In this document: one piece after another, positions 1 to 54,902 of the stretch
How positions within the stretch are numbered: position 1 is the stretch's first letter
Layout: every line of letters begins with the position of its first letter
Source: Bacilli bacterium
GTDB taxonomy: Bacteria > Bacillota_I > Bacilli_A > RF39 > UBA660
Direction: 5' to 3'
DNA: 54,902 bases
Assembly (NCBI GenBank): GCA_022791775.1
Contig: JAAVZT010000016.1
Location: 1 to 54,902, forward strand
Position numbers and translations under genes: made by a program
The notes under the pieces: model-generated
Told to the model about the DNA's origin: nothing
Database searches by the model: none
What the model saw: only the letters and a program-made list of their open reading frames with translations

Positions 1-276
1 AATTTATATTGTATAATATTTTTAACATGTATATATACTGAATATAATCAAAAATTTTTGATTGATTATTTTATAAAATATAAAGATGCTCACGTACTAG
101 CTGATTTCTTAGATGCCTGTAATGATTTTTGGAAAGAATTAGATCAACAATATATTGTAGATAGTATATTGAAATTAAACGATAAAAAATATGTTAAGGA
201 TTTATTAGATACAAAATGGCTATACTTTTTAACTAACGACGGCGAAAGAAAAAAATTAGAAGATTTTATTAAATAA
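1..276 (+). CDS. C-terminal part of an unknown protein, cut by window edge
   Basis: The frame ending in TAA at 274-276 is open back to base 1, so this is the 3' end of a longer gene and not a 72-residue protein starting at the TTG at 58. No Shine-Dalgarno sequence precedes that TTG. The visible part is acidic and aromatic-rich, looks alpha-helical and has no membrane segment or motif I recognise. The real start and the family are outside the window. It could also be a short gene whose start lies just upstream. Confidence 0.45.
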   Translation, partial: NLYCIIFLTCIYTEYNQKFLIDYFIKYKDAHVLADFLDACNDFWKELDQQYIVDSILKLNDKKYVKDLLDTKWLYFLTNDGERKKLEDFIK

Positions 277-340
277 GTTAGATATCAAATGATATTGTAT
301 TTAAGTATAAAATATCAAAAAATATAAAGGAGTGATATTT

Positions 341-760
341 ATGTTGTATATAGACAATAAGAAAATTGAGGTTAGTGAACAAAAAATATTTGTTGGAACA
401 TATACAAAAAACGGAAATAAGGGATATAATATTAATATACAATTATCATTTATCAATATTGATAATAAAGAAAAAGGTTATATAAATTTAGATGCAGGAT
501 TTGAAAAAGATAATAATATAAACTGTTTTTTGAATAAAAATTATAATGAGGTTCCTTTTGAAAATGATATATTTTTTGAAGTATTTGATACAGAAAAATT
601 TTTAGATACGGAGATTGAAAGCAATATAATGCTTAAAATAAAAGGAATAAAAGATAATAAAGTAGAAACATTTTTTGAGTTGAACGATGAATTGATTAAA
701 ATAAAATATAATGGATTTTTAGACTTTTGTTTTAGACACACAAAAGAAACATTTAAGTGA
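341..760 (+). CDS. hypothetical protein, 139 aa
   Basis: Start chosen at ATG 341 because AAAGGAG (326-332) lies 8 bases upstream; the earlier GTG at 332 falls inside that ribosome site. The protein is acidic and rich in Asn, Ile and Lys, with alternating hydrophobic residues suggesting a beta-sandwich. It has no signal peptide or membrane segment. I do not recognise the family. It sits 64 bases after the preceding gene and may be cotranscribed with it. Base composition is even more AT-rich than the core genes further downstream, which suggests accessory DNA. Confidence 0.6.
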   Translation: MLYIDNKKIEVSEQKIFVGTYTKNGNKGYNINIQLSFINIDNKEKGYINLDAGFEKDNNINCFLNKNYNEVPFENDIFFEVFDTEKFLDTEIESNIMLKIKGIKDNKVETFFELNDELIKIKYNGFLDFCFRHTKETFK

Positions 761-1030
761 TATAAGAAAGAAAGTTGAAATGATTTTAATTTTTAATGCA
801 ATACTATAAGATTAATGCTATAATTAGTTAAGGAATTAACCTTAATTCAAATTTCCAAACGTGGTTTACTCACGCACCAGATTGATACCAAACTCGTACT
901 TTTATGTTTCGAGTTTTAATATACATAAATTTATGATAGAATATTTATAGAAATTAAATTTGATTTGTCAATTTAATAAACACACTTGTATATTATCAAA
1001 AACAATAAACGTGTATAATCGAGGTGTTGT

Positions 1031-1600
1031 ATGAATAAAATTATAGAAGATATATATAATGAAGTAAAAAAAAGATGCATGCTACCTAGTAATGCATATG
1101 GCACTGGTGCATGGGATCATCATATAGAAGTTGTTTATAAAATAGCGCACAGTATTTGTAATGAATATGGTGCAAATTATGACATTGTTTGTCTAGCGGC
1201 TTTACTTCATGATATTGCCTCTGTAACCAATAAAGATTGGACAGAAAATCATCATTTAATAAGTGCACAAATTGCGGAAGAACTTTTAAGTAAATATAAT
1301 ATGTCAAAGGAAGACGTTAACTTAATAAAAAAATGCATTTTAAATCATAGAGGAAGTAAATTAAAAGAAAAAACTTCTCCTGAAGAGATTTGCATTGCTG
1401 ATGCTGATGCAATGGCACACTTTTATAGTGTGCCATCTTTACTAAGAATGGTTTATGTAGAAAAGAACATGTCTATTGATGAGGGCGCAGATTTTGTATT
1501 ACAAAAATTAGAAAGAAGCTATAATAAATTATCAGAAAATGGTAAAAAAATCATTACCCCACAATATGAAGCTTCTAAAATATTATTAATTAAAAAATAG
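1031..1600 (+). CDS. HD-domain metal-dependent phosphohydrolase
   Basis: A 189-residue HD-superfamily protein, probably a small cytoplasmic phosphohydrolase acting on a nucleotide or other phosphorylated metabolite. The metal-site residues are visible in order: His30/His31 in WDHHIEVV, the His60-Asp61 pair in LLHDIA, His106 in NHRGSK and Asp124/Asp126 in ADADAMAHF. The length suits the stand-alone YedJ/uncharacterised HD family. The start ATG has GAGGTG 7 bases upstream, and a TATAAT at 1014-1019 leaves only a very short leader. The substrate cannot be told from sequence. Confidence 0.85.
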   Translation: MNKIIEDIYNEVKKRCMLPSNAYGTGAWDHHIEVVYKIAHSICNEYGANYDIVCLAALLHDIASVTNKDWTENHHLISAQIAEELLSKYNMSKEDVNLIKKCILNHRGSKLKEKTSPEEICIADADAMAHFYSVPSLLRMVYVEKNMSIDEGADFVLQKLERSYNKLSENGKKIITPQYEASKILLIKK

Positions 1601-1914
1601 TTGTTGTACGTCCTCCCAAAGGGCACCATGGAAAAATTAGTCGAACTAAATCGACTTTCAAAATATAAAGGTTAATTTTGGTTAAGCTTTTTTTTGTTTT
1701 GGAAAGAGTTTTGTTCGATAGAATAGTGAATAAATGTTAAAATTGACCTAAGTAAAGGACTTTTTTTTACTGTATAAGAAACTATTTTTTTGCCTATTTA
1801 AGTTTATTAAAAAATGATTCTTTAAAATAATCAATGTATAAAACAATCAAAAATAAATTACGAGATTGCACATTTGATAAAATCATTATAAAATAAAAAT
1901 AAGAAGGTGATTTC
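1601..1914. other. intergenic stretch with a palindrome and terminator
   Basis: No open frame of note. It holds a perfect inverted repeat, AGTCGA/TCGACT with loop ACTAAA (about 1638-1655), preceded by CCTCCCAAAGGGCACCA, which is GC-rich compared with its surroundings. A terminator-like hairpin follows at 1667-1695. The last 50 bases carry the ribosome site of the next gene. I do not recognise the CCTCCCAAAGGG segment; it could be the scar of a mobile element or an RNA fragment. Confidence 0.35.
1667..1695 (+). terminator. intrinsic terminator after HD-domain gene
   Basis: AAAG-G-TTAA and TTAA-G-CTTT form a stem with one mismatch around the loop TTTTGG, followed by a run of eight T. It lies 66 bases after the HD-domain stop codon. 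Confidence 0.5.
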
Positions 1915-3078
1915 GTGGCTTTAAAAGCAGTAAAATATAAAAAAAGTAAAATTAAACAAACTAGACGACGGATGGCATTATTCTTTTTTATTCTATTTAT
2001 AGTTTTAATTTTATACTTTGTTTTACATGCTAGAAATTATGAAAAAACATATCAATTAAATGAATTTCAGATAAAAGAGCAATATGATAAAAACCAAAAA
2101 GTTTATACATTTGAAGTGACAAAAGAACAGAAAACATTTCATTTTATTGTCGAGCATTCCTATTTACAAAAGAAAAAACTATTGACTAAAATTGATTGGT
2201 TAGAAGAAGATAATATTACATGTATTATTCCACATAGTGATAAACTAAAAACTTATCCACAATGTATTCAAAACGAAGAAGCTGTTGATTATCATTTATT
2301 AGAATCAGAATTAAAAAATAGATTAGCAGAATCTTATTTTATAAAATTTTATTCAAATAAAGAAACCTATGAGAAAATAGATATTCGTAATTTAGACCAT
2401 AATACTTATTATATTTGGAATTATAAAGGTTTTTATCGAATTAATCAAAAAACAAGGCAAAATATTTCCCTGTTTGAAAAAGACATCTATGACATCACTA
2501 ATATAGCCCAAGTTAAAGACTATTTACTTATTCCTGATTATAATGCTTCCTATTATTTTAATAAATTTTATGTATTACAAATGAGTAATGGAAAACAAAG
2601 TACATGGGACTTTAAAGAAAGTTTATATTTCGATGGTTACTTTATGGGGAGCGATGATAATTCATTATTTTATATGGACCGTAAGAATAAAATTCAATGG
2701 GAGTTATTGCCGAAACGAAAAAAAATGCGTAAAGTTGGAACTGAAAATAAAAATGGTAAAGTTTTAGAAAATGGGGAATGGGAAAAGATAAGTACAACTA
2801 AATTAGCAAATGAAACAGTTCGTTTTTCAAAACAAACAATTTATCAATATGAAATAGATAATGGTTTATATGTAAAATATTTAGATTGTCCAAGTAGAAA
2901 AAAAATCAGTAATCGAAACGTAAAAGAAATCGTTACCACCATTCAAAATAAAGTATACTATTTGGCAGGAGAGTCTTTATATTATTACACAGAAGAAACC
3001 GGTGAAGTAGAAGTAATGAGTTATTTTGAATGGAACTTTAATTATAAAAATATGATTTTTATATTAGAGGAAAAATAA
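1915..3078 (+). CDS. membrane-anchored extracytoplasmic protein of unknown function, 387 aa
   Basis: Start is GTG 1915, with AAGAAGGTGA (1901-1910) as ribosome site. Residues 1-20 are strongly basic, residues 21-39 form one hydrophobic helix (FFFILFIVLILYFVLHA), and the rest is hydrophilic. This fits a type II membrane protein with a large outside domain. The outer part is rich in Tyr, Lys and short beta-strands, with repeated Y-x-hydrophobic patterns that would suit a beta-propeller, but no repeat is clear enough to name. It resembles the 16727-17932 product in size and architecture (short basic N-terminus, one helix ending HAR), though I see no convincing alignment. Confidence 0.65.
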   Translation: MALKAVKYKKSKIKQTRRRMALFFFILFIVLILYFVLHARNYEKTYQLNEFQIKEQYDKNQKVYTFEVTKEQKTFHFIVEHSYLQKKKLLTKIDWLEEDNITCIIPHSDKLKTYPQCIQNEEAVDYHLLESELKNRLAESYFIKFYSNKETYEKIDIRNLDHNTYYIWNYKGFYRINQKTRQNISLFEKDIYDITNIAQVKDYLLIPDYNASYYFNKFYVLQMSNGKQSTWDFKESLYFDGYFMGSDDNSLFYMDRKNKIQWELLPKRKKMRKVGTENKNGKVLENGEWEKISTTKLANETVRFSKQTIYQYEIDNGLYVKYLDCPSRKKISNRNVKEIVTTIQNKVYYLAGESLYYYTEETGEVEVMSYFEWNFNYKNMIFILEEK

Positions 3079-3094
3079 AAAAAGACAAAATTAA

Positions 3095-3995
3095 TGAAGT
3101 TGTCAACAAAAATTAAACACTAAAAAATTGTTATTTATAACCTAGTTGTGTTCTATAATCAACTGGGTTTTTATGTTGTAATGCAAAACTTGGGCGATAA
3201 TTGTTATTATCTCAAACTATATCATCAATAAATTCTTGAACTGTGTTATAATTATTTATGTTTAAATCAATATACATTTCTTTCTTAATCCAGCCATTTT
3301 TTGATTCAATTACTGGCTTATTTGTTAATGTTCCAGCCCTAGACATCGCTCTAGTCACTTTATAAGAATTAAATATATTGTTAATTGACACTTAGGAATA
3401 AACGGATCCTTGATCTGTATGAACAATACTCTCAAGGTTTTCATATCTCTTTTTATTTTGTTATTTAATATATCTTTATTTTTTTACCATTTATAAGATC
3501 CTGATCTAGATACTTTTAATATTTCACACAGAGATTTAATATTATATTCTTTACTTATTTCATATTTGGTTTGTGTTACATCGTGAATTTTACATACGTA
3601 CCACCTTCTTTCATTAGGAATCTTTTTTAACATTTCATTCTCGATTCTTAGTTTCATATTTTCATATTCTAGCTGTTCTTCTTTAGTTAAGTTTTTTTCG
3701 AAGAATATTTGGATAATGGATTACCTTGTTTCTTTTTATTTATTAATCCTTCTATTCCTTTTTCTCGATATTTTTTACCCAATTAAAAAATAATCCTAAA
3801 TTGATTCCGATTTCTCTTGAATATGTTCTTGAACGCTTTTCCATTGTTAATAATGGTTCAATTAATTTGTATTTTTCTTCTAGCGTTCATTGTTTAAATT
3901 TTTGTCCTTTACTAGTCATATTCACATCTCCTTGTCTTAATTATAACAAAAAAAGCATACACTTTTTTTATGTACACTTTTATCTTACGACTTCA
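3095..3995 (-). mobile_element. decayed IS3-family insertion sequence
   Basis: The segment encodes a broken IS3-type orfA/orfB pair on the - strand. Its ends show an imperfect inverted repeat: TGAAGTTGTCAACA at 3095 against TGAAGTCGTAAGATA read from 3995 on the other strand, with a further shared ACA.TAAAA some 25 bases in. At about 0.9 kb it is shorter than a usual 1.2-1.5 kb member. The flanks AAAGACAA just outside also mirror each other, although on the right side these bases encode the last residues of the neighbouring gene. Confidence 0.65.
3131..3919 (-). pseudogene. IS3-family transposase orfA/orfB remnant
   Basis: On the - strand, an ATG at 3919 with AAGGAG upstream opens an orfA-like HTH protein (MTSKGQKFKQ, stop, TLEEKYKLIEPLL, then a region like SREIGINLGLFFNWVKKYREKG). 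A frameshifted orfB follows. The DDE-domain pieces HTDQGSVYS, KPVIESKNGWIKKEMY and YRPSFALQHKNPVDY are recognisable. Several stops (after VYS, and TGA in place of a Trp before DNNNYRPS), frameshifts and a large internal deletion just before HTDQG make it inactive. Family placement rests on these motifs and on established knowledge of IS3 orfB proteins. Confidence 0.75.
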
Positions 3996-3997
3996 AA

Positions 3998-4705
3998 TTA
4001 ATTGTCTTTTTTTCTGCGTATCAAAATAAATGGAGTCAATTCTTGTAATTGACCAGCTGGATTATCTCGGATCATTTTTTTTAAAATGGAATCAGAAAAA
4101 ACAATATCATCACTTTTTCCTAATATTTCTTGTCCGAAATCATTTGCATCCACAATCATACAACTAATTCCAAATTTTTCGCGTATTTCATTACACACAC
4201 GAGTTGAGTCAAGGGGAATTTCAATTCCAATATTTCGGTAAGCTTCCCATGCACCATCATAAAATCCATCTAATCCACTGACTTCACGACCTACAATACG
4301 ATAAAATAATCCTTTTTTTCCAAACAACTTGCCGATCCCACCTACAACACTTGCCAAAAGAACTTTAAACAAGCCAACCTTATTAATTGCATATTGCATA
4401 TTTATTGGCATTCCAACTCCAAATCCACCCCGATTTTTCTGGCATGCGAATTGTGATAAAAATTTTGCCCAAAATCCAATTGGTAAATCTTCTCGTTTAA
4501 TAATGCGATGTTGACAAATGCTAATTATTTTTTCACAAATTGCTAAAATATCCCCCTTTTGATAATATTGTTTTACATACGTTTCTATTAAATGAAAATA
4601 ATGATCTTCTAAAGTAACAAATTTAGTGCGAAGAGCATATCGCAAATAAACCTCATTTTCCACAGCTATTTCAAGTTTCTTTCCTGGATTAATTATTACT
4701 TCCAT
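3998..4705 (-). CDS. CofE-like (F420-0:gamma-glutamyl ligase-fold) protein
   Basis: A start at 4705 gives 235 residues and is preceded by GGGAGG 5 bases away. A longer frame to 4912 exists, but it would overlap the divergent LysM gene and has no ribosome site. The motif DANDFGQEILG matches the DxNDLGxxxLG signature of the F420-0:L-glutamate ligase family, and FGVGMPINMQYA and GREVSGLDGFYDGAWEAYRN fit Bacillota members of that fold. Nothing else in the window belongs to F420 synthesis, so it probably acts on another substrate. It is transcribed divergently from the LysM gene, with about 140 bases between them. Confidence 0.7.
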   Translation of the reverse strand: MEVIINPGKKLEIAVENEVYLRYALRTKFVTLEDHYFHLIETYVKQYYQKGDILAICEKIISICQHRIIKREDLPIGFWAKFLSQFACQKNRGGFGVGMPINMQYAINKVGLFKVLLASVVGGIGKLFGKKGLFYRIVGREVSGLDGFYDGAWEAYRNIGIEIPLDSTRVCNEIREKFGISCMIVDANDFGQEILGKSDDIVFSDSILKKMIRDNPAGQLQELTPFILIRRKKDN

Positions 4706-4796
4706 ACTACCTCCCAGTAAATTAAGCGTATCAAAATAAAGAATAAACATCTTTAATAAAAGCTTAAATAATTCATAATTTTTTCTGATTTTTTTC

Positions 4797-4824
4797 TTGA
4801 ACCATTTTAAATCATTATCATAAT
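4797..4824 (+). promoter_or_regulatory. probable promoter of the LysM gene
   Basis: TTGAAC (4797-4802), 16-base spacer, CATAAT (4819-4824), 20 bases before the start codon. An alternative -10, TAATCT at 4821, gives an 18-base spacer. Confidence 0.4.
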
Positions 4825-4844
4825 CTATTATTAGGAGTGATGTT

Positions 4845-5297
4845 ATGTTTGACCAATATCGTGTAAAGCCAGGGGAAACTTTAGAAAGTGTTGCCAAAAA
4901 ATTTGCTACCAATGAATCTACGATAAAAGATTTAAATAATATTTATTATTCAGATTCAATACGGGCTGGAATGGACTTAATTGTGCCGAAAAATAGTCAA
5001 AATTATTTTACTTATTATACAATCGAATCGGGAGACTCTCTTTTTCAAATAGCAAGACGTTATAATATTAATCCTGAATTATTAGCAAGTTTAAATGGAT
5101 TAGATATGGATGATTTTATTTATCCAGGACAAGAAATATTAATTCCCAAAAGTGAATATAGTTATTATATTACAAAAGAAGGGGACACTTTAGAAACTGT
5201 TGGATCAATGTTTAAAATAAGCAAAGAAAAATTATTAAATAATAATCCAACAATTTATTTACAAGAGGGACAAATCTTAGTAAATAAAGTTCGATAA
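4845..5297 (+). CDS. triple LysM-domain protein, 150 aa
   Basis: Three LysM modules fill the protein: residues about 5-47 (YRVKPGETLESVAKKF), 55-101 (YTIESGDSLFQIARRYN) and 106-148 (YYITKEGDTLETVGSMF). Each carries the G-[ED]-[ST]-L start and ends in a LIVP/LIPK-like strand. LysM domains bind N-acetylglucosamine-containing polymers such as peptidoglycan. There is no signal peptide and no catalytic domain, so it is either exported by another route or is a spore- or cell-associated binding protein like the SafA/YaaH class. TAGGAGTG lies 6 bases before the ATG. An efficient terminator follows directly. Confidence 0.85.
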   Translation: MFDQYRVKPGETLESVAKKFATNESTIKDLNNIYYSDSIRAGMDLIVPKNSQNYFTYYTIESGDSLFQIARRYNINPELLASLNGLDMDDFIYPGQEILIPKSEYSYYITKEGDTLETVGSMFKISKEKLLNNNPTIYLQEGQILVNKVR

Positions 5298-5328
5298 AAA
5301 TATGACCTTGTCTCATATTTTTTTTTGT
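5298..5328 (+). terminator. intrinsic terminator of LysM gene
   Basis: AAATATGA (5298-5305) pairs with TCATATTT (5313-5320), followed by more T. It starts right after the TAA at 5295-5297. The loop overlaps the -35 element of the next promoter. Confidence 0.75.
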
Positions 5329-5336
5329 TCTATAAT
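5308..5336 (+). promoter_or_regulatory. promoter of the 539-aa membrane protein gene
   Basis: TTGTCT (5308-5313), exactly 17 bases, TATAAT (5331-5336). The -35 box lies in the loop and right arm of the preceding terminator hairpin. The start codon is 20 bases downstream of the -10. Confidence 0.6.
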
Positions 5337-5356
5337 GATAATAGGGAGAGATATTA

Positions 5357-6976
5357 ATGATACTAAAAAAGCCGTATGCATTTTTAATCAAATATTTTCG
5401 CATCATTCATTTAGCTTTAGCTTTACCGATCATTTATTTTATTATCAAAACCAGTCAAATCGTCGGCTTTTTTTCCGATTATGTCCGCTCGAATTATAGT
5501 TCTTCAATTACTAATATAGCAAGTACTTATGTAAATTATTTTATGTATTTGAGCCTTTTAATTATTTTGGGTGCTGGTATTGCCATCTACTTTTTAATGC
5601 GCAAAAAAGAAAAATCAACAAAATTTTACTTTGCTTTAATCGTATTTTACTTAGTTCTTTTTGTGGTATTGGGTTTTACACATAGTATTTTATCTGGAAT
5701 GGAAAGAGATGTAATGGAAGCAACTACTGCACGAGCGTATCGAGATATCTCATATATATTTTATTTACCACAATATTTTTTCGTTGCTTTCACGTTATTT
5801 CGAGGAATCGGATTTGATATTAAAAAATTTAATTTTGAACTAGATATACAAGAATTAGAAATTACAGATATTGATTCAGAAGAATTTGAATTAAATTTGG
5901 GAATTGATGATTATAAAATTAAGAGAAATATTCGAAGATTTATTCGTGAATTTAAATACTATGTAAAAGAAAATCGTTTCATTTTTACTGTACTTTGCTC
6001 TATCGTCATAATTATTTTAGGTACATTAATTTATTTAAATCGAGGAGTATATAATCGAACTTATAAACAAAGCCAAACAGTTATTCACAATAACTTAAAC
6101 ATCCAAGTACAAAAAAGCATGATTACGAATCGAGATTATAGCGGAAATTTATTCAAAGATAATAAACATTATGTTGTGATTCAATTGTTTATTGAAAATA
6201 GAGGAAAAGATTCAAAAACATTAGATTATAATAATTTCTTTTTGGAATTAAAAACTCACCGTGTTTATCCTATTTTAGATCGCGCTTCCTATTTTTTAGA
6301 TTTTGGTTTACCACTGAAACAAGATACAGAATTAAAACCAAACAGTAAAAATACTTACGTAATGACTTATGAAATTAGTCCAAATGAACTTGAAAATAAA
6401 TATATTTTAAAAATATTAGAACAAGTGATTTATAACATAGGAGAGATTAATCCAACCTACAAGAAAATAGAATTAAAGCCCTTAAATACTCTTCTAATAG
6501 AGGATATGGGAATTACAAAACCAGGAAAAATCACAACTTTTGAACAGTCTTTTTTACAATATAGTTCTTTACAAATTAAAAATTATGAATTTAAAAATAG
6601 CTTAACATATCAATATCAACATTGTTATACTGCTACAAATTGTAGAATGTTAACAGATAAAGTCAGTGCTACCGAAAATGATAAAATATTAATGATACTA
6701 GATTCCAACTTAATTCTAGATAAAGAAACATTTTATTATAAATCAGTTCGAACAGAGCGTCTCTTTCCAAATCATTTTATTTCCCTAAAATATAAAAATG
6801 GTACAGAATCAAAAATAGTAAAAGTGGAAAATGTGACTCCAACCCATTATACGACTGGAATGGTCTTAAAAGTTCCTAAAATATTACAAAATGTAAATGA
6901 AATAGAAATGTTAGTAACCTTAAGAAATAAGCAGTATAGAATAGATTTAGCCAAACGAGAAAATCTCCCAAAATAG
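5357..6976 (+). CDS. polytopic membrane protein with a large extracytoplasmic C-terminal domain, 539 aa
   Basis: Hydrophobic helices lie at about residues 15-33 (IIHLALALPIIYFIIK), 59-80, 89-109 and 134-152. A charged cytoplasmic stretch follows (about 155-215, acidic then basic), then a fifth helix at about 216-235 (FTVLCSIVIIILGTLIYLN). The remaining 300 residues are outside and beta-rich, with a short CYTATNC segment that could form a disulfide. I do not recognise the family. It resembles lineage-specific Bacilli surface proteins. GGGAGAG precedes the ATG by 6 bases. It is a single-gene unit between a promoter and a strong terminator. Confidence 0.65.
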   Translation: MILKKPYAFLIKYFRIIHLALALPIIYFIIKTSQIVGFFSDYVRSNYSSSITNIASTYVNYFMYLSLLIILGAGIAIYFLMRKKEKSTKFYFALIVFYLVLFVVLGFTHSILSGMERDVMEATTARAYRDISYIFYLPQYFFVAFTLFRGIGFDIKKFNFELDIQELEITDIDSEEFELNLGIDDYKIKRNIRRFIREFKYYVKENRFIFTVLCSIVIIILGTLIYLNRGVYNRTYKQSQTVIHNNLNIQVQKSMITNRDYSGNLFKDNKHYVVIQLFIENRGKDSKTLDYNNFFLELKTHRVYPILDRASYFLDFGLPLKQDTELKPNSKNTYVMTYEISPNELENKYILKILEQVIYNIGEINPTYKKIELKPLNTLLIEDMGITKPGKITTFEQSFLQYSSLQIKNYEFKNSLTYQYQHCYTATNCRMLTDKVSATENDKILMILDSNLILDKETFYYKSVRTERLFPNHFISLKYKNGTESKIVKVENVTPTHYTTGMVLKVPKILQNVNEIEMLVTLRNKQYRIDLAKRENLPK

Positions 6977-6987
6977 GGGAGATTTTT
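6961..6987 (+). terminator. intrinsic terminator of the 539-aa gene
   Basis: AAATCTCCC (6961-6969) pairs with GGGAGATTT (6977-6985), 9 bp, and a short T run follows. The stop codon TAG (6974-6976) lies in the loop. Confidence 0.75.
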
Positions 6988-6990
6988 ACA

Positions 6991-7020
6991 TAAAAAAGTC
7001 ACTCAAATTATAAGTGACTT
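6991..7020 (-). terminator. intrinsic terminator of the tRNA-Cys gene
   Basis: AAGTCACT (6997-7004) pairs with AGTGACTT (7013-7020), with six A on the + strand side (T run on the - strand). It therefore works for transcription coming from the tRNA at 7058. Confidence 0.65.
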
Positions 7021-7057
7021 ATAGGAAAAACTACACAAATTGCAGTTTAAACATCTA

Positions 7058-7131
7058 TGGAGGAGCCTACCAGATTTGAACTGGTGATCAGGGAGTTGCA
7101 GTCCCACGCCTTACCACTTGGCTAAAGCTCC
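7058..7131 (-). tRNA. tRNA-Cys (GCA)
   Basis: Read on the - strand it folds as a cloverleaf. The acceptor stem GGAGCTT pairs with AGGCTCC, the D-arm is GCC/GGC, the anticodon loop is CTGCAAC (anticodon GCA), and the T-arm is ACCAG-TTCAAAT-CTGGT. The discriminator base is U, as expected for Cys, and the CCA end is encoded. It is 74 bases long. A promoter-like pair lies upstream and a hairpin terminator downstream, so it looks like a single-tRNA transcription unit. Confidence 0.95.
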
Positions 7132-7143
7132 GTTTCCAATAAC

Positions 7144-7172
7144 ATTTTAATATAAAATATAAAAAATGTAAA
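7144..7172 (-). promoter_or_regulatory. probable promoter of tRNA-Cys
   Basis: On the - strand: TTTACA (7172-7167), 17 bases, TAAAAT (7149-7144). It places the transcription start a few bases before the mature 5' end at 7131. Confidence 0.5.
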
Positions 7173-7320
7173 GGTACTTTATAAACATTATGAGTCTTAA
7201 CTATATAAAATGACAAAAAAACAAAAAATGTGAAAAATTTGTGAAACTCTGCGAAAAAAGTCTTGAATTGCAAAATCTTTTCTGTTAATATGATTATTGT
7301 AAGGAGGATAGAGAAAGGTT

Positions 7321-7998
7321 ATGGAAAGAAAAAATACAATTTTGTTAACAGTTATTGCAATCGCAACATTATTAGTTGCCGTTGTGGGAGCAACATTTGC
7401 ATATTTTACTGCAACAATTACAGATGAGCGTGGAGCAGATGGAAATAACGGAAACACAAATGTAACTGCAGGTAAAGTAGCAGGTGCAACAGTAGTTGGA
7501 GTAGTAGATGGAGCAGCTGGAAGCTTTACAACAACAGATGTATATCCAGGACACAAAGAAGTAGCTGCTTTGAGTGTTAAAGTTACAGATGAAAATAGTG
7601 GAGCTTCTAAAATTAATATTGTTTATGATGTAACAAATAATACATTTGCCAAAGATAATATTAAAGTATCTGTTTATAAAACAAATACAAAAGTAAATAC
7701 AGCTGAAAATTACTTTAATTGTACAAAAGAAACTGGTTCAGTAACTGGAGCAACAAGCTATTTTGAAACTTGTACTGTAGCAGAAACTACTCTTGGAACA
7801 TTAGTTGGAACTTCTACATTATTAGATACTGGAGCAACTACAAACAAAGTAATTGCAACCGATACAGTAACTGGTAGTGCAAGTGGAAACACTGTTTATT
7901 ACTATGTAGTAGTAGAATATGTTAACCAAGAAAGCGACCAAAACGCTGAATTTAATGCTACATTAGCAGGAAACATCTCAGTAGAATTAGCTGCATAA
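7321..7998 (+). CDS. TasA/CalY-like secreted protein with SipW-class signal peptide
   Basis: A 225-residue protein likely exported and assembled on the cell surface. Residues 1-5 are basic, 7-22 hydrophobic, and the signal ends in GATFAYFTA (23-31). That is the G-x-T-[FW]-A-x-F cleavage region typical of SipW substrates such as TasA and camelysin. The mature part is Thr/Val/Asn-rich and beta-stranded with few charges, as in TasA-like fibre subunits, and has two cysteines (FNC and ETC) that could pair. AAGGAGG (7301-7307) precedes the ATG, and a strong double terminator follows. A SipW-type peptidase lies two genes downstream. Fibre formation is inference. Confidence 0.75.
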   Translation: MERKNTILLTVIAIATLLVAVVGATFAYFTATITDERGADGNNGNTNVTAGKVAGATVVGVVDGAAGSFTTTDVYPGHKEVAALSVKVTDENSGASKINIVYDVTNNTFAKDNIKVSVYKTNTKVNTAENYFNCTKETGSVTGATSYFETCTVAETTLGTLVGTSTLLDTGATTNKVIATDTVTGSASGNTVYYYVVVEYVNQESDQNAEFNATLAGNISVELAA

Positions 7999-8056
7999 TA
8001 AGAACCTTTTGAATTCTTATTAACTTAAAAATCCATTTTATAAGTGGATTTTTTTT
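7997..8056 (+). terminator. double hairpin terminator of the TasA-like gene
   Basis: First hairpin: AATAAGAA (7997-8004) with TTCTTATT (8014-8021), overlapping the stop codon. Second hairpin: AAAAATCCA (8027-8035) with TGGATTTTT (8045-8053), then a T run. A short, strongly insulated single-gene unit is consistent with a highly expressed matrix protein. Confidence 0.8.
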
Positions 8057-8057
8057 G

Positions 8058-8087
8058 TTGCCACTTTTTATAAGATTGTGTTATAAT
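8058..8087 (+). promoter_or_regulatory. promoter of repeat-protein gene
   Basis: TTGCCA (8058-8063), 18 bases, TATAAT (8082-8087). The same TTGCCA-18-TATAAT arrangement recurs at 10525-10554, before another gene of this locus. Confidence 0.6.
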
Positions 8088-8123
8088 CAACGTAAGGATA
8101 GAATATGGAAGAGGGATTTCAAT

Positions 8124-9509
8124 ATGAGTCAAAAAGATAAAAATCCAATCGAAAATAATATTGATTTTGAGGAACAATATCAAGAGCTATTGGCAGAAGA
8201 AAAAGAAGCCTCAAAAAGAAAGACTTTTTTAGTGATATTTTTATGTATGATTATTATTTTGCTTGCCATAATCGGAGCAACTTATTCCTATATTAAATTA
8301 TATGGGAATTCATCGAATAAAGAAACAAAATGTGATTTGAATTGCGATCTTAATGGTGATGGAAAATGCGATTTAAATTGTGATACAAATAATGATGGGA
8401 AAGCCGATTTAAATATTGATTTAAATGGTGATGGAACGTGTGATATAAATTGTGATACCGATGGCGATGGAAAACCAGATCTAAATATTGACTATAATGA
8501 AGACCAAGTAAGTCATTTTAATGTAGATACTAATAAAGATGGAAAGCCCGATAAAAATTTAATAAATCAAGATACAAACCAAGATGGGATCTGCGATGTA
8601 AATTGTGATAAAGATAAAGATGGTTTTCCAGATATTAATATTGACATGGATGGCGATGGAAAATCGGATATCAACATTGACACGAATGGCGATGGAAAGC
8701 CCGATATTAACATTGATACGAATGGAGATGGAAAGCCAAATATCAACATTGACACAAATGGTGATGGAAAACCTGATATCAACATAGATACAGACGGCGA
8801 TGGAAAACCCGATATCAATATTGATATCAATGGAGATGGAAAACCTGATATTAATGTAGATACAGATGGCGATGGAAAACCCGATAAAAATCCAATTGAC
8901 CAAGACACGAATAATGATGGAAAATGTGATTTAAATTGTGATATCGACAACGATGGAAAACCCGACATTAATATTGATATCAATGGAGATGGAACTTGTA
9001 ATTTAAATTGTGATACCAATGGAGACGGAAAACCCGACACAAATATTGATTCCGATAATACTGGAAAATGTGATACAAATTGTAATATTAACGCAGATGG
9101 AGATAGTAGTGTAGATATCAATACGGATAATAATTTAGTACTATATGTTTCTTATTTAAATAGTATAAGTGTTTCTGGTATTAGTCCAAATTGGAAAGGA
9201 AATCAACAATTTACAGTGAACAATTATTCTGATCAAACACTTTCCTTTAATATTAAATTAACAAATGTCAAAAATACTTTTAATCCGACCAGTGATTTTG
9301 TATATTCTCTTCGTCGTGATGGAGTTTTAATTAAATATCATGAAGTAGCTCCAGTATCAGATACTATTATTCTAGAAAAAGTAATGATCCCAGGACACAT
9401 GACATATAAATATGATTTGGAGTATGAATTCCTAGAAACGGGAGTTAATCAAAATTATAATCAAGGAAAGACATTTGGAGCAAAAATAGAAGTAGAAGCT
9501 GCTGATTAG
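8124..9509 (+). CDS. membrane-anchored TasA-like protein with calcium-binding-type 12-residue repeats
   Basis: Start is ATG 8124, with GAGGG 8 bases upstream; an earlier in-frame ATG at 8055 lies before the promoter. In 461 residues: an acidic cytoplasmic part (1-30), a hydrophobic helix (35-53) ending in GATYSY (SipW-type), then residues about 70-335 made of repeats of the form NIDTNGDGKPDI. The D-x-[ND]-x-D-G core matches calcium-binding loops of the thrombospondin type 3/dockerin kind. Seven repeats carry C-x-x-x-C pairs (CDLNC, CDINC, CDVNC, CNLNC, CDTNC). The last ~125 residues are a beta-sandwich-like domain similar in pattern to TasA/CalY. It probably works at the surface with the neighbouring matrix protein; this is inference. 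Confidence 0.75.
   Translation: MSQKDKNPIENNIDFEEQYQELLAEEKEASKRKTFLVIFLCMIIILLAIIGATYSYIKLYGNSSNKETKCDLNCDLNGDGKCDLNCDTNNDGKADLNIDLNGDGTCDINCDTDGDGKPDLNIDYNEDQVSHFNVDTNKDGKPDKNLINQDTNQDGICDVNCDKDKDGFPDINIDMDGDGKSDINIDTNGDGKPDINIDTNGDGKPNINIDTNGDGKPDINIDTDGDGKPDINIDINGDGKPDINVDTDGDGKPDKNPIDQDTNNDGKCDLNCDIDNDGKPDINIDINGDGTCNLNCDTNGDGKPDTNIDSDNTGKCDTNCNINADGDSSVDINTDNNLVLYVSYLNSISVSGISPNWKGNQQFTVNNYSDQTLSFNIKLTNVKNTFNPTSDFVYSLRRDGVLIKYHEVAPVSDTIILEKVMIPGHMTYKYDLEYEFLETGVNQNYNQGKTFGAKIEVEAAD
8331..9125 (+). repeat. 36-bp coding tandem repeats (12 aa units)
   Basis: About twenty degenerate units of roughly 36 bases, seen as recurring AATGGCGATGGAAAACCCGA-like blocks (GGAGATGG or GGCGATGG followed by AAA). 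The centre (8640-8890) is the most regular and probably changes unit number by slippage or recombination; the outer units have diverged. The reverse strand stays open across the array only because of this repetition. Confidence 0.85.
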
Positions 9510-9510
9510 C

Positions 9511-9538
9511 TAGAGTAATAAAAAAATTACTCTTTTTT
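9511..9538 (+). terminator. intrinsic terminator of repeat-protein gene
   Basis: AGAGTAA (9512-9518) pairs with TTACTCT (9527-9533) around an A/T loop, followed by a T run. It begins 2 bases after the TAG stop. Confidence 0.75.
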
Positions 9539-9553
9539 ATGGAAAAGATACAC

Positions 9554-9582
9554 TTGTATTTTAAATGGCATTCCTTTATAAT
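9554..9582 (+). promoter_or_regulatory. promoter of the signal peptidase gene
   Basis: TTGTAT (9554-9559), 17 bases, TATAAT (9577-9582). It lies downstream of the alternative ATG at 9565 and so supports the start at 9607. Confidence 0.6.
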
Positions 9583-9606
9583 AAAAATAAGAATAGGAAG
9601 GGTAGC

Positions 9607-10494
9607 ATGAAACCAAAAGAAAACTACAATCGTTTTAAGCATGTCACAAAATTAATTGCCAATATTATTTCTTGGACCGTTCTTGTTATCCTTTTGATAT
9701 TAGCTTCTTTTTTACTATATTATTATATAGCAAATAAAATTTATGCTAGCAAAGGAGAACAATATTCTCCTTATATCGGATTATATACTATTGTAAGTCC
9801 CAGTATGACCCCAAATTTAAATGTATATGACGTAATTGTTGATGTGAAAGTAAAAAAGCCAGAAGATATTAAAGTAGGAGATATTATTACCTTTATATCA
9901 ACAAGTAGTATCTCGAAAGGTTATACAGTAACACATCGAGTTGTAGCAATACTTGAAACCGAAAATGGAAAAGAATATAAAACACAAGGAGATAATAATC
10001 TAAGCCCCGATACAGCAACGGTTGAATTTAAAAATGTATTAGGGAAAGTTATCTTAAAAGTACCCCAATTAGGGAGAATTCAATATTTTCTTTCAAGCTC
10101 ATATGGATGGTTATTAATAGTAGTCATTCCAGCTCTAATTGTAATCATTAGCGATATTATTAAAATAATAAAATTAAGTGGAGCAAAAAAGAAAGTAAAT
10201 GTCGCTCTAGAAACAGAAGAAAAAAAAGAATTAATTGAGAAACAAAAAAAAGATAAAATCAAAAAAGAATTAAAAAAACGGTATCGAATAGAAAGAAATT
10301 TAAATGAACCAGATCCACTAGAAACCAATCATGAACTAACCAAAATAAGTGTTGGAGAAAAAGAAATAGTATTAAAAAAACCTGCTGTAGAAATGAAGTT
10401 TGAATTGCCAAAATTAAAAGTAGAAGAACCCAAAGAAGAAAAGAAAAAAAATAGTAAAAAAAGAAATAAAAAATCTACCAAGAAAAAATTCTAA
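9607..10494 (+). CDS. sipW: SipW-type (ER-type) signal peptidase I with Lys-rich tail
   Basis: Membrane serine peptidase expected to cut the SipW-class signals of the TasA-like proteins. Residues 16-42 form the N-terminal helix. The nucleophile region is SPSMTPN (Ser66), and THRV (His110) replaces the bacterial catalytic Lys, which marks the ER/SipW branch. GDNNLSPD (128-135) is the conserved acidic box. A second helix spans about 166-188. Unusually, some 100 more residues follow, almost all Lys/Glu (ending KKNSKKRNKKSTKKKF); ordinary SipW ends soon after the second helix. AGGAAGGG precedes ATG 9607. Positive residues after helix 2 suggest the tail is cytoplasmic. Confidence 0.88.
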   Translation: MKPKENYNRFKHVTKLIANIISWTVLVILLILASFLLYYYIANKIYASKGEQYSPYIGLYTIVSPSMTPNLNVYDVIVDVKVKKPEDIKVGDIITFISTSSISKGYTVTHRVVAILETENGKEYKTQGDNNLSPDTATVEFKNVLGKVILKVPQLGRIQYFLSSSYGWLLIVVIPALIVIISDIIKIIKLSGAKKKVNVALETEEKKELIEKQKKDKIKKELKKRYRIERNLNEPDPLETNHELTKISVGEKEIVLKKPAVEMKFELPKLKVEEPKEEKKKNSKKRNKKSTKKKF

Positions 10495-10514
10495 TGAAAA
10501 ATTAGAGTTTTTTT
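10487..10514 (+). terminator. intrinsic terminator of signal peptidase gene
   Basis: AATTCTAAT (10487-10495) pairs with ATTAGAGTT (10501-10509), including one G-U, around loop GAAAA, then T run. The stop codon is inside the stem. Confidence 0.75.
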
Positions 10515-10524
10515 GTATTTAAAC

Positions 10525-10554
10525 TTGCCATAATAAAAAAAATAGTTGTATAAT
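10525..10554 (+). promoter_or_regulatory. promoter of 178-aa protein gene
   Basis: TTGCCA (10525-10530), 18 bases, TATAAT (10549-10554); identical boxes and spacing to the promoter at 8058. Confidence 0.6.
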
Positions 10555-10582
10555 ACTCCGCGATCAGGGGGAAATTAAAACT

Positions 10583-11119
10583 ATGAAAAAAATAGATCAC
10601 ATCATTTATGGAAAATTATTTGAAATTTCCTTTTTAATCGCCTTTGTTATTTTAAGTTATCCAATTTGGCTCTCCTTAGATATAAACAAACAATTAGCAA
10701 ACGCATCTGTATATCAAGAAGCTCAATATTCTTATTTAGATATTGAACATAATCATAATGGCCCTATGTTCCCAATGAAAAATGAGGAAGCCATGGATAA
10801 ACTTTCTAAAACTAAAATAAATGTGACGAATGAAACAAAAACTATGGAAAATTATTCCCTTATTTTAAAAATAGCCAAAACATCGACTTTAGATTACCAA
10901 TTTTTAAATATTTTTTTAGATGGAAAAATTCAAGCGTTAAAAATTTTTCCAATGACAGAGGATTATGATTATTTTTATTTTGTATTAGATTCAAACTCAA
11001 TTGTAGGAGGTAAGAAAACTTACAATTTTCTAATGTGGATGGATTATGAAACTGGAAATGAGATGCAAGGAAAATCTTTAAATTATTCATTTGAACTATT
11101 AAATGGTATTAATCTTTAG
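10583..11119 (+). CDS. membrane-anchored protein of the SipW locus, 178 aa, unknown
   Basis: A basic start (MKKIDHIIYGK), one hydrophobic helix at about 12-31 and a hydrophilic outer domain of some 145 residues with beta-strand pattern. The signal lacks the G-x-T-[FY]-x-[YF] motif of the SipW substrates, so it is probably a permanent anchor. It shares promoter architecture with the repeat-protein gene and lies right after sipW, which suggests a role in assembling or anchoring the surface fibre. No family recognised. GGGGGAAA precedes the ATG. Confidence 0.6.
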   Translation: MKKIDHIIYGKLFEISFLIAFVILSYPIWLSLDINKQLANASVYQEAQYSYLDIEHNHNGPMFPMKNEEAMDKLSKTKINVTNETKTMENYSLILKIAKTSTLDYQFLNIFLDGKIQALKIFPMTEDYDYFYFVLDSNSIVGGKKTYNFLMWMDYETGNEMQGKSLNYSFELLNGINL

Positions 11120-11166
11120 ATATGAATGCATGATAAAATGAAGTAATAATTCATGAAGGAATTTAT

Positions 11167-12027
11167 ATGAAAATCAAAGAAGAAAATTTATATGAAATAT
11201 TCCGAAGACTTTGTAATAAAGAATATGCACTAGGAATTCATGGTACATTTAATATAGAAAAACCTACTTTAATGGATGCTTTACAAAGAGCCGATCGTAT
11301 TATGACTGTAGGATTAGAAAATTTCTATTCGGATTCTACTCCAAGAAACATTCATCGAACAGTAAAGTTTTTAGGGAAATTAGATGATCAAAGAGATCAA
11401 CAAAAAATAAAGTATCATTTAAAAAATTATAATTGGATGAATGGCACTGTTTATATTATTTTAGCTATTCCACGGATATTAAGAAATTCTCTAAATGAAA
11501 GTATATATTTAGGAATGCCCAATCATGATCTAATTATATATCAAGAAGATACAAGTTTTATGGATAAAGTAATGTATGGAACTGTGCCAAATTTTTTTAT
11601 ATTAGGTTATTATTATCATTTGGATGATCATTTTGTAAATTTAACATTAAATAAAAATCATATCGCATTCCATAATCATGTAGTGAATAAAGAATATTTT
11701 AATGAAATAAAATCCAAATTAAAAAAATTATTAAAAAAAGAATATTCTTTAATATTCGAAAGTATGAATCAAGTAGAATTACAGCAATTAAAAAAATATT
11801 GGAAACAAATGGGTTACGACTTTCAAAATTGCAATTCCCAATCTATTATGAATAAATTGGGAAAACAATTATGGATTATTGAAACTTTGAAACAATATTT
11901 AGATGAAGAAAACAATGTGAAAATTCCTCCCGGTAAATTTAGAATTGAGCAAATTATGAAAATAATAGAAAATGAAACAGGTAGAGAAAATGGGAATCAT
12001 AGAATTAAAAAAAGAAGAATAAAATAA
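11167..12027 (+). CDS. hypothetical cytoplasmic protein, 286 aa
   Basis: No signal peptide or membrane helix. It is Lys/Asn-rich, with a pattern of mixed strands and helices in the first 170 residues and mainly helices later; the C-terminus is very basic (KKRRIK). Stretches such as ALGIHGTF and MNGTVYIILAIPRILR look like the core of an alpha/beta domain, but I cannot assign it. GAAGGA precedes ATG 11167. It follows the SipW locus by 47 bases and ends before a strong terminator that separates it from uvrB, so it may be the last member of that locus. Confidence 0.6.
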   Translation: MKIKEENLYEIFRRLCNKEYALGIHGTFNIEKPTLMDALQRADRIMTVGLENFYSDSTPRNIHRTVKFLGKLDDQRDQQKIKYHLKNYNWMNGTVYIILAIPRILRNSLNESIYLGMPNHDLIIYQEDTSFMDKVMYGTVPNFFILGYYYHLDDHFVNLTLNKNHIAFHNHVVNKEYFNEIKSKLKKLLKKEYSLIFESMNQVELQQLKKYWKQMGYDFQNCNSQSIMNKLGKQLWIIETLKQYLDEENNVKIPPGKFRIEQIMKIIENETGRENGNHRIKKRRIK

Positions 12028-12069
12028 TATACAAACTTATTTCATAACTTGATTGAAGAGATGGAAAAT

Positions 12070-12101
12070 GATAAAATTGAGCCATAATTTTATCTTTTTT
12101 T
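12070..12101 (+). terminator. intrinsic terminator before uvrB
   Basis: GATAAAATT (12070-12078) pairs perfectly with AATTTTATC (12086-12094) around GAGCCAT, followed by seven T. Confidence 0.78.
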
Positions 12102-12176
12102 AAATTTTTAACTTCTTATTAACTAAGTATAAGAAAAAGAAAATTATAGCAAAATGATAAGGAATGGAGGCTATAT

Positions 12177-14135
12177 ATGTTTAAATTAGAAACGAAATTT
12201 CAACCGAGTGGAGATCAACCACAAGCAATTCAAAAATTAGTAGAAGGAATAATAGAAGGAAAAAAAGAACAAGTATTACTAGGTGCAACGGGAACTGGTA
12301 AAACCTTTACCATCGCAAATGTCATTCAAAAAGTGAATAAGCCAACACTCGTCTTAGCTCACAATAAAACCTTAGCTGGACAACTTTATGCAGAATTAAA
12401 AGAATTATTTCCAGAAAATCATGTAGAATATTTTGTAAGTTATTACGATTATTATCAACCTGAAGCTTATGTTCCAAGTAGTGACACTTATATTGAAAAA
12501 GATTCTTCTATCAATGATGAAATTGATGAATTGCGGCATGCAGCCACTAGTGCTCTCATAAATCATCGTGATGTCATAGTTGTTTCTAGTGTTTCTTGTA
12601 TATATGGAATCGGAGAGAAAGAAGAATACGAAAAGAAAATGCTAATTTTAAGTTTACACGATCAAGTAAATCGAAATACCATTATTAATAAATTAATTGA
12701 TATGACTTATGAACGAAGTGATATCGATTTTCATAGAGGAACATTTCGAGTTCGTGGAGATAAAATAGATATTATCCCCGTAAATGAGCATGCATCAGGG
12801 ATTCGGGTAGAATTATTTGGAGATGAAGTAGAGCGAATTTATACATTCGATCCTGTTACAGGAGCTATTGTTAGTGAAAAAAAGAGTATCACAATTTCTC
12901 CAGCAAGTCATTTCGTAACGAGTGACGAAAAAATGCAAGAAGCCATTAAACGAATTGAAGAAGAATTAAAATTTCGACTAGAAGAGCTAAAAAGCCAAAA
13001 TAAATTATTAGAAGAACAACGATTAAGAGAACGAACAAATTATGACATAGAAATGTTAAAAGAAACAGGTTTTTGTAGTGGTGTAGAAAACTATTCTCGC
13101 CATTTAGCTTTAAGAGAAGAAGGAGAAACACCTACCTGCTTAATTGATTTTTTTCCAAGTGATTTTTTATTGGTTGTCGACGAATCGCATGTTACTCTTC
13201 CCCAAGTAAGAGGAATGTATAACGGAGATCGAATGCGCAAACAAACTCTTGTAGATTACGGATTTCGCCTTCCGAGTGCTCTTGACAATCGTCCTTTAAA
13301 ATTTTCAGAATTTGAAGTAAAACTCAATCAAGCCATTTATGTATCAGCAACTCCTGGCGACTATGAAATGGAAAAAGCATCATCTGAAATCGTAGAACAG
13401 GTAATTCGTCCGACTGGTTTATTAGATCCTACTATCGAAATTAAACCTAGTAATGGCCAAATTGATGATATTATTTCACAGATTCGAGAACGAATTGAAA
13501 AAAATGAACGAGTTTTAATTACAACCTTAACAATTCGGATGAGCGAAGAATTAAGCAATTATTTAAAAGAAATGAATATTAAAGTAGCATATTTACATAA
13601 TGAGATAAAAACGTTAGAACGTTTAAAAATCATTCAAGAATTGCGAAAAGGAGTATATGACTGTGTAGTAGGAATTAATTTATTGCGAGAAGGAATCGAT
13701 ATTCCAGAAGTAAGTTTAATTTGTATTTTAGACGCAGACAAACAAGGATTTTTACGAAGTAGTAGAAGTTTGATTCAAACGATCGGAAGATGTGCTCGAA
13801 ATGAGCACGGCCATGTAATCATGTATGCAGATACCATATCAGAAGCCATGCAGCTTGCAATTGATGAAACCAAAAGAAGAAGAAGAATTCAAGAAAAATA
13901 TAATGAAGAGCATAATATTGTCCCAAAGACTATTCAAAAGCAGATTAAAGAAGTAGTGACAAATGAAGTAAAATCATCTTCTCATAAACCAAAGTTATCG
14001 AAAAAAGAAGAACAAGATATTATAATTAGAATAGAAGAAGAAATGAAAATAGCTGCAAAAAATTTGGATTTCGAACGTGCTATGGAATTACGGGATATTT
14101 TATTTGAAATGAAAAGTGAAAAAAAGACAAAATAA
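12177..14135 (+). CDS. uvrB: excinuclease ABC subunit B
   Basis: UvrB, the damage-verifying helicase-like subunit of nucleotide excision repair, loaded by UvrA and partnering UvrC. At 652 residues it has the normal length. Walker A is GATGTGKT (38-45), the beta-hairpin region is [21 protein letters not shown], the DEAD-like motif is VVDESH, and the helicase C motifs [16 protein letters not shown] and QTIGRCARN are intact. A C-terminal UVR domain ([13 protein letters not shown]) binds UvrC. AATGGAGG precedes the ATG. uvrA lies 4 kb downstream as a separate unit. I see no clear LexA-type operator in front. Confidence 0.97.
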
Positions 14136-14150
14136 ATAAAAGTAAGAACT

Positions 14151-14178
14151 TTGTTTTTCCAAAATAATATGATATACT
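14151..14178 (+). promoter_or_regulatory. probable promoter of ppaC
   Basis: TTGTTT (14151-14156), 16 bases, TATACT (14173-14178), 25 bases before the start codon. Confidence 0.45.
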
Positions 14179-14203
14179 GAAAAACACGAAAAGAGGTAAA
14201 AGA

Positions 14204-15826
14204 ATGGAATCAATATTAATTTTTGGCCATAAAAATCCAGATACAGATAGCGTTTGTGCAAGTATCAGTTTATCTTATTTAAAAAATCATTTAGGTGCAA
14301 ATACCGCTCCAAGAGTGCTAGGTCATATCAATAAAGAAAGTAAATTCGTTTTAGATTATTTTAAAGTTAAAGAACCAGAATATTTAAATAATGTAAAAGT
14401 TCAGTTAAGAAGTATTGATTACAACAAAGAAGTATTAGCAAAAGAGAATATGTCTGTCAAAAATGCCATGCAATTCATGCAAGATAAAAAAGTAACTGCA
14501 TTACCAATTATTCAATCGGATAATAAATTGTTGGGCTTTGTAACATTAAAAGAAATTGCAACTCTTTTAGTAAACGGGGTTAGAGAATCTTTAAATACAA
14601 ATTATCAAAATATTATAGAAACCCTAGATGGTAGTGAGATCCTTCGTTTTCAAGATGAAATAGAGGGGAATATATTAATTGGAAGTTATCAAAGTCAAAC
14701 GTTTGTAGAGGAAGTAAATTTAAACTCAAATCATATTTTAATCATTGGAGATCGTTATAAAGTATTAAATCATGCCATTGAGCAAAAAATAAAATTAATT
14801 ATATTAACTGGAAATCATCAATTACCTTCTGACTTATTAGAAAAAGCCAAAGAAAATAAAATCAATGTCATTGCTACAAAATTAGATACATTTAATACTG
14901 GAAATTTAATTACTTTAAGTAACTATGTCAAAACGATTGTAATGAATACAACGCCTATTACAGTTTTAAATACAGATTATCGAACTGACTTTATTGATTT
15001 AGCCAATAAAATTGGTCACACGAATTATCCATTGGTTAATAAAAAGCAAGAATGTTTAGGGCTAATCAAAATTACGGATGTAGATAAATATGAGAAACAA
15101 AAAGTGATTTTAGTTGATCATAATAATTTAGCTCAAAGTGTTCCCGGAATTGAAGAAGCTGATATCGAAGAAATAATTGATCATCATAATTTGGGAGCGA
15201 TTGGAACTAGTGTGCCAATCAATTTTCGCTCTATGCCAGTTGGTTGTACCTGTACTATCATTTATAAAATGTATCAAGAATTTGAAGTAAATATTCCAAA
15301 AGATATTGCAGGATTAATGCTATCTGCAATTTTATCGGATACACTAATTTTTCAAAGTCCAACTACGACTGAAGAAGATCGAGTAGCTGCTGAAAAATTG
15401 GCTCAAATAGCAGATGTAGAAATAGAAAAATATGGAAGAGAAATGCTAACAGAAGCAAGTTCGATTAAAGGGATGACGATTGAGGAAGTATTCTACCAAG
15501 ATTTTAAATCATATAAAGTTGCAAATACTACATTGGGAATTAGTCAAATTATTACTATGGATTTTGAAAATATTAAGTCCAATATGACAGAATATATTAC
15601 AAAGTTAGATGAAATTGCTAATGGGGAATATGGTGTAGTTACTTTATTCATTACCGATGTGATTCAAAATGGATCTTACATCTTATTTAATCAAAAAGCA
15701 AAAGATTTAATAAGAGAAGCTTTCAATTTACCAAATATAGAAGAAGGAACCTTTATTCCTGGATTAGTATCACGAAAAAAGCAAATGCTTCCAAACATCA
15801 TGGAAACATTAGAAAAAAGAGCATAG
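14204..15826 (+). CDS. ppaC: manganese-dependent (family II) inorganic pyrophosphatase with CBS-DRTGG-CBS insert
   Basis: Cleaves pyrophosphate in the cytoplasm. The DHH catalytic domain is split: GHKNPDTDS (8-16) at the start, then VDHNN and the IDHHNLGAIG motif after the insert, and the DHHA2 domain with the conserved SRKKQ near the C-terminus. Between them (about 70-300) lie a CBS motif, a DRTGG-type domain and a second CBS, the layout of the nucleotide-regulated clostridial enzyme, which is inhibited by AMP/ADP and activated by ATP or diadenosine polyphosphates. At 540 residues it has the expected length for that class. AAGAGGTAAA precedes the ATG. Confidence 0.93.
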   Translation: MESILIFGHKNPDTDSVCASISLSYLKNHLGANTAPRVLGHINKESKFVLDYFKVKEPEYLNNVKVQLRSIDYNKEVLAKENMSVKNAMQFMQDKKVTALPIIQSDNKLLGFVTLKEIATLLVNGVRESLNTNYQNIIETLDGSEILRFQDEIEGNILIGSYQSQTFVEEVNLNSNHILIIGDRYKVLNHAIEQKIKLIILTGNHQLPSDLLEKAKENKINVIATKLDTFNTGNLITLSNYVKTIVMNTTPITVLNTDYRTDFIDLANKIGHTNYPLVNKKQECLGLIKITDVDKYEKQKVILVDHNNLAQSVPGIEEADIEEIIDHHNLGAIGTSVPINFRSMPVGCTCTIIYKMYQEFEVNIPKDIAGLMLSAILSDTLIFQSPTTTEEDRVAAEKLAQIADVEIEKYGREMLTEASSIKGMTIEEVFYQDFKSYKVANTTLGISQIITMDFENIKSNMTEYITKLDEIANGEYGVVTLFITDVIQNGSYILFNQKAKDLIREAFNLPNIEEGTFIPGLVSRKKQMLPNIMETLEKRA

Positions 15827-15840
15827 TTTGTTCTTTTTTT
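15813..15840 (+). terminator. intrinsic terminator of ppaC
   Basis: AAAAAAGAGCA (15813-15823) pairs with TGTTCTTTTTT (15829-15839) with one G-U. The stop TAG is in the loop. Confidence 0.65.
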
Positions 15841-15884
15841 TCATAAAAGAGAAATATTTCGTCATAATAAAATTGGGTGAAAAA

Positions 15885-16637
15885 ATGTTAGCACTTATTA
15901 CAGGAGCCAGTAGTGGAATTGGTCGAGAAATGGCGTATTATTTAGCAAAAAAAAATTATGATTTAATTTTAGTTGCACGACGAAAAAATCGCTTAGAAGA
16001 AATTCAAAAGAAGGCAAAAACAATGGTACAAATAGTAGAAATGGATTTATCTTTAGAGCAAAATCTGAAAGATTTACATGAAAAATTTCAAAAAGCACCC
16101 ATTGATTTATTTATAAACAATGCTGGTTTTGGCTTGTTTGGAGAATTTGCTGAAACAGATTTAGAAAACGAACTAAAAATGATTGATGTAAATATAAAGG
16201 CATACCATATATTAACAAAATTGTTTTTAAAAGATTTTATCGAGCGTGATCATGGTCATATCTTAAATGTTGCGAGTGCGGCTGGTTTTTTAATCGGACC
16301 TAGATTAAGTACCTATTATGCAACCAAAAATTATATTGCAAAATTGTCATTAGCAATTGAAGAAGAATTAAGAAAGAAGAAAAGTAATGTTCATGTTAGT
16401 GTTCTATGTCCAGGGCCAGTTAAAACAGAATTTAATCAAGTGGCTGGAGGAATATTTCATATTCCTTCAATGAATGCAAAAAATGTAGCTTCGTATGCAA
16501 TATGTAAAACCTTACAAAATAAAAGTTTAATTGTGCCAGGAATACTTACTAAATTGGGTTTGCTTTTAAATCGATTAATTCCTTGGAAATTTTCATTAAA
16601 AATAACTTATTTAATAGAAGAACGAACCTCAAAATAA
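15885..16637 (+). CDS. short-chain dehydrogenase/reductase
   Basis: A 250-residue classical SDR oxidoreductase using NAD(P). The Rossmann motif TGASSGIG is at 5-12, NNAG at about 82-85, the catalytic Ser is in NVASAAG, and Tyr and Lys are in the YYATK segment. ARRKNR after strand 2 suggests NADPH preference. It resembles the DltE/YqjQ-type proteins of Bacillota; the substrate is unknown. Start taken at ATG 15885, where GGGTGA lies 6 bases upstream. An earlier in-frame ATG (15828) falls inside the ppaC terminator. Confidence 0.88.
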   Translation: MLALITGASSGIGREMAYYLAKKNYDLILVARRKNRLEEIQKKAKTMVQIVEMDLSLEQNLKDLHEKFQKAPIDLFINNAGFGLFGEFAETDLENELKMIDVNIKAYHILTKLFLKDFIERDHGHILNVASAAGFLIGPRLSTYYATKNYIAKLSLAIEEELRKKKSNVHVSVLCPGPVKTEFNQVAGGIFHIPSMNAKNVASYAICKTLQNKSLIVPGILTKLGLLLNRLIPWKFSLKITYLIEERTSK

Positions 16638-16668
16638 TCATTTCAAATTTGAAACTACAAATACCCAT

Positions 16669-16696
16669 TTGTTTTCTATAAAATTTATGATAAAAT
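16669..16696 (+). promoter_or_regulatory. probable promoter of the 401-aa membrane protein gene
   Basis: TTGTTT (16669-16674), 16 bases, TAAAAT (16691-16696), 30 bases before the start codon. Confidence 0.4.
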
Positions 16697-16726
16697 ACTG
16701 TCGAAGAAATAATTTGAGGTGGAAAA

Positions 16727-17932
16727 ATGAAAAATAAAAAAGGACTATATTTACTAATTGCTTTTGTTGGCTTAATTTTAGTATTCTTTTGTATTTTATT
16801 TTTCTTTCACGCTAGAACATTAGAAAATGGAATATTATTTAAAGTTTCTTTTGAATATGAAAACGCCCAAAATATTAGCTATCATTTTTATAATCAAAGT
16901 GGAAAAATTGAAAAAAAAGAAAAAGATGGAGAATATGAAAAAAACTATTTTTTAGCAAAAACAGATTATAATTCTGTCAAATTATTGCGTAAAGTGATTA
17001 AGGGATTGAAAGAATCCAAAGAAAAGTCAAATGAAGAAGGAATAACAATTTATAATGGCCAAAATAAAAAATATTATTTGCTTCCATATGATAGTAAAGC
17101 AGCAGAAGAATTAAGTAAATATATTATAGATGGATATATTCATTCAGAATTAAATCGAGTTGCCAAAAAAGAACTTTCTACCGAGTTGTATGTTTATCAA
17201 GATAAAGAGCGCTTGCAATGGACGAGAGAGGGAAATCAAAAAAGAATTATTCATACATATCAGTGTGAAACAAAAGAATGTAGTTTCCTTTATTTAACAG
17301 GAGAAGAAAAGCAAGCCGTAATATTTGATAAAGTAAATTATTTTTATAATTATGTAACGGGTGAAAAAGAAGTAATCAATATAACTGAGCCACTTATTTA
17401 TGCTTCCTTTATTAAATGGAATAACGAAATATATGGCATCAATTTAATGAATGAAAAAAAAGAAACGGCATTTTATGATTTAGAGAAAAAAACACAAGTA
17501 ACCGATTTTGCTTTGCAAACATTTCAGATGATGCAACCAGGCTTATTTTTTCATTATGAACAAAACAAAGCAAATTTAACCGAATGGACTTTACAAATTT
17601 TAAAATCAGATTTAAAAGAAAAAATTTGGGAAACAAAAAAAATGGCTAAAGAAAACAATCAGTTTGAAATTCAAGAATTAAAAAGTGATTTGGCCACATA
17701 TCATATTTTGACGATTTATGAGAATCAAACAGTAAGTTATCAAATATTTGAGACTGATTTCCAATCGTTGAATGAAATAATTTACCAAGATTTAAAATTT
17801 AATGAAAATGGAAATATTATTGGTGTCAAAAAAGATGGTTATGATTTATACGATGAAAATGGAAAATATCTAAAAACAAGTTTAAATTTAGATGAATTAG
17901 AAATGAAAAAAGAACCTGAGAATTTAAATTAA
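16727..17932 (+). CDS. membrane-anchored extracytoplasmic protein of unknown function, 401 aa
   Basis: A short basic N-terminus (MKNKKG), one helix at residues 7-28 (YLLIAFVGLILVFFCILFFF) and about 370 hydrophilic residues outside. The outer part is Lys/Glu/Tyr-rich and strand-rich. It contains a possible disulfide pair in YQCETKECSF and ends in a run of acidic and polar residues. It resembles the 1915-3078 product in architecture. No known domain seen. GAGGTGG precedes the ATG. It is a single-gene unit ending in a strong terminator. Confidence 0.65.
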   Translation: MKNKKGLYLLIAFVGLILVFFCILFFFHARTLENGILFKVSFEYENAQNISYHFYNQSGKIEKKEKDGEYEKNYFLAKTDYNSVKLLRKVIKGLKESKEKSNEEGITIYNGQNKKYYLLPYDSKAAEELSKYIIDGYIHSELNRVAKKELSTELYVYQDKERLQWTREGNQKRIIHTYQCETKECSFLYLTGEEKQAVIFDKVNYFYNYVTGEKEVINITEPLIYASFIKWNNEIYGINLMNEKKETAFYDLEKKTQVTDFALQTFQMMQPGLFFHYEQNKANLTEWTLQILKSDLKEKIWETKKMAKENNQFEIQELKSDLATYHILTIYENQTVSYQIFETDFQSLNEIIYQDLKFNENGNIIGVKKDGYDLYDENGKYLKTSLNLDELEMKKEPENLN

Positions 17933-17949
17933 TTTCAGGTTTTTTTTTA
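17913..17949 (+). terminator. intrinsic terminator before uvrA
   Basis: AACCTGA (17913-17919) pairs with TCAGGTT (17935-17941), followed by T run. The stop codon is in the loop. Confidence 0.75.
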
Positions 17950-17950
17950 G

Positions 17951-17979
17951 TTGACAGGCAAACAACTGTATGCTATAGT
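17951..17979 (+). promoter_or_regulatory. promoter of uvrA
   Basis: Consensus TTGACA (17951-17956), 17-base spacer, TATAGT (17974-17979), directly after the preceding terminator. No CGAAC-N4-GTTCG-type SOS operator is visible over it. Confidence 0.72.
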
Positions 17980-18034
17980 ATGCTTGAATAATTTTTTTAA
18001 TTCAGTGTTACAATATTAAGATGAGGTGGAAATA

Positions 18035-20839
18035 ATGGATAAAATCGTGATTAAAGGGGCAAGAGAAAATAATTTAAATAATATTGATATAGAGATTCCT
18101 AAAAATAAATTAGTAGTTATGACTGGTGTTTCTGGATCTGGAAAAAGTAGCCTAGCTTTCGATACCATTTACGCCGAAGGTCAAAGAAGATATGTCGAGA
18201 GTTTAAGTGCATATGCAAGACAATTTATTGGAAATGTCGAAAAACCAGATGTAGATTCAATTGAGGGCTTATCTCCAAGTATTTCGATTGACCAAAAAAC
18301 AACCAATAAAAATCCTCGAAGTACAGTTGGAACGATTACAGAAATTTATGACTTTTTAAGATTATTATTTGCAAGAATTGGTACTCCTTATTGTGTAACC
18401 CATCATATTCCCATCATGTCTCAAAGCGTAGAAGAGATGACAGATAAAATAATGGAATGGCAAGAAGGAAGTAAAATAGAAATTTTAGCTCCAATTGTCA
18501 GGGGTGAAAAAGGAACACATAAAGATTTATTTGATTCTTTAAGAGTAGATGGTTATTCTCGTGTTCGTGTAAATGGAAAAATATATGGTCTAGAAGAAGA
18601 TATCACATTAGAAAAGAATATTAAAGATAATATTGAAGTTGTAGTAGATAGAATTGTATTAAAAGAAGAAGAACGGTCACGTATTTTTGAAGCTATTGAA
18701 GCAAGTACAAAGTTAGCTAATGGTATGGTATTAATTCATATAATAGATGGTGAAGAAATTTTGATGAGCGAAAACTATGCTTGTTTAAAATGTAATTATT
18801 CCATTGGTGAATTGGAACCAAGAATGTTTTCTTTTAATTCGCCTTATGGCGCTTGTGAAGAATGTAAAGGATTAGGGACAAAATTAAAGATAAGTGAGAA
18901 TTTAATTATTCCTAATCGGGAAAAAAGTCTAAATGAAGGAGCTATTGTGGCTTATAACTTAGATAATAATATTCATAATACAACAATAAGCGCAGTATGT
19001 GAAAAATATCAGATTAATCCAAACATTCCAGTAAAAGAGATTCCCAAAAAACAAATGGATATCATATTATATGGAACACCAGAGCCGATTGAAATTAAAT
19101 ATGTTGCGAAAAATGGAAATGTTCGGTATACAAAAGACTATTATGAAGGTGTTGTGAATAATCTAGAAAGACGGTATAGAGAAACTTCAAGTGCTTGGAT
19201 AAGAGAATGGTTAGAAGCATTTATGGTAGAACAAGACTGTCCAAAATGTAAAGGTTCGCGTCTTCAAGAAAGTATTTTATCAGTTTATATTAATAAAAAG
19301 AATATTTATGATTTGTCTTGTATGAGTATCAAAGACCTAGCTCTATTTTTAAAAAATTTAAAATTGACAAAAGAACAAGAGAATATTAGTGGTTTATTAT
19401 TAAAAGAGATTGATAATCGATTATCGTTTTTACAAAATGTTGGATTAGAGTATTTGTCTTTAAACCGAAAAGCAGGAACATTATCAGGAGGAGAAAGTCA
19501 GCGAATTCGTCTTGCAACTCAAATTGGAAGTAAATTATCTGGAGTTTTATATGTTTTAGACGAACCTAGTATAGGTTTGCACCAAAGAGATAATGAGAAA
19601 TTAATTCAATCATTAAAGGAGATGCGAGATTTAGGGAATACCTTAATTGTTGTAGAACATGATACGGATACCATGTTAGAAAGTGATTATTTAATTGACA
19701 TAGGTCCAGGAGCTGGAATGGAAGGTGGAAATGTCATAGCTGCTGGAACACCGCAAGAAGTAATGGCGAACAAGAATAGTTTAACAGGACGTTATTTAGC
19801 GGGTATTGATAAAATAGAAGTTCCTAAAAAAAGAAGAAAAGGAAACGGAAAATTTTTAGAAATAAAAAAAGCCGAAGAAAATAATTTAAAGAAAATAGAT
19901 GTAAAATTTCCTCTTGGAAAGTTAGTGTGTGTGACAGGCGTATCTGGTTCAGGAAAAAGCTCACTAGTAAATGAAATTTTATATAAAAGTGTAGCTCAAA
20001 ACATTTACCGTACGAAAGAAACTCCAGGAAAATGTAAAGAAATCAAAGGGTTAGAAAATATAGATAAAGTGATCATGATTACACAAGATGCAATTGGAAG
20101 AACTCCGAGAAGTAATCCTGCGACTTATGTAGGCGTATTTGATGATATCAGAGATTTATTTGCTACTACAAAAGAAAGCAAAATGCGCGGATATGATAAG
20201 GGACGTTTTTCTTTCAATGTAAAAGGTGGAAGATGTGAAGCGTGTTATGGAGATGGCGTAAAGAAAATCGAAATGCATTTTTTGCCAGATGTTTATGTTC
20301 CATGTGATATTTGCAAAGGCAAACGTTATAATAAAGAAACACTAGATATTAAATTTAAAGGGAAAAATATTGCAGATGTTTTAAAGATGAGAGTAAGTGA
20401 AGCAAGTGAATTTTTTGAAAATGTTCCTAAAATAAAGCAAAAGTTAGATGTATTAATGGATGTAGGGTTAACGTATATTGAATTAGGTCAAAGTGCACCA
20501 TCTTTATCGGGAGGAGAAGCAGGAAGAGTTAAACTTGCCAAAGAACTTCAAAAAAAGGCAACTGGAAAGAGTTTATTTATTTTAGATGAACCAACTACTG
20601 GTCTTCATTCGGAAGATATTAAAAAATTATTAATGATTTTAAATCGAATTGTTAATAATGGTGACACCGTAATCGTAATTGAACATAATTTAGATGTCAT
20701 AAAAGTTGCTGATCATATTATTGATTTAGGACCAGAAGGTGGGGACGGTGGTGGAACAATTGTAGCCACTGGAACTCCAGAAGAAGTAAGCAAAGTAAAA
20801 GAATCTTATACAGGTCAATGGCTAAAAAAATATTTATAA
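18035..20839 (+). CDS. uvrA: excinuclease ABC subunit A
   Basis: UvrA, the dimeric ABC-type ATPase that finds bulky DNA damage and loads UvrB. At 934 residues it is normal length. The two nucleotide-binding domains each show a Walker A (GVSGSGKSS at about 31-39 and 634-642) and an ABC signature (LSGGESQRIRLA, LSGGEAGRVKLA). Zinc modules CLKC...CEEC (from about residue 249), CPKC and CEAC...CDIC are present. Start set at ATG 18035, with GAGGTGG (18024-18030) as ribosome site; the GTG at 18026 is inside it. Its own promoter and separation from uvrB are as in several Bacillota. Confidence 0.97.
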   Translation: MDKIVIKGARENNLNNIDIEIPKNKLVVMTGVSGSGKSSLAFDTIYAEGQRRYVESLSAYARQFIGNVEKPDVDSIEGLSPSISIDQKTTNKNPRSTVGTITEIYDFLRLLFARIGTPYCVTHHIPIMSQSVEEMTDKIMEWQEGSKIEILAPIVRGEKGTHKDLFDSLRVDGYSRVRVNGKIYGLEEDITLEKNIKDNIEVVVDRIVLKEEERSRIFEAIEASTKLANGMVLIHIIDGEEILMSENYACLKCNYSIGELEPRMFSFNSPYGACEECKGLGTKLKISENLIIPNREKSLNEGAIVAYNLDNNIHNTTISAVCEKYQINPNIPVKEIPKKQMDIILYGTPEPIEIKYVAKNGNVRYTKDYYEGVVNNLERRYRETSSAWIREWLEAFMVEQDCPKCKGSRLQESILSVYINKKNIYDLSCMSIKDLALFLKNLKLTKEQENISGLLLKEIDNRLSFLQNVGLEYLSLNRKAGTLSGGESQRIRLATQIGSKLSGVLYVLDEPSIGLHQRDNEKLIQSLKEMRDLGNTLIVVEHDTDTMLESDYLIDIGPGAGMEGGNVIAAGTPQEVMANKNSLTGRYLAGIDKIEVPKKRRKGNGKFLEIKKAEENNLKKIDVKFPLGKLVCVTGVSGSGKSSLVNEILYKSVAQNIYRTKETPGKCKEIKGLENIDKVIMITQDAIGRTPRSNPATYVGVFDDIRDLFATTKESKMRGYDKGRFSFNVKGGRCEACYGDGVKKIEMHFLPDVYVPCDICKGKRYNKETLDIKFKGKNIADVLKMRVSEASEFFENVPKIKQKLDVLMDVGLTYIELGQSAPSLSGGEAGRVKLAKELQKKATGKSLFILDEPTTGLHSEDIKKLLMILNRIVNNGDTVIVIEHNLDVIKVADHIIDLGPEGGDGGGTIVATGTPEEVSKVKESYTGQWLKKYL

Positions 20840-20883
20840 AATACTGTAAAATAATGAAAATAGAACGATTAATTTCTAAAAAA

Positions 20884-20912
20884 TTGACATGATTATGATA
20901 TGATGGTATCAT
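20884..20912 (+). promoter_or_regulatory. promoter of the 793-aa gene
   Basis: Consensus TTGACA (20884-20889), 17 bases, TATCAT (20907-20912), 28 bases before the start codon. Confidence 0.62.
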
Positions 20913-20940
20913 ACAACCGAAATGGAAAGAGGGGATTTTC

Positions 20941-23322
20941 ATGTCAGAATCAATGATTCGTGAAAATTTAAACAATTTGGAAAATATAATTAACCAATAT
21001 CCAAATGAATTTGCATTAATTAAAAAAGTAGAATTAGCTAAAGAAATTTATAAACTATTAGAAGGATTTCAAAAGGTTACTTCTACCATGATTGAAGATC
21101 AAAAAATAAGAGAAAGAATAAATAATATATTAGCAAGTTCTAGTACTATTTTAACCGAAACTTATGGTCAAGTAAGTCAAGAAATGGAAATGATAGAATC
21201 TATAAAATTTTTGATGAAAAAAACAGAGAAGAAAGATTTTAGCAAAGATCTAGAACTAAGATATAGATTTAAAGAGTTAAAAATGGAACTACTTTCTAAA
21301 GTAAGAACAAGCAATAATCAATACATTAAAAGAGATTTATTTCAAGTTTTAAACGAAGTTTCTCGTATACATTTATATGATGATTTAAATAAAAATATGA
21401 CTTTATCCGTAGAAGAATTTGAAAAACTAGATTACCTAAAGTCTGAATTAAAAAAAGACATCGAAGAAATAATTGATACTCTATACTTTGAACAAGATAT
21501 GAGTTTTAAAATGATTATTGATGCGAAACAAAATGGTCTTGTTAATATGAGTTTATCAGAGTGCATTAGTTCACTTAATTCGATTGATAGTTTAGGAAGA
21601 GAAAATTTTTATCAAATTTCTATGAATGACGCAGAATTAAATTTAGTAAAAAACAAATTAAAAAGAGTAACAAAATTAAAAATTGCTCAATTAATTAGAA
21701 ATTTGCCAGAAAATATAAATCAAATTATAAATCATGTTAAAAAAGCAATAGAAAAAGAAGGTTATAATGAATTATTACAACATAGTTTAATTGTAGATAA
21801 ATTAACTTTAGATTCTTTTTCAGGAGAAAAATTAACAGATGTAGAACTGGAACAATTAAAAGAAGTTTTGAAATATCTTTTTAAGGAAGCCTTAGAAAAA
21901 GTTCATCAAAATAAAAATACAGAATTCAAAAAAGAGGAACGACCACAATTTAATGAACAAGAAAGAACAAAAGCTATTGAAATTTTTAAAATGCAATGGT
22001 TGAAAGCTCATCAAAATATGAATGAAGAAGCTCAAAAGAGTCATCTTGAATATTTAAATGCATTAACTGAAAAATCAATTCAAAATGTAACATTATCAGA
22101 AATGGAATTGTTAAATTTAAAAGAATCATTATTAAATGCTACGAGAAGCCCAAAAAAAGAAGAAACTTATAATCTAGAATTTAATAATTTATTATTAGCA
22201 GAAGAGATAAATATTAATAAGATGTCATTGGATGAAAAACAAGCTGAATTAATACGGATATCAAAAATGAATCCTGAAATAATACAAAATAAAATGAATC
22301 TAACTGAAGTTGAAGCAGTAGAATATATTCAAAAATGGAAAGAGTTATTACATAAAAAAATTCAAAATGACCAATTAGATATTTACTTGGAAACAAAACT
22401 ACAAAATGGAATGGATTTAAGCAATTTATCCATGAGCGATGTAGAATTGAATAGCTTTGGTTTTTCAGAGGAAGATATTGAAAAAGCAAAAAAAAGAATA
22501 GAGCAAAAAAGAAAAGAAGCAAATAGTATAGAACTAGAAATGAAAAGTGCTTTTCCGATTGGTCAAAAAATAAGCTACAAAAAGATGGTAATTCCAAAAT
22601 TTTCTTTTGGAAAAAAAGCTGAAAAAGAAGCAAAAGTAAATGGACAAGTAAATGGATATATTTTGACAAATAATATAGAAAGAAGAAAATTTACTAGTCA
22701 AGAAGCTGCTTTTGAATTTTTAAAAGAAAATCAAAATTATCATTTAGACGCTTATTTAATAGGGGAAGCTGAGGAAGTAAAACATTATTTAGTAGAAGCA
22801 AAAGCAAATTTATTGAATGAAATAAAAAATCAAATTGTAGGAGAACGAAAAAATAAAATGCGTCATAAAATATTAAATAAGAAAAAGTCTTCTATAAATT
22901 TATTTGAAAAATTAAAAGAAAATAAATTATTTAAATATTTAAAAAATAAAAAAATAGAAAATCAAACTGAAGCAATCGAAAATCAAATGCAAAAAGATTT
23001 AGCTAAATCAATTGACCAATTTATGAATCAAGAACCAATAAATAATGTAATGACTGAATTGGACGCAGCAAATTCTTTTGGTCAAATGATTCATAATAAA
23101 GACAACGGAGTAAATTTTGTAGTAGAAGGAATTAAATTTCAAAAAGCGGAACAATCAGAAATTGCATTCACAAAAGAAGAAGCCATAAACTTAATTAAAG
23201 AAGGGTATCATGTATATTTCATGATAGGACATGAATTAGATAGTAACATTGTTGTATCAGCTACATTAAATGAAGCAGAATTAATGAAATCATTAGATGA
23301 ACCAACAAAAAGCAGAGTTTAA
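20941..23322 (+). CDS. large helical repeat protein of unknown function, 793 aa
   Basis: No signal peptide or membrane helix, so probably cytoplasmic. The body is alpha-helical and Lys/Glu/Leu-rich. A motif like N-[MVL]-[ST]-L-S-x-x-E-[LF]-x-x-LK-x-x-L recurs about seven or eight times, for example near residues 153, 202, 226, 297, 382, 426, 445 and 495, spaced 20-85 residues. The C-terminal third has two copies of a small alpha/beta unit (about 567-630 and 723-785), each with a [KA]FT-x-x-EA start. They are separated by a basic stretch (KNKMRHKILNKKKSS). I do not recognise it. AAGAGGGG precedes the ATG; own promoter and terminator. Confidence 0.65.
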   Translation: MSESMIRENLNNLENIINQYPNEFALIKKVELAKEIYKLLEGFQKVTSTMIEDQKIRERINNILASSSTILTETYGQVSQEMEMIESIKFLMKKTEKKDFSKDLELRYRFKELKMELLSKVRTSNNQYIKRDLFQVLNEVSRIHLYDDLNKNMTLSVEEFEKLDYLKSELKKDIEEIIDTLYFEQDMSFKMIIDAKQNGLVNMSLSECISSLNSIDSLGRENFYQISMNDAELNLVKNKLKRVTKLKIAQLIRNLPENINQIINHVKKAIEKEGYNELLQHSLIVDKLTLDSFSGEKLTDVELEQLKEVLKYLFKEALEKVHQNKNTEFKKEERPQFNEQERTKAIEIFKMQWLKAHQNMNEEAQKSHLEYLNALTEKSIQNVTLSEMELLNLKESLLNATRSPKKEETYNLEFNNLLLAEEININKMSLDEKQAELIRISKMNPEIIQNKMNLTEVEAVEYIQKWKELLHKKIQNDQLDIYLETKLQNGMDLSNLSMSDVELNSFGFSEEDIEKAKKRIEQKRKEANSIELEMKSAFPIGQKISYKKMVIPKFSFGKKAEKEAKVNGQVNGYILTNNIERRKFTSQEAAFEFLKENQNYHLDAYLIGEAEEVKHYLVEAKANLLNEIKNQIVGERKNKMRHKILNKKKSSINLFEKLKENKLFKYLKNKKIENQTEAIENQMQKDLAKSIDQFMNQEPINNVMTELDAANSFGQMIHNKDNGVNFVVEGIKFQKAEQSEIAFTKEEAINLIKEGYHVYFMIGHELDSNIVVSATLNEAELMKSLDEPTKSRV

Positions 23323-23333
23323 TCTGCTTTTTA
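23307..23333 (+). terminator. intrinsic terminator of the 793-aa gene
   Basis: AAAAAGCAGA (23307-23316) pairs perfectly with TCTGCTTTTT (23323-23332). The stop TAA lies in the loop. Confidence 0.72.
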
Positions 23334-23383
23334 AGTGTTATAAAAGCTTTTTTTTATCAAATAATGCTAAAATAATAGCAGAA

Positions 23384-23435
23384 TTGACACTTTATTTTTA
23401 ATTAACTAGAAAGAAAGAGATTTTAATGATATAAT
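23384..23435 (+). promoter_or_regulatory. promoter region of the polysaccharide operon
   Basis: A consensus TTGACA sits at 23384-23389, but 17 bases on there is only TAGAAA (23407-23412). A perfect TATAAT lies at 23430-23435, with only a weak -35 (the same TAGAAA, exactly 17 bases upstream). One or both could be used. It is the only promoter-like signal found before the nine-gene cluster. Confidence 0.4.
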
Positions 23436-23467
23436 AATAATAACATTAAATCTTGGGAGGAACAAAG

Positions 23468-24145
23468 ATGCAAAATAAAGAATTAATACTTGAAAAAGAA
23501 GAAACAAAGTCTGTTTCATTAAAATACTTATATTTTGTATTTAAGAGAACAATTGACGTGTTAATTAGCTTTATTGGAATTATATTTTTGATTCCAATTG
23601 CAATAGTCGTTAAAATAGTATTAATATTTAATGGAGATTTTCATTCGATTTTCTTTAAGCAAAAACGATTAGGAAAGAATGGGAAAGAAATATATGTTTA
23701 TAAATTCCGAACTATGGTGTTAAATGCAGAAGAAGTGTTAGCTCGTTGGCTAGAAGAAAATGAAGAAATAAGAGAGGAATATTATCGTAATCGTAAATTA
23801 GAAAATGATCCTAGAATAACAAAAATCGGAAAAATATTACGACTTACCTCTTTAGACGAATTTCCACAATTTATTAATATATTTAAAGGAGATATGTCTT
23901 TAATTGGACCTCGTCCTATAGTGCCTGATGAAATTGAAAATTACAATTCAGAACAGGCAAAAAAATTTTTAAGTATGCGTCCCGGACTTTCTGGATATTG
24001 GGCTGCTAACGGAAGAAGTACTACAACATATAAAGAAAGAGTTAAAATGGAGTTGTATTATATTGATCACTGCTCTCTATATCTAGATATTAAAATTGTA
24101 TTTTTAACCATTGTGAGTGTAATAAAAAGAACAGGAGCAAAGTAG
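23468..24145 (+). CDS. undecaprenyl-phosphate sugar-phosphate transferase (initiating transferase)
   Basis: Starts a polysaccharide repeat unit by moving a sugar-1-phosphate onto undecaprenyl phosphate. It is the short form of the WcaJ/CpsE family: one hydrophobic hairpin (about 33-55) and the catalytic domain with FKQKRLGKNGKEIYVYKFRTM-type start, RLTSLDEFPQFINI and GDMSLIGPRP. Length is 225 residues. Start at ATG 23468 with GGGAGG 7 bases upstream; the alternative at 23453 overlaps that site. First gene of a tight cluster running to glf; the next gene begins 1 base after its stop. The sugar (galactose, glucose or an amino sugar) cannot be read from sequence. Confidence 0.9.
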   Translation: MQNKELILEKEETKSVSLKYLYFVFKRTIDVLISFIGIIFLIPIAIVVKIVLIFNGDFHSIFFKQKRLGKNGKEIYVYKFRTMVLNAEEVLARWLEENEEIREEYYRNRKLENDPRITKIGKILRLTSLDEFPQFINIFKGDMSLIGPRPIVPDEIENYNSEQAKKFLSMRPGLSGYWAANGRSTTTYKERVKMELYYIDHCSLYLDIKIVFLTIVSVIKRTGAK

Positions 24146-24146
24146 A

Positions 24147-24992
24147 ATGACTGTTGATATTATATGCCCATTATATGAAGCGGAAGCATACATTTTATCA
24201 TTACATGCTTCTTTTTTAAAACAAAAAGAAGTGATAATAAACAATATTTTTTATGTTTTGACAGAATCAAAAGATAAAACCGAAAAAATTTTGCTAGAAC
24301 AAAATATAACATTTCAAAAAATAAAAAAAGAAGAATTCTCACATAGTTTAGTACGAGAAAAACAAGCTCGAAAATCGACGGCAGATATAATTGTCTTTGT
24401 AACTCAGGATGTGATAATAGATTCTGATCAATGGCTAAAAAATTTAGTTGAGCCTATTATCACTGGAAAAAGTGAAGCAGCTTATTCAAGACAAATTTCA
24501 AAATTTGATAATATTGAAAAATATACAAGAGAAAAAAACTATCCAGCAGAGAGCTTTATAACTAGTGAAGCAGATATTCATGATAAAGGATTAAAAACTT
24601 TCTTTTTTAGTGATGCTTCTAGTGCTATATTGAGAAATACATTTATTAAGTTAAATGGATATGATGGAAAGAATTTACCAATTAATGAAGATATGTATTT
24701 TGCATATAAGTTGATTATGAATAAAGGAAAAATTGCTTATGTCTCTAATTCAATTGTAAACCATTCTCATAATTTTAGCTTAAAAGAATTATATCAAAGA
24801 TATAAATTAACCGGAAAATTTTTTAAAGAAAATTCTTATTTAAATCGGTATGGTACAAATCAAAGCGGTGGTAATTTAGCAAAATATGTTTTAAAGAGAA
24901 TTATAGATGAAAAAAAATGGAAATTATTGTTTCGATTTCCGTTTGATATGGCAGCAAGATTAATTGGCATGAAAGTGGGTCAATATTTATGA
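24147..24992 (+). CDS. GT2-family glycosyltransferase (rhamnosyltransferase-like)
   Basis: A GT-A fold transferase of 281 residues: start DIICPLYEAEAYI, a nucleotide-sugar site around VFVTQDVIID, and the acceptor-side INEDMYFAYKL motif (ED-x-x-x pattern) typical of GT2 enzymes near rhamnosyltransferases. The C-terminal part is basic and amphipathic, suiting membrane contact. It starts 1 base after the initiating transferase stop and overlaps the next gene by 4 bases, so translation is coupled. Sugar specificity is inference only. Confidence 0.82.
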   Translation: MTVDIICPLYEAEAYILSLHASFLKQKEVIINNIFYVLTESKDKTEKILLEQNITFQKIKKEEFSHSLVREKQARKSTADIIVFVTQDVIIDSDQWLKNLVEPIITGKSEAAYSRQISKFDNIEKYTREKNYPAESFITSEADIHDKGLKTFFFSDASSAILRNTFIKLNGYDGKNLPINEDMYFAYKLIMNKGKIAYVSNSIVNHSHNFSLKELYQRYKLTGKFFKENSYLNRYGTNQSGGNLAKYVLKRIIDEKKWKLLFRFPFDMAARLIGMKVGQYL

Positions 24993-26194
24993 AAATAAAA
25001 AATATTGTCATTATTAATGATTTTAATTATGTACAAGGTGGAGCAAGTAAAGTCGCAATTGATTCTGCAAACCTTTTGGTAAAAAAGGGATATAAAGTTT
25101 ATTTTTTCTCAGGAGATAGTAAAACTGAGGTGAAAGAATTAGATGCTAGTATAATTCAAGTTTGTACTAATCAAGGAGAAGCTTTAAAGGATAAAAATAA
25201 ATTACGGGGGGCATTAAATGGCATTTATAATCAAAAAGCAAAAAAAGAATTAAATAAACTATTAGCTTATTTAGATCCAAAAAATACTATTGTTCATGTG
25301 CATGGATGGACAAAATGTCTTTCAAGTAGTATTTTTTCAGTAGCATTTCAAAAAAAATTTAAAATAATACTAACATTACATGAATATTTTACCGCCTGCC
25401 CAAATGGAGGATTTTTTCAATACCCTCAAGATCAAATTTGTCATTTAAAAGCTCTAAGTATGAAATGTATTTGTAAAAATTGTGATAGTAGAAATTATTT
25501 TTTTAAATTATATCGCGTATTAAGACAATTAGTACAAAATAACATAGTAAAACTAACTAAAAAAATTTCTTATGTTATATATATATCTGATTTAAGTTGG
25601 AAAATTTTAAAGCCTTATTTTAATACTGATATTGTTGCAGCTAAAATTGAAAATCCTGTTGATTATAAATTTTCCATTCCTTCAGAAAAAATGGAAAGTT
25701 CGAATTATTATCTTTATGTAGGACGTGTAGCAAAAGAAAAGGGAGTTGATCTTTTTTGCGAGGCTTTATCTAAGTTGTCTTTAAAAGGAATTGTAATAGG
25801 AGATGGAGAAGAAAAAGATATTCTTCAAAAAAAATATAAAAATATTGAATTTTTAGGATGGAAAAATCATTCAGAAATTATACCTTATCTTAAATCAGCT
25901 AAAGCTTTAATTTTTCCATCTAAATGGTATGAAGGAGCTGGACTTACCGTTTTAGAGGCATTAACTTTCAATATACCTTGTATTGTAAGCGATCCTACTG
26001 CTGCATGTGAATTTATCGAAGAAGGAAAAAATGGTTTACGATTTAAAACTGGTAATTTGCTTGATTTATGTGATAAAATAAAAATAATGGAAAAAGAAAG
26101 CAAACAATTTAAAAACTTTTTTACGGATCCAAATAGATGGAGTAAAGAGTTTTACCTTCAGCAGTTAGTTAATTTTTTCGAAAAAATAATTTAG
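24989..26194 (+). CDS. GT4-family glycosyltransferase
   Basis: A GT-B fold enzyme of 401 residues. The N-terminal domain shows the glycine loop YVQGGASKVA and acceptor-side HVHGWTKCLSS and LTLHEYFTACPNGG. The C-terminal Glycos_transf_1 domain has YVGRVAKEKGVDLF, the IGDGEEKDIL turn, FPSKWYEGAGLTVLEAL (E-x7-E donor site) and PCIVSD. Several Cys (CICKNC) in the middle resemble the metal-like insert of some bacterial GT4 members. It overlaps the preceding stop by 4 bases. Confidence 0.88.
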   Translation: MKIKNIVIINDFNYVQGGASKVAIDSANLLVKKGYKVYFFSGDSKTEVKELDASIIQVCTNQGEALKDKNKLRGALNGIYNQKAKKELNKLLAYLDPKNTIVHVHGWTKCLSSSIFSVAFQKKFKIILTLHEYFTACPNGGFFQYPQDQICHLKALSMKCICKNCDSRNYFFKLYRVLRQLVQNNIVKLTKKISYVIYISDLSWKILKPYFNTDIVAAKIENPVDYKFSIPSEKMESSNYYLYVGRVAKEKGVDLFCEALSKLSLKGIVIGDGEEKDILQKKYKNIEFLGWKNHSEIIPYLKSAKALIFPSKWYEGAGLTVLEALTFNIPCIVSDPTAACEFIEEGKNGLRFKTGNLLDLCDKIKIMEKESKQFKNFFTDPNRWSKEFYLQQLVNFFEKII

Positions 26195-26233
26195 GATTTA
26201 AGAAAATAATTTCGATATTAAGGAGATGAAACA

Positions 26234-27115
26234 ATGAGTATAATTTTTGTTGTGCTACACTATCAAAATATAGAAGATACTAAGAATTGTATTTCCAGTA
26301 TTCAATCATTACAAATAAACAAAAAACAGCAAATAAAAATTATTATTGTAGATAATAAGTCTCCAAATTATAGTGGTCAAGAATTAAAAAATATTTATGA
26401 AAAAAATAAGCAAATTGAAGTAATATTATTGGATAAAAATTACGGTTTTTCTTATGCTAATAATATAGGTTATCAAAAAGCAAAAAAAATGAATCCAAAC
26501 TATATTATAATGTCTAATAATGATATTATAATAGAAGATTCTAAATTTTTATTAAAATTGGAGGAAGTTTTTCAAAAAAACAGTCAAGTTGCAGTAATTG
26601 GACCAGATATTCAAAATAGACTTTCTCAGCATCAAAATCCTCTTCGAAAAGAAATATTATCTTTAAAAAAAGCTTATAAGCTCTTATTTCAACAATTTGT
26701 TTATAAAAATCTTTTTATAATTCCTGGAATAAATCAACTATTTTGTAATTGGGAAGAAAAAAGAATGGAAAAATGGCTCTCAAAATACTATGAAGCAGAA
26801 AGAACTTTAAATTTTAATGAATTTTTTGTTCCATTTGGTGCATTTATTATCTACACTCAAAATTGGATAATCAATGAAGAAGTTGCATTCCCTAGTGATA
26901 CATTTATGTATTTAGAAGAAGATTTTCTAGGATACTATATTAAAGCCAAAAAACACAAGATTCTATATAGTAGTCAATTAATTGTTCGACATTTAGAAGG
27001 ACAAAGTGTGCAAAAAAGTGGCAAAACAAAATGGAGAAGTATGGCGTTTAAAAGTAAGCATATGTATCAAGCTTTAAAAAAATATATTTTTTTCTTAAAA
27101 AAAGAAAGGAAATGA
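26234..27115 (+). CDS. GT2-family glycosyltransferase
   Basis: A 293-residue GT-A enzyme: VVLHYQNIEDTKNCI start, IIIVDNKSPN, NYGFSYANNIGY, the donor motif MSNNDIII (in place of D-x-D) and FMYLEEDFLGYYIKAK. This resembles rhamnosyl/galactosyl transferases of capsule clusters. AAGGAGATG lies 5 bases before the ATG. It sits between the GT4 gene and the polymerase gene, 4 bases from the latter. Confidence 0.85.
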   Translation: MSIIFVVLHYQNIEDTKNCISSIQSLQINKKQQIKIIIVDNKSPNYSGQELKNIYEKNKQIEVILLDKNYGFSYANNIGYQKAKKMNPNYIIMSNNDIIIEDSKFLLKLEEVFQKNSQVAVIGPDIQNRLSQHQNPLRKEILSLKKAYKLLFQQFVYKNLFIIPGINQLFCNWEEKRMEKWLSKYYEAERTLNFNEFFVPFGAFIIYTQNWIINEEVAFPSDTFMYLEEDFLGYYIKAKKHKILYSSQLIVRHLEGQSVQKSGKTKWRSMAFKSKHMYQALKKYIFFLKKERK

Positions 27116-27119
27116 ATTT

Positions 27120-28445
27120 ATGGAAATATTAATTCTTTTAATTATTTTTTTGGTATCGGCTTTATTTTTATACGTTTTTATTGTAAAAAAAATGAGTTAT
27201 ATGAATTTTATTAGTGAAAAGTTTTGGATCATTGTACCATGGTTGGTTTGTCTATTACTTTACTTGTTTGGTGGAATTGATTATACCTACAAATTAAATT
27301 GGAAAAGTTTTGGGTATATCTTCTTATTTTGGGCTTGCTTTTTTGGCGGAAGTTTTATAGCACGAAAAAGAAAGAAGAAAAAAGTAAATGATTGCAATCT
27401 GTTTCAATATTCAAAAAAAGTTCCATTAAAAAAATTTTTTATCCTCTCGTTATGTTCTATTATCATTTATTTAATATATGTATTATCGACAAATAATATC
27501 GAGTTTGGGGTATCAAGAAATTTAAACCTTAATTTCTTAACAACATTCTTAGTTCTTATTTCAAGTGTTTCTATAATTATTTGGTTATATGAATTAATTT
27601 ATGCAATATTAAATGATACTAGAATTCCTTTGATAGCATATTTATCAGCGATAATTTATTGTATTCCAGCTTTAGTTATTTCTGGAAGAGATGCAATAAT
27701 AATTATTATTTTATCAACATTTATCTCTTTCTTATATTCAGGAAATTATGCTATAAAAGTATTAAAAAAAAATGGAAAAACTTTTAAAAGTTTAAAAAAA
27801 GTGTTATTTGCATTAACTGGAATTATTCTATTTTATTTCTTATTTCTTTCAAGTAATCGTTATGGATCGCATATGATATCTTTATTCGAATGGAGTGTAA
27901 ATTGTAGAATATCTCCACAATTAGTATATATGACTGAATTATTAGGTTCATTTGGAGATTTCGCTTTAAATATTATCTATTATTATTCTTCTCAATTTTC
28001 AAAATTTGCTTTTGTCTATGAATTTTATAATGGTCCTTACTTAATGGGTTTTTTCCAACTACATTATATCTCTCGAAGATTACCAACTTCTATGGGATTA
28101 CATTACACTAGAGTAACAACTTCTGCTGCTGAATTAATGGAAGGTCACGGTGTTCCTGGATTACACAGTCTTTGGGATACTGTAATTGGCTATTTTATCT
28201 ATGATTTTGGACGAGTTTTTGCTTTACCTATGGCAGCTATTTGTGGATATTTTGTGGGGAAAATGCGAAATCATTTTGACCAAAAAAGAAATATATTTAG
28301 TATAATACTTCAAGTTTTTATTTGCGTAGGAATGTTTATTACGGTTGAATTTTCACCGATATTTAATGTAAATTGGATTTTTCCTCTTTTCTGGCTAATT
28401 ATTTTAGATAAATTAATATTCAAAAATTTTTGGAAGGAGAAGTAA
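27120..28445 (+). CDS. Wzy-like oligosaccharide repeat-unit polymerase
   Basis: A polytopic membrane protein of 441 residues with about 10-12 hydrophobic helices spread evenly. The larger outside loop (about residues 285-355) contains RLPTSMGLHYTRVTTSAAELMEG-like residues and the short charged motif ISGRDAI in helix 6-7. Low similarity, position among glycosyltransferases and a partner flippase fit an O-antigen polymerase that joins repeat units outside the membrane. Function is inferred from topology and context. Confidence 0.78.
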   Translation: MEILILLIIFLVSALFLYVFIVKKMSYMNFISEKFWIIVPWLVCLLLYLFGGIDYTYKLNWKSFGYIFLFWACFFGGSFIARKRKKKKVNDCNLFQYSKKVPLKKFFILSLCSIIIYLIYVLSTNNIEFGVSRNLNLNFLTTFLVLISSVSIIIWLYELIYAILNDTRIPLIAYLSAIIYCIPALVISGRDAIIIIILSTFISFLYSGNYAIKVLKKNGKTFKSLKKVLFALTGIILFYFLFLSSNRYGSHMISLFEWSVNCRISPQLVYMTELLGSFGDFALNIIYYYSSQFSKFAFVYEFYNGPYLMGFFQLHYISRRLPTSMGLHYTRVTTSAAELMEGHGVPGLHSLWDTVIGYFIYDFGRVFALPMAAICGYFVGKMRNHFDQKRNIFSIILQVFICVGMFITVEFSPIFNVNWIFPLFWLIILDKLIFKNFWKEK

Positions 28446-28446
28446 A

Positions 28447-29376
28447 ATGAAACTAGGAGTTATAATAGTAACATTTAATCGATTGGAATTATTAAAGGAG
28501 TGTATTAAAGCTTGTTTAAATCAGTCTGAACCATTTGAAACAATATTAATCGTAAATAATAATAGTTCAGATGGAACTAAAGAATATTTAGATAATCTGA
28601 AAAATGAAAAAATAGTGATAAAACATCTTCTGAACAATATCGGAGGAGCAGGTGGATTTTATGAAGGAACAAAATATTTTCAAGAATCAAATTTAGATTT
28701 TGTTCTGTTAATTGATGATGATGCAATTTTAAATAAAGATTATAATAAATATATCAAAAAACAAATGGAAAAAGATAAAAATTCGATCTTAGCATATTCT
28801 GGCACTGTAATAACAGATAATGAAATTCAATATAATCATCGTAGACATTTAAAAAATATCAAAAAGTTTAAAGAAATGAATAGTCTTCCAAAAGAATATA
28901 AGCAAGATTTCTTTGATTATGAATTATCAAGTTTTTGTGGATTGTATGTATCTATTTCATTAATGAATAAAATTGGTTTACCGAATAAAGAATTTTTTAT
29001 TTGGTTTGATGATACAGAATATTCTTTACGCATTTTAAATTATAGTAAAATAAGAAATATTAATAAATCATTTTTAAATCATAAAACATCAATTATAGAA
29101 AATCAATCTTATTCTTGGAAGTCGTATTATGGTCTTCGAAATCAAATATATATATTAAAAAATTATTTTCCAAAAAATCAGTTATTTCGTTTTATCATAC
29201 CAATATATGGTCATATAGTACACGGAAATATTCTTGCTTTTATAAAAAATGTTAGATATTATAAAGATATCGCAGGATTATATAAAAATGCTTTACGAGA
29301 TGGGTTAAAAGAAAATTTAGGAAAACATTCGGTTTATGGACCTGGCTATAAAATAATAGAAAAATCGAATAAATAA
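28447..29376 (+). CDS. galactofuranosyltransferase-like GT2 enzyme
   Basis: A 309-residue GT2 enzyme with IIVTFNRLELLKEC, VNNNSSDGT, the NIGGAGGFYEG loop, the D-D-D donor motif LLIDDDA and FIWFDDTEYSLR. The combination GGAGGF plus WFDDTEY matches the GlfT2-like family, which uses UDP-galactofuranose. A UDP-galactopyranose mutase gene six kilobases downstream would supply that donor. Only 1 base separates it from the polymerase stop, and its ribosome site (AAGGAGAAG) is inside that gene. Confidence 0.85.
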   Translation: MKLGVIIVTFNRLELLKECIKACLNQSEPFETILIVNNNSSDGTKEYLDNLKNEKIVIKHLLNNIGGAGGFYEGTKYFQESNLDFVLLIDDDAILNKDYNKYIKKQMEKDKNSILAYSGTVITDNEIQYNHRRHLKNIKKFKEMNSLPKEYKQDFFDYELSSFCGLYVSISLMNKIGLPNKEFFIWFDDTEYSLRILNYSKIRNINKSFLNHKTSIIENQSYSWKSYYGLRNQIYILKNYFPKNQLFRFIIPIYGHIVHGNILAFIKNVRYYKDIAGLYKNALRDGLKENLGKHSVYGPGYKIIEKSNK

Positions 29377-29401
29377 TATAAAATATTTAGAAGGTGAGTT
29401 A

Positions 29402-30718
29402 ATGAAAATCGTTTATGTAGGAGATAATCGTACGCGGGGAAATTATGGCTGTCGTGCAACCAGTACAGCCTTATCACAAATAATAGGGGAAGAACATGAA
29501 ATAGTAGGTGTTATTCATGGAACCTATACCAATGTGGATACGGGAGAATTATTTTTTTCAAAGCACTATCCCAAATGGGTATACAATAAAGTCGGAAAGA
29601 TGAAATATGCACAATATTTCAAAACAGTAGCGTATATTTTCCATCGAATGTTAAAAAGAGGTAGGTATTATTTTAGTAAATACGATTTTATATCCTATGA
29701 TTTAGATCAATCAATCGAAAATTTGCTTCGATGCCTCCCAGCTAATCCACATTTACAAGAATTTGATTTAAGACAATACGATTTTGATGCTTTGGTTGTG
29801 AATGGAGAAGGATCATTTATTTTTGCAACCCCTCCTTGGAGAGAATGTTTAATAGAGGCAATGATGATGCATTGGGCTCAAAAAATGGGCAAAAAAGTAT
29901 ATTATTTGAATGGTATGCTATCGGATGATCCTTATTTTGATTCGAATGAGAAAACAAAAAAAATAATTCATAATTTATTTAAAAAATCTGAAGTTGTAGC
30001 AGTACGAGAAGAATATTCCTATCAATATGCTTTAAAAAATTTTTCAAATATCAATTTAAAGCAATTTCCTGATGCTCTATTTTCATGGTATGACTTAGTA
30101 AATGATAATATTAATATTACTAATGGGCGCTACGTCATCGGAATGTCTAATGCTACCGACGCATCATTTAAGGAATTTGATTTTACAAAGCCATATATCT
30201 GTGTTTCTGGATCATCCTCTGTTGGCTTAGCAACAAAAAATGAAAGAGAAATTATATCCATTTATTCCAGTTTAGTAAATGAAATAAAAGAAAAATTTGA
30301 TATGAATGTTTTCTTAGTTGAAGTTTGTGAAGGAGATGCATTTTTAAGAGAAGTTTCTAAAAAAACAAAAACACCCATGATTCCACTTGATACTCCCATT
30401 TTAGCAGCTGCTAAAATTTTGGCAAATGCAAGAGTTCTAATATCAGGACGATACCATCCTTCCATTTTAGCTTCGTTAGGTGGTACACCATGTGTTTTCA
30501 TGTCATCAAATTCACACAAAACGAAAAGTATTCAAGAATTGTTAGAATACGAAAATTGTGTTGAATTTTCCGTATTACCTGATAAAGAAGAGCGTGAAAA
30601 AATAATTCAATTAGCAGAAAAAAAATTAGCTTTAGGAGAAGGTTTGAGAACTAAGATTCAATCTAGAGCTAAATGGCTTTCTGAGGAAACAAAAAAACAG
30701 AAAGATCTATTAAAATAA
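29402..30718 (+). CDS. polysaccharide pyruvyltransferase-family protein
   Basis: A 438-residue member of the CsaB/WcaK-like family, which transfers a pyruvyl ketal from phosphoenolpyruvate to a sugar. Seen: the opening strand with GDNRTRGNYGCRATS, VVNGEGSF, then the hallmark SGRYHPSILASLGGTP followed by FMSSNSHK. The family also contains plain transferases, so pyruvylation is likely but unproven. AAGGTGAG precedes the ATG. It is placed just before the flippase gene. A negative ketal group would make the polymer acidic. Confidence 0.85.
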   Translation: MKIVYVGDNRTRGNYGCRATSTALSQIIGEEHEIVGVIHGTYTNVDTGELFFSKHYPKWVYNKVGKMKYAQYFKTVAYIFHRMLKRGRYYFSKYDFISYDLDQSIENLLRCLPANPHLQEFDLRQYDFDALVVNGEGSFIFATPPWRECLIEAMMMHWAQKMGKKVYYLNGMLSDDPYFDSNEKTKKIIHNLFKKSEVVAVREEYSYQYALKNFSNINLKQFPDALFSWYDLVNDNINITNGRYVIGMSNATDASFKEFDFTKPYICVSGSSSVGLATKNEREIISIYSSLVNEIKEKFDMNVFLVEVCEGDAFLREVSKKTKTPMIPLDTPILAAAKILANARVLISGRYHPSILASLGGTPCVFMSSNSHKTKSIQELLEYENCVEFSVLPDKEEREKIIQLAEKKLALGEGLRTKIQSRAKWLSEETKKQKDLLK

Positions 30719-30720
30719 TT

Positions 30721-32139
30721 ATGAATAAGAATAAGGAATTACTTTTAAATACAATTATTTTAGGGTTTGGTCAATTTATCCCTAAAATAATTGGGATAAT
30801 TACGCTTCCAATCTTAACAAAATATTTATCAGTGAGTGATTATGGCTTTTACGATTTATTCATTTCCTTTTCTAGCTTATTTATTCCTATATTTACACTA
30901 CTAATTCAACAGGGAGCATATCGTTATTTAATTACGGAAAAGGATAATCAAATAAAAAAAGAAATTATATCTAGTTCTTTTTTTTCACTACATATGATTT
31001 CTACCTTATTATTTTTGATTTTAATGATAGGATGTATTTTAGCACCACTAAAATTTCCAGTTTGCTTATTAATTTTCTTACTTTATTTTAGTGAATCACT
31101 ATATGATTTTTTAGGGCAAGTAGTTCGTGGTATTGGGAAAAACTTAACTTATTCAATTGGAGCAATTTTATTTTCTGCATTTAACATGTTATTTTTATTA
31201 TTATCAATCCGTTTTAATTGGATATCCTTATATTCAACAATTCTTATAGTTACCATTTCTTACTTGTGTGCAACATTTTTTTTATACTTTAAAGCTAAAA
31301 TTCAACAATTTATTTCCTGGAATAGTGTTTCCTTAATGCAAATCAAAAAGTTGTTAAAATATTCTATGCCCATTATTCCAAGCTCTATTTCATTATGGAT
31401 CGTAAACTTATCAGATCGTCTATTAATCACCATTTTTTTAGGAGCTTCGTATAATGGGATTTATGCTGCAGCTTGTAAAATTCCAAATTTTTGTAATTCG
31501 CTTTATAATATTTTTAATCTAGCATGGACAGAGACTGCTGTAAAAACAGTGAAAGAAAAGAATATTGCTATTTATTATTCCAATTTATTTAAGAATTTAT
31601 TTTTGTTTTTAGTCAGTTGTATTTTATTCTTAATTTCCTTATCACCAATATTTTACAAAATATTAATTGATGAAAAATTATTTTCAGGTTATTACCAGCT
31701 TCCTATTTTATTTTTAGGCATTTTATTTAGCTGTTTAACATCCTTTTATGGGGCAATCTATGTAGCATTAGAAAAAACAAAAAAAGTTGGATTATCTTCA
31801 TTTGCTGGAGCACTCATTAATTTTGTTATCAATTTATGTTTAATGAAATATATTGGACTATATTCTGCATCTTTATCAACGGCTATTTCTTTTTTAATTA
31901 TTTTTATATATCGAGGAATAGATATTCACCAATATTTAAAATTGAATTATGAAAAAAAAGAAATTTTAATAGCCACTTTTTTACTACTTTTTTTAACAAT
32001 TTTATTTTATTGGAATAAATGGATATTATTAATAGTAGGATTCATTATTTCTGCGATATATTGTTGGAAATATAACTTTATCTTTAAATATTGTTTAAAT
32101 AAATTGAAAAAAAGATCATATAAGGAGGAAATTAAATGA
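30721..32139 (+). CDS. Wzx-type polysaccharide flippase (MOP superfamily)
   Basis: A 472-residue membrane protein with about 14 hydrophobic helices. The N-terminal NTIILGFGQFIPKIIGIITLPILTK pattern (here residues 9-33) and SVSDYGFYDLF are the standard start of the RfbX/Wzx family. It moves the lipid-linked repeat unit to the outer face of the membrane before polymerisation. It starts 2 bases after the preceding stop and overlaps glf by 4 bases. The last ~30 residues are basic. Confidence 0.92.
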   Translation: MNKNKELLLNTIILGFGQFIPKIIGIITLPILTKYLSVSDYGFYDLFISFSSLFIPIFTLLIQQGAYRYLITEKDNQIKKEIISSSFFSLHMISTLLFLILMIGCILAPLKFPVCLLIFLLYFSESLYDFLGQVVRGIGKNLTYSIGAILFSAFNMLFLLLSIRFNWISLYSTILIVTISYLCATFFLYFKAKIQQFISWNSVSLMQIKKLLKYSMPIIPSSISLWIVNLSDRLLITIFLGASYNGIYAAACKIPNFCNSLYNIFNLAWTETAVKTVKEKNIAIYYSNLFKNLFLFLVSCILFLISLSPIFYKILIDEKLFSGYYQLPILFLGILFSCLTSFYGAIYVALEKTKKVGLSSFAGALINFVINLCLMKYIGLYSASLSTAISFLIIFIYRGIDIHQYLKLNYEKKEILIATFLLLFLTILFYWNKWILLIVGFIISAIYCWKYNFIFKYCLNKLKKRSYKEEIK

Positions 32140-33239
32140 AATATGATTATTTAATAGTTGGAGCAGGATTATTTGGGGCAGTTTTTGCTCATGAAGCGCA
32201 TAAAAAAGGAAAAAATGTCTTGGTAATTGATAAAAGAGATCACATTGCTGGAAACATATATACAGAAAATATTGAAGGAATAAATGTCCATAAATATGGT
32301 GCTCATATTTTTCATACGGATGATAAAGAAATATGGAATTATATAAATCAATTTGCAGAATTTAATCGATATACAAACAGTCCAATCGCTAGATTTGGAA
32401 AAGAAATATATAATTTACCTTTTAATATGAATACTTTCACCAAAATTTGGCCTGATATTTTTACCCCAAGTGACGCAATGAAAAAAATAGAAGAGGAGAA
32501 AGCAGAATTAAAAATAATTGAGCCTCAAAATTTGGAAGAACAAGCAATTAGTTTAGTTGGTAAAACAATTTATGAGAAATTAGTAAAGGGATATACAGAA
32601 AAGCAATGGAATCGACCTTGTAAAGAATTACCAGCTTTTATTATTAAACGCTTACCAGTTAGATTCACGTATGACAACAATTATTTTACAGATAGATATC
32701 AAGGAATTGCGATTGGTGGATATACAAAAATGATAGAAAAAATGTTAGAAGGAATTGAAGTGAGACTAAACTGTGATTTCCTAGAAAACAGAGAATATTA
32801 TAAAAATATTGCTTCTAAAATTATTTATACTGGTAAAATAGATGAATATTTTGATTACCAATATGGTGAACTAGAATATCGTTCTCTTTACTTTGATACT
32901 AAAATTTTTGATGTGGAAAATTACCAAGGAAATGCTGTAATAAATTATACGGGCTCAGAAGTGAAATATACAAGAGTGATTGAACATAAACATTTTGAAT
33001 TTCTAACAGGAAGTAAAAGTGTCGTTACATTTGAATATCCAGATGATTGGAATCGTGAAAAAGAAGCTTATTACACTATAAATGATGAAAAAAATAATCA
33101 TTTATACCAATTGTATGATAAATTGGGAAAAGAAGAAAAAAATATAGTTTTTGGAGGACGATTAGGATTATATCAATATTATGATATGGATGATATTATT
33201 AAATTATCATTGGAAATGGTTACAAAAGAAATTAAATAA
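32136..33239 (+). CDS. glf: UDP-galactopyranose mutase
   Basis: FAD enzyme converting UDP-galactopyranose to UDP-galactofuranose. At 367 residues it has normal length. The FAD site is DYLIVGAGLFGAVFA (4-18), followed by IDKRDHIAGNIYTE. The active-site segments HKYGAHIFHTDDKEIW, YNLPFNM and TEKQWNRPCKELP match the bacterial family, and the C-terminal GGRLGLYQYYDMDD is the expected end. AAGGAGG lies 8 bases before the ATG. As last gene of the cluster it supplies the donor for the GlfT2-like enzyme at 28447. Confidence 0.96.
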   Translation: MKYDYLIVGAGLFGAVFAHEAHKKGKNVLVIDKRDHIAGNIYTENIEGINVHKYGAHIFHTDDKEIWNYINQFAEFNRYTNSPIARFGKEIYNLPFNMNTFTKIWPDIFTPSDAMKKIEEEKAELKIIEPQNLEEQAISLVGKTIYEKLVKGYTEKQWNRPCKELPAFIIKRLPVRFTYDNNYFTDRYQGIAIGGYTKMIEKMLEGIEVRLNCDFLENREYYKNIASKIIYTGKIDEYFDYQYGELEYRSLYFDTKIFDVENYQGNAVINYTGSEVKYTRVIEHKHFEFLTGSKSVVTFEYPDDWNREKEAYYTINDEKNNHLYQLYDKLGKEEKNIVFGGRLGLYQYYDMDDIIKLSLEMVTKEIK

Positions 33240-33241
33240 TT

Positions 33242-33274
33242 AAAAGTACTTGTCATGACAATTACTTTTTTTTT
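33242..33274 (+). terminator. intrinsic terminator of polysaccharide operon
   Basis: AAAAGTA-C-TTGT pairs with ACAA-T-TACTTTT around CATG (one mismatch), followed by a T run, directly after the glf stop. Confidence 0.68.
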
Positions 33275-33318
33275 CATAGAAAAAATGCTATAATAAACAA
33301 AATGATAGGAGGGACTAT

Positions 33319-34131
33319 ATGGAGCCAGTCATGTTTTCTATTGGCAATTTTCAAATTAAGTGGTATTCTGTTTTAATCTTATTAGGAGTAATTTTAGGGT
33401 ATTATCTTCTTCAAAAAGAAGCTAAAAAACATAACTATCCAAACGATTTTATATTTAACTTATTCTTTTGGGCTCTTATTTTTGGCTTTATTGGAGCTAG
33501 AATTTACTATGTTATTTTTAATTGGTCAAATTATCAAAATGATCCATTATCCATATTTAAAATATGGGAAGGTGGACTTGCAATTCATGGGGGACTATTA
33601 TTTGGATTTTTTGCAATTTTAATATATTGTAAAAAATACAATGTAAATACATTTAAAATAACAGATATGGCAGTCGTATCAGTACTATTAGCTCAAGCAA
33701 TTGGGCGATGGGGAAATTTCTTTAATGGAGAAGCTCATGGTATTGAGACAACACTTGCTCAGTTACAAAGTTACCATATTCCAAATATAATAATAGAAGG
33801 AATGTATATTAATGGTCACTATTATCATCCAACTTTTTTATATGAATCTCTATGGTGTTTAATCGGTGTAATCATTCTTTTAATCGTAAAACATTATCGT
33901 TATTTAAAAGTAGGTCAATTAACATGTATATATCTAATGTGGTATAGTTTTGGAAGATTTTTTATAGAATCTCTTCGCACTGATTCTCTGATGCTAGGAG
34001 GATTTCGTATTGCACAAATTGTATCAGTCACCTTATTTATCATAGCCTTACTTGTTTTTATGGTTTTAAGTCGAAAAAGTAAATTTGAGGGATTATATAG
34101 TGAGCCGAATCATGAATCCATACATTTCTAA
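33319..34131 (+). CDS. lgt: phosphatidylglycerol:prolipoprotein diacylglyceryl transferase
   Basis: Membrane enzyme that puts a diacylglyceryl group on the lipobox cysteine of prolipoproteins. It is 270 residues with seven helices. The signature GRWGNFFNGEAHG contains the conserved Arg and Asn/Glu residues, and EGGLAIHGGLL and the YSFGRFFIESLRTDS region near the C-terminus match the family. AGGAGGGA precedes the ATG, and TATAAT at 33289-33294 is a possible -10. A substrate lipoprotein gene lies at 46291. Pairing with a trxB-type gene is common in Bacillota. Confidence 0.95.
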   Translation: MEPVMFSIGNFQIKWYSVLILLGVILGYYLLQKEAKKHNYPNDFIFNLFFWALIFGFIGARIYYVIFNWSNYQNDPLSIFKIWEGGLAIHGGLLFGFFAILIYCKKYNVNTFKITDMAVVSVLLAQAIGRWGNFFNGEAHGIETTLAQLQSYHIPNIIIEGMYINGHYYHPTFLYESLWCLIGVIILLIVKHYRYLKVGQLTCIYLMWYSFGRFFIESLRTDSLMLGGFRIAQIVSVTLFIIALLVFMVLSRKSKFEGLYSEPNHESIHF

Positions 34132-34141
34132 GGAGGAAAAA

Positions 34142-35029
34142 ATGATATATGATGCAATCATTATTGGAATGGGCGTAGCTGGTATGAGTGCTGCTATCTA
34201 TGCAAAACGAAGTGGAAAAAACATTTTAATTTTAGAAAAGAAACAACCAGGAGGAATCCTAAATTCTATTGATAAAATTGAAAATTACCCAGGAGTACTT
34301 CCAATAACTGGACCAAATTTAGCTTTAAATCTATTTAATCAATTGAACTTATTAGAAGTTCCCTATAAATTAGAAGAAGTAACGAAAATTACTTTAGAAA
34401 ATAAACTCAAAATAGTTAAAACGAATCAAAATGCATATCAAACCAAAAATATATTAATTGCTACTGGTCGAAGTCCAATAATGCTTAATTTACCAAATGA
34501 AAATGAACTTTTGGGAAAAGGGATTAGTACTTGTGCATTATGTGATGGTGCACTTTATAAAGAAAAAGATATTGCATTAGTAGGAAATAACAATCGTGCC
34601 ATCGAAGAAAGTATTTTTTTATCCGAACTGGCAAGAAAAGTTTATGTTATTATTCGAGGAAGTCAATTGAACGTGAAAGAAGAACTACAAAATAAACTGA
34701 AAATGAAAGAGAATATTATTCTAATAACAAATAGTGTAATAACGGAAATAAAATCCCAAAATAATTATTTATATAGTATTATTTTAAATCAAGAAGAAGA
34801 ATTAGAAATAAATGGATTATTTTTAAATTTAGGATATACCCCAAAACTAGAATTTGCAAAAGACCTTGACATAACAAATACTGCTGGGTATATTGAAGTA
34901 AACGATAATTATGAAACAAACATATCAGGCATTTATGCTGCAGGTGATATTATACAGAAAAAAATTTATCAAGTAGTAACCGCAGCTGCAGAAGGAGCTA
35001 GTGCTGCGATACGTTTTAGTAGAAAATAG
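34142..35029 (+). CDS. thioredoxin-reductase-like flavoprotein with altered pyridine-nucleotide site
   Basis: A 295-residue FAD disulfide oxidoreductase of the TrxB fold: FAD motif IIGMGVAGMSAA (7-18), redox pair C131-A-L-C134 in STCALCDGA, and the C-terminal FAD motif GIYAAGDI (263-270). The NADPH domain is unusual: where TrxB has GGGDSA, this has GNNNRAIEE (148-156). The HRR-type motif that reads the 2'-phosphate is missing (VYVIIRGSQL). It may use another donor such as ferredoxin or NADH. Start at ATG 34142 with AAGGAGG 6 bases upstream; it lies 10 bases after lgt and 12 before the next gene. Confidence 0.88.
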   Translation: MIYDAIIIGMGVAGMSAAIYAKRSGKNILILEKKQPGGILNSIDKIENYPGVLPITGPNLALNLFNQLNLLEVPYKLEEVTKITLENKLKIVKTNQNAYQTKNILIATGRSPIMLNLPNENELLGKGISTCALCDGALYKEKDIALVGNNNRAIEESIFLSELARKVYVIIRGSQLNVKEELQNKLKMKENIILITNSVITEIKSQNNYLYSIILNQEEELEINGLFLNLGYTPKLEFAKDLDITNTAGYIEVNDNYETNISGIYAAGDIIQKKIYQVVTAAAEGASAAIRFSRK

Positions 35030-35041
35030 AAAGGAAAAAAT

Positions 35042-35800
35042 ATGGCAACAAATAGAACGAATGCAAAAAACAAAAATACAGAATCCAAAAAAGGAGTTGC
35101 AAAAACAACCACCAAAAAGAGCGAAACAAAAGCAACCCCAAAGAAGTCAACAAAAAAAACAACTGCTAAAAAAGTTGCTTCTCCATCTGTAAAAAAAGAA
35201 AAGATCGAAATAGAAAAAAAAGTTTCACAAGAAGAAACAACAAAATTAGTTTCCGAAATTCATGTGGAAAAGAAAGAAGAGCTTAAAAAAGAAAAGCAAC
35301 CTGATTTATTAAACCAAAACCTGACGATACGTATAATACTAGCTGGAATCATCATTTTAGCAAGTATCGTAGGAATGATATATAGTATTGTAAAAAAAGA
35401 ACAAAAAAGTGAAGAACCTTCCAATAAAATTGTAATGTTGGATGAAGAAAAAGGAAAAATTATTTTAGAAAATATTAAACCAAATGATACTAAAACAATC
35501 TATTTTCATGTAAAAAATGACTCAAACGAAGAAAAAGTATATAATGTTGAAACCAAAAATATTAAAAATGAACTGACAGACCCAACAAAATTAAGATACG
35601 ACTTATTCATTAATGATAAATTAGAAATATCAAATGAAATATTTCCAAGCGAAGATATGCTATTAATTGAAGGTGCTTTAGTTTATGCAAATGATGACTT
35701 AGAATTTAAAGTGGTGCTAAATTATTTGGGAGAAAATGAAAGTGAAGACTTGGGAAAAAATGTTTCAGGAAGCTTAATAGTTGTCGAAGATAAAGATTGA
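35042..35800 (+). CDS. membrane-anchored protein with long Lys-rich cytoplasmic tail and beta-sandwich outer domain
   Basis: A 252-residue protein. Residues 1-93 are Lys/Thr/Glu-rich and disordered (KKSTKKTTAKK-type repeats), 95-117 form one helix (RIILAGIIILASIVGMIYSIV), and about 120-250 is an outside domain of strands. The pattern of that domain (IKPNDTKTIYFHVKNDS...) resembles TasA/camelysin-type beta-sandwiches. The helix does not end in a SipW cleavage motif, so it stays anchored. It is cotranscribed with lgt and the TrxB-like gene, and a new promoter overlaps its stop codon. Its tail resembles the Lys-rich tail of the SipW peptidase at 9607. Confidence 0.62.
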   Translation: MATNRTNAKNKNTESKKGVAKTTTKKSETKATPKKSTKKTTAKKVASPSVKKEKIEIEKKVSQEETTKLVSEIHVEKKEELKKEKQPDLLNQNLTIRIILAGIIILASIVGMIYSIVKKEQKSEEPSNKIVMLDEEKGKIILENIKPNDTKTIYFHVKNDSNEEKVYNVETKNIKNELTDPTKLRYDLFINDKLEISNEIFPSEDMLLIEGALVYANDDLEFKVVLNYLGENESEDLGKNVSGSLIVVEDKD

Positions 35801-35825
35801 CAAAAGTCTCAGAATTTATGATAAT
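35797..35825 (+). promoter_or_regulatory. promoter of the 179-aa CalY-like gene
   Basis: Consensus TTGACA (35797-35802) overlapping the previous TGA stop, 17 bases, GATAAT (35820-35825), 23 bases before the start codon. Confidence 0.68.
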
Positions 35826-35848
35826 AAAAGAAGAATATAGGTGAAGAT

Positions 35849-36388
35849 ATGGAATCCAAAAAAGAAAGAAAATGGCTATTAATGATAACTTTTAGTTTAT
35901 CCATATTAATACTAATAGGAATTGTAATAGGAGGCACTTATTCATTTTATTCTACAGCATTTGAAAAAGGTCCGGATTTAAATCATAATATAACTGCTTC
36001 TAGTTTAGAAGCAACTTTGTTAGATGGGGAAATGACAGGTGAAAATTTAATTCCAGGAGATGTTATTACAAAGAAATTTCAAATAAAAAATACGGGAACT
36101 GGAGAAGTATTTTTTAAATTATTTTGGAAATCAGTCACAAATAATTTTATCAATAAAAATGATTTAATTATAACATTAGAAGAGGGAACAAACTTTTTAA
36201 TTCATGAATCCGACAATCAAATATTACCCGATACAACCACCTCAGCAACAGTTTTAAAAGACAACATGAGCATTCCTGGAGGAACTACTAAAGAATATAC
36301 CTTAAAAATCATTTATAAAAACACAGAAGAGCAACAAATAGATGATATTGGGAAAAGCTTAAGTGCTGTCATAACAATTGGAGATTGA
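35849..36388 (+). CDS. TasA/camelysin-like protein with SipW-class signal
   Basis: A 179-residue protein. Residues 1-9 are charged, 10-27 hydrophobic, then GGTYSFYSTAF (28-38), the same kind of cleavage region as GATFAYF at 7321. The outer domain carries the SLEATLLDG...LIPGDVITKKFQIKNTG-type pattern (here split), which is characteristic of TasA/CalY: a strand, a PGD turn and an N-T-G end. It is probably another substrate of the SipW enzyme at 9607, 25 kb away. It has its own promoter; a terminator overlaps its stop. Confidence 0.78.
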   Translation: MESKKERKWLLMITFSLSILILIGIVIGGTYSFYSTAFEKGPDLNHNITASSLEATLLDGEMTGENLIPGDVITKKFQIKNTGTGEVFFKLFWKSVTNNFINKNDLIITLEEGTNFLIHESDNQILPDTTTSATVLKDNMSIPGGTTKEYTLKIIYKNTEEQQIDDIGKSLSAVITIGD

Positions 36389-36405
36389 GCATTCAATCTT
36401 TTTAT
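36382..36405 (+). terminator. intrinsic terminator of CalY-like gene
   Basis: AGATTGA (36382-36388) pairs with TCAATCT (36393-36399) around GCAT, followed by TTTTAT. The tex ribosome site follows at once, so read-through may feed tex. Confidence 0.62.
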
Positions 36406-36419
36406 TTAGGAGTGAAAAA

Positions 36420-38540
36420 ATGGAAATTATAAATGAATTAGCAAAAAAAATGAATATTCAAGAAAAACAAGTAGAAAGCGTTTTAAACTTATTAGAAAGT
36501 GGTGCAACGATTCCGTTTATCGCAAGATATCGAAAAGAAGTCACCGGCGCATTAGATGAAGAGCAAATCAGAATCATAGAGCAGGATTATGCCTATTTAT
36601 GTAATTTAGAAAAAAGAAAAGAAGATGTAATTCGTTTAATTCTAGAAAAAGATTTATTAACGGAAGAATTGGAAAAAGAAATACGAGCATGTGAAAAATT
36701 AACCGAAGTAGAAGATTTGTACCGTCCATTTAAAGAAAAGAAAAAAACGAAAGCCAGTGAAGCGATCAAAGCTGGATTAGAGCCTCTTGCTAAAAAAATA
36801 ATGAGTTTTCCTACTACTGGAAGTTTAGAAAAATTAGCAACCGGTTACCAAATAGAACCAGAAAAAGCATTAGAAGGCGCAGGATATATTATTAGTGAAT
36901 GGTATAGTGATAATGCCTATTATCGAAAGTGGATTCGAAATTATATATTTAATAATGGGCTCATAACAAGTAAAATGAAAAAAAATGCAGTAGATGAAAA
37001 AAAGACCTATGACATGTATTATGACTTTCAAGATCGAATAAAATATATCAAACATTATCGGATACTAGCATTAAATCGTGGAGAAGAAGAAAATGTTTTA
37101 AGTGTCAGTTTAGAATATGAAAAAGAAATAATTTTAGAAAATTTAAAAAAGAAAAGTATAAAAGATTCTCAATCCTTCGTCATCGACTTTGTTACTGATG
37201 CAATAAAAGATGCTTTAAAGCGATTAATACTACCTAGTATCGAACGGGAAATACGCACCGAATTAACAGAAAATGCAGAAGGCATGGCTATTGAAACATT
37301 TAAAAAAAATTTGGAAAATCTTTTATTGACAAAACCTATAAAAAATAGAGTAGTACTTGGATTCGATCCTGCCTTCCGAACAGGTTGTAAATTAGCCGTA
37401 TTAAATCCATTTGGAGAAGTACTAGAAATCAGCACCATTTATCCGCATGAACCAAAGAATGAAAAAATAAAAAGTTGTGAAATTTTACGAAATTTAATTA
37501 ATAAATACCAAGTAAACGTAATAGCAATAGGAAATGGAACGGCTTCGAGAGAAAGTGAAATGTTTGTAGCAGAAGCCATAAAAGGTTTAAATGTAAAATA
37601 TAATATTGTAAGCGAAGCAGGAGCAAGTGTATATTCTGCAAGTAAATTAGCCATCGAAGAATTTCCTGATTTAACGGTAGAAAAAAGAAGTGCTATTTCA
37701 ATTGGTCGCCGAATTCAAGATCCTCTATCTGAATTAGTGAAGATTGACCCAAAAAGTATTGGGGTAGGAGAATATCAGCATGATGTAAATCAAAAAAATT
37801 TAGGAGAAGCGCTTAGTTTTACTGTATCAAAAATTGTAAATGAAATTGGAGTCAATATCAACACGGCTAGTTCCAGTATTCTAAAATATATTTCTGGATT
37901 AAATAAGAAATCAATTGAGAAAATTATGGAATATAAAAGTAAAACTCCATTTAAAAATCGCGAAGAAATAAAAAAATTAAAAGGAATAAGCGAAAAAACA
38001 TTTGAGCAATGTATTGGATTTTTAAAAATTTTTGATAGTGAAAATCCTTTAGATCGAACTAAAATCCATCCAGAAAGTTATCCTGTAGCAGAAAAATTAT
38101 TAGCGCTATGTCATTTAGAGATTAAAGATATAGATAAACCTGATTTTAAAGAAACATTATCACATATAGACATTGAAAAAATGCAAGAAGATTTAAAAAC
38201 AGATCACTACACACTGGAAGACATAATTTATGAATTAATTCATCCAGGATTAGATCAAAGAGATGAATTAGAAAATGTGCTACTTAAAAGTGATATTTTA
38301 GAAATAAAAGACTTAAAAGAAGGAATGGAATTAGAAGGAACCATTCGAAATGTAGTTTCCTTTGGAGCATTTGTAGATATTGGATTACATAATGATGGAT
38401 TAATTCATATATCAAAAATGAGTACTCAATATGTGAGCGATCCAAAAGAAATTGTTCATGTTGGCCAAATTGTAAAGTGTTACGTAGACCATATTGACTT
38501 AGAAAAAGAGAAAGTAAATTTATCTCTTATTAAAAAATAA
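36420..38540 (+). CDS. tex: Tex family RNA-binding transcriptional accessory protein
   Basis: At 706 residues it is normal length. It has an N-terminal helical Tex domain (GATIPFIARYRKEVTGALDEEQ), the YqgF-like RNase H fold domain (VVLGFDPAFRTGCKLAVL ... IAIGNGTASRESE), a helix-hairpin-helix pair (NTASSSILKYISGL, KLKGISEKTFEQCIGFLKI) and a C-terminal S1 RNA-binding domain (GTIRNVVSFGAFVDIGLHNDG). It acts in transcription and ribosome-associated RNA processes. Start is ATG 36420, with AGGAGTG upstream; the longer frame to 36378 would start inside the preceding gene and terminator. Confidence 0.95.
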   Translation: MEIINELAKKMNIQEKQVESVLNLLESGATIPFIARYRKEVTGALDEEQIRIIEQDYAYLCNLEKRKEDVIRLILEKDLLTEELEKEIRACEKLTEVEDLYRPFKEKKKTKASEAIKAGLEPLAKKIMSFPTTGSLEKLATGYQIEPEKALEGAGYIISEWYSDNAYYRKWIRNYIFNNGLITSKMKKNAVDEKKTYDMYYDFQDRIKYIKHYRILALNRGEEENVLSVSLEYEKEIILENLKKKSIKDSQSFVIDFVTDAIKDALKRLILPSIEREIRTELTENAEGMAIETFKKNLENLLLTKPIKNRVVLGFDPAFRTGCKLAVLNPFGEVLEISTIYPHEPKNEKIKSCEILRNLINKYQVNVIAIGNGTASRESEMFVAEAIKGLNVKYNIVSEAGASVYSASKLAIEEFPDLTVEKRSAISIGRRIQDPLSELVKIDPKSIGVGEYQHDVNQKNLGEALSFTVSKIVNEIGVNINTASSSILKYISGLNKKSIEKIMEYKSKTPFKNREEIKKLKGISEKTFEQCIGFLKIFDSENPLDRTKIHPESYPVAEKLLALCHLEIKDIDKPDFKETLSHIDIEKMQEDLKTDHYTLEDIIYELIHPGLDQRDELENVLLKSDILEIKDLKEGMELEGTIRNVVSFGAFVDIGLHNDGLIHISKMSTQYVSDPKEIVHVGQIVKCYVDHIDLEKEKVNLSLIKK

Positions 38541-38583
38541 TCAGAGTTCAAGTTATATTCTGTTTTTTTTAAATCGACACTTT

Positions 38584-38612
38584 TTTACAAATTTCATAGA
38601 ATATGATAAAAT
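38584..38612 (+). promoter_or_regulatory. probable promoter of the LTA-synthase-like gene
   Basis: TTTACA (38584-38589), 17 bases, TAAAAT (38607-38612); start codon about 50 bases downstream. Confidence 0.5.
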
Positions 38613-38662
38613 AAATAAGCATGAAAAACTGACAACCGAAAATAATAATAAAAGGAGTAATT

Positions 38663-40579
38663 ATGAAAAGATATTCACATTTAATTTCATTATATTTTAT
38701 TATTATTATGTACCTTGAATTATGGCATAGGTCTTTTATTTATGGAAGTATATGGAACTTTAATTTGATTTATACAAGCGTTTTTAGCCTAATATGGGCT
38801 ACCATATTTACGTTTTTATCTAGTTTAGGAAAGCCAAAAACAAATAAAATTATGATAGGAATCTTCTTAGTAATATTATCTATAGTTTTCTCTGGTAACT
38901 TTATCTATATGAAATTATTTTCTGTTCCATTTACAATTCGTGTTACCACATTAGCAAGTCAAGCTTTTGAATTTTTAAATATTTTCTTCTTGGTTTTAAA
39001 ACAAAATATTGCCGCTTTACTTATATTATGGTTACCATTCATTTATTACTTATTGCGAATCAGAAAAATGAATTTTGAAAAAACCTATTATTATGAAAAG
39101 AAAAAAATTTTAGTAATATTTGGAATCTCAATTCTTTGCTCTCTTCTCATTTTATTTCCATTTAAAAATCAAGAAAAATCAGCTTATCGTCTTTACTGGA
39201 AAGAAGATGATTTGATGAATTCAATTCGCACATTTGGACTACTAACAAGTGAAATAAAAGACATTAATCGTGCTATTTTTGGGTTTGAAGAGGAATTGAA
39301 CTTTAATAAACGAGGAGATTCTAAGCCAAAAGAAATAACTTATAATGAATTAGATATCGATTTTGAATCACTAACAGAAGCAGAAAAGGAGCCAATTAAT
39401 CGCTCTTTATATGAATATTTTAATAATGAAATAGCTACCAACAAAAATGAATATACAGGACTATATACAGGAAAAAATTTGATCTTTATTTTAGCAGAAT
39501 CATTTAATTCATTAGCTGTATCAGAACAATTAACGCCTACTCTATACAAATTAACTAATTCTGGATTTCATTTTTCGAATTTTTATTCACCAGTATTTTT
39601 AAGCACAACTGGTGGAGAGTTCCAAGCTATGACAGGTTTAATTCCAACCATGGAAACTTTAAATGAATGGTATAAAGGAAAAGTAAGCCTTCCATTTTCT
39701 ATTGGGAATGCATTTGGAAAAGTTGGTTATCAAACTCATGCTTATCATAACTGGGAACATAATTTTTATGATCGAGATAAAACCATGCCAACGCTCGGTT
39801 TTCCAAATTATTTAGCATGTAACAGTGGAATGGAAGAATTAATCGATTGCAGTTGGGATCTAAATCCTCCAAGTGATTTAGATATGATGAAAAAAACGGT
39901 TCCGAAATATATACAAGAAGAATCATTTATCACCTATTATATTAGTGTAAGTGGACATTCACCATATAACTTAACATCTAAAAAAAGAAATTATGAATTG
40001 GTAAAAGATTTACCATATAGCGAAACAGTAAAGGGTTATCTAGCAGCTCAAATTGAATTAGATCAAGCAGTAGAATATTTGCTAGAACAATTACAAGAAC
40101 AAGGAAAATTAGATGACACAGTAATTTGTTTAGTCGGAGATCATTATCCGTATGTAATTGAAGTAGACAAATTAAATGAATTATCCGAATATCAGCGAGA
40201 TGAATTATTTGAAATTCATCACAGTGAGTTTATTATTTGGAATAATGAGGAAGAAAAAACAACCATTTCGAAAACGGGAAGTCAAATAGATGTCTTACCA
40301 ACCATATTAAATCTATTTGGATTAGAATATGATTCACGCTTAATGATCGGCCATGATTTATTAAGTGACGCTGAAGGTTTAGCCATCTTTTCAGACATGA
40401 GTTGGATTAGTGATTCGGGAACATATGTTGCCAAGACAAAAACGTTTACTCCAAAAAAAGAAGTGGAACAAGATTATTTAACAAATATGAATAAGTGGAT
40501 TAATAATAGTGTCATTGTAAGTAGAAGAATTATTACAGAAGATATATATCGTAAAATTATGGAAAGTATAGGTGAATAA
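38663..40579 (+). CDS. LTA synthase-family sulfatase-fold glycerophosphotransferase
   Basis: A 638-residue membrane enzyme. Five N-terminal helices (to about residue 175) are followed by an extracellular sulfatase-fold domain. Catalytic Thr lies in STTGGEF (about residue 316), with metal/active-site segments AESFNSL, YHNWEHNFYDRD, SGHSPYNL and GDHYPY. LtaS proteins transfer glycerophosphate from phosphatidylglycerol onto a glycolipid or other acceptor. Since other family members modify other polymers, teichoic-acid synthesis is likely but not certain. AAAGGAG precedes the ATG. asnB follows after 2 bases, with its ribosome site inside this gene. Confidence 0.87.
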   Translation: MKRYSHLISLYFIIIMYLELWHRSFIYGSIWNFNLIYTSVFSLIWATIFTFLSSLGKPKTNKIMIGIFLVILSIVFSGNFIYMKLFSVPFTIRVTTLASQAFEFLNIFFLVLKQNIAALLILWLPFIYYLLRIRKMNFEKTYYYEKKKILVIFGISILCSLLILFPFKNQEKSAYRLYWKEDDLMNSIRTFGLLTSEIKDINRAIFGFEEELNFNKRGDSKPKEITYNELDIDFESLTEAEKEPINRSLYEYFNNEIATNKNEYTGLYTGKNLIFILAESFNSLAVSEQLTPTLYKLTNSGFHFSNFYSPVFLSTTGGEFQAMTGLIPTMETLNEWYKGKVSLPFSIGNAFGKVGYQTHAYHNWEHNFYDRDKTMPTLGFPNYLACNSGMEELIDCSWDLNPPSDLDMMKKTVPKYIQEESFITYYISVSGHSPYNLTSKKRNYELVKDLPYSETVKGYLAAQIELDQAVEYLLEQLQEQGKLDDTVICLVGDHYPYVIEVDKLNELSEYQRDELFEIHHSEFIIWNNEEEKTTISKTGSQIDVLPTILNLFGLEYDSRLMIGHDLLSDAEGLAIFSDMSWISDSGTYVAKTKTFTPKKEVEQDYLTNMNKWINNSVIVSRRIITEDIYRKIMESIGE

Positions 40580-40581
40580 AA

Positions 40582-42384
40582 ATGTGTGGTTTTACTGGTT
40601 TTGTAGGGGATGAAAAAAAGAAAAAAGCAATTATAAAAAAAATGACAGACCGAATAAAGCATCGAGGTCCAGATGGAGAAGGATATTATATCGATGATTT
40701 AATGGCAATGGGTCATCGAAGATTATCTATTATTGACATTGCAAATGGAAATCAACCAATGTTTAACGAAGATGAATCGTTAGTAGTTGTATTTAATGGA
40801 GAAATTTATAACTATCAAGAATTAAAAAAAGAATTATCTCACCATGAGTTTAAAACAAATGCAGATACAGAAGTACTTCTTCATGGTTATGAAGAATGGG
40901 GAATTGAAATGCCAAAAAAACTCCGTGGAATGTTTTCTTTTGTAATATGGGATCAGAAGAAAAAGATTTTATTTGGAGCAAGAGATCCTTTTGGAATCAA
41001 ACCCTTCTATTATTATAAAAAAGATAAAACATTCTTGTTTGGCTCCGAAATTAAATCATTTTTTGAACATCCTTGTTTTGAAAAAAAGTTAAATGAAGAA
41101 ATTTTAGCTGGTTATTTATCTTTTAGTTTTACACCAACAACCGAAACTTTTTTTGAAGGCGTAAATCGCTTAGATGCAGGTAATTATATTCTTTATAAAG
41201 ATGGAATTATTAGTATAGATAATTATTTTGAATTAACCTTTGATAAAAATAATGATACTTATGAAGAAAGCGTAGATAAAATTGCGCAAATCATGAAAAA
41301 TTCTGTTGAATGTCATCAACTCAGTGATGTTAAAATCGGCTCATTTTTATCGAGTGGAATAGATTCTTCCTATATTGTTTCATTAGCCAAACCAGAAAAT
41401 ACCTATACAGTAGGATACGAAAATAATAAATATAGTGAAATAGAACTAGCGAAAGACTTAGCAAAAAAATTAAAAATAAAAAATAAAAATAAAATAATTA
41501 CAAAAGAAGAATATTTAAAAGCCATTCCTGATATTATGTATTATATGGATGAGCCATCCAGTGATCCAGCAGCTGTCGCTTTATATTTTGTTTCAAAATT
41601 AGCCAGTAAAGATGTAAAAGTAGTACTTTCTGGAGAAGGAGCTGATGAATTCTTCGGAGGTTATAATTTTTATCATTTTGATTTCAAATGGTATAATAAA
41701 ATCCCTTTTTGTATCCGTCATGCTATCGCCTCATTTTGTAAGTTATTCCCAGAAATAAGAGGAGTCAATTTTTTTATTCGTCGTGGAGAAAAAGTAGAAG
41801 ATTATTATATTGGTGTCAATCGGGTTTTTGGTACCAAAGAAAAGAAAAAAGTATTAAAAAATCCAATTACGTTAACGGATAAAGAAATTACGAAATATGT
41901 TTATCGTGAATACGAAGGACAAGAAGATATTATAAAAATGCAAGCAATTGACATTAACTTTTGGTTAATGAAAGATATTTTACAAAAAGCAGACCGAATG
42001 ACAATGGCTAATTCAATTGAGGGACGTGTTCCGTTTATCGATACCGAAGTTTTTAAAGTGGCAAGAGAACTACCTTTAAAACATAAAGTATCAAAAGAAA
42101 CTACCAAAGTGGCCCTAAGAGATGCTGCCAAAAGAGTTATTCCAAATGAATCTTACAAAAAGAAAAAATTAGGATTCCCGGTTCCTTTACGTGATTGGAT
42201 GAGGGAAGAAGACTTTTATGAAGAAATTAAAAAGACTTTTGAAAGTGCTAACGCCACTGAATTTTTTAATCAAGAATACATTTTACAATTATTAGAAGAA
42301 CATAAAGAAACAAAAAAAGATAACTATCGGAAAGTATGGACAATCTATTGCTTTTTAAAATGGTATGAAGTATTTTTTAATTAA
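40582..42384 (+). CDS. asnB: asparagine synthase (glutamine-hydrolysing)
   Basis: Makes asparagine from aspartate, glutamine and ATP. It begins MCGFTGF with the nucleophile Cys2 of the class II amidotransferase domain, followed by RGPDGEG, VVFNGEIYNY and DTEVLLHGYEEWG. The synthetase half has the PPi loop SSGIDSS (about 256-262), LSGEGADEFFGGYNFY and the GFPVPLRDWM end. Length is 600 residues. It is probably co-transcribed with the LTA-synthase-like gene. In cell-wall contexts, AsnB-type enzymes also amidate peptidoglycan precursors, but nothing here decides this. Confidence 0.93.
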   Translation: MCGFTGFVGDEKKKKAIIKKMTDRIKHRGPDGEGYYIDDLMAMGHRRLSIIDIANGNQPMFNEDESLVVVFNGEIYNYQELKKELSHHEFKTNADTEVLLHGYEEWGIEMPKKLRGMFSFVIWDQKKKILFGARDPFGIKPFYYYKKDKTFLFGSEIKSFFEHPCFEKKLNEEILAGYLSFSFTPTTETFFEGVNRLDAGNYILYKDGIISIDNYFELTFDKNNDTYEESVDKIAQIMKNSVECHQLSDVKIGSFLSSGIDSSYIVSLAKPENTYTVGYENNKYSEIELAKDLAKKLKIKNKNKIITKEEYLKAIPDIMYYMDEPSSDPAAVALYFVSKLASKDVKVVLSGEGADEFFGGYNFYHFDFKWYNKIPFCIRHAIASFCKLFPEIRGVNFFIRRGEKVEDYYIGVNRVFGTKEKKKVLKNPITLTDKEITKYVYREYEGQEDIIKMQAIDINFWLMKDILQKADRMTMANSIEGRVPFIDTEVFKVARELPLKHKVSKETTKVALRDAAKRVIPNESYKKKKLGFPVPLRDWMREEDFYEEIKKTFESANATEFFNQEYILQLLEEHKETKKDNYRKVWTIYCFLKWYEVFFN

Positions 42385-42398
42385 AGAAAGGAGTGTTT

Positions 42399-43031
42399 AT
42401 GGAAAAAAACATTACATCTCTTGTTTTAGCAGGTATTTTCATTCTTTTTTTTCTAATAATATTATATTTTGTTATCTTTAAGAAAATCGAACAATTTGAT
42501 AACTGGTTTTATAATAAAATTGCAAAAAAAATAAACCACACCAATACAAAAAGAATGAAGTTTATTACTTTTTTTGGAAGTATGATGGGAATTTCTGTTG
42601 GAATTATAATTAGTATTTTTTTCATAGATTCTCAATTTGATCAAAGTTTTCTTTTTTGGGGTATGGTAGGAGAAGTCATCTTAAATAATTGTCTAAAATT
42701 TCTAATTAAACGATTACGACCTTCCATTAATCCCATCGTGAAAGAAAAAGGGTATAGTTTTCCAAGTGGTCATACCATGGCTGCCACAACTTTCTTTAGC
42801 TTTATTATCTTTTTTATCCATCATTTCCTATTGTCCTCTTTTTTTAAAACTTTATTAGTAATTAGTTGCATTATAATGATAATATTGGTTTTATTAAGTA
42901 GAGTATATTTAGGAGTCCATTATGCAAGTGATGTATTAGCAGGACTTTGCTGTAGTATAGCTTATGTATTAATTTTAACTTATTTTTATCCAAGCATTAA
43001 AAATTATTTTACAAATATCGTAATGTTTTAA
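42399..43031 (+). CDS. PAP2-family membrane phosphatase
   Basis: A 210-residue lipid phosphatase-type protein with five to six helices. The three catalytic motifs are intact: KRLRPSINP, PSGHT and SRVYLGVHYASDV (His in each of the last two). Such enzymes dephosphorylate undecaprenyl pyrophosphate or phosphatidylglycerophosphate on the outer face. Near cell-wall polymer genes, undecaprenyl-PP recycling is a fair guess. Start ATG 42399 follows AAAGGAG by 7 bases; the GTG at 42393 lies in the ribosome site. Confidence 0.9.
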   Translation: MEKNITSLVLAGIFILFFLIILYFVIFKKIEQFDNWFYNKIAKKINHTNTKRMKFITFFGSMMGISVGIIISIFFIDSQFDQSFLFWGMVGEVILNNCLKFLIKRLRPSINPIVKEKGYSFPSGHTMAATTFFSFIIFFIHHFLLSSFFKTLLVISCIIMIILVLLSRVYLGVHYASDVLAGLCCSIAYVLILTYFYPSIKNYFTNIVMF

Positions 43032-43063
43032 TTCAAATAAATGTCAATTAATTAGTCCTCAAA

Positions 43064-43092
43064 TTGACCAATTTTTCAAAAGCGAATATAAT
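43064..43092 (+). promoter_or_regulatory. promoter of ytxH-like gene
   Basis: TTGACC (43064-43069), 17 bases, TATAAT (43087-43092), 27 bases before the start codon. Confidence 0.72.
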
Positions 43093-43119
43093 GTAATTAT
43101 AGAAAGATGGTGGTTATCC

Positions 43120-43515
43120 ATGAAGAAAAAAACAGTAGTTTCTCTTGGTATTGGTGCAGCACTAGGAGCAGGAATAGGCGTATTATTGGCACCAAAAAGT
43201 GGAAAAGAAACACGAAAAGATTTAAAAAATAAAATTGAAGAACTTCGAAATAAATTAAAAAAAATAGATAAACAAGATATCAAAAATTATGTTGAAGAAA
43301 GAATAAACAAAATTGAAGAACAACTAAAAGATTTAGATAAGGAAAAAGTAATTAAAATAGCGAAAGAAAAAGCTAAAAGAATAGAAAAAGAATGTAAGGA
43401 ATTGTCAAAATATATCAAGACAAAAAGCGAACCAGTCTTAGAAGAAGCCATAGAAGCTGTAAGAAAAAAAGCTGTGGAAGCTACAAAAAAGAGCATTGCC
43501 AAATTAGAAGCATAA
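43120..43515 (+). CDS. YtxH-family protein
   Basis: A 131-residue protein. A glycine-rich membrane-inserting N-terminus (VSLGIGAALGAGIGVLLAP, 6-24) is followed by KSGKETRKDL, the YtxH-domain signature, then a long charged coiled coil of Lys/Glu heptads (about 35-125). Relatives are general stress proteins of Bacillota with unknown mechanism; the single helix probably anchors the coil to the inner membrane face. Strong promoter and terminator make it a single-gene, well-expressed unit. Confidence 0.85.
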   Translation: MKKKTVVSLGIGAALGAGIGVLLAPKSGKETRKDLKNKIEELRNKLKKIDKQDIKNYVEERINKIEEQLKDLDKEKVIKIAKEKAKRIEKECKELSKYIKTKSEPVLEEAIEAVRKKAVEATKKSIAKLEA

Positions 43516-43540
43516 CGATAGAATCCTATCGTTTTTTTTT
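43514..43540 (+). terminator. intrinsic terminator of ytxH-like gene
   Basis: AACGATAG (43514-43521) pairs perfectly with CTATCGTT (43526-43533) around AATC, followed by a T run. It begins at the last bases of the stop codon. Confidence 0.82.
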
Positions 43541-43613
43541 GAAATTTTGATAGTAAAAATATTCTTAACATAAAAATGTACAAAAGTGTAAATAATAAAA
43601 ACAGGTGATTTTC

Positions 43614-44363
43614 ATGCCAAATATTCACAGTAATATCTCTTTTGCATTAGTAAATATACCCGTTGTAATGAATCCTATTATTAAAAACAATGATACAGCT
43701 TTCAATCAATTGCACAAAAAATGTCTCCACCGTGTTTCCTATGTAAAATATTGTTCTCACTGTAAAGAACCATTAAAAGAACCAGAAATTATAAAAGGGT
43801 ATGAATATGAAAAAGATTCTTTTTTAACTTTCGATAAACAAGAATTAAATAATCTTAGACCAGAAAATGAAAAAGAAATTGAGATTGTATCCTTTATTCC
43901 ATTAAAAGAAATTGATCCTAGTTATTTTGAAAAAAGTTATTTTTTGCAAACAGAAACAAAATCAAAAGCATATCTTTTATTTTGTGAAGCTTTAAAAAAA
44001 ACCAAACAAGTTGCTTTAGCAAAAACTGTAATTGGCAGTAAATTTTATTATTGTATTTTAAGATTTTCGGAAACAGGAATTATTATGACAACTCTTTTTT
44101 TTGAAGAAGAAGTGAACATTCCCAATCAAGAATTAAATGGAAAACTAAATGAAAAAGAACTCAATTTAGCAATTCAGTTAATTGATTCGCTAAAAGGGAC
44201 CTTTGAACCAGAAAAATATAAGGATGAATATCAAGATAATATAAGAAAAGCAATAGACGATAAACTAAATGGGAAAAAAGTAAAAGCCCAAAAAAAGAAA
44301 CCGCATCGCCAAATAAATGATTTGATGGAAGCTTTAGAAAAGAGTTTAAAAAAGAAGAAATGA
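43614..44363 (+). CDS. ku: Ku protein, non-homologous end joining
   Basis: Bacterial Ku homodimer subunit that rings DNA ends and recruits the ligase. It is 249 residues. The core begins with the SFALVNIPVVMN strand typical of Ku (usually SFGLVNVPV), then a C-x-x-C pair (YCSHCKEPL), IEIVSFIPLKEIDPSYFEKSYFL-like beta-barrel strands (only partly quoted) and the KTVIGSKFYYCIL region. The C-terminus is a basic tail (KKVKAQKKKPHR). ATG 43614 is preceded by AGGTGA; the GTG at 43605 is within that site. It overlaps the ligase gene by 4 bases (ATGA), so the two are translationally coupled. Confidence 0.92.
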   Translation: MPNIHSNISFALVNIPVVMNPIIKNNDTAFNQLHKKCLHRVSYVKYCSHCKEPLKEPEIIKGYEYEKDSFLTFDKQELNNLRPENEKEIEIVSFIPLKEIDPSYFEKSYFLQTETKSKAYLLFCEALKKTKQVALAKTVIGSKFYYCILRFSETGIIMTTLFFEEEVNIPNQELNGKLNEKELNLAIQLIDSLKGTFEPEKYKDEYQDNIRKAIDDKLNGKKVKAQKKKPHRQINDLMEALEKSLKKKK

Positions 44364-45256
44364 ACATATGGAATAATCGAACATGGCATCCAATGCTATT
44401 AGAGGAAAGTGAAAAGCCCTTTCATAATCAAAATTATATTTTTGAAATAAAATTTGATGGCTACCGAGCAATTCTTTTTGCAACCCAAAAAGGTATTTCT
44501 ATTAAAAGTCGAAAGGGTAGGGATTTAACCCATTTATTTCCTGAGTTACAAATGATTAAAAAATGGATAAAGTACGATACCATATTGGATGGAGAGATCG
44601 TATTATTTGATAAAGGACGGCCATCTTTTTCTAAATTACAAACTAGAGCGAAACAAAAAGAACCAAATAAAATAAAATATTTATCCAAAAAAGAGCCAGT
44701 TGTATTCGTCTGCTTTGATATTTTATATCAAAATAAAGAGTTAATAAATAATCCTTTGTGGCAGAGAAAAGAAGTATTAAATCAAATACCTGACTCAGAA
44801 TATTTTATCAAAGTAAAATATATTAAAAAGGAAGGAATTCAAATATTTCAAGAAATTAAAAAACTGCAATTAGAAGGAATGGTCGCCAAAAAAATAGATA
44901 GTCTTTACAAAATAAATACAAGAAGCAAAGAATGGATTAAAATAAAAAATATAAAAAAAGAATATTTTTGGATATGTGGATATATTGATAATCAATTAAG
45001 TTCTTCTATAACATTGATATTAGGTGAAAAAAAACAAGGAAAATATTATTTTAGTGGAAAAGTTTTATTAGGTAAGAAAAGAGAACTAGCTAAATTAATC
45101 CAAAATCTTTCAAAACAAAATAAGAATAATTTAGAAAACATAACCGAAGACTATATAACAATTCCCATTATATATCAATGTGAAGTAAGCTATACAGAAC
45201 GTACCAAAAATAATTTTCTTCGTCATGCTAAATTTGAAAGTTATCGAAAAGAATGA
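44360..45256 (+). CDS. ATP-dependent DNA ligase, LigD ligase-domain type
   Basis: Seals ends held by Ku. It is 298 residues and contains only the adenylation and OB domains. Motif I is EIKFDGYRA (Lys31), followed by LDGEIV (motif III), FVCFDIL (IIIa), EGMVAKK (motif IV) and WIKIKN (motif V). The OB part ends near YTERTKNNFLRH, which resembles the LigD C-terminal motif. The polymerase and phosphoesterase domains of full LigD are absent, and no separate genes for them lie in the window. It overlaps ku by 4 bases. Confidence 0.92.
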   Translation: MNIWNNRTWHPMLLEESEKPFHNQNYIFEIKFDGYRAILFATQKGISIKSRKGRDLTHLFPELQMIKKWIKYDTILDGEIVLFDKGRPSFSKLQTRAKQKEPNKIKYLSKKEPVVFVCFDILYQNKELINNPLWQRKEVLNQIPDSEYFIKVKYIKKEGIQIFQEIKKLQLEGMVAKKIDSLYKINTRSKEWIKIKNIKKEYFWICGYIDNQLSSSITLILGEKKQGKYYFSGKVLLGKKRELAKLIQNLSKQNKNNLENITEDYITIPIIYQCEVSYTERTKNNFLRHAKFESYRKE

Positions 45257-45298
45257 ATGAAAATAATTAGAATAAGATATAATTATACTGGTGAAAAA

Positions 45299-46234
45299 AT
45301 GAAAAAAGTATTATTATTTGGTGGAGGTTCAGGCTTATCTAGTGTTATGGAAGGATTGAAAGAATTTCCATTAGACATCACGGCAGTTGTCAGTGTCGCC
45401 GATAACGGAAATTCCACTGGAAAACTAAGAAAAGAATTTCAAATACCAGCTGTAGGAGATATTCGAAAAGTTTTAACCCATAGTTCCAAATTACCTAATC
45501 AAATCAAAAATATATTAGAATATCGTTTTCAGACAGAAAGTGATCTTGATGGGCATGCAGTAGGTAATTTAATATTGACTGCTTTTCTAAAACAAACAGG
45601 AAGTCTCCAAACCGCTATCGATTATATGAGAGAATTGTTTCAAATCAAACCTAGAATTCTTCCTTTATCGGAAGATTATTTAATTTTACAAGGAGAGACA
45701 AAAGAAGGGATTTTTATTCAAGGAGAAGAAGAAATTGCAAAATTTCATGCTACTCAAAGCCTAAGGTATCAAAAAGAACCTGTAGTGCTAATCGAAATAA
45801 TAGAAGCTATTCTAGACACTGATTTCATAATAGTTAGTATGGGAAGTTTATATACAAGTATCCTTCCGAATTTCATCAGCCAAGAAATACAAAAGGCTCT
45901 GCAAAGAACCAACGCTAAAATAATATATCTTTGTAATGCTTTAACCCAAAAAGAAGAAACGTCAGATTATCGTGTAAGCGATCATTTAAATGCTTTACAA
46001 AAATATTTAAAGAAAAAAATCGATGTAGTGATAGCGAGTAATACAACAATTGATAAAAAGATTTTAAATAAAGAAAAAATAACAGCAAAACTTGTGGAAA
46101 TAGATCAAGAAAACATTTTAAAAATTGGAACTTTATTAATAGAAGAAGATTTAACTATAATTGATAATCATGAGGTAAAATATGATAGTATAAAATTAAG
46201 TTCTTGTATTTTTCAGTATGTAATATTACATTAG
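45299..46234 (+). CDS. glmR: GlmR/YvcK-family regulator of carbon flow to cell wall precursors
   Basis: A CofD-fold protein of 311 residues: the N-terminal VLLFGGGSGLSSVMEGLK, VSVADNGNSTGKLRKEF and PAVGDIRKVL motifs and GHAVGNLIL are diagnostic. In Bacilli, YvcK/GlmR binds UDP-GlcNAc and promotes GlmS activity during gluconeogenic growth. I take ATG 45299 (GGTGA 7 bases upstream) over the in-frame ATG at 45257, which directly follows the ligase stop without a ribosome site. The whiA and rapZ genes often beside it are not here. Confidence 0.92.
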   Translation: MKKVLLFGGGSGLSSVMEGLKEFPLDITAVVSVADNGNSTGKLRKEFQIPAVGDIRKVLTHSSKLPNQIKNILEYRFQTESDLDGHAVGNLILTAFLKQTGSLQTAIDYMRELFQIKPRILPLSEDYLILQGETKEGIFIQGEEEIAKFHATQSLRYQKEPVVLIEIIEAILDTDFIIVSMGSLYTSILPNFISQEIQKALQRTNAKIIYLCNALTQKEETSDYRVSDHLNALQKYLKKKIDVVIASNTTIDKKILNKEKITAKLVEIDQENILKIGTLLIEEDLTIIDNHEVKYDSIKLSSCIFQYVILH

Positions 46235-46241
46235 TTTTTAG

Positions 46242-46270
46242 TTGAGTCCTTTTTCTTGATTTGTTATAAT
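46242..46270 (+). promoter_or_regulatory. promoter of lipoprotein gene
   Basis: TTGAGT (46242-46247), 17 bases, TATAAT (46265-46270), 20 bases before the start codon. Confidence 0.65.
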
Positions 46271-46290
46271 AAAAAACAAGGAGTGAAAAA

Positions 46291-46743
46291 ATGAAAAAGA
46301 AAATTGGTATTTTTTGCATCTTTATGATGTGTATGTTAATTACGGGGTGTGGAGAAAAAAATATTGAAGGAACATTGCCTGAAATTATGGATAAACTTTA
46401 TGAAGGAATTTCCGATGAAGAAAAACCTATGATGTTAGAAAATGTAGAGTTAACCGAAGAAAACTTTGAGTATTATGCCTTTTCAACTAAAGAATATCAA
46501 GAAGCAATTGCCAGTGAGGCTATGACTGGAGCAACACCTCATTCTGTTGTATTAATTCGTTTAAAAGATGCTAAAAATAGCGAAGAAATGGTAAATGAAA
46601 TCAAAGAAAAAGCAGACCCACGTAAATGGATTTGTGTAGAAGCCGAAAATGTATATGTGTTATCAAAAGGAGATTTAGTTGTTTTAATTATGTCAAATGA
46701 CATAGCTCCAAAGATAAAAGAAAATTTTGAAAATTTAAAATAG
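46291..46743 (+). CDS. small lipoprotein of unknown function, 150 aa
   Basis: Signal peptide MKKKIGIFCIFMMCMLITGC with lipobox L-I-T-G-C (Cys20), expected to be lipidated by the Lgt at 33319. The mature part is acidic (ISDEEKPMMLENVELTEENFEYYAF) and ends in a small alpha/beta unit (VVLIRLKDAKNSEEMVNEIK ... VLIMSNDI). The pattern resembles uncharacterised DUF4358-type lipoproteins of Bacillota. It stands 8 bases before the AlgI-type gene and so probably belongs to the same transcript. Confidence 0.85.
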   Translation: MKKKIGIFCIFMMCMLITGCGEKNIEGTLPEIMDKLYEGISDEEKPMMLENVELTEENFEYYAFSTKEYQEAIASEAMTGATPHSVVLIRLKDAKNSEEMVNEIKEKADPRKWICVEAENVYVLSKGDLVVLIMSNDIAPKIKENFENLK

Positions 46744-46751
46744 GAGAGAGT

Positions 46752-48128
46752 ATGTTATTTTCTAGTATAAGCTTTCTCTTCTTTTTTTTACCGTGTTTAC
46801 TTCTTTGTTATTATATTTGTCCAAAAAAATACAGAAACTATGTTTTGTTTCTTTTTAGTATTTTATTTTATTATTTGGGAGAAAAAAAATATCTTTTCTT
46901 ACTCCTTATAAGCTGCTTTATAAATTATATATTCGGAAAAAAAATCTACAAAACGAAAACCAAAATATTTTTAATTCTTGGTTTATTATTTAATCTCGGT
47001 TTGTTATTTTATTTTAAATATGCAAATTTCTTTTTCGAAAATATAAATTATATTCTTCCTCATAAACTTCCCATTTTAAACGTAGTTTTACCATTGGGTA
47101 TTAGTTTTTTTACATTTCAAAATATTAGTTATTTAATAGATGTTTACTTAAATAAAATAGAGCATGAAAAAAATATTTTAAATTATTGTACATATATAAC
47201 ATTATTTCCACAATTAATAGCAGGTCCGATTGTAAGATATCAAGATATTGCAAAAGAATTAAAAAAGCGAAAAGAAAATATTACAGATTTTAGTGCAGGT
47301 ATTATTAAGTTTGTGATTGGTCTTGGAAAAAAAGTATTGATTGCGGATACCTTATATAATTTATGTATGAATTTGATGACAATTCAAACATCCATGGTAG
47401 CAATTTGGATCTTAGCACTCGGTTTTACGCTTCAAATTTATTATGACTTTTCTGGATATTCGGATATGGCAATAGGTCTTGGAAAAATGTTTGGATTTCA
47501 CTTTCCAAAAAATTTTAATTATCCTTTAATTTCCTCTTCTATAACAGAATTTTGGCGTAGATGGCATATGACACTATCTAATTTCTTTAAAGATTATATC
47601 TATATTCCATTAGGAGGAAATCGTTGTTCTATACCAATCCAAATTCGGAATCTTTTGCTGGTTTGGATTTTAACCGGACTATGGCATGGAGCTAGCTGGA
47701 ACTTTATTTTTTGGGGCCTTTATTTCTTTTGTTTTTTAGTATTCGAAAAATGGATTCTCAAAAAATATTTGAAGAAAGGTTTCATTTCACACATATATAC
47801 ATTTTTAGTAATTTTAGTAAGCTTTATAATATTTAATATTACAGATTTCAATCAAATGGTTATTTTTTTAAAAGGAATGATCGGAATCGCTGTCCCTATC
47901 ATAAATCAAGATATCATTTATAATTTATCAAATTATTTCGTCATATTGATCCTTGCTTGTATTGGGATTGGCCCTTGGTGGAAAAAATTAATATACAAAT
48001 TACAGAAAGGAAAAGAAAATAAGTGGATCGATTTTGTTTCAGTGAGCTATATTCTAATATTATTTATCTTATCAATAGCAAAAATAGTATCTAATTCATT
48101 TCAGCCATTTATTTATTTTAGGTTTTAA
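46752..48128 (+). CDS. MBOAT-family O-acyltransferase (AlgI/DltB-like)
   Basis: A 458-residue membrane protein with about ten helices. Catalytic and family motifs: ITEFWRRWHMTLSNFFKDYI, PLGGNR and LTGLWHGASWNF, the last with the invariant His. AlgI-type members pass acetyl groups across the membrane for O-acetylation of an exported polysaccharide. The gene directly downstream encodes the outside partner. The surface polymer from the 23-33 kb cluster or a teichoic-acid-like polymer is a plausible acceptor (inference). Confidence 0.93.
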   Translation: MLFSSISFLFFFLPCLLLCYYICPKKYRNYVLFLFSILFYYLGEKKYLFLLLISCFINYIFGKKIYKTKTKIFLILGLLFNLGLLFYFKYANFFFENINYILPHKLPILNVVLPLGISFFTFQNISYLIDVYLNKIEHEKNILNYCTYITLFPQLIAGPIVRYQDIAKELKKRKENITDFSAGIIKFVIGLGKKVLIADTLYNLCMNLMTIQTSMVAIWILALGFTLQIYYDFSGYSDMAIGLGKMFGFHFPKNFNYPLISSSITEFWRRWHMTLSNFFKDYIYIPLGGNRCSIPIQIRNLLLVWILTGLWHGASWNFIFWGLYFFCFLVFEKWILKKYLKKGFISHIYTFLVILVSFIIFNITDFNQMVIFLKGMIGIAVPIINQDIIYNLSNYFVILILACIGIGPWWKKLIYKLQKGKENKWIDFVSVSYILILFILSIAKIVSNSFQPFIYFRF

Positions 48129-48131
48129 TAT

Positions 48132-49193
48132 ATGAAAGAAAAATTACTATCGATTTTATTTGTTGGGATACTTTTCCTAGGTGGAATTTATATTTTAATG
48201 AGCAAAGATCAAGAATTTTCAACCTATGAACGTCGTAAGTTAATGACGAAACAAGAACTAAAAAAAGATATTTTTCATAATTTAGATCCATTCTTTCGAG
48301 ATCAACTTCCATGGCGAAATCATTTTTTAGCTTTAAATTCCTTTGTAGAACGCAGTTTATTACAAAATAAAGAGAGCAATCAAGTTTATCTCATAAATGA
48401 TTTTATGATTGAAAAAAATGATAATATCGAAGAAAAGAAACTCAACGGCTTTATTAGTAAAATAAATAAAATACAAAATCAATATTTAACAAATCATAAT
48501 ATATTTTTTAGTATCATACCAGATAAAAGTTATTTTTTAGATTCTCAAAAATATCCTAAAATGGATTTTGATTATATGATTCAGAAATTAAAAAAAGAAA
48601 TAAACATTCCTTATATTGATATCATGAATGATTTTCAATTAGAAGATTATTACAAAACAGATATTCACTTAAAACAACCTTCTTATTTGAAAATATTGAA
48701 TAAATTAGAACAGCACTTTTCCTTACTAAATCAAAAAGAAAATTATCAAAAAAAACAATATGATAATTTTCAAGGCTCTTCTTTTTCCAAAGCTCCATTG
48801 TATGCCTCTCAAGAACCACTTGTTTATTTAACAAATGAAACAATAGAAAAGGCTAAAGTCAACTATTTAGAATATAATGAAACTCCTGTATATACTTTGG
48901 ATAAATTAGGAACAATAGACTCTTATAGTGTTTTCTTAAATGGTCCAAGTGCTATTTTAAGCATAGAAAACTCAAATGCTGATTCAGAAAAAGAACTAAT
49001 TATTTTTCGCGATTCCTTTGCAAGCAGTCTAGCTCCATTATTGATACCTTATTACAAAAAAATCACTTTAATTGATTTAAGATACATTGATATGTCATTA
49101 ACAAATCAATATATCGATTATGAAAAGCAGGATATATTATTTCTCTACAGTACGCTAATTGTAAAGGAAAGCAATTTACTAAAAGTCACATAA
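48132..49193 (+). CDS. AlgJ/DHHW-type SGNH-like O-acetyltransferase partner
   Basis: A 353-residue extracytoplasmic protein anchored by an N-terminal helix (4-23). Early family motifs are present: STYERRKL and LDPFFRDQLPWRN. The family's TDHHW signature is altered to KTDIHLK, but the Asp-x-His pair thought to be catalytic is kept. IFRDSFASSLAPLL supplies the nucleophilic Ser. With the MBOAT protein it forms the standard two-gene acetylation module. The start is 3 bases after the preceding stop, with only a weak ribosome site (AGG), suggesting coupling. Confidence 0.88.
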   Translation: MKEKLLSILFVGILFLGGIYILMSKDQEFSTYERRKLMTKQELKKDIFHNLDPFFRDQLPWRNHFLALNSFVERSLLQNKESNQVYLINDFMIEKNDNIEEKKLNGFISKINKIQNQYLTNHNIFFSIIPDKSYFLDSQKYPKMDFDYMIQKLKKEINIPYIDIMNDFQLEDYYKTDIHLKQPSYLKILNKLEQHFSLLNQKENYQKKQYDNFQGSSFSKAPLYASQEPLVYLTNETIEKAKVNYLEYNETPVYTLDKLGTIDSYSVFLNGPSAILSIENSNADSEKELIIFRDSFASSLAPLLIPYYKKITLIDLRYIDMSLTNQYIDYEKQDILFLYSTLIVKESNLLKVT

Positions 49194-49226
49194 AGCAATT
49201 TTTTAGTATTCTAGAGAAATGATCCA

Positions 49227-49252
49227 AAAACTTCATATAGGTGAAGTTTTAA
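49227..49252 (+). terminator. intrinsic terminator after acetylation module
   Basis: AAAACTTCA (49227-49235) pairs with TGAAGTTTT (49242-49250) around TATAGG. Short T/A flanks on both sides could let it act in both directions. Confidence 0.55.
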
Positions 49253-49360
49253 CATTTTATTTTAAAATAAGTGTATATTTTTGTTATTGGGAAAGCAATT
49301 ATTATAGTGCGTTATTAAATATTAATAAGTTTTAGAATAAAAAGTAGTTATTATTAGTAA

Positions 49361-49376
49361 AACCTTTATTTATAAG
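49361..49376 (+). repeat. left inverted-repeat arm
   Basis: AACCTTTATTTATAAG; its exact reverse complement is at 50794-50809. Confidence 0.7.
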
Positions 49377-49400
49377 CGCGTATGCGAGATTTTAAAGATA

Positions 49401-49421
49401 TTTTACTACTAATTTACTACT
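49401..49421 (+). repeat. left direct repeat, two TTTACTACT words
   Basis: TTTACTACT occurs at 49402-49410 and 49413-49421. The whole 21 bases recur exactly at 50701-50721, preceded at both sites by a related GATTT[TC]AAA stretch. Confidence 0.75.
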
Positions 49422-49562
49422 GTATATATTTTTTCAAATAGAATATTAATTTGTAATTTTATTGTTTTTTTATTAACATCTTTGTTGGAGCATTAGGAAA
49501 AGGCATAACTAATTTATATTTTTCTGCAAGTTTATAAAGATCATTACCTAGAAACTCATTCG

Positions 49563-50324
49563 CTATTGCTGGTTGAAATAATTCCATACTTTTTGTTGTA
49601 TATCGGAATCATTTAAGTTAATTATAGAAAATATTTCATCTAAGGTAACTATTCTACCAGTCTCTGGATTTATTCTATTAACTGCAGCCAAATTAATTCC
49701 AAATACATCAACGAAATATAGGAAGATTGCACTTTTTATATCTAATTCTTTTGTGAATAAACCAAATTTATAATCATAGTATTTTTCGCTTAATACTTCC
49801 CTAGGTGTTCCTAAAAAATCTGAAAAACCTACTGCTGGCATTTGTTTTATTTGTAAACCATCATAGTCTATGAAAAACACTTTACCATCAGCAGTAATTC
49901 TAATATTTTCTGTTGTACACAAATCCGGGAAAACTATTCCGGTATTATTTCCAGCTTTTATGTTATTTTCAATTTGAGAGTGAATGTTTGCGTAACTAGC
50001 TAAATCAAATATATTTTCATAATAATCAGTAAAATCAACGCCTGGAATATATGGAATTGAATAAGCTTTAACAATATTTTCATCCTCGAGCATCATAGTT
50101 GGCCAAGAGAAATTAGCAAAACCAGTTAAATTTTTTACTTCATTTAGTCTAGTTTCTAAATTGTAACCAGTATTAGATATTATTTTTAGTAACTCATCAT
50201 CGAGTATTTTTAATAATTCCCCATTAGGAAATTTTATTATTGTAGTATCTTCACATCTTTTTAATATTTTATATCTTTTGTTTTCGTTTAAAAATTCTTT
50301 TAAATTTAACTTTGGTATTCCCAT
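49563..50324 (-). CDS. protein-kinase-like protein, reading frame broken near the C-terminus
   Basis: A 253-residue soluble protein with a kinase-like fold: an N-lobe with FPNGELLKIL, hinge-like AYSIPYIPGVDF, a catalytic-loop-like segment FPDLCTTENIRI and a DFG-like IDYDG. The usual H-x-D is replaced (F-P-D) and the Asp-to-Asn spacing is one residue too long, so activity is doubtful. One base missing in the TT of TATTTCAACC (about 49577) would explain the stop at 49563. In the shifted frame, coding continues as FQPAIANEFLGNDLYKLAEK to a stop at 49459, giving about 288 residues. GGGGGG precedes ATG 50324. It is the only gene inside the repeat-bounded segment. Confidence 0.65.
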   Translation of the reverse strand: MGIPKLNLKEFLNENKRYKILKRCEDTTIIKFPNGELLKILDDELLKIISNTGYNLETRLNEVKNLTGFANFSWPTMMLEDENIVKAYSIPYIPGVDFTDYYENIFDLASYANIHSQIENNIKAGNNTGIVFPDLCTTENIRITADGKVFFIDYDGLQIKQMPAVGFSDFLGTPREVLSEKYYDYKFGLFTKELDIKSAIFLYFVDVFGINLAAVNRINPETGRIVTLDEIFSIINLNDSDIQQKVWNYFNQQ

Positions 50325-50525
50325 AATAATCCCCCCTTTTTGCTAAATATATTATTCTTTTTTTAAATGTTTGTCATCCTCCTTCTCTTGTTATAATTAT
50401 TTCTATTAAAATACAAAAAAATTGTACTATTATAATAGAATTTAGAAAAATACTATATGATTAAAGTATAGATTATTGATGACTATTGTTTTAAATAATA
50501 GCAAATTAATTTACAAAATTTATTT

Positions 50526-50546
50526 GCTACATGCTTCATGCTACAT
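50526..50546 (+). repeat. three tandem 7-bp units
   Basis: GCTACAT, GCTTCAT, GCTACAT in direct succession, immediately before the hairpin pair. It could be an iteron-like protein-binding site. Confidence 0.6.
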
Positions 50547-50610
50547 AATAAGAGGTAATACTATACCTTATTATGGCGAGGACTTAAGTGGCTACGCCAC
50601 TAAATCTTGC
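50547..50610. other. paired stem-loops of unknown role
   Basis: Stem 1: AATAAGAGGTA (50547-50557) with TACCTTATT (50564-50572), two-base bulge. Stem 2: an outer GCGAGG/TCTTGC part with G-U pairs and small bulges, then AGTGGC (50587-50592) closed by TAC against GCCACT (50596-50601), total span 50576-50610, followed by TTTTAT. This is the most GC-rich and most folded DNA of the accessory region. It could be a nicking/transfer site, an attenuator or a small RNA. Confidence 0.5.
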
Positions 50611-50700
50611 TTTTATAAATAGATATTCTTATACTGTTACTGTGCAATGTCATAGTATTTTTTAAATATTTAAAATTAATACTTTAAAAGATTTCAAAAT

Positions 50701-50721
50701 TTTTACTACTAATTTACTACT
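50701..50721 (+). repeat. right direct repeat, two TTTACTACT words
   Basis: Exact copy of 49401-49421, 1300 bases away and in the same orientation. Confidence 0.75.
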
Positions 50722-50793
50722 TTTGAAAGTGAAAATATAAGAAATTGTAACAATTTATAAGAATATCATTCAAAAACAAAAATGCCGTAAACA

Positions 50794-50809
50794 CTTATAA
50801 ATAAAGGTT
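50794..50809 (-). repeat. right inverted-repeat arm
   Basis: CTTATAAATAAAGGTT, the exact reverse complement of 49361-49376. Confidence 0.7.
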
Positions 50810-50890
50810 ATAATGCTATTTAAAAACTTATAAAAAGATATTCCCAAAAATACAATATTTTTGTATTAATAATTAATAAGGTGATTTAAA

Positions 50891-51550
50891 ATGCAATTAG
50901 AAGATTTAAACAAAGAGTATGATAAATTACAAGAGAAATATGGAGCAAAAGAATTAAACTCTATTTATAATGGAGGATGCAAAAATAATCCGAATATTTG
51001 CTTTGTTTTTATGAATCCAACAGGTAAGAGCGTTGCAGCTGCCAAAACATGGAAAGGGATAAAATCGCCTTGGATTGGAACAAAAAATATTTGGGATTTA
51101 TTTTATGCTGTAAATTTATTAGAGGGTGAAATTTATACCAAAATTAAAAGTATAAAAGGATCAGAATGGACTGAAGAATTTGCAAGTATTGTTTATAATG
51201 ATATTGAAAAACATAAATATTTTATTACGAATCTTGGCAAATGTACTCAAGTAGATGCTAGAGAGTTACCAAATGAAGTTTTCAAAAAATATCTTCATTT
51301 ACTTGAAAAAGAATTTGAGATAATAAACCCAAAAGTAATTATTTTATTTGGAAATCAAGTGAGTTCTATCATATTAAATGAAAAGATTGCCGTATCACAA
51401 TGTCGAAAAAAGATGTTTGAAAAAGAGATCAATAATAAAAAATATAAATTTTATTCCGTATATTATCCAGTAGGCAATGGAAGATTTAATATTGACAAAT
51501 CAATTGAAGATATTAAGTGGATTATGAAAGAATTGGCATTAGATACTTAA
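50891..51550 (+). CDS. uracil-DNA glycosylase superfamily protein
   Basis: A 219-residue alpha/beta protein of the UDG fold: motif-A-like CFVFMNPTGKS, the middle TNLGKCTQVDAR segment (like the T/N-x-x-K-C of family 4 enzymes), INPKVIILFGNQVS and a motif-B-like YYPVGNGRFNID. The four iron-sulfur cysteines of family 4 are not all evident. In this group substrates are often unknown, and it may not remove uracil. AAGGTGAT precedes the ATG. It lies just outside the repeat-bounded segment and before the restriction-modification genes. Confidence 0.82.
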   Translation: MQLEDLNKEYDKLQEKYGAKELNSIYNGGCKNNPNICFVFMNPTGKSVAAAKTWKGIKSPWIGTKNIWDLFYAVNLLEGEIYTKIKSIKGSEWTEEFASIVYNDIEKHKYFITNLGKCTQVDARELPNEVFKKYLHLLEKEFEIINPKVIILFGNQVSSIILNEKIAVSQCRKKMFEKEINNKKYKFYSVYYPVGNGRFNIDKSIEDIKWIMKELALDT

Positions 51551-52741
51551 AAAAATGAAACCTGTTGAGTATTTATAAAAAAATAATAAGAAGAAAATTA
51601 ATTGAAAAAGAATAGTATTATGAAAAAATTATTAATTGCTCAAGTTCTTTAACCATAAAAATTTATAGCTTTGAAAAGGAAATAAAATTGATAAAAAAAT
51701 ATTTTATTTATTTTAAAAATGATTTTGAATTAGAAAAAGATATCAGTGAAAGTAATTTAAAAGAATTATGTGATTTTTTTGAAAAAATAAAAGTGAGTAT
51801 AATTTAAAGTATGATAATACACATATTTTTGCTCCTAGTGTTTTTAGAAACTTTATCCAGGAAAGAAAAAGCTTATTAAACTATTTAATTAATAAGTTTG
51901 ACTTAAATATTAAATATTAGTCATAGCAATGAAAACTATTATTTAATCAAAGCTATGGAAAATGACTACAATAATAAGAAAGTTTTAATAATTAATGTAG
52001 CTGGAAGAATACTGAGTTGGTTGGAATTAAAATAACGGATACTAAAAATTTAACCATTGGAGTTGCTGAAAAGTTAACGAAAAATAGAGTGGCGATAATG
52101 TCGAAGAAATGAAAAAAATTGTTGCAGAAAGATTATATTATAAAATTAGATAAGGATTATGATAGCATGATATTTGGGTGAAGAGCGATTTGAATTATTA
52201 ATAGGATTTAACCTAATATATAACACCTTATTTTATGATAATATCATAAATATATGTTAAGTTTAAAAGATTATTAAAAGTCATTAAAACCGTTTTTAAT
52301 AATATTTTAATGTATATGCTTTAATGTTATCATTCCTTTAATTTTATTTAAAAAGCAAATGTAAAATAAATGTTTTCATCTGATTTAAATTTAATACAAG
52401 GTGTAATGAATGATTTAAAATAGATTAATTTGACTAAAAAATGCTAATATATCACATCTGTTTATTTGGAAATTTATAGTAAGTAACTTAATTGAAAAAA
52501 AAATAGCTTAAAATAACGAGATAGAGTTAAGAATTTCTATACAATTGTGTAAGTTAGTCATTGATTAAAATGAAAAATAGTCAAAAGATCAGCAAAAATT
52601 GTTAAGCAAGATTCAAAAAAAAAGAGAATAATAATAACTAAATTTGTGCCAAAAAGGAAAATAAAAAAAACAAAAAAATTTTATGTACCAGACATTTTAA
52701 ATAATATATGATAAAATTAATATTGCATTAGGAGGTTATAT
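51551..52741. other. 1.2-kb stretch without an intact gene
   Basis: The first 700 bases hold the remains of one decayed gene (51688-52259). From about 52260 to 52700 the DNA is extremely AT-rich, with stops in every frame and no recognisable repeat, RNA or promoter. The last bases carry AGGAGG for the methyltransferase. Confidence 0.6.
51688..52259 (+). pseudogene. gene decayed by several frameshifts, family unknown
   Basis: AAAGGA precedes TTG 51688, opening LIKKYFIYFKNDFELEKD. Coding can be followed through at least four frame changes: SEYNLKYDNTHIFAPSVFRN, then NENYYLIKAMENDYNNKKVL, then VGIKITDTKNLTIGVAEKL, then VEEMKKIVAERLYYK and finally GEERFELLIGFNLIYNTLFY to a stop at about 52259. 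Each piece has normal amino-acid composition, so this was a real protein of about 185-190 residues. I do not recognise it. Its place between a UDG-like gene and a restriction-modification pair suggests a former defence or mobile-element gene. Confidence 0.55.
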
Positions 52742-53959
52742 ATGATAAGAGTAGCAACTGTTTTTAGTGGAATAGGTTCTATTGAACATGCATTAGACAG
52801 ATTAGAGATTCCACACAAAATTGTATTTGCTTGTGATAATGGAGATATACCAGTAAAGTACGATGAAGACAAAGAATTAAAAAATATTAAAAAAATGAAA
52901 TCTAAACGAGAGAAAAAAGAATATGTCGATAAGTTATATACATCACAAAGCACAAAGCAAAATTATGTAAAAAAAAGTTATATAGCAAACTATAAAATTG
53001 ATGAGGATGATTTTCATTTAGATATAAAATTACTGGATGGTACAGATTACAATGGTAAAGTAGACCTTTTTGTTGGAGGTAGTCCATGTCAATCTTTCTC
53101 AATGGTAGGAAAAAGAAAAGGATTAGAAGATTCTAGAGGTCTTTTAATATTTCAATTTTGTAGATTGGTTAATGAAATTCAACCCAAAATGTTTATATAT
53201 GAGAATGTAAAAGGAATACTAAATCATAATGGTGGAGAAACGTGGAAAACTATAGAAAAAGAATTTAAAAAATTAGGATATAAAATCACAAAACAAATTA
53301 TGAATTCCAAAGACTATGGCATACCTCAAAATAGAGAAAGATTATTTGTAGTTGGATTTAAAGACCATTCCGTTAAATTTAAGTTTCCAAAGCCTTTAAA
53401 ATTAGAAATAACTATGAAAGATTTACTTGAAGATAATCCTGATTCCAAATATTATTTAAATGATAAGGGAGTAGCATTCGTTACTAGTGAAAAAAATATT
53501 CAGAAAAGATACACACAAATAAATGGAGATATTGCTTTGTGTGAAAAAGCAAATCAACAATTTAATTGGCATGGTGATTTTATTTGTGAAGGACCAAATA
53601 AAATTGATGATAAATATTTTTTATCAGAAAAAGTTGCAAAGTATGTAATGAAAACGGGAACGAAAAACTTTTACTCAAAGCCTGAAATTGACTTAGATAT
53701 TGCAAGACCCTTGTTATCTACTATGGGTAAAATGCATCGAGCAGGAGTAGATAATTACATTTCAAAAGACAATAGAATACGTAAATTGACACCTAGAGAG
53801 TGTTTAAGGCTAATGGGATTTGATGATAGATTTAAAATAGTAGTTAGTGATACGCAAATGTATAAACAAGCGGGAAATAGTATAGTTTCCAATAATTTTA
53901 TAGAGATTTTAAAACAATTAAATATGTCTATGTTTGAGGATGGTGAATGTAATGAATAA
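52742..53959 (+). CDS. type II DNA (cytosine-5)-methyltransferase
   Basis: A 405-residue C5 methyltransferase that protects DNA from the partner nuclease. Motif I is VFSGIGSIEHAL, motif IV is GGSPCQSFS with the catalytic Cys, motif VI is YENVKG, motif VIII is QNRERLFVVGF, motif IX is RKLTPRECLRLMGF and motif X is QAGNSI. A charged insert of about 50 residues lies between motifs I and III (KNIKKMKSKREKKEY). The target recognition region is about 230-340. TAGGAGG lies 7 bases before the ATG. Its last codons overlap the next gene by 8 bases. Confidence 0.95.
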   Translation: MIRVATVFSGIGSIEHALDRLEIPHKIVFACDNGDIPVKYDEDKELKNIKKMKSKREKKEYVDKLYTSQSTKQNYVKKSYIANYKIDEDDFHLDIKLLDGTDYNGKVDLFVGGSPCQSFSMVGKRKGLEDSRGLLIFQFCRLVNEIQPKMFIYENVKGILNHNGGETWKTIEKEFKKLGYKITKQIMNSKDYGIPQNRERLFVVGFKDHSVKFKFPKPLKLEITMKDLLEDNPDSKYYLNDKGVAFVTSEKNIQKRYTQINGDIALCEKANQQFNWHGDFICEGPNKIDDKYFLSEKVAKYVMKTGTKNFYSKPEIDLDIARPLLSTMGKMHRAGVDNYISKDNRIRKLTPRECLRLMGFDDRFKIVVSDTQMYKQAGNSIVSNNFIEILKQLNMSMFEDGECNE

Positions 53960-54902
53960 AATAATTATTGACAATATAGAATATGAAATTGTAGATACAA
54001 AAGAAACTATAACTATTCCTGATTGTTTTGTAAAAGACTCTAACAAAACTGGAAGTGGTCATGGAGAGGCAAAATTTTATGTTGGGCAAACAACTGATAA
54101 TTCAACTTTAGATTTTTTTGAAGATTTTAATGGAAAATGCTTAATAAAAAAAGATGACTTACTAAAGTATTTGATGGATTGTAAAAATGAATATTTGCAT
54201 CCTGATCAAGAATATAGAAATAAAGAAAATATGCCTTCAATATACGCTAAACGTTTAGAATTAATCTCAAGTATGTTGGAAGAATATTTATATTTCAATA
54301 TTTATCGAGTAAATGTTCAGCCTCCAAGAATTTATATACACTCTAAATCAAAGGCATATGAATTAATTAGAGAAATTGCTTTACCAAATATTTCTTATAT
54401 TTCAATTTTAAAATTAAAAAATGAAAACAATTTGTTATATTATTTTCGACCATTTATAGATTATAATTTAGATTCTTTACAAGAAAGCGAAATTGAAGCC
54501 ATTGAAGAAGATTCTAATATATCAACCTCCGAAAGAGAAACTATAATAAAATCTAGAGTTGGACAGGGAAAATATAGAGAAAAGCTTTTAGAAGAATGTC
54601 CTTTTTGTCCAATAACTATGGTGAATGACGAACGTCTTTTAATAGCGTCACATATTAAGCCATGGGTAATGTCTAATAATTTTGAAAAAACAGATCCAAA
54701 AAACGGTTTCATGCTAACCCCTACTTACGATAAATTGTTTGACAGAGGATTTATTTCATTTGAAAATGATGGAACTTTGCTTGTTTCTCCATGGATTTCA
54801 CCAATGAATCAAAAAAGACTGGATATATTCAATGGTAAAAAGATTAAGATGATCCCTACTAAAGGACGAGAAGAATATTTGTCTTATCATAGAGAATTTG
54901 TA
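53952..54902 (+). CDS. HNH restriction endonuclease, cut by window edge
   Basis: Starts at ATG 53952, inside the end of the methyltransferase gene (GGTGA 6 bases upstream), and stays open for all 317 codons to the last base. About residues 195-285 form an HNH_2-type nuclease domain: RVGQGKYREKLLEECPFCPI, then SHIKPW, and NGFMLTPTYDKLFDRGFISF, with the His of SHIKPW and the Asn of KNGFML as likely catalytic/metal residues. The N-terminal 190 residues are unknown and may recognise the site. Overlap with the methyltransferase makes a type II restriction-modification pair the clear reading. Confidence 0.88.
   Translation, partial: MNKIIIDNIEYEIVDTKETITIPDCFVKDSNKTGSGHGEAKFYVGQTTDNSTLDFFEDFNGKCLIKKDDLLKYLMDCKNEYLHPDQEYRNKENMPSIYAKRLELISSMLEEYLYFNIYRVNVQPPRIYIHSKSKAYELIREIALPNISYISILKLKNENNLLYYFRPFIDYNLDSLQESEIEAIEEDSNISTSERETIIKSRVGQGKYREKLLEECPFCPITMVNDERLLIASHIKPWVMSNNFEKTDPKNGFMLTPTYDKLFDRGFISFENDGTLLVSPWISPMNQKRLDIFNGKKIKMIPTKGREEYLSYHREFV

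Follow-up and report, generated by a model that had tools for sequence, protein, structure and literature searches.

The segment at 49339–50862 of the analysed window, a 54,902-nucleotide contig of a Bacilli bacterium, is most likely a doubly non-autonomous mobile gene cassette, mobilised by an element that encodes Int, Xis, Rep and TcpA. The action of Int and Rep on this cassette in trans is an inference. A trans-mobilised cassette without an integrase was the core idea of an earlier note on this DNA, and it is supported by the variety of cargo genes found between the same ends, by an empty site for one family member (L148) and by relatives that code for Int and have identical types of ends.

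The repeats described in the earlier note are exact. A 16-bp inverted repeat (49361–49376 on the plus strand, inside the left end, and 50794–50809 on the minus strand; 16/16) encloses a 21-bp direct repeat (49401–49421 and 50701–50721, both on the plus strand; 21/21), each copy of which contains two TTTACTACT words. Among 300 dinucleotide-shuffled versions of the 1.6-kb segment, none had a direct repeat of at least 21 bp (the longest was 17 bp), whereas four reached a 16-bp inverted repeat, and the direct repeat is therefore the strong signal. The 1.1-Mb genome has exactly four occurrences of a 20-mer of the direct repeat, all of them paired: one pair is that of the window cassette, and the other marks the ends of a 3.5-kb element on contig 14. 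The reversed 20-mer, used as a control, is absent from the whole genome. The repeats are not scattered genome-wide but tied to such cassettes, and ends of this kind are present in four of the seven genomes of the genus and absent from the other three.

The repeats are real, but the cassette limits do not coincide with the inverted repeats. The true ends lie 22 bp farther out on the left (~49339) and 53 bp farther out on the right (~50862), giving a cassette of ~1,524 bp that begins with AAAAAG and ends with ATATTTTT, flanked by the coupling-like bases AGAAT (left) and GTATT (right). These limits were set using two cassettes, L047 and L068, that are alike end to end and have unrelated flanks, together with a junction table for 47 cassettes. 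Identity between near-identical cassettes runs from AAAAA to TATTTTT, which fixes the true ends at these positions.

Comparison of sequences from different genomes demonstrates, at that level, that the cassettes are mobile. Three pairs are 97.3% (L047/L068), 98.6% (L110/L125) and 96.6% (L102/L145) identical from end to end, with unrelated flanks in each pair, and the hosts of L047 and L068 belong to different genera. Junctions consist of a T-run, a short gap and an A-run at 43 of 47 left ends and 44 of 47 right ends, which meets the criterion for Tn916-type insertion (T-run to A-run, with coupling sequences of 5–7 bp); short coupling sequences at the junctions are the Tn916 pattern. The search for empty sites that the earlier note proposed succeeded for one member, L148, which interrupts a sequence that is continuous in L049 and L137 (left junction ACTTTT-ATATAA-AAAG, right junction TATTTTT-ATCAAA-AAAG, empty site ACTTTA-ATGATA-AAAG). 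No clean empty site was found for the window copy: in two relatives (G148 and G146) the gene to the right is present and no cassette lies beside it, but the left neighbour is a different one. Long open frames are avoided as targets, with 20% of insertions falling within frames of at least 100 codons vs 84% of random positions. Preferential insertion into transcription terminators, hinted at by two solo relics (see below), was considered and rejected, as 17 of 46 insertions compared with 34% of random T-runs is no enrichment. L049, L137 and L148 have in common a leader-like stretch of ~330 bp inside their cassettes that starts with TGTTATTATGAATATGTCAAGGGAAC, and it is there that a second cassette was inserted in L148.

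Two elements of roughly 8 kb (L045 and L046), from two genomes of the family, have the ends and arms of the cassettes and encode the enzymes that the cassettes lack. Their integrase combines PF02920, the arm-binding domain of Tn916, with PF00589; it matches Tn1549 Int structures at about 1e-134, as well as the DNA-binding (arm-binding) domain of Tn916 Int. The entries concerned are named only 'Int protein' or 'Integrase', and we take them to be those of Tn1549 and Tn916. Paired arm sites of the AGTAGTAAA type inside inverted core-type ends are present in the window cassette, where each direct repeat supplies two such words, and are common to the full relatives; the Tn916-type arm sites proposed earlier thus belong to ends that are also carried by elements encoding a Tn916/Tn1549-type integrase. 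In the full elements the direct repeat reads TTTACTACGAATTTACTACT and the frame is open, and the cassettes mostly have TAA or CAA at that codon. The other products of both elements include a Tn916-type Xis (PF09035), a HerA/TcpA-like ATPase and a PF02407-containing Rep, the nearest solved structures of which are PCV2 Rep and other CRESS-type Reps. A full-length cognate Int (at least 63% identity) was found in 3 of the 145 family genomes and a Rep relative in 6, the origin-associated motif RF03070 being present in 16.

The origin lies directly upstream of rep in the full elements, and the same hairpin is found beside rep in L045, L046 and L057. The last of these, on contig 8 of G083, encodes a Rep that is 65% identical and has the same origin and iterons, with a large serine recombinase in place of the Tn916-type integrase. 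The Rep–origin pair therefore moves independently of the integrase. In two elements whose Reps are ~37–39% identical, a CAGTATTAC hairpin is present on another stem, and L179, with a Rep that is 28% identical, has no such hairpin.

The structured noncoding region of the cassette, which the earlier note had rightly singled out, is most likely a CRESS-type rolling-circle DNA origin, a function that the note had not foreseen; nicking and replication by Rep are inferred. A hairpin at 50525–50575 on the minus strand matches the Rfam family RF03070 ('ssNA-helicase RNA') with 39.6 bits and an E-value of 6e-5. This is just below the gathering score of 41.5, which is exceeded by the contig-14 copy in the same genome (44.9) and by many relatives. 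Its nonanucleotide, TAGTATTAC (50563–50555), is the one known from circovirus/nanovirus-type rolling-circle origins; it is present in 60 of 63 aligned copies, and one copy has TAATATTAC, the geminivirus form. The loop is followed by repeated TGTAGCA words resembling Rep-binding iterons. In the window, three iteron-like words, GCTACAT GCTTCAT GCTACAT (50526–50546; ATGTAGC on the other strand), are putative Rep-binding sites, and they are kept across the 63 aligned copies and in the Rep-coding elements. A second conserved hairpin at 50575–50610 on the plus strand contains covarying pairs, and a terminator-like hairpin with a T-run (50631–50664, plus strand), located between the origin and the right arm, is found in 61 of 67 right ends. 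In three helices taken together, both partners have changed in 9 of 21 pairs, compared with 1.7 expected from shuffles, and slid registers come nowhere near this figure. CRESS Reps cleave a hairpin-exposed nonanucleotide (PMC8780604), and the cassette satisfies the criterion for a CRESS-type satellite, with a NANTATTAC loop on a stem and iterons that match those of the cognate Rep element. The main evidence for a DNA origin is the co-occurrence of Rep type and hairpin type. The hairpin region could alternatively work as RNA, for example by regulating the cargo, in which case the cassette would be a regulatory unit; RF03070 is after all a curated RNA family, and the terminator-like hairpin adjoins it on the opposite strand. 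We find this barely credible, given that the loop is a CRESS nonanucleotide beside CRESS rep genes with iterons, that the more distant Reps are paired with CAGTATTAC on a different stem, and that the region accompanies unrelated cargoes, with the model strand antisense to nearly all of them.

The cassettes form a family with a conserved backbone and diverse cargo. A single 22-base pattern retrieved 63 further stretches from MAGs labelled as uncultured Bacilli, Tenericutes, Erysipelotrichaceae and similar. About 45 cassettes are complete, measuring 0.8–1.6 kb, and in the pooled set of 67 right ends the origin is 137–164 bp from the right arm. Of 51 cassettes, 47 have their main ORF directed at the origin, and the window cassette is one of the four exceptions. 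As anticipated, the ends and repeats recur in related genomes with many different cargo genes, which include GNAT acetyltransferases, NUDIX and HD hydrolases, Ppx/GppA, Ham1, AlkD-type repair proteins, SLOG/LOG proteins, a metallophosphatase, transglutaminase-like proteins and a second kinase-like protein. In the rest of the phylum RF03070 is rare, with matches in 4 of 392 genomes, the host included; in two of these genomes, which belong to a different family of the class, the int relic adjoins the origin, as in the cassettes. An arm pattern had no match in the viral contig set.

Some loci are composite. In the 3.5-kb element on contig 14 of the host genome (G000, 10030–13665; L005:4030–7665), one left and two right cassette ends are arranged in tandem, and the DNA between them holds a DUF1653 gene and a radical-SAM-like gene that is broken. 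The element has similar ends and another cargo, along with two origin matches, one of them weak, and part of it is 89.5% identical, in inverse orientation, to the cassette in L052. In L116, two cassettes with GNAT and Ppx/GppA cargo stand in direct tandem and share one junction (direct repeats at 5780 and 7212, minus strand).

Solo relics of ~200–250 bp are located on contigs 20 (near 3431–3505) and 22 (near 12900–13100) of the host genome (L183 and L182) and on contig 2 of G079 (L184). They retain both cassette ends and a single arm repeat, without cargo or origin, a structure that recombination of one direct repeat with the other would leave. Ends can evidently persist without an origin, and in Tn916-type systems the Int sites alone are enough for excision and insertion. 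Both points would suit MITE-like cassettes that hop only within cells, depending on Int, with the origin hairpin a passenger that Rep does not use. This is improbable, since conservation and covariation over 63 copies extend to the nonanucleotide, the iterons and both hairpins, and the cassettes are distributed across genera and into another family.

The window cassette carries one ORF (49563–50324, minus strand) of 253 amino acids, in line with the single kinase-like gene claimed earlier. The kinase assignment is borne out at the profile level: a profile of 17 homologues matches GCN2 kinase and other kinases with an E-value of 9e-5, and the protein family has invariant Lys, Asp, Asn and Asp residues at kinase-motif positions. 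An AlphaFold model made from the single sequence was unusable (mean pLDDT 40.6), and the role of the cargo is inferred. Relative to the homologues, about 36 final codons (about 49451–49562) are out of frame by one base, which shortens the ORF; this may be either true decay or an assembly error. Capture of the gene from the chromosome of G126, which has a 75% identical homologue, was considered and dropped, as that locus itself seems to hold an eroded left end of a cassette; the G126 contig ends short of any origin. The route by which new cargo is acquired is likewise inferred.

No integrase gene was found within the window cassette, which was correctly described as integrase-less: it holds only a relic of the 3′ end of int (50695–50784, plus strand) that specifies the last 30 Int residues with two stops, and it fulfils neither the Tn916/Tn1549 criterion of coding for Int and Xis nor the IME criterion of self-encoded excision and integration. 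Translation of the right 110 bp gives these C-terminal residues with 63% identity in the window and 64–74% in the other copies of the same genome, and the right arm site lies within the relic. Because the right end is an int relic, we infer that the backbone derives from an int-bearing element by internal loss followed by diversification. Neither a cognate Int nor a cognate Rep was found in the assembled host genome (91% complete), and the check for a Tn916-type integrase elsewhere in this assembly accordingly came back negative. The window copy may therefore now be stranded. The missing helper genes, the int relic, the solo relics on contigs 20 and 22 and the frameshifted cargo could also be explained by an immobile, CIME-like decay product, that is, a mobilisable element that lost its genes in place and whose shared sequences are leftovers. 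We give this explanation little credence, because the backbone is compact, with the origin 137–164 bp from the arm in 67 copies and many cargoes, because near-identical cassettes occur at unrelated sites in different genomes, and because the origin is structurally constrained. A cassette mobilised in trans remains the best explanation; against it stand the host without cognate Int or Rep, the rarity of full helpers, the lack of a clean empty site for the window copy, the lack of an observed circular form and the cargo frameshift.

The neighbours of the window cassette are a UDG-like gene and a C5-methylase gene to the right and, farther left, genes for Ku and DNA ligase. The latter two are adjacent (43605–45256) and encode Ku and an ATP-dependent ligase, the two partners of bacterial end joining, here in a genome of 1.1 Mb. 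PADLOC gave no match for the window cargo, naming only the methylase at this locus, and yielded only weak partial matches for some other cargoes of the family. The idea that the cassette sits in a defence region is unsupported, as its neighbours form no recognised defence island.

We propose the following scheme for mobilisation. A co-resident mobilisable element encoding Int, a Tn916-type Xis, a TcpA-like ATPase and a CRESS Rep would become active, and its Int and Xis would excise the cassette, joining the ends across a coupling sequence of 5–6 bp. The helper Rep would then nick TAGTATT/AC in the origin hairpin, so that the circle could be copied or single-stranded transfer launched, and Int would put the circle back into DNA at a site with a T-run on one side and an A-run on the other. 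Cell-to-cell (conjugative) transfer through TcpA and a host T4SS is inferred, and the helper element can apparently move cassettes between gut bacteria.

On balance, we lean towards a broader interpretation in which the cassettes constitute an integron-like economy without an integron: single-gene units without mobility genes are inserted by a Tn916-type recombinase and copied or transferred by a CRESS virus-type Rep, both foreign to them, and interchangeable metabolic genes circulate among small-genome Bacilli. Its corollary is that the Rfam 'ssNA-helicase RNA' is a replication origin and not an RNA, a correction that would be cheap to test. Single genes could in this way spread without an attached mobility gene, and for that reason such cassettes would be missed by detectors of integrases, relaxases and transposases. 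An origin of eukaryotic-virus type, the TAGTATTAC hairpin, would be linked to bacterial gene mobility, and with Int and Rep named as the helpers, simultaneous hitchhiking on both can be put to a direct test. Our literature search found no account of integrase- and Rep-less cassettes with both sets of sites and no description of RF03070 as an origin; with incomplete coverage, both absences are weak evidence.

Several known systems share features with the cassettes. Like Tn916 and Tn1549, they have paired AGTAGTAAA arm words, T-run/A-run targets, short coupling sequences and the same Int family in their helpers; unlike these elements, they have no int, xis or conjugation genes, measure 1.5 kb rather than tens of kb and possess a CRESS origin. 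Streptococcal IMEs with TcpA, Rel_PF02407 (Viral_Rep), xis and a tyrosine integrase have been described (Coluzzi 2017, PMC5357655), and L045 and L046 have the same gene set, comprising a TcpA-like ATPase, a Viral_Rep-type Rep/relaxase, Xis and a tyrosine Int. Whereas those IMEs encode their own integrase and relaxase, the cassette has no gene for either, retaining just the sites and a single gene. Helper-dependent hitchers, which the cassette resembles in its dependence, are also known: CIMEs lack integration and transfer genes and have att sites, and MGIs and iOriTs retain only oriT, MGIs encoding their own integrase (PMC5704250, PMC11389934). The cassette meets the CIME criterion of lost integration and transfer genes with both att sites kept, but not that of a decayed island left in place, since one backbone recurs with many cargoes at unrelated sites. 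A CIME is a lone island in decay, in most cases next to another element, whereas the cassettes form a dispersed family with interchangeable cargo that needs both Int and Rep from outside. Integrative pCRESS plasmids (PMC6668415) and CRESS-DNA viruses (PMC8780604) provide the parallel for the HUH-SF3-type Rep of the helper and the hairpin-borne TAGTATTAC; unlike a pCRESS plasmid, the cassette is a Rep-less satellite fused to Tn916-type ends.

With integron gene cassettes, including CALIN, and with mobile insertion cassettes (MIC), the family shares an organisation of about one gene per unit with the enzyme supplied elsewhere. The cargo spectrum resembles that of integron cassettes, and MICs use insertion-sequence ends. 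Unlike integron cassettes, the insertions are dispersed and no integron platform was seen, and the cassettes described here carry a replication origin, which neither integron cassettes nor MICs have.
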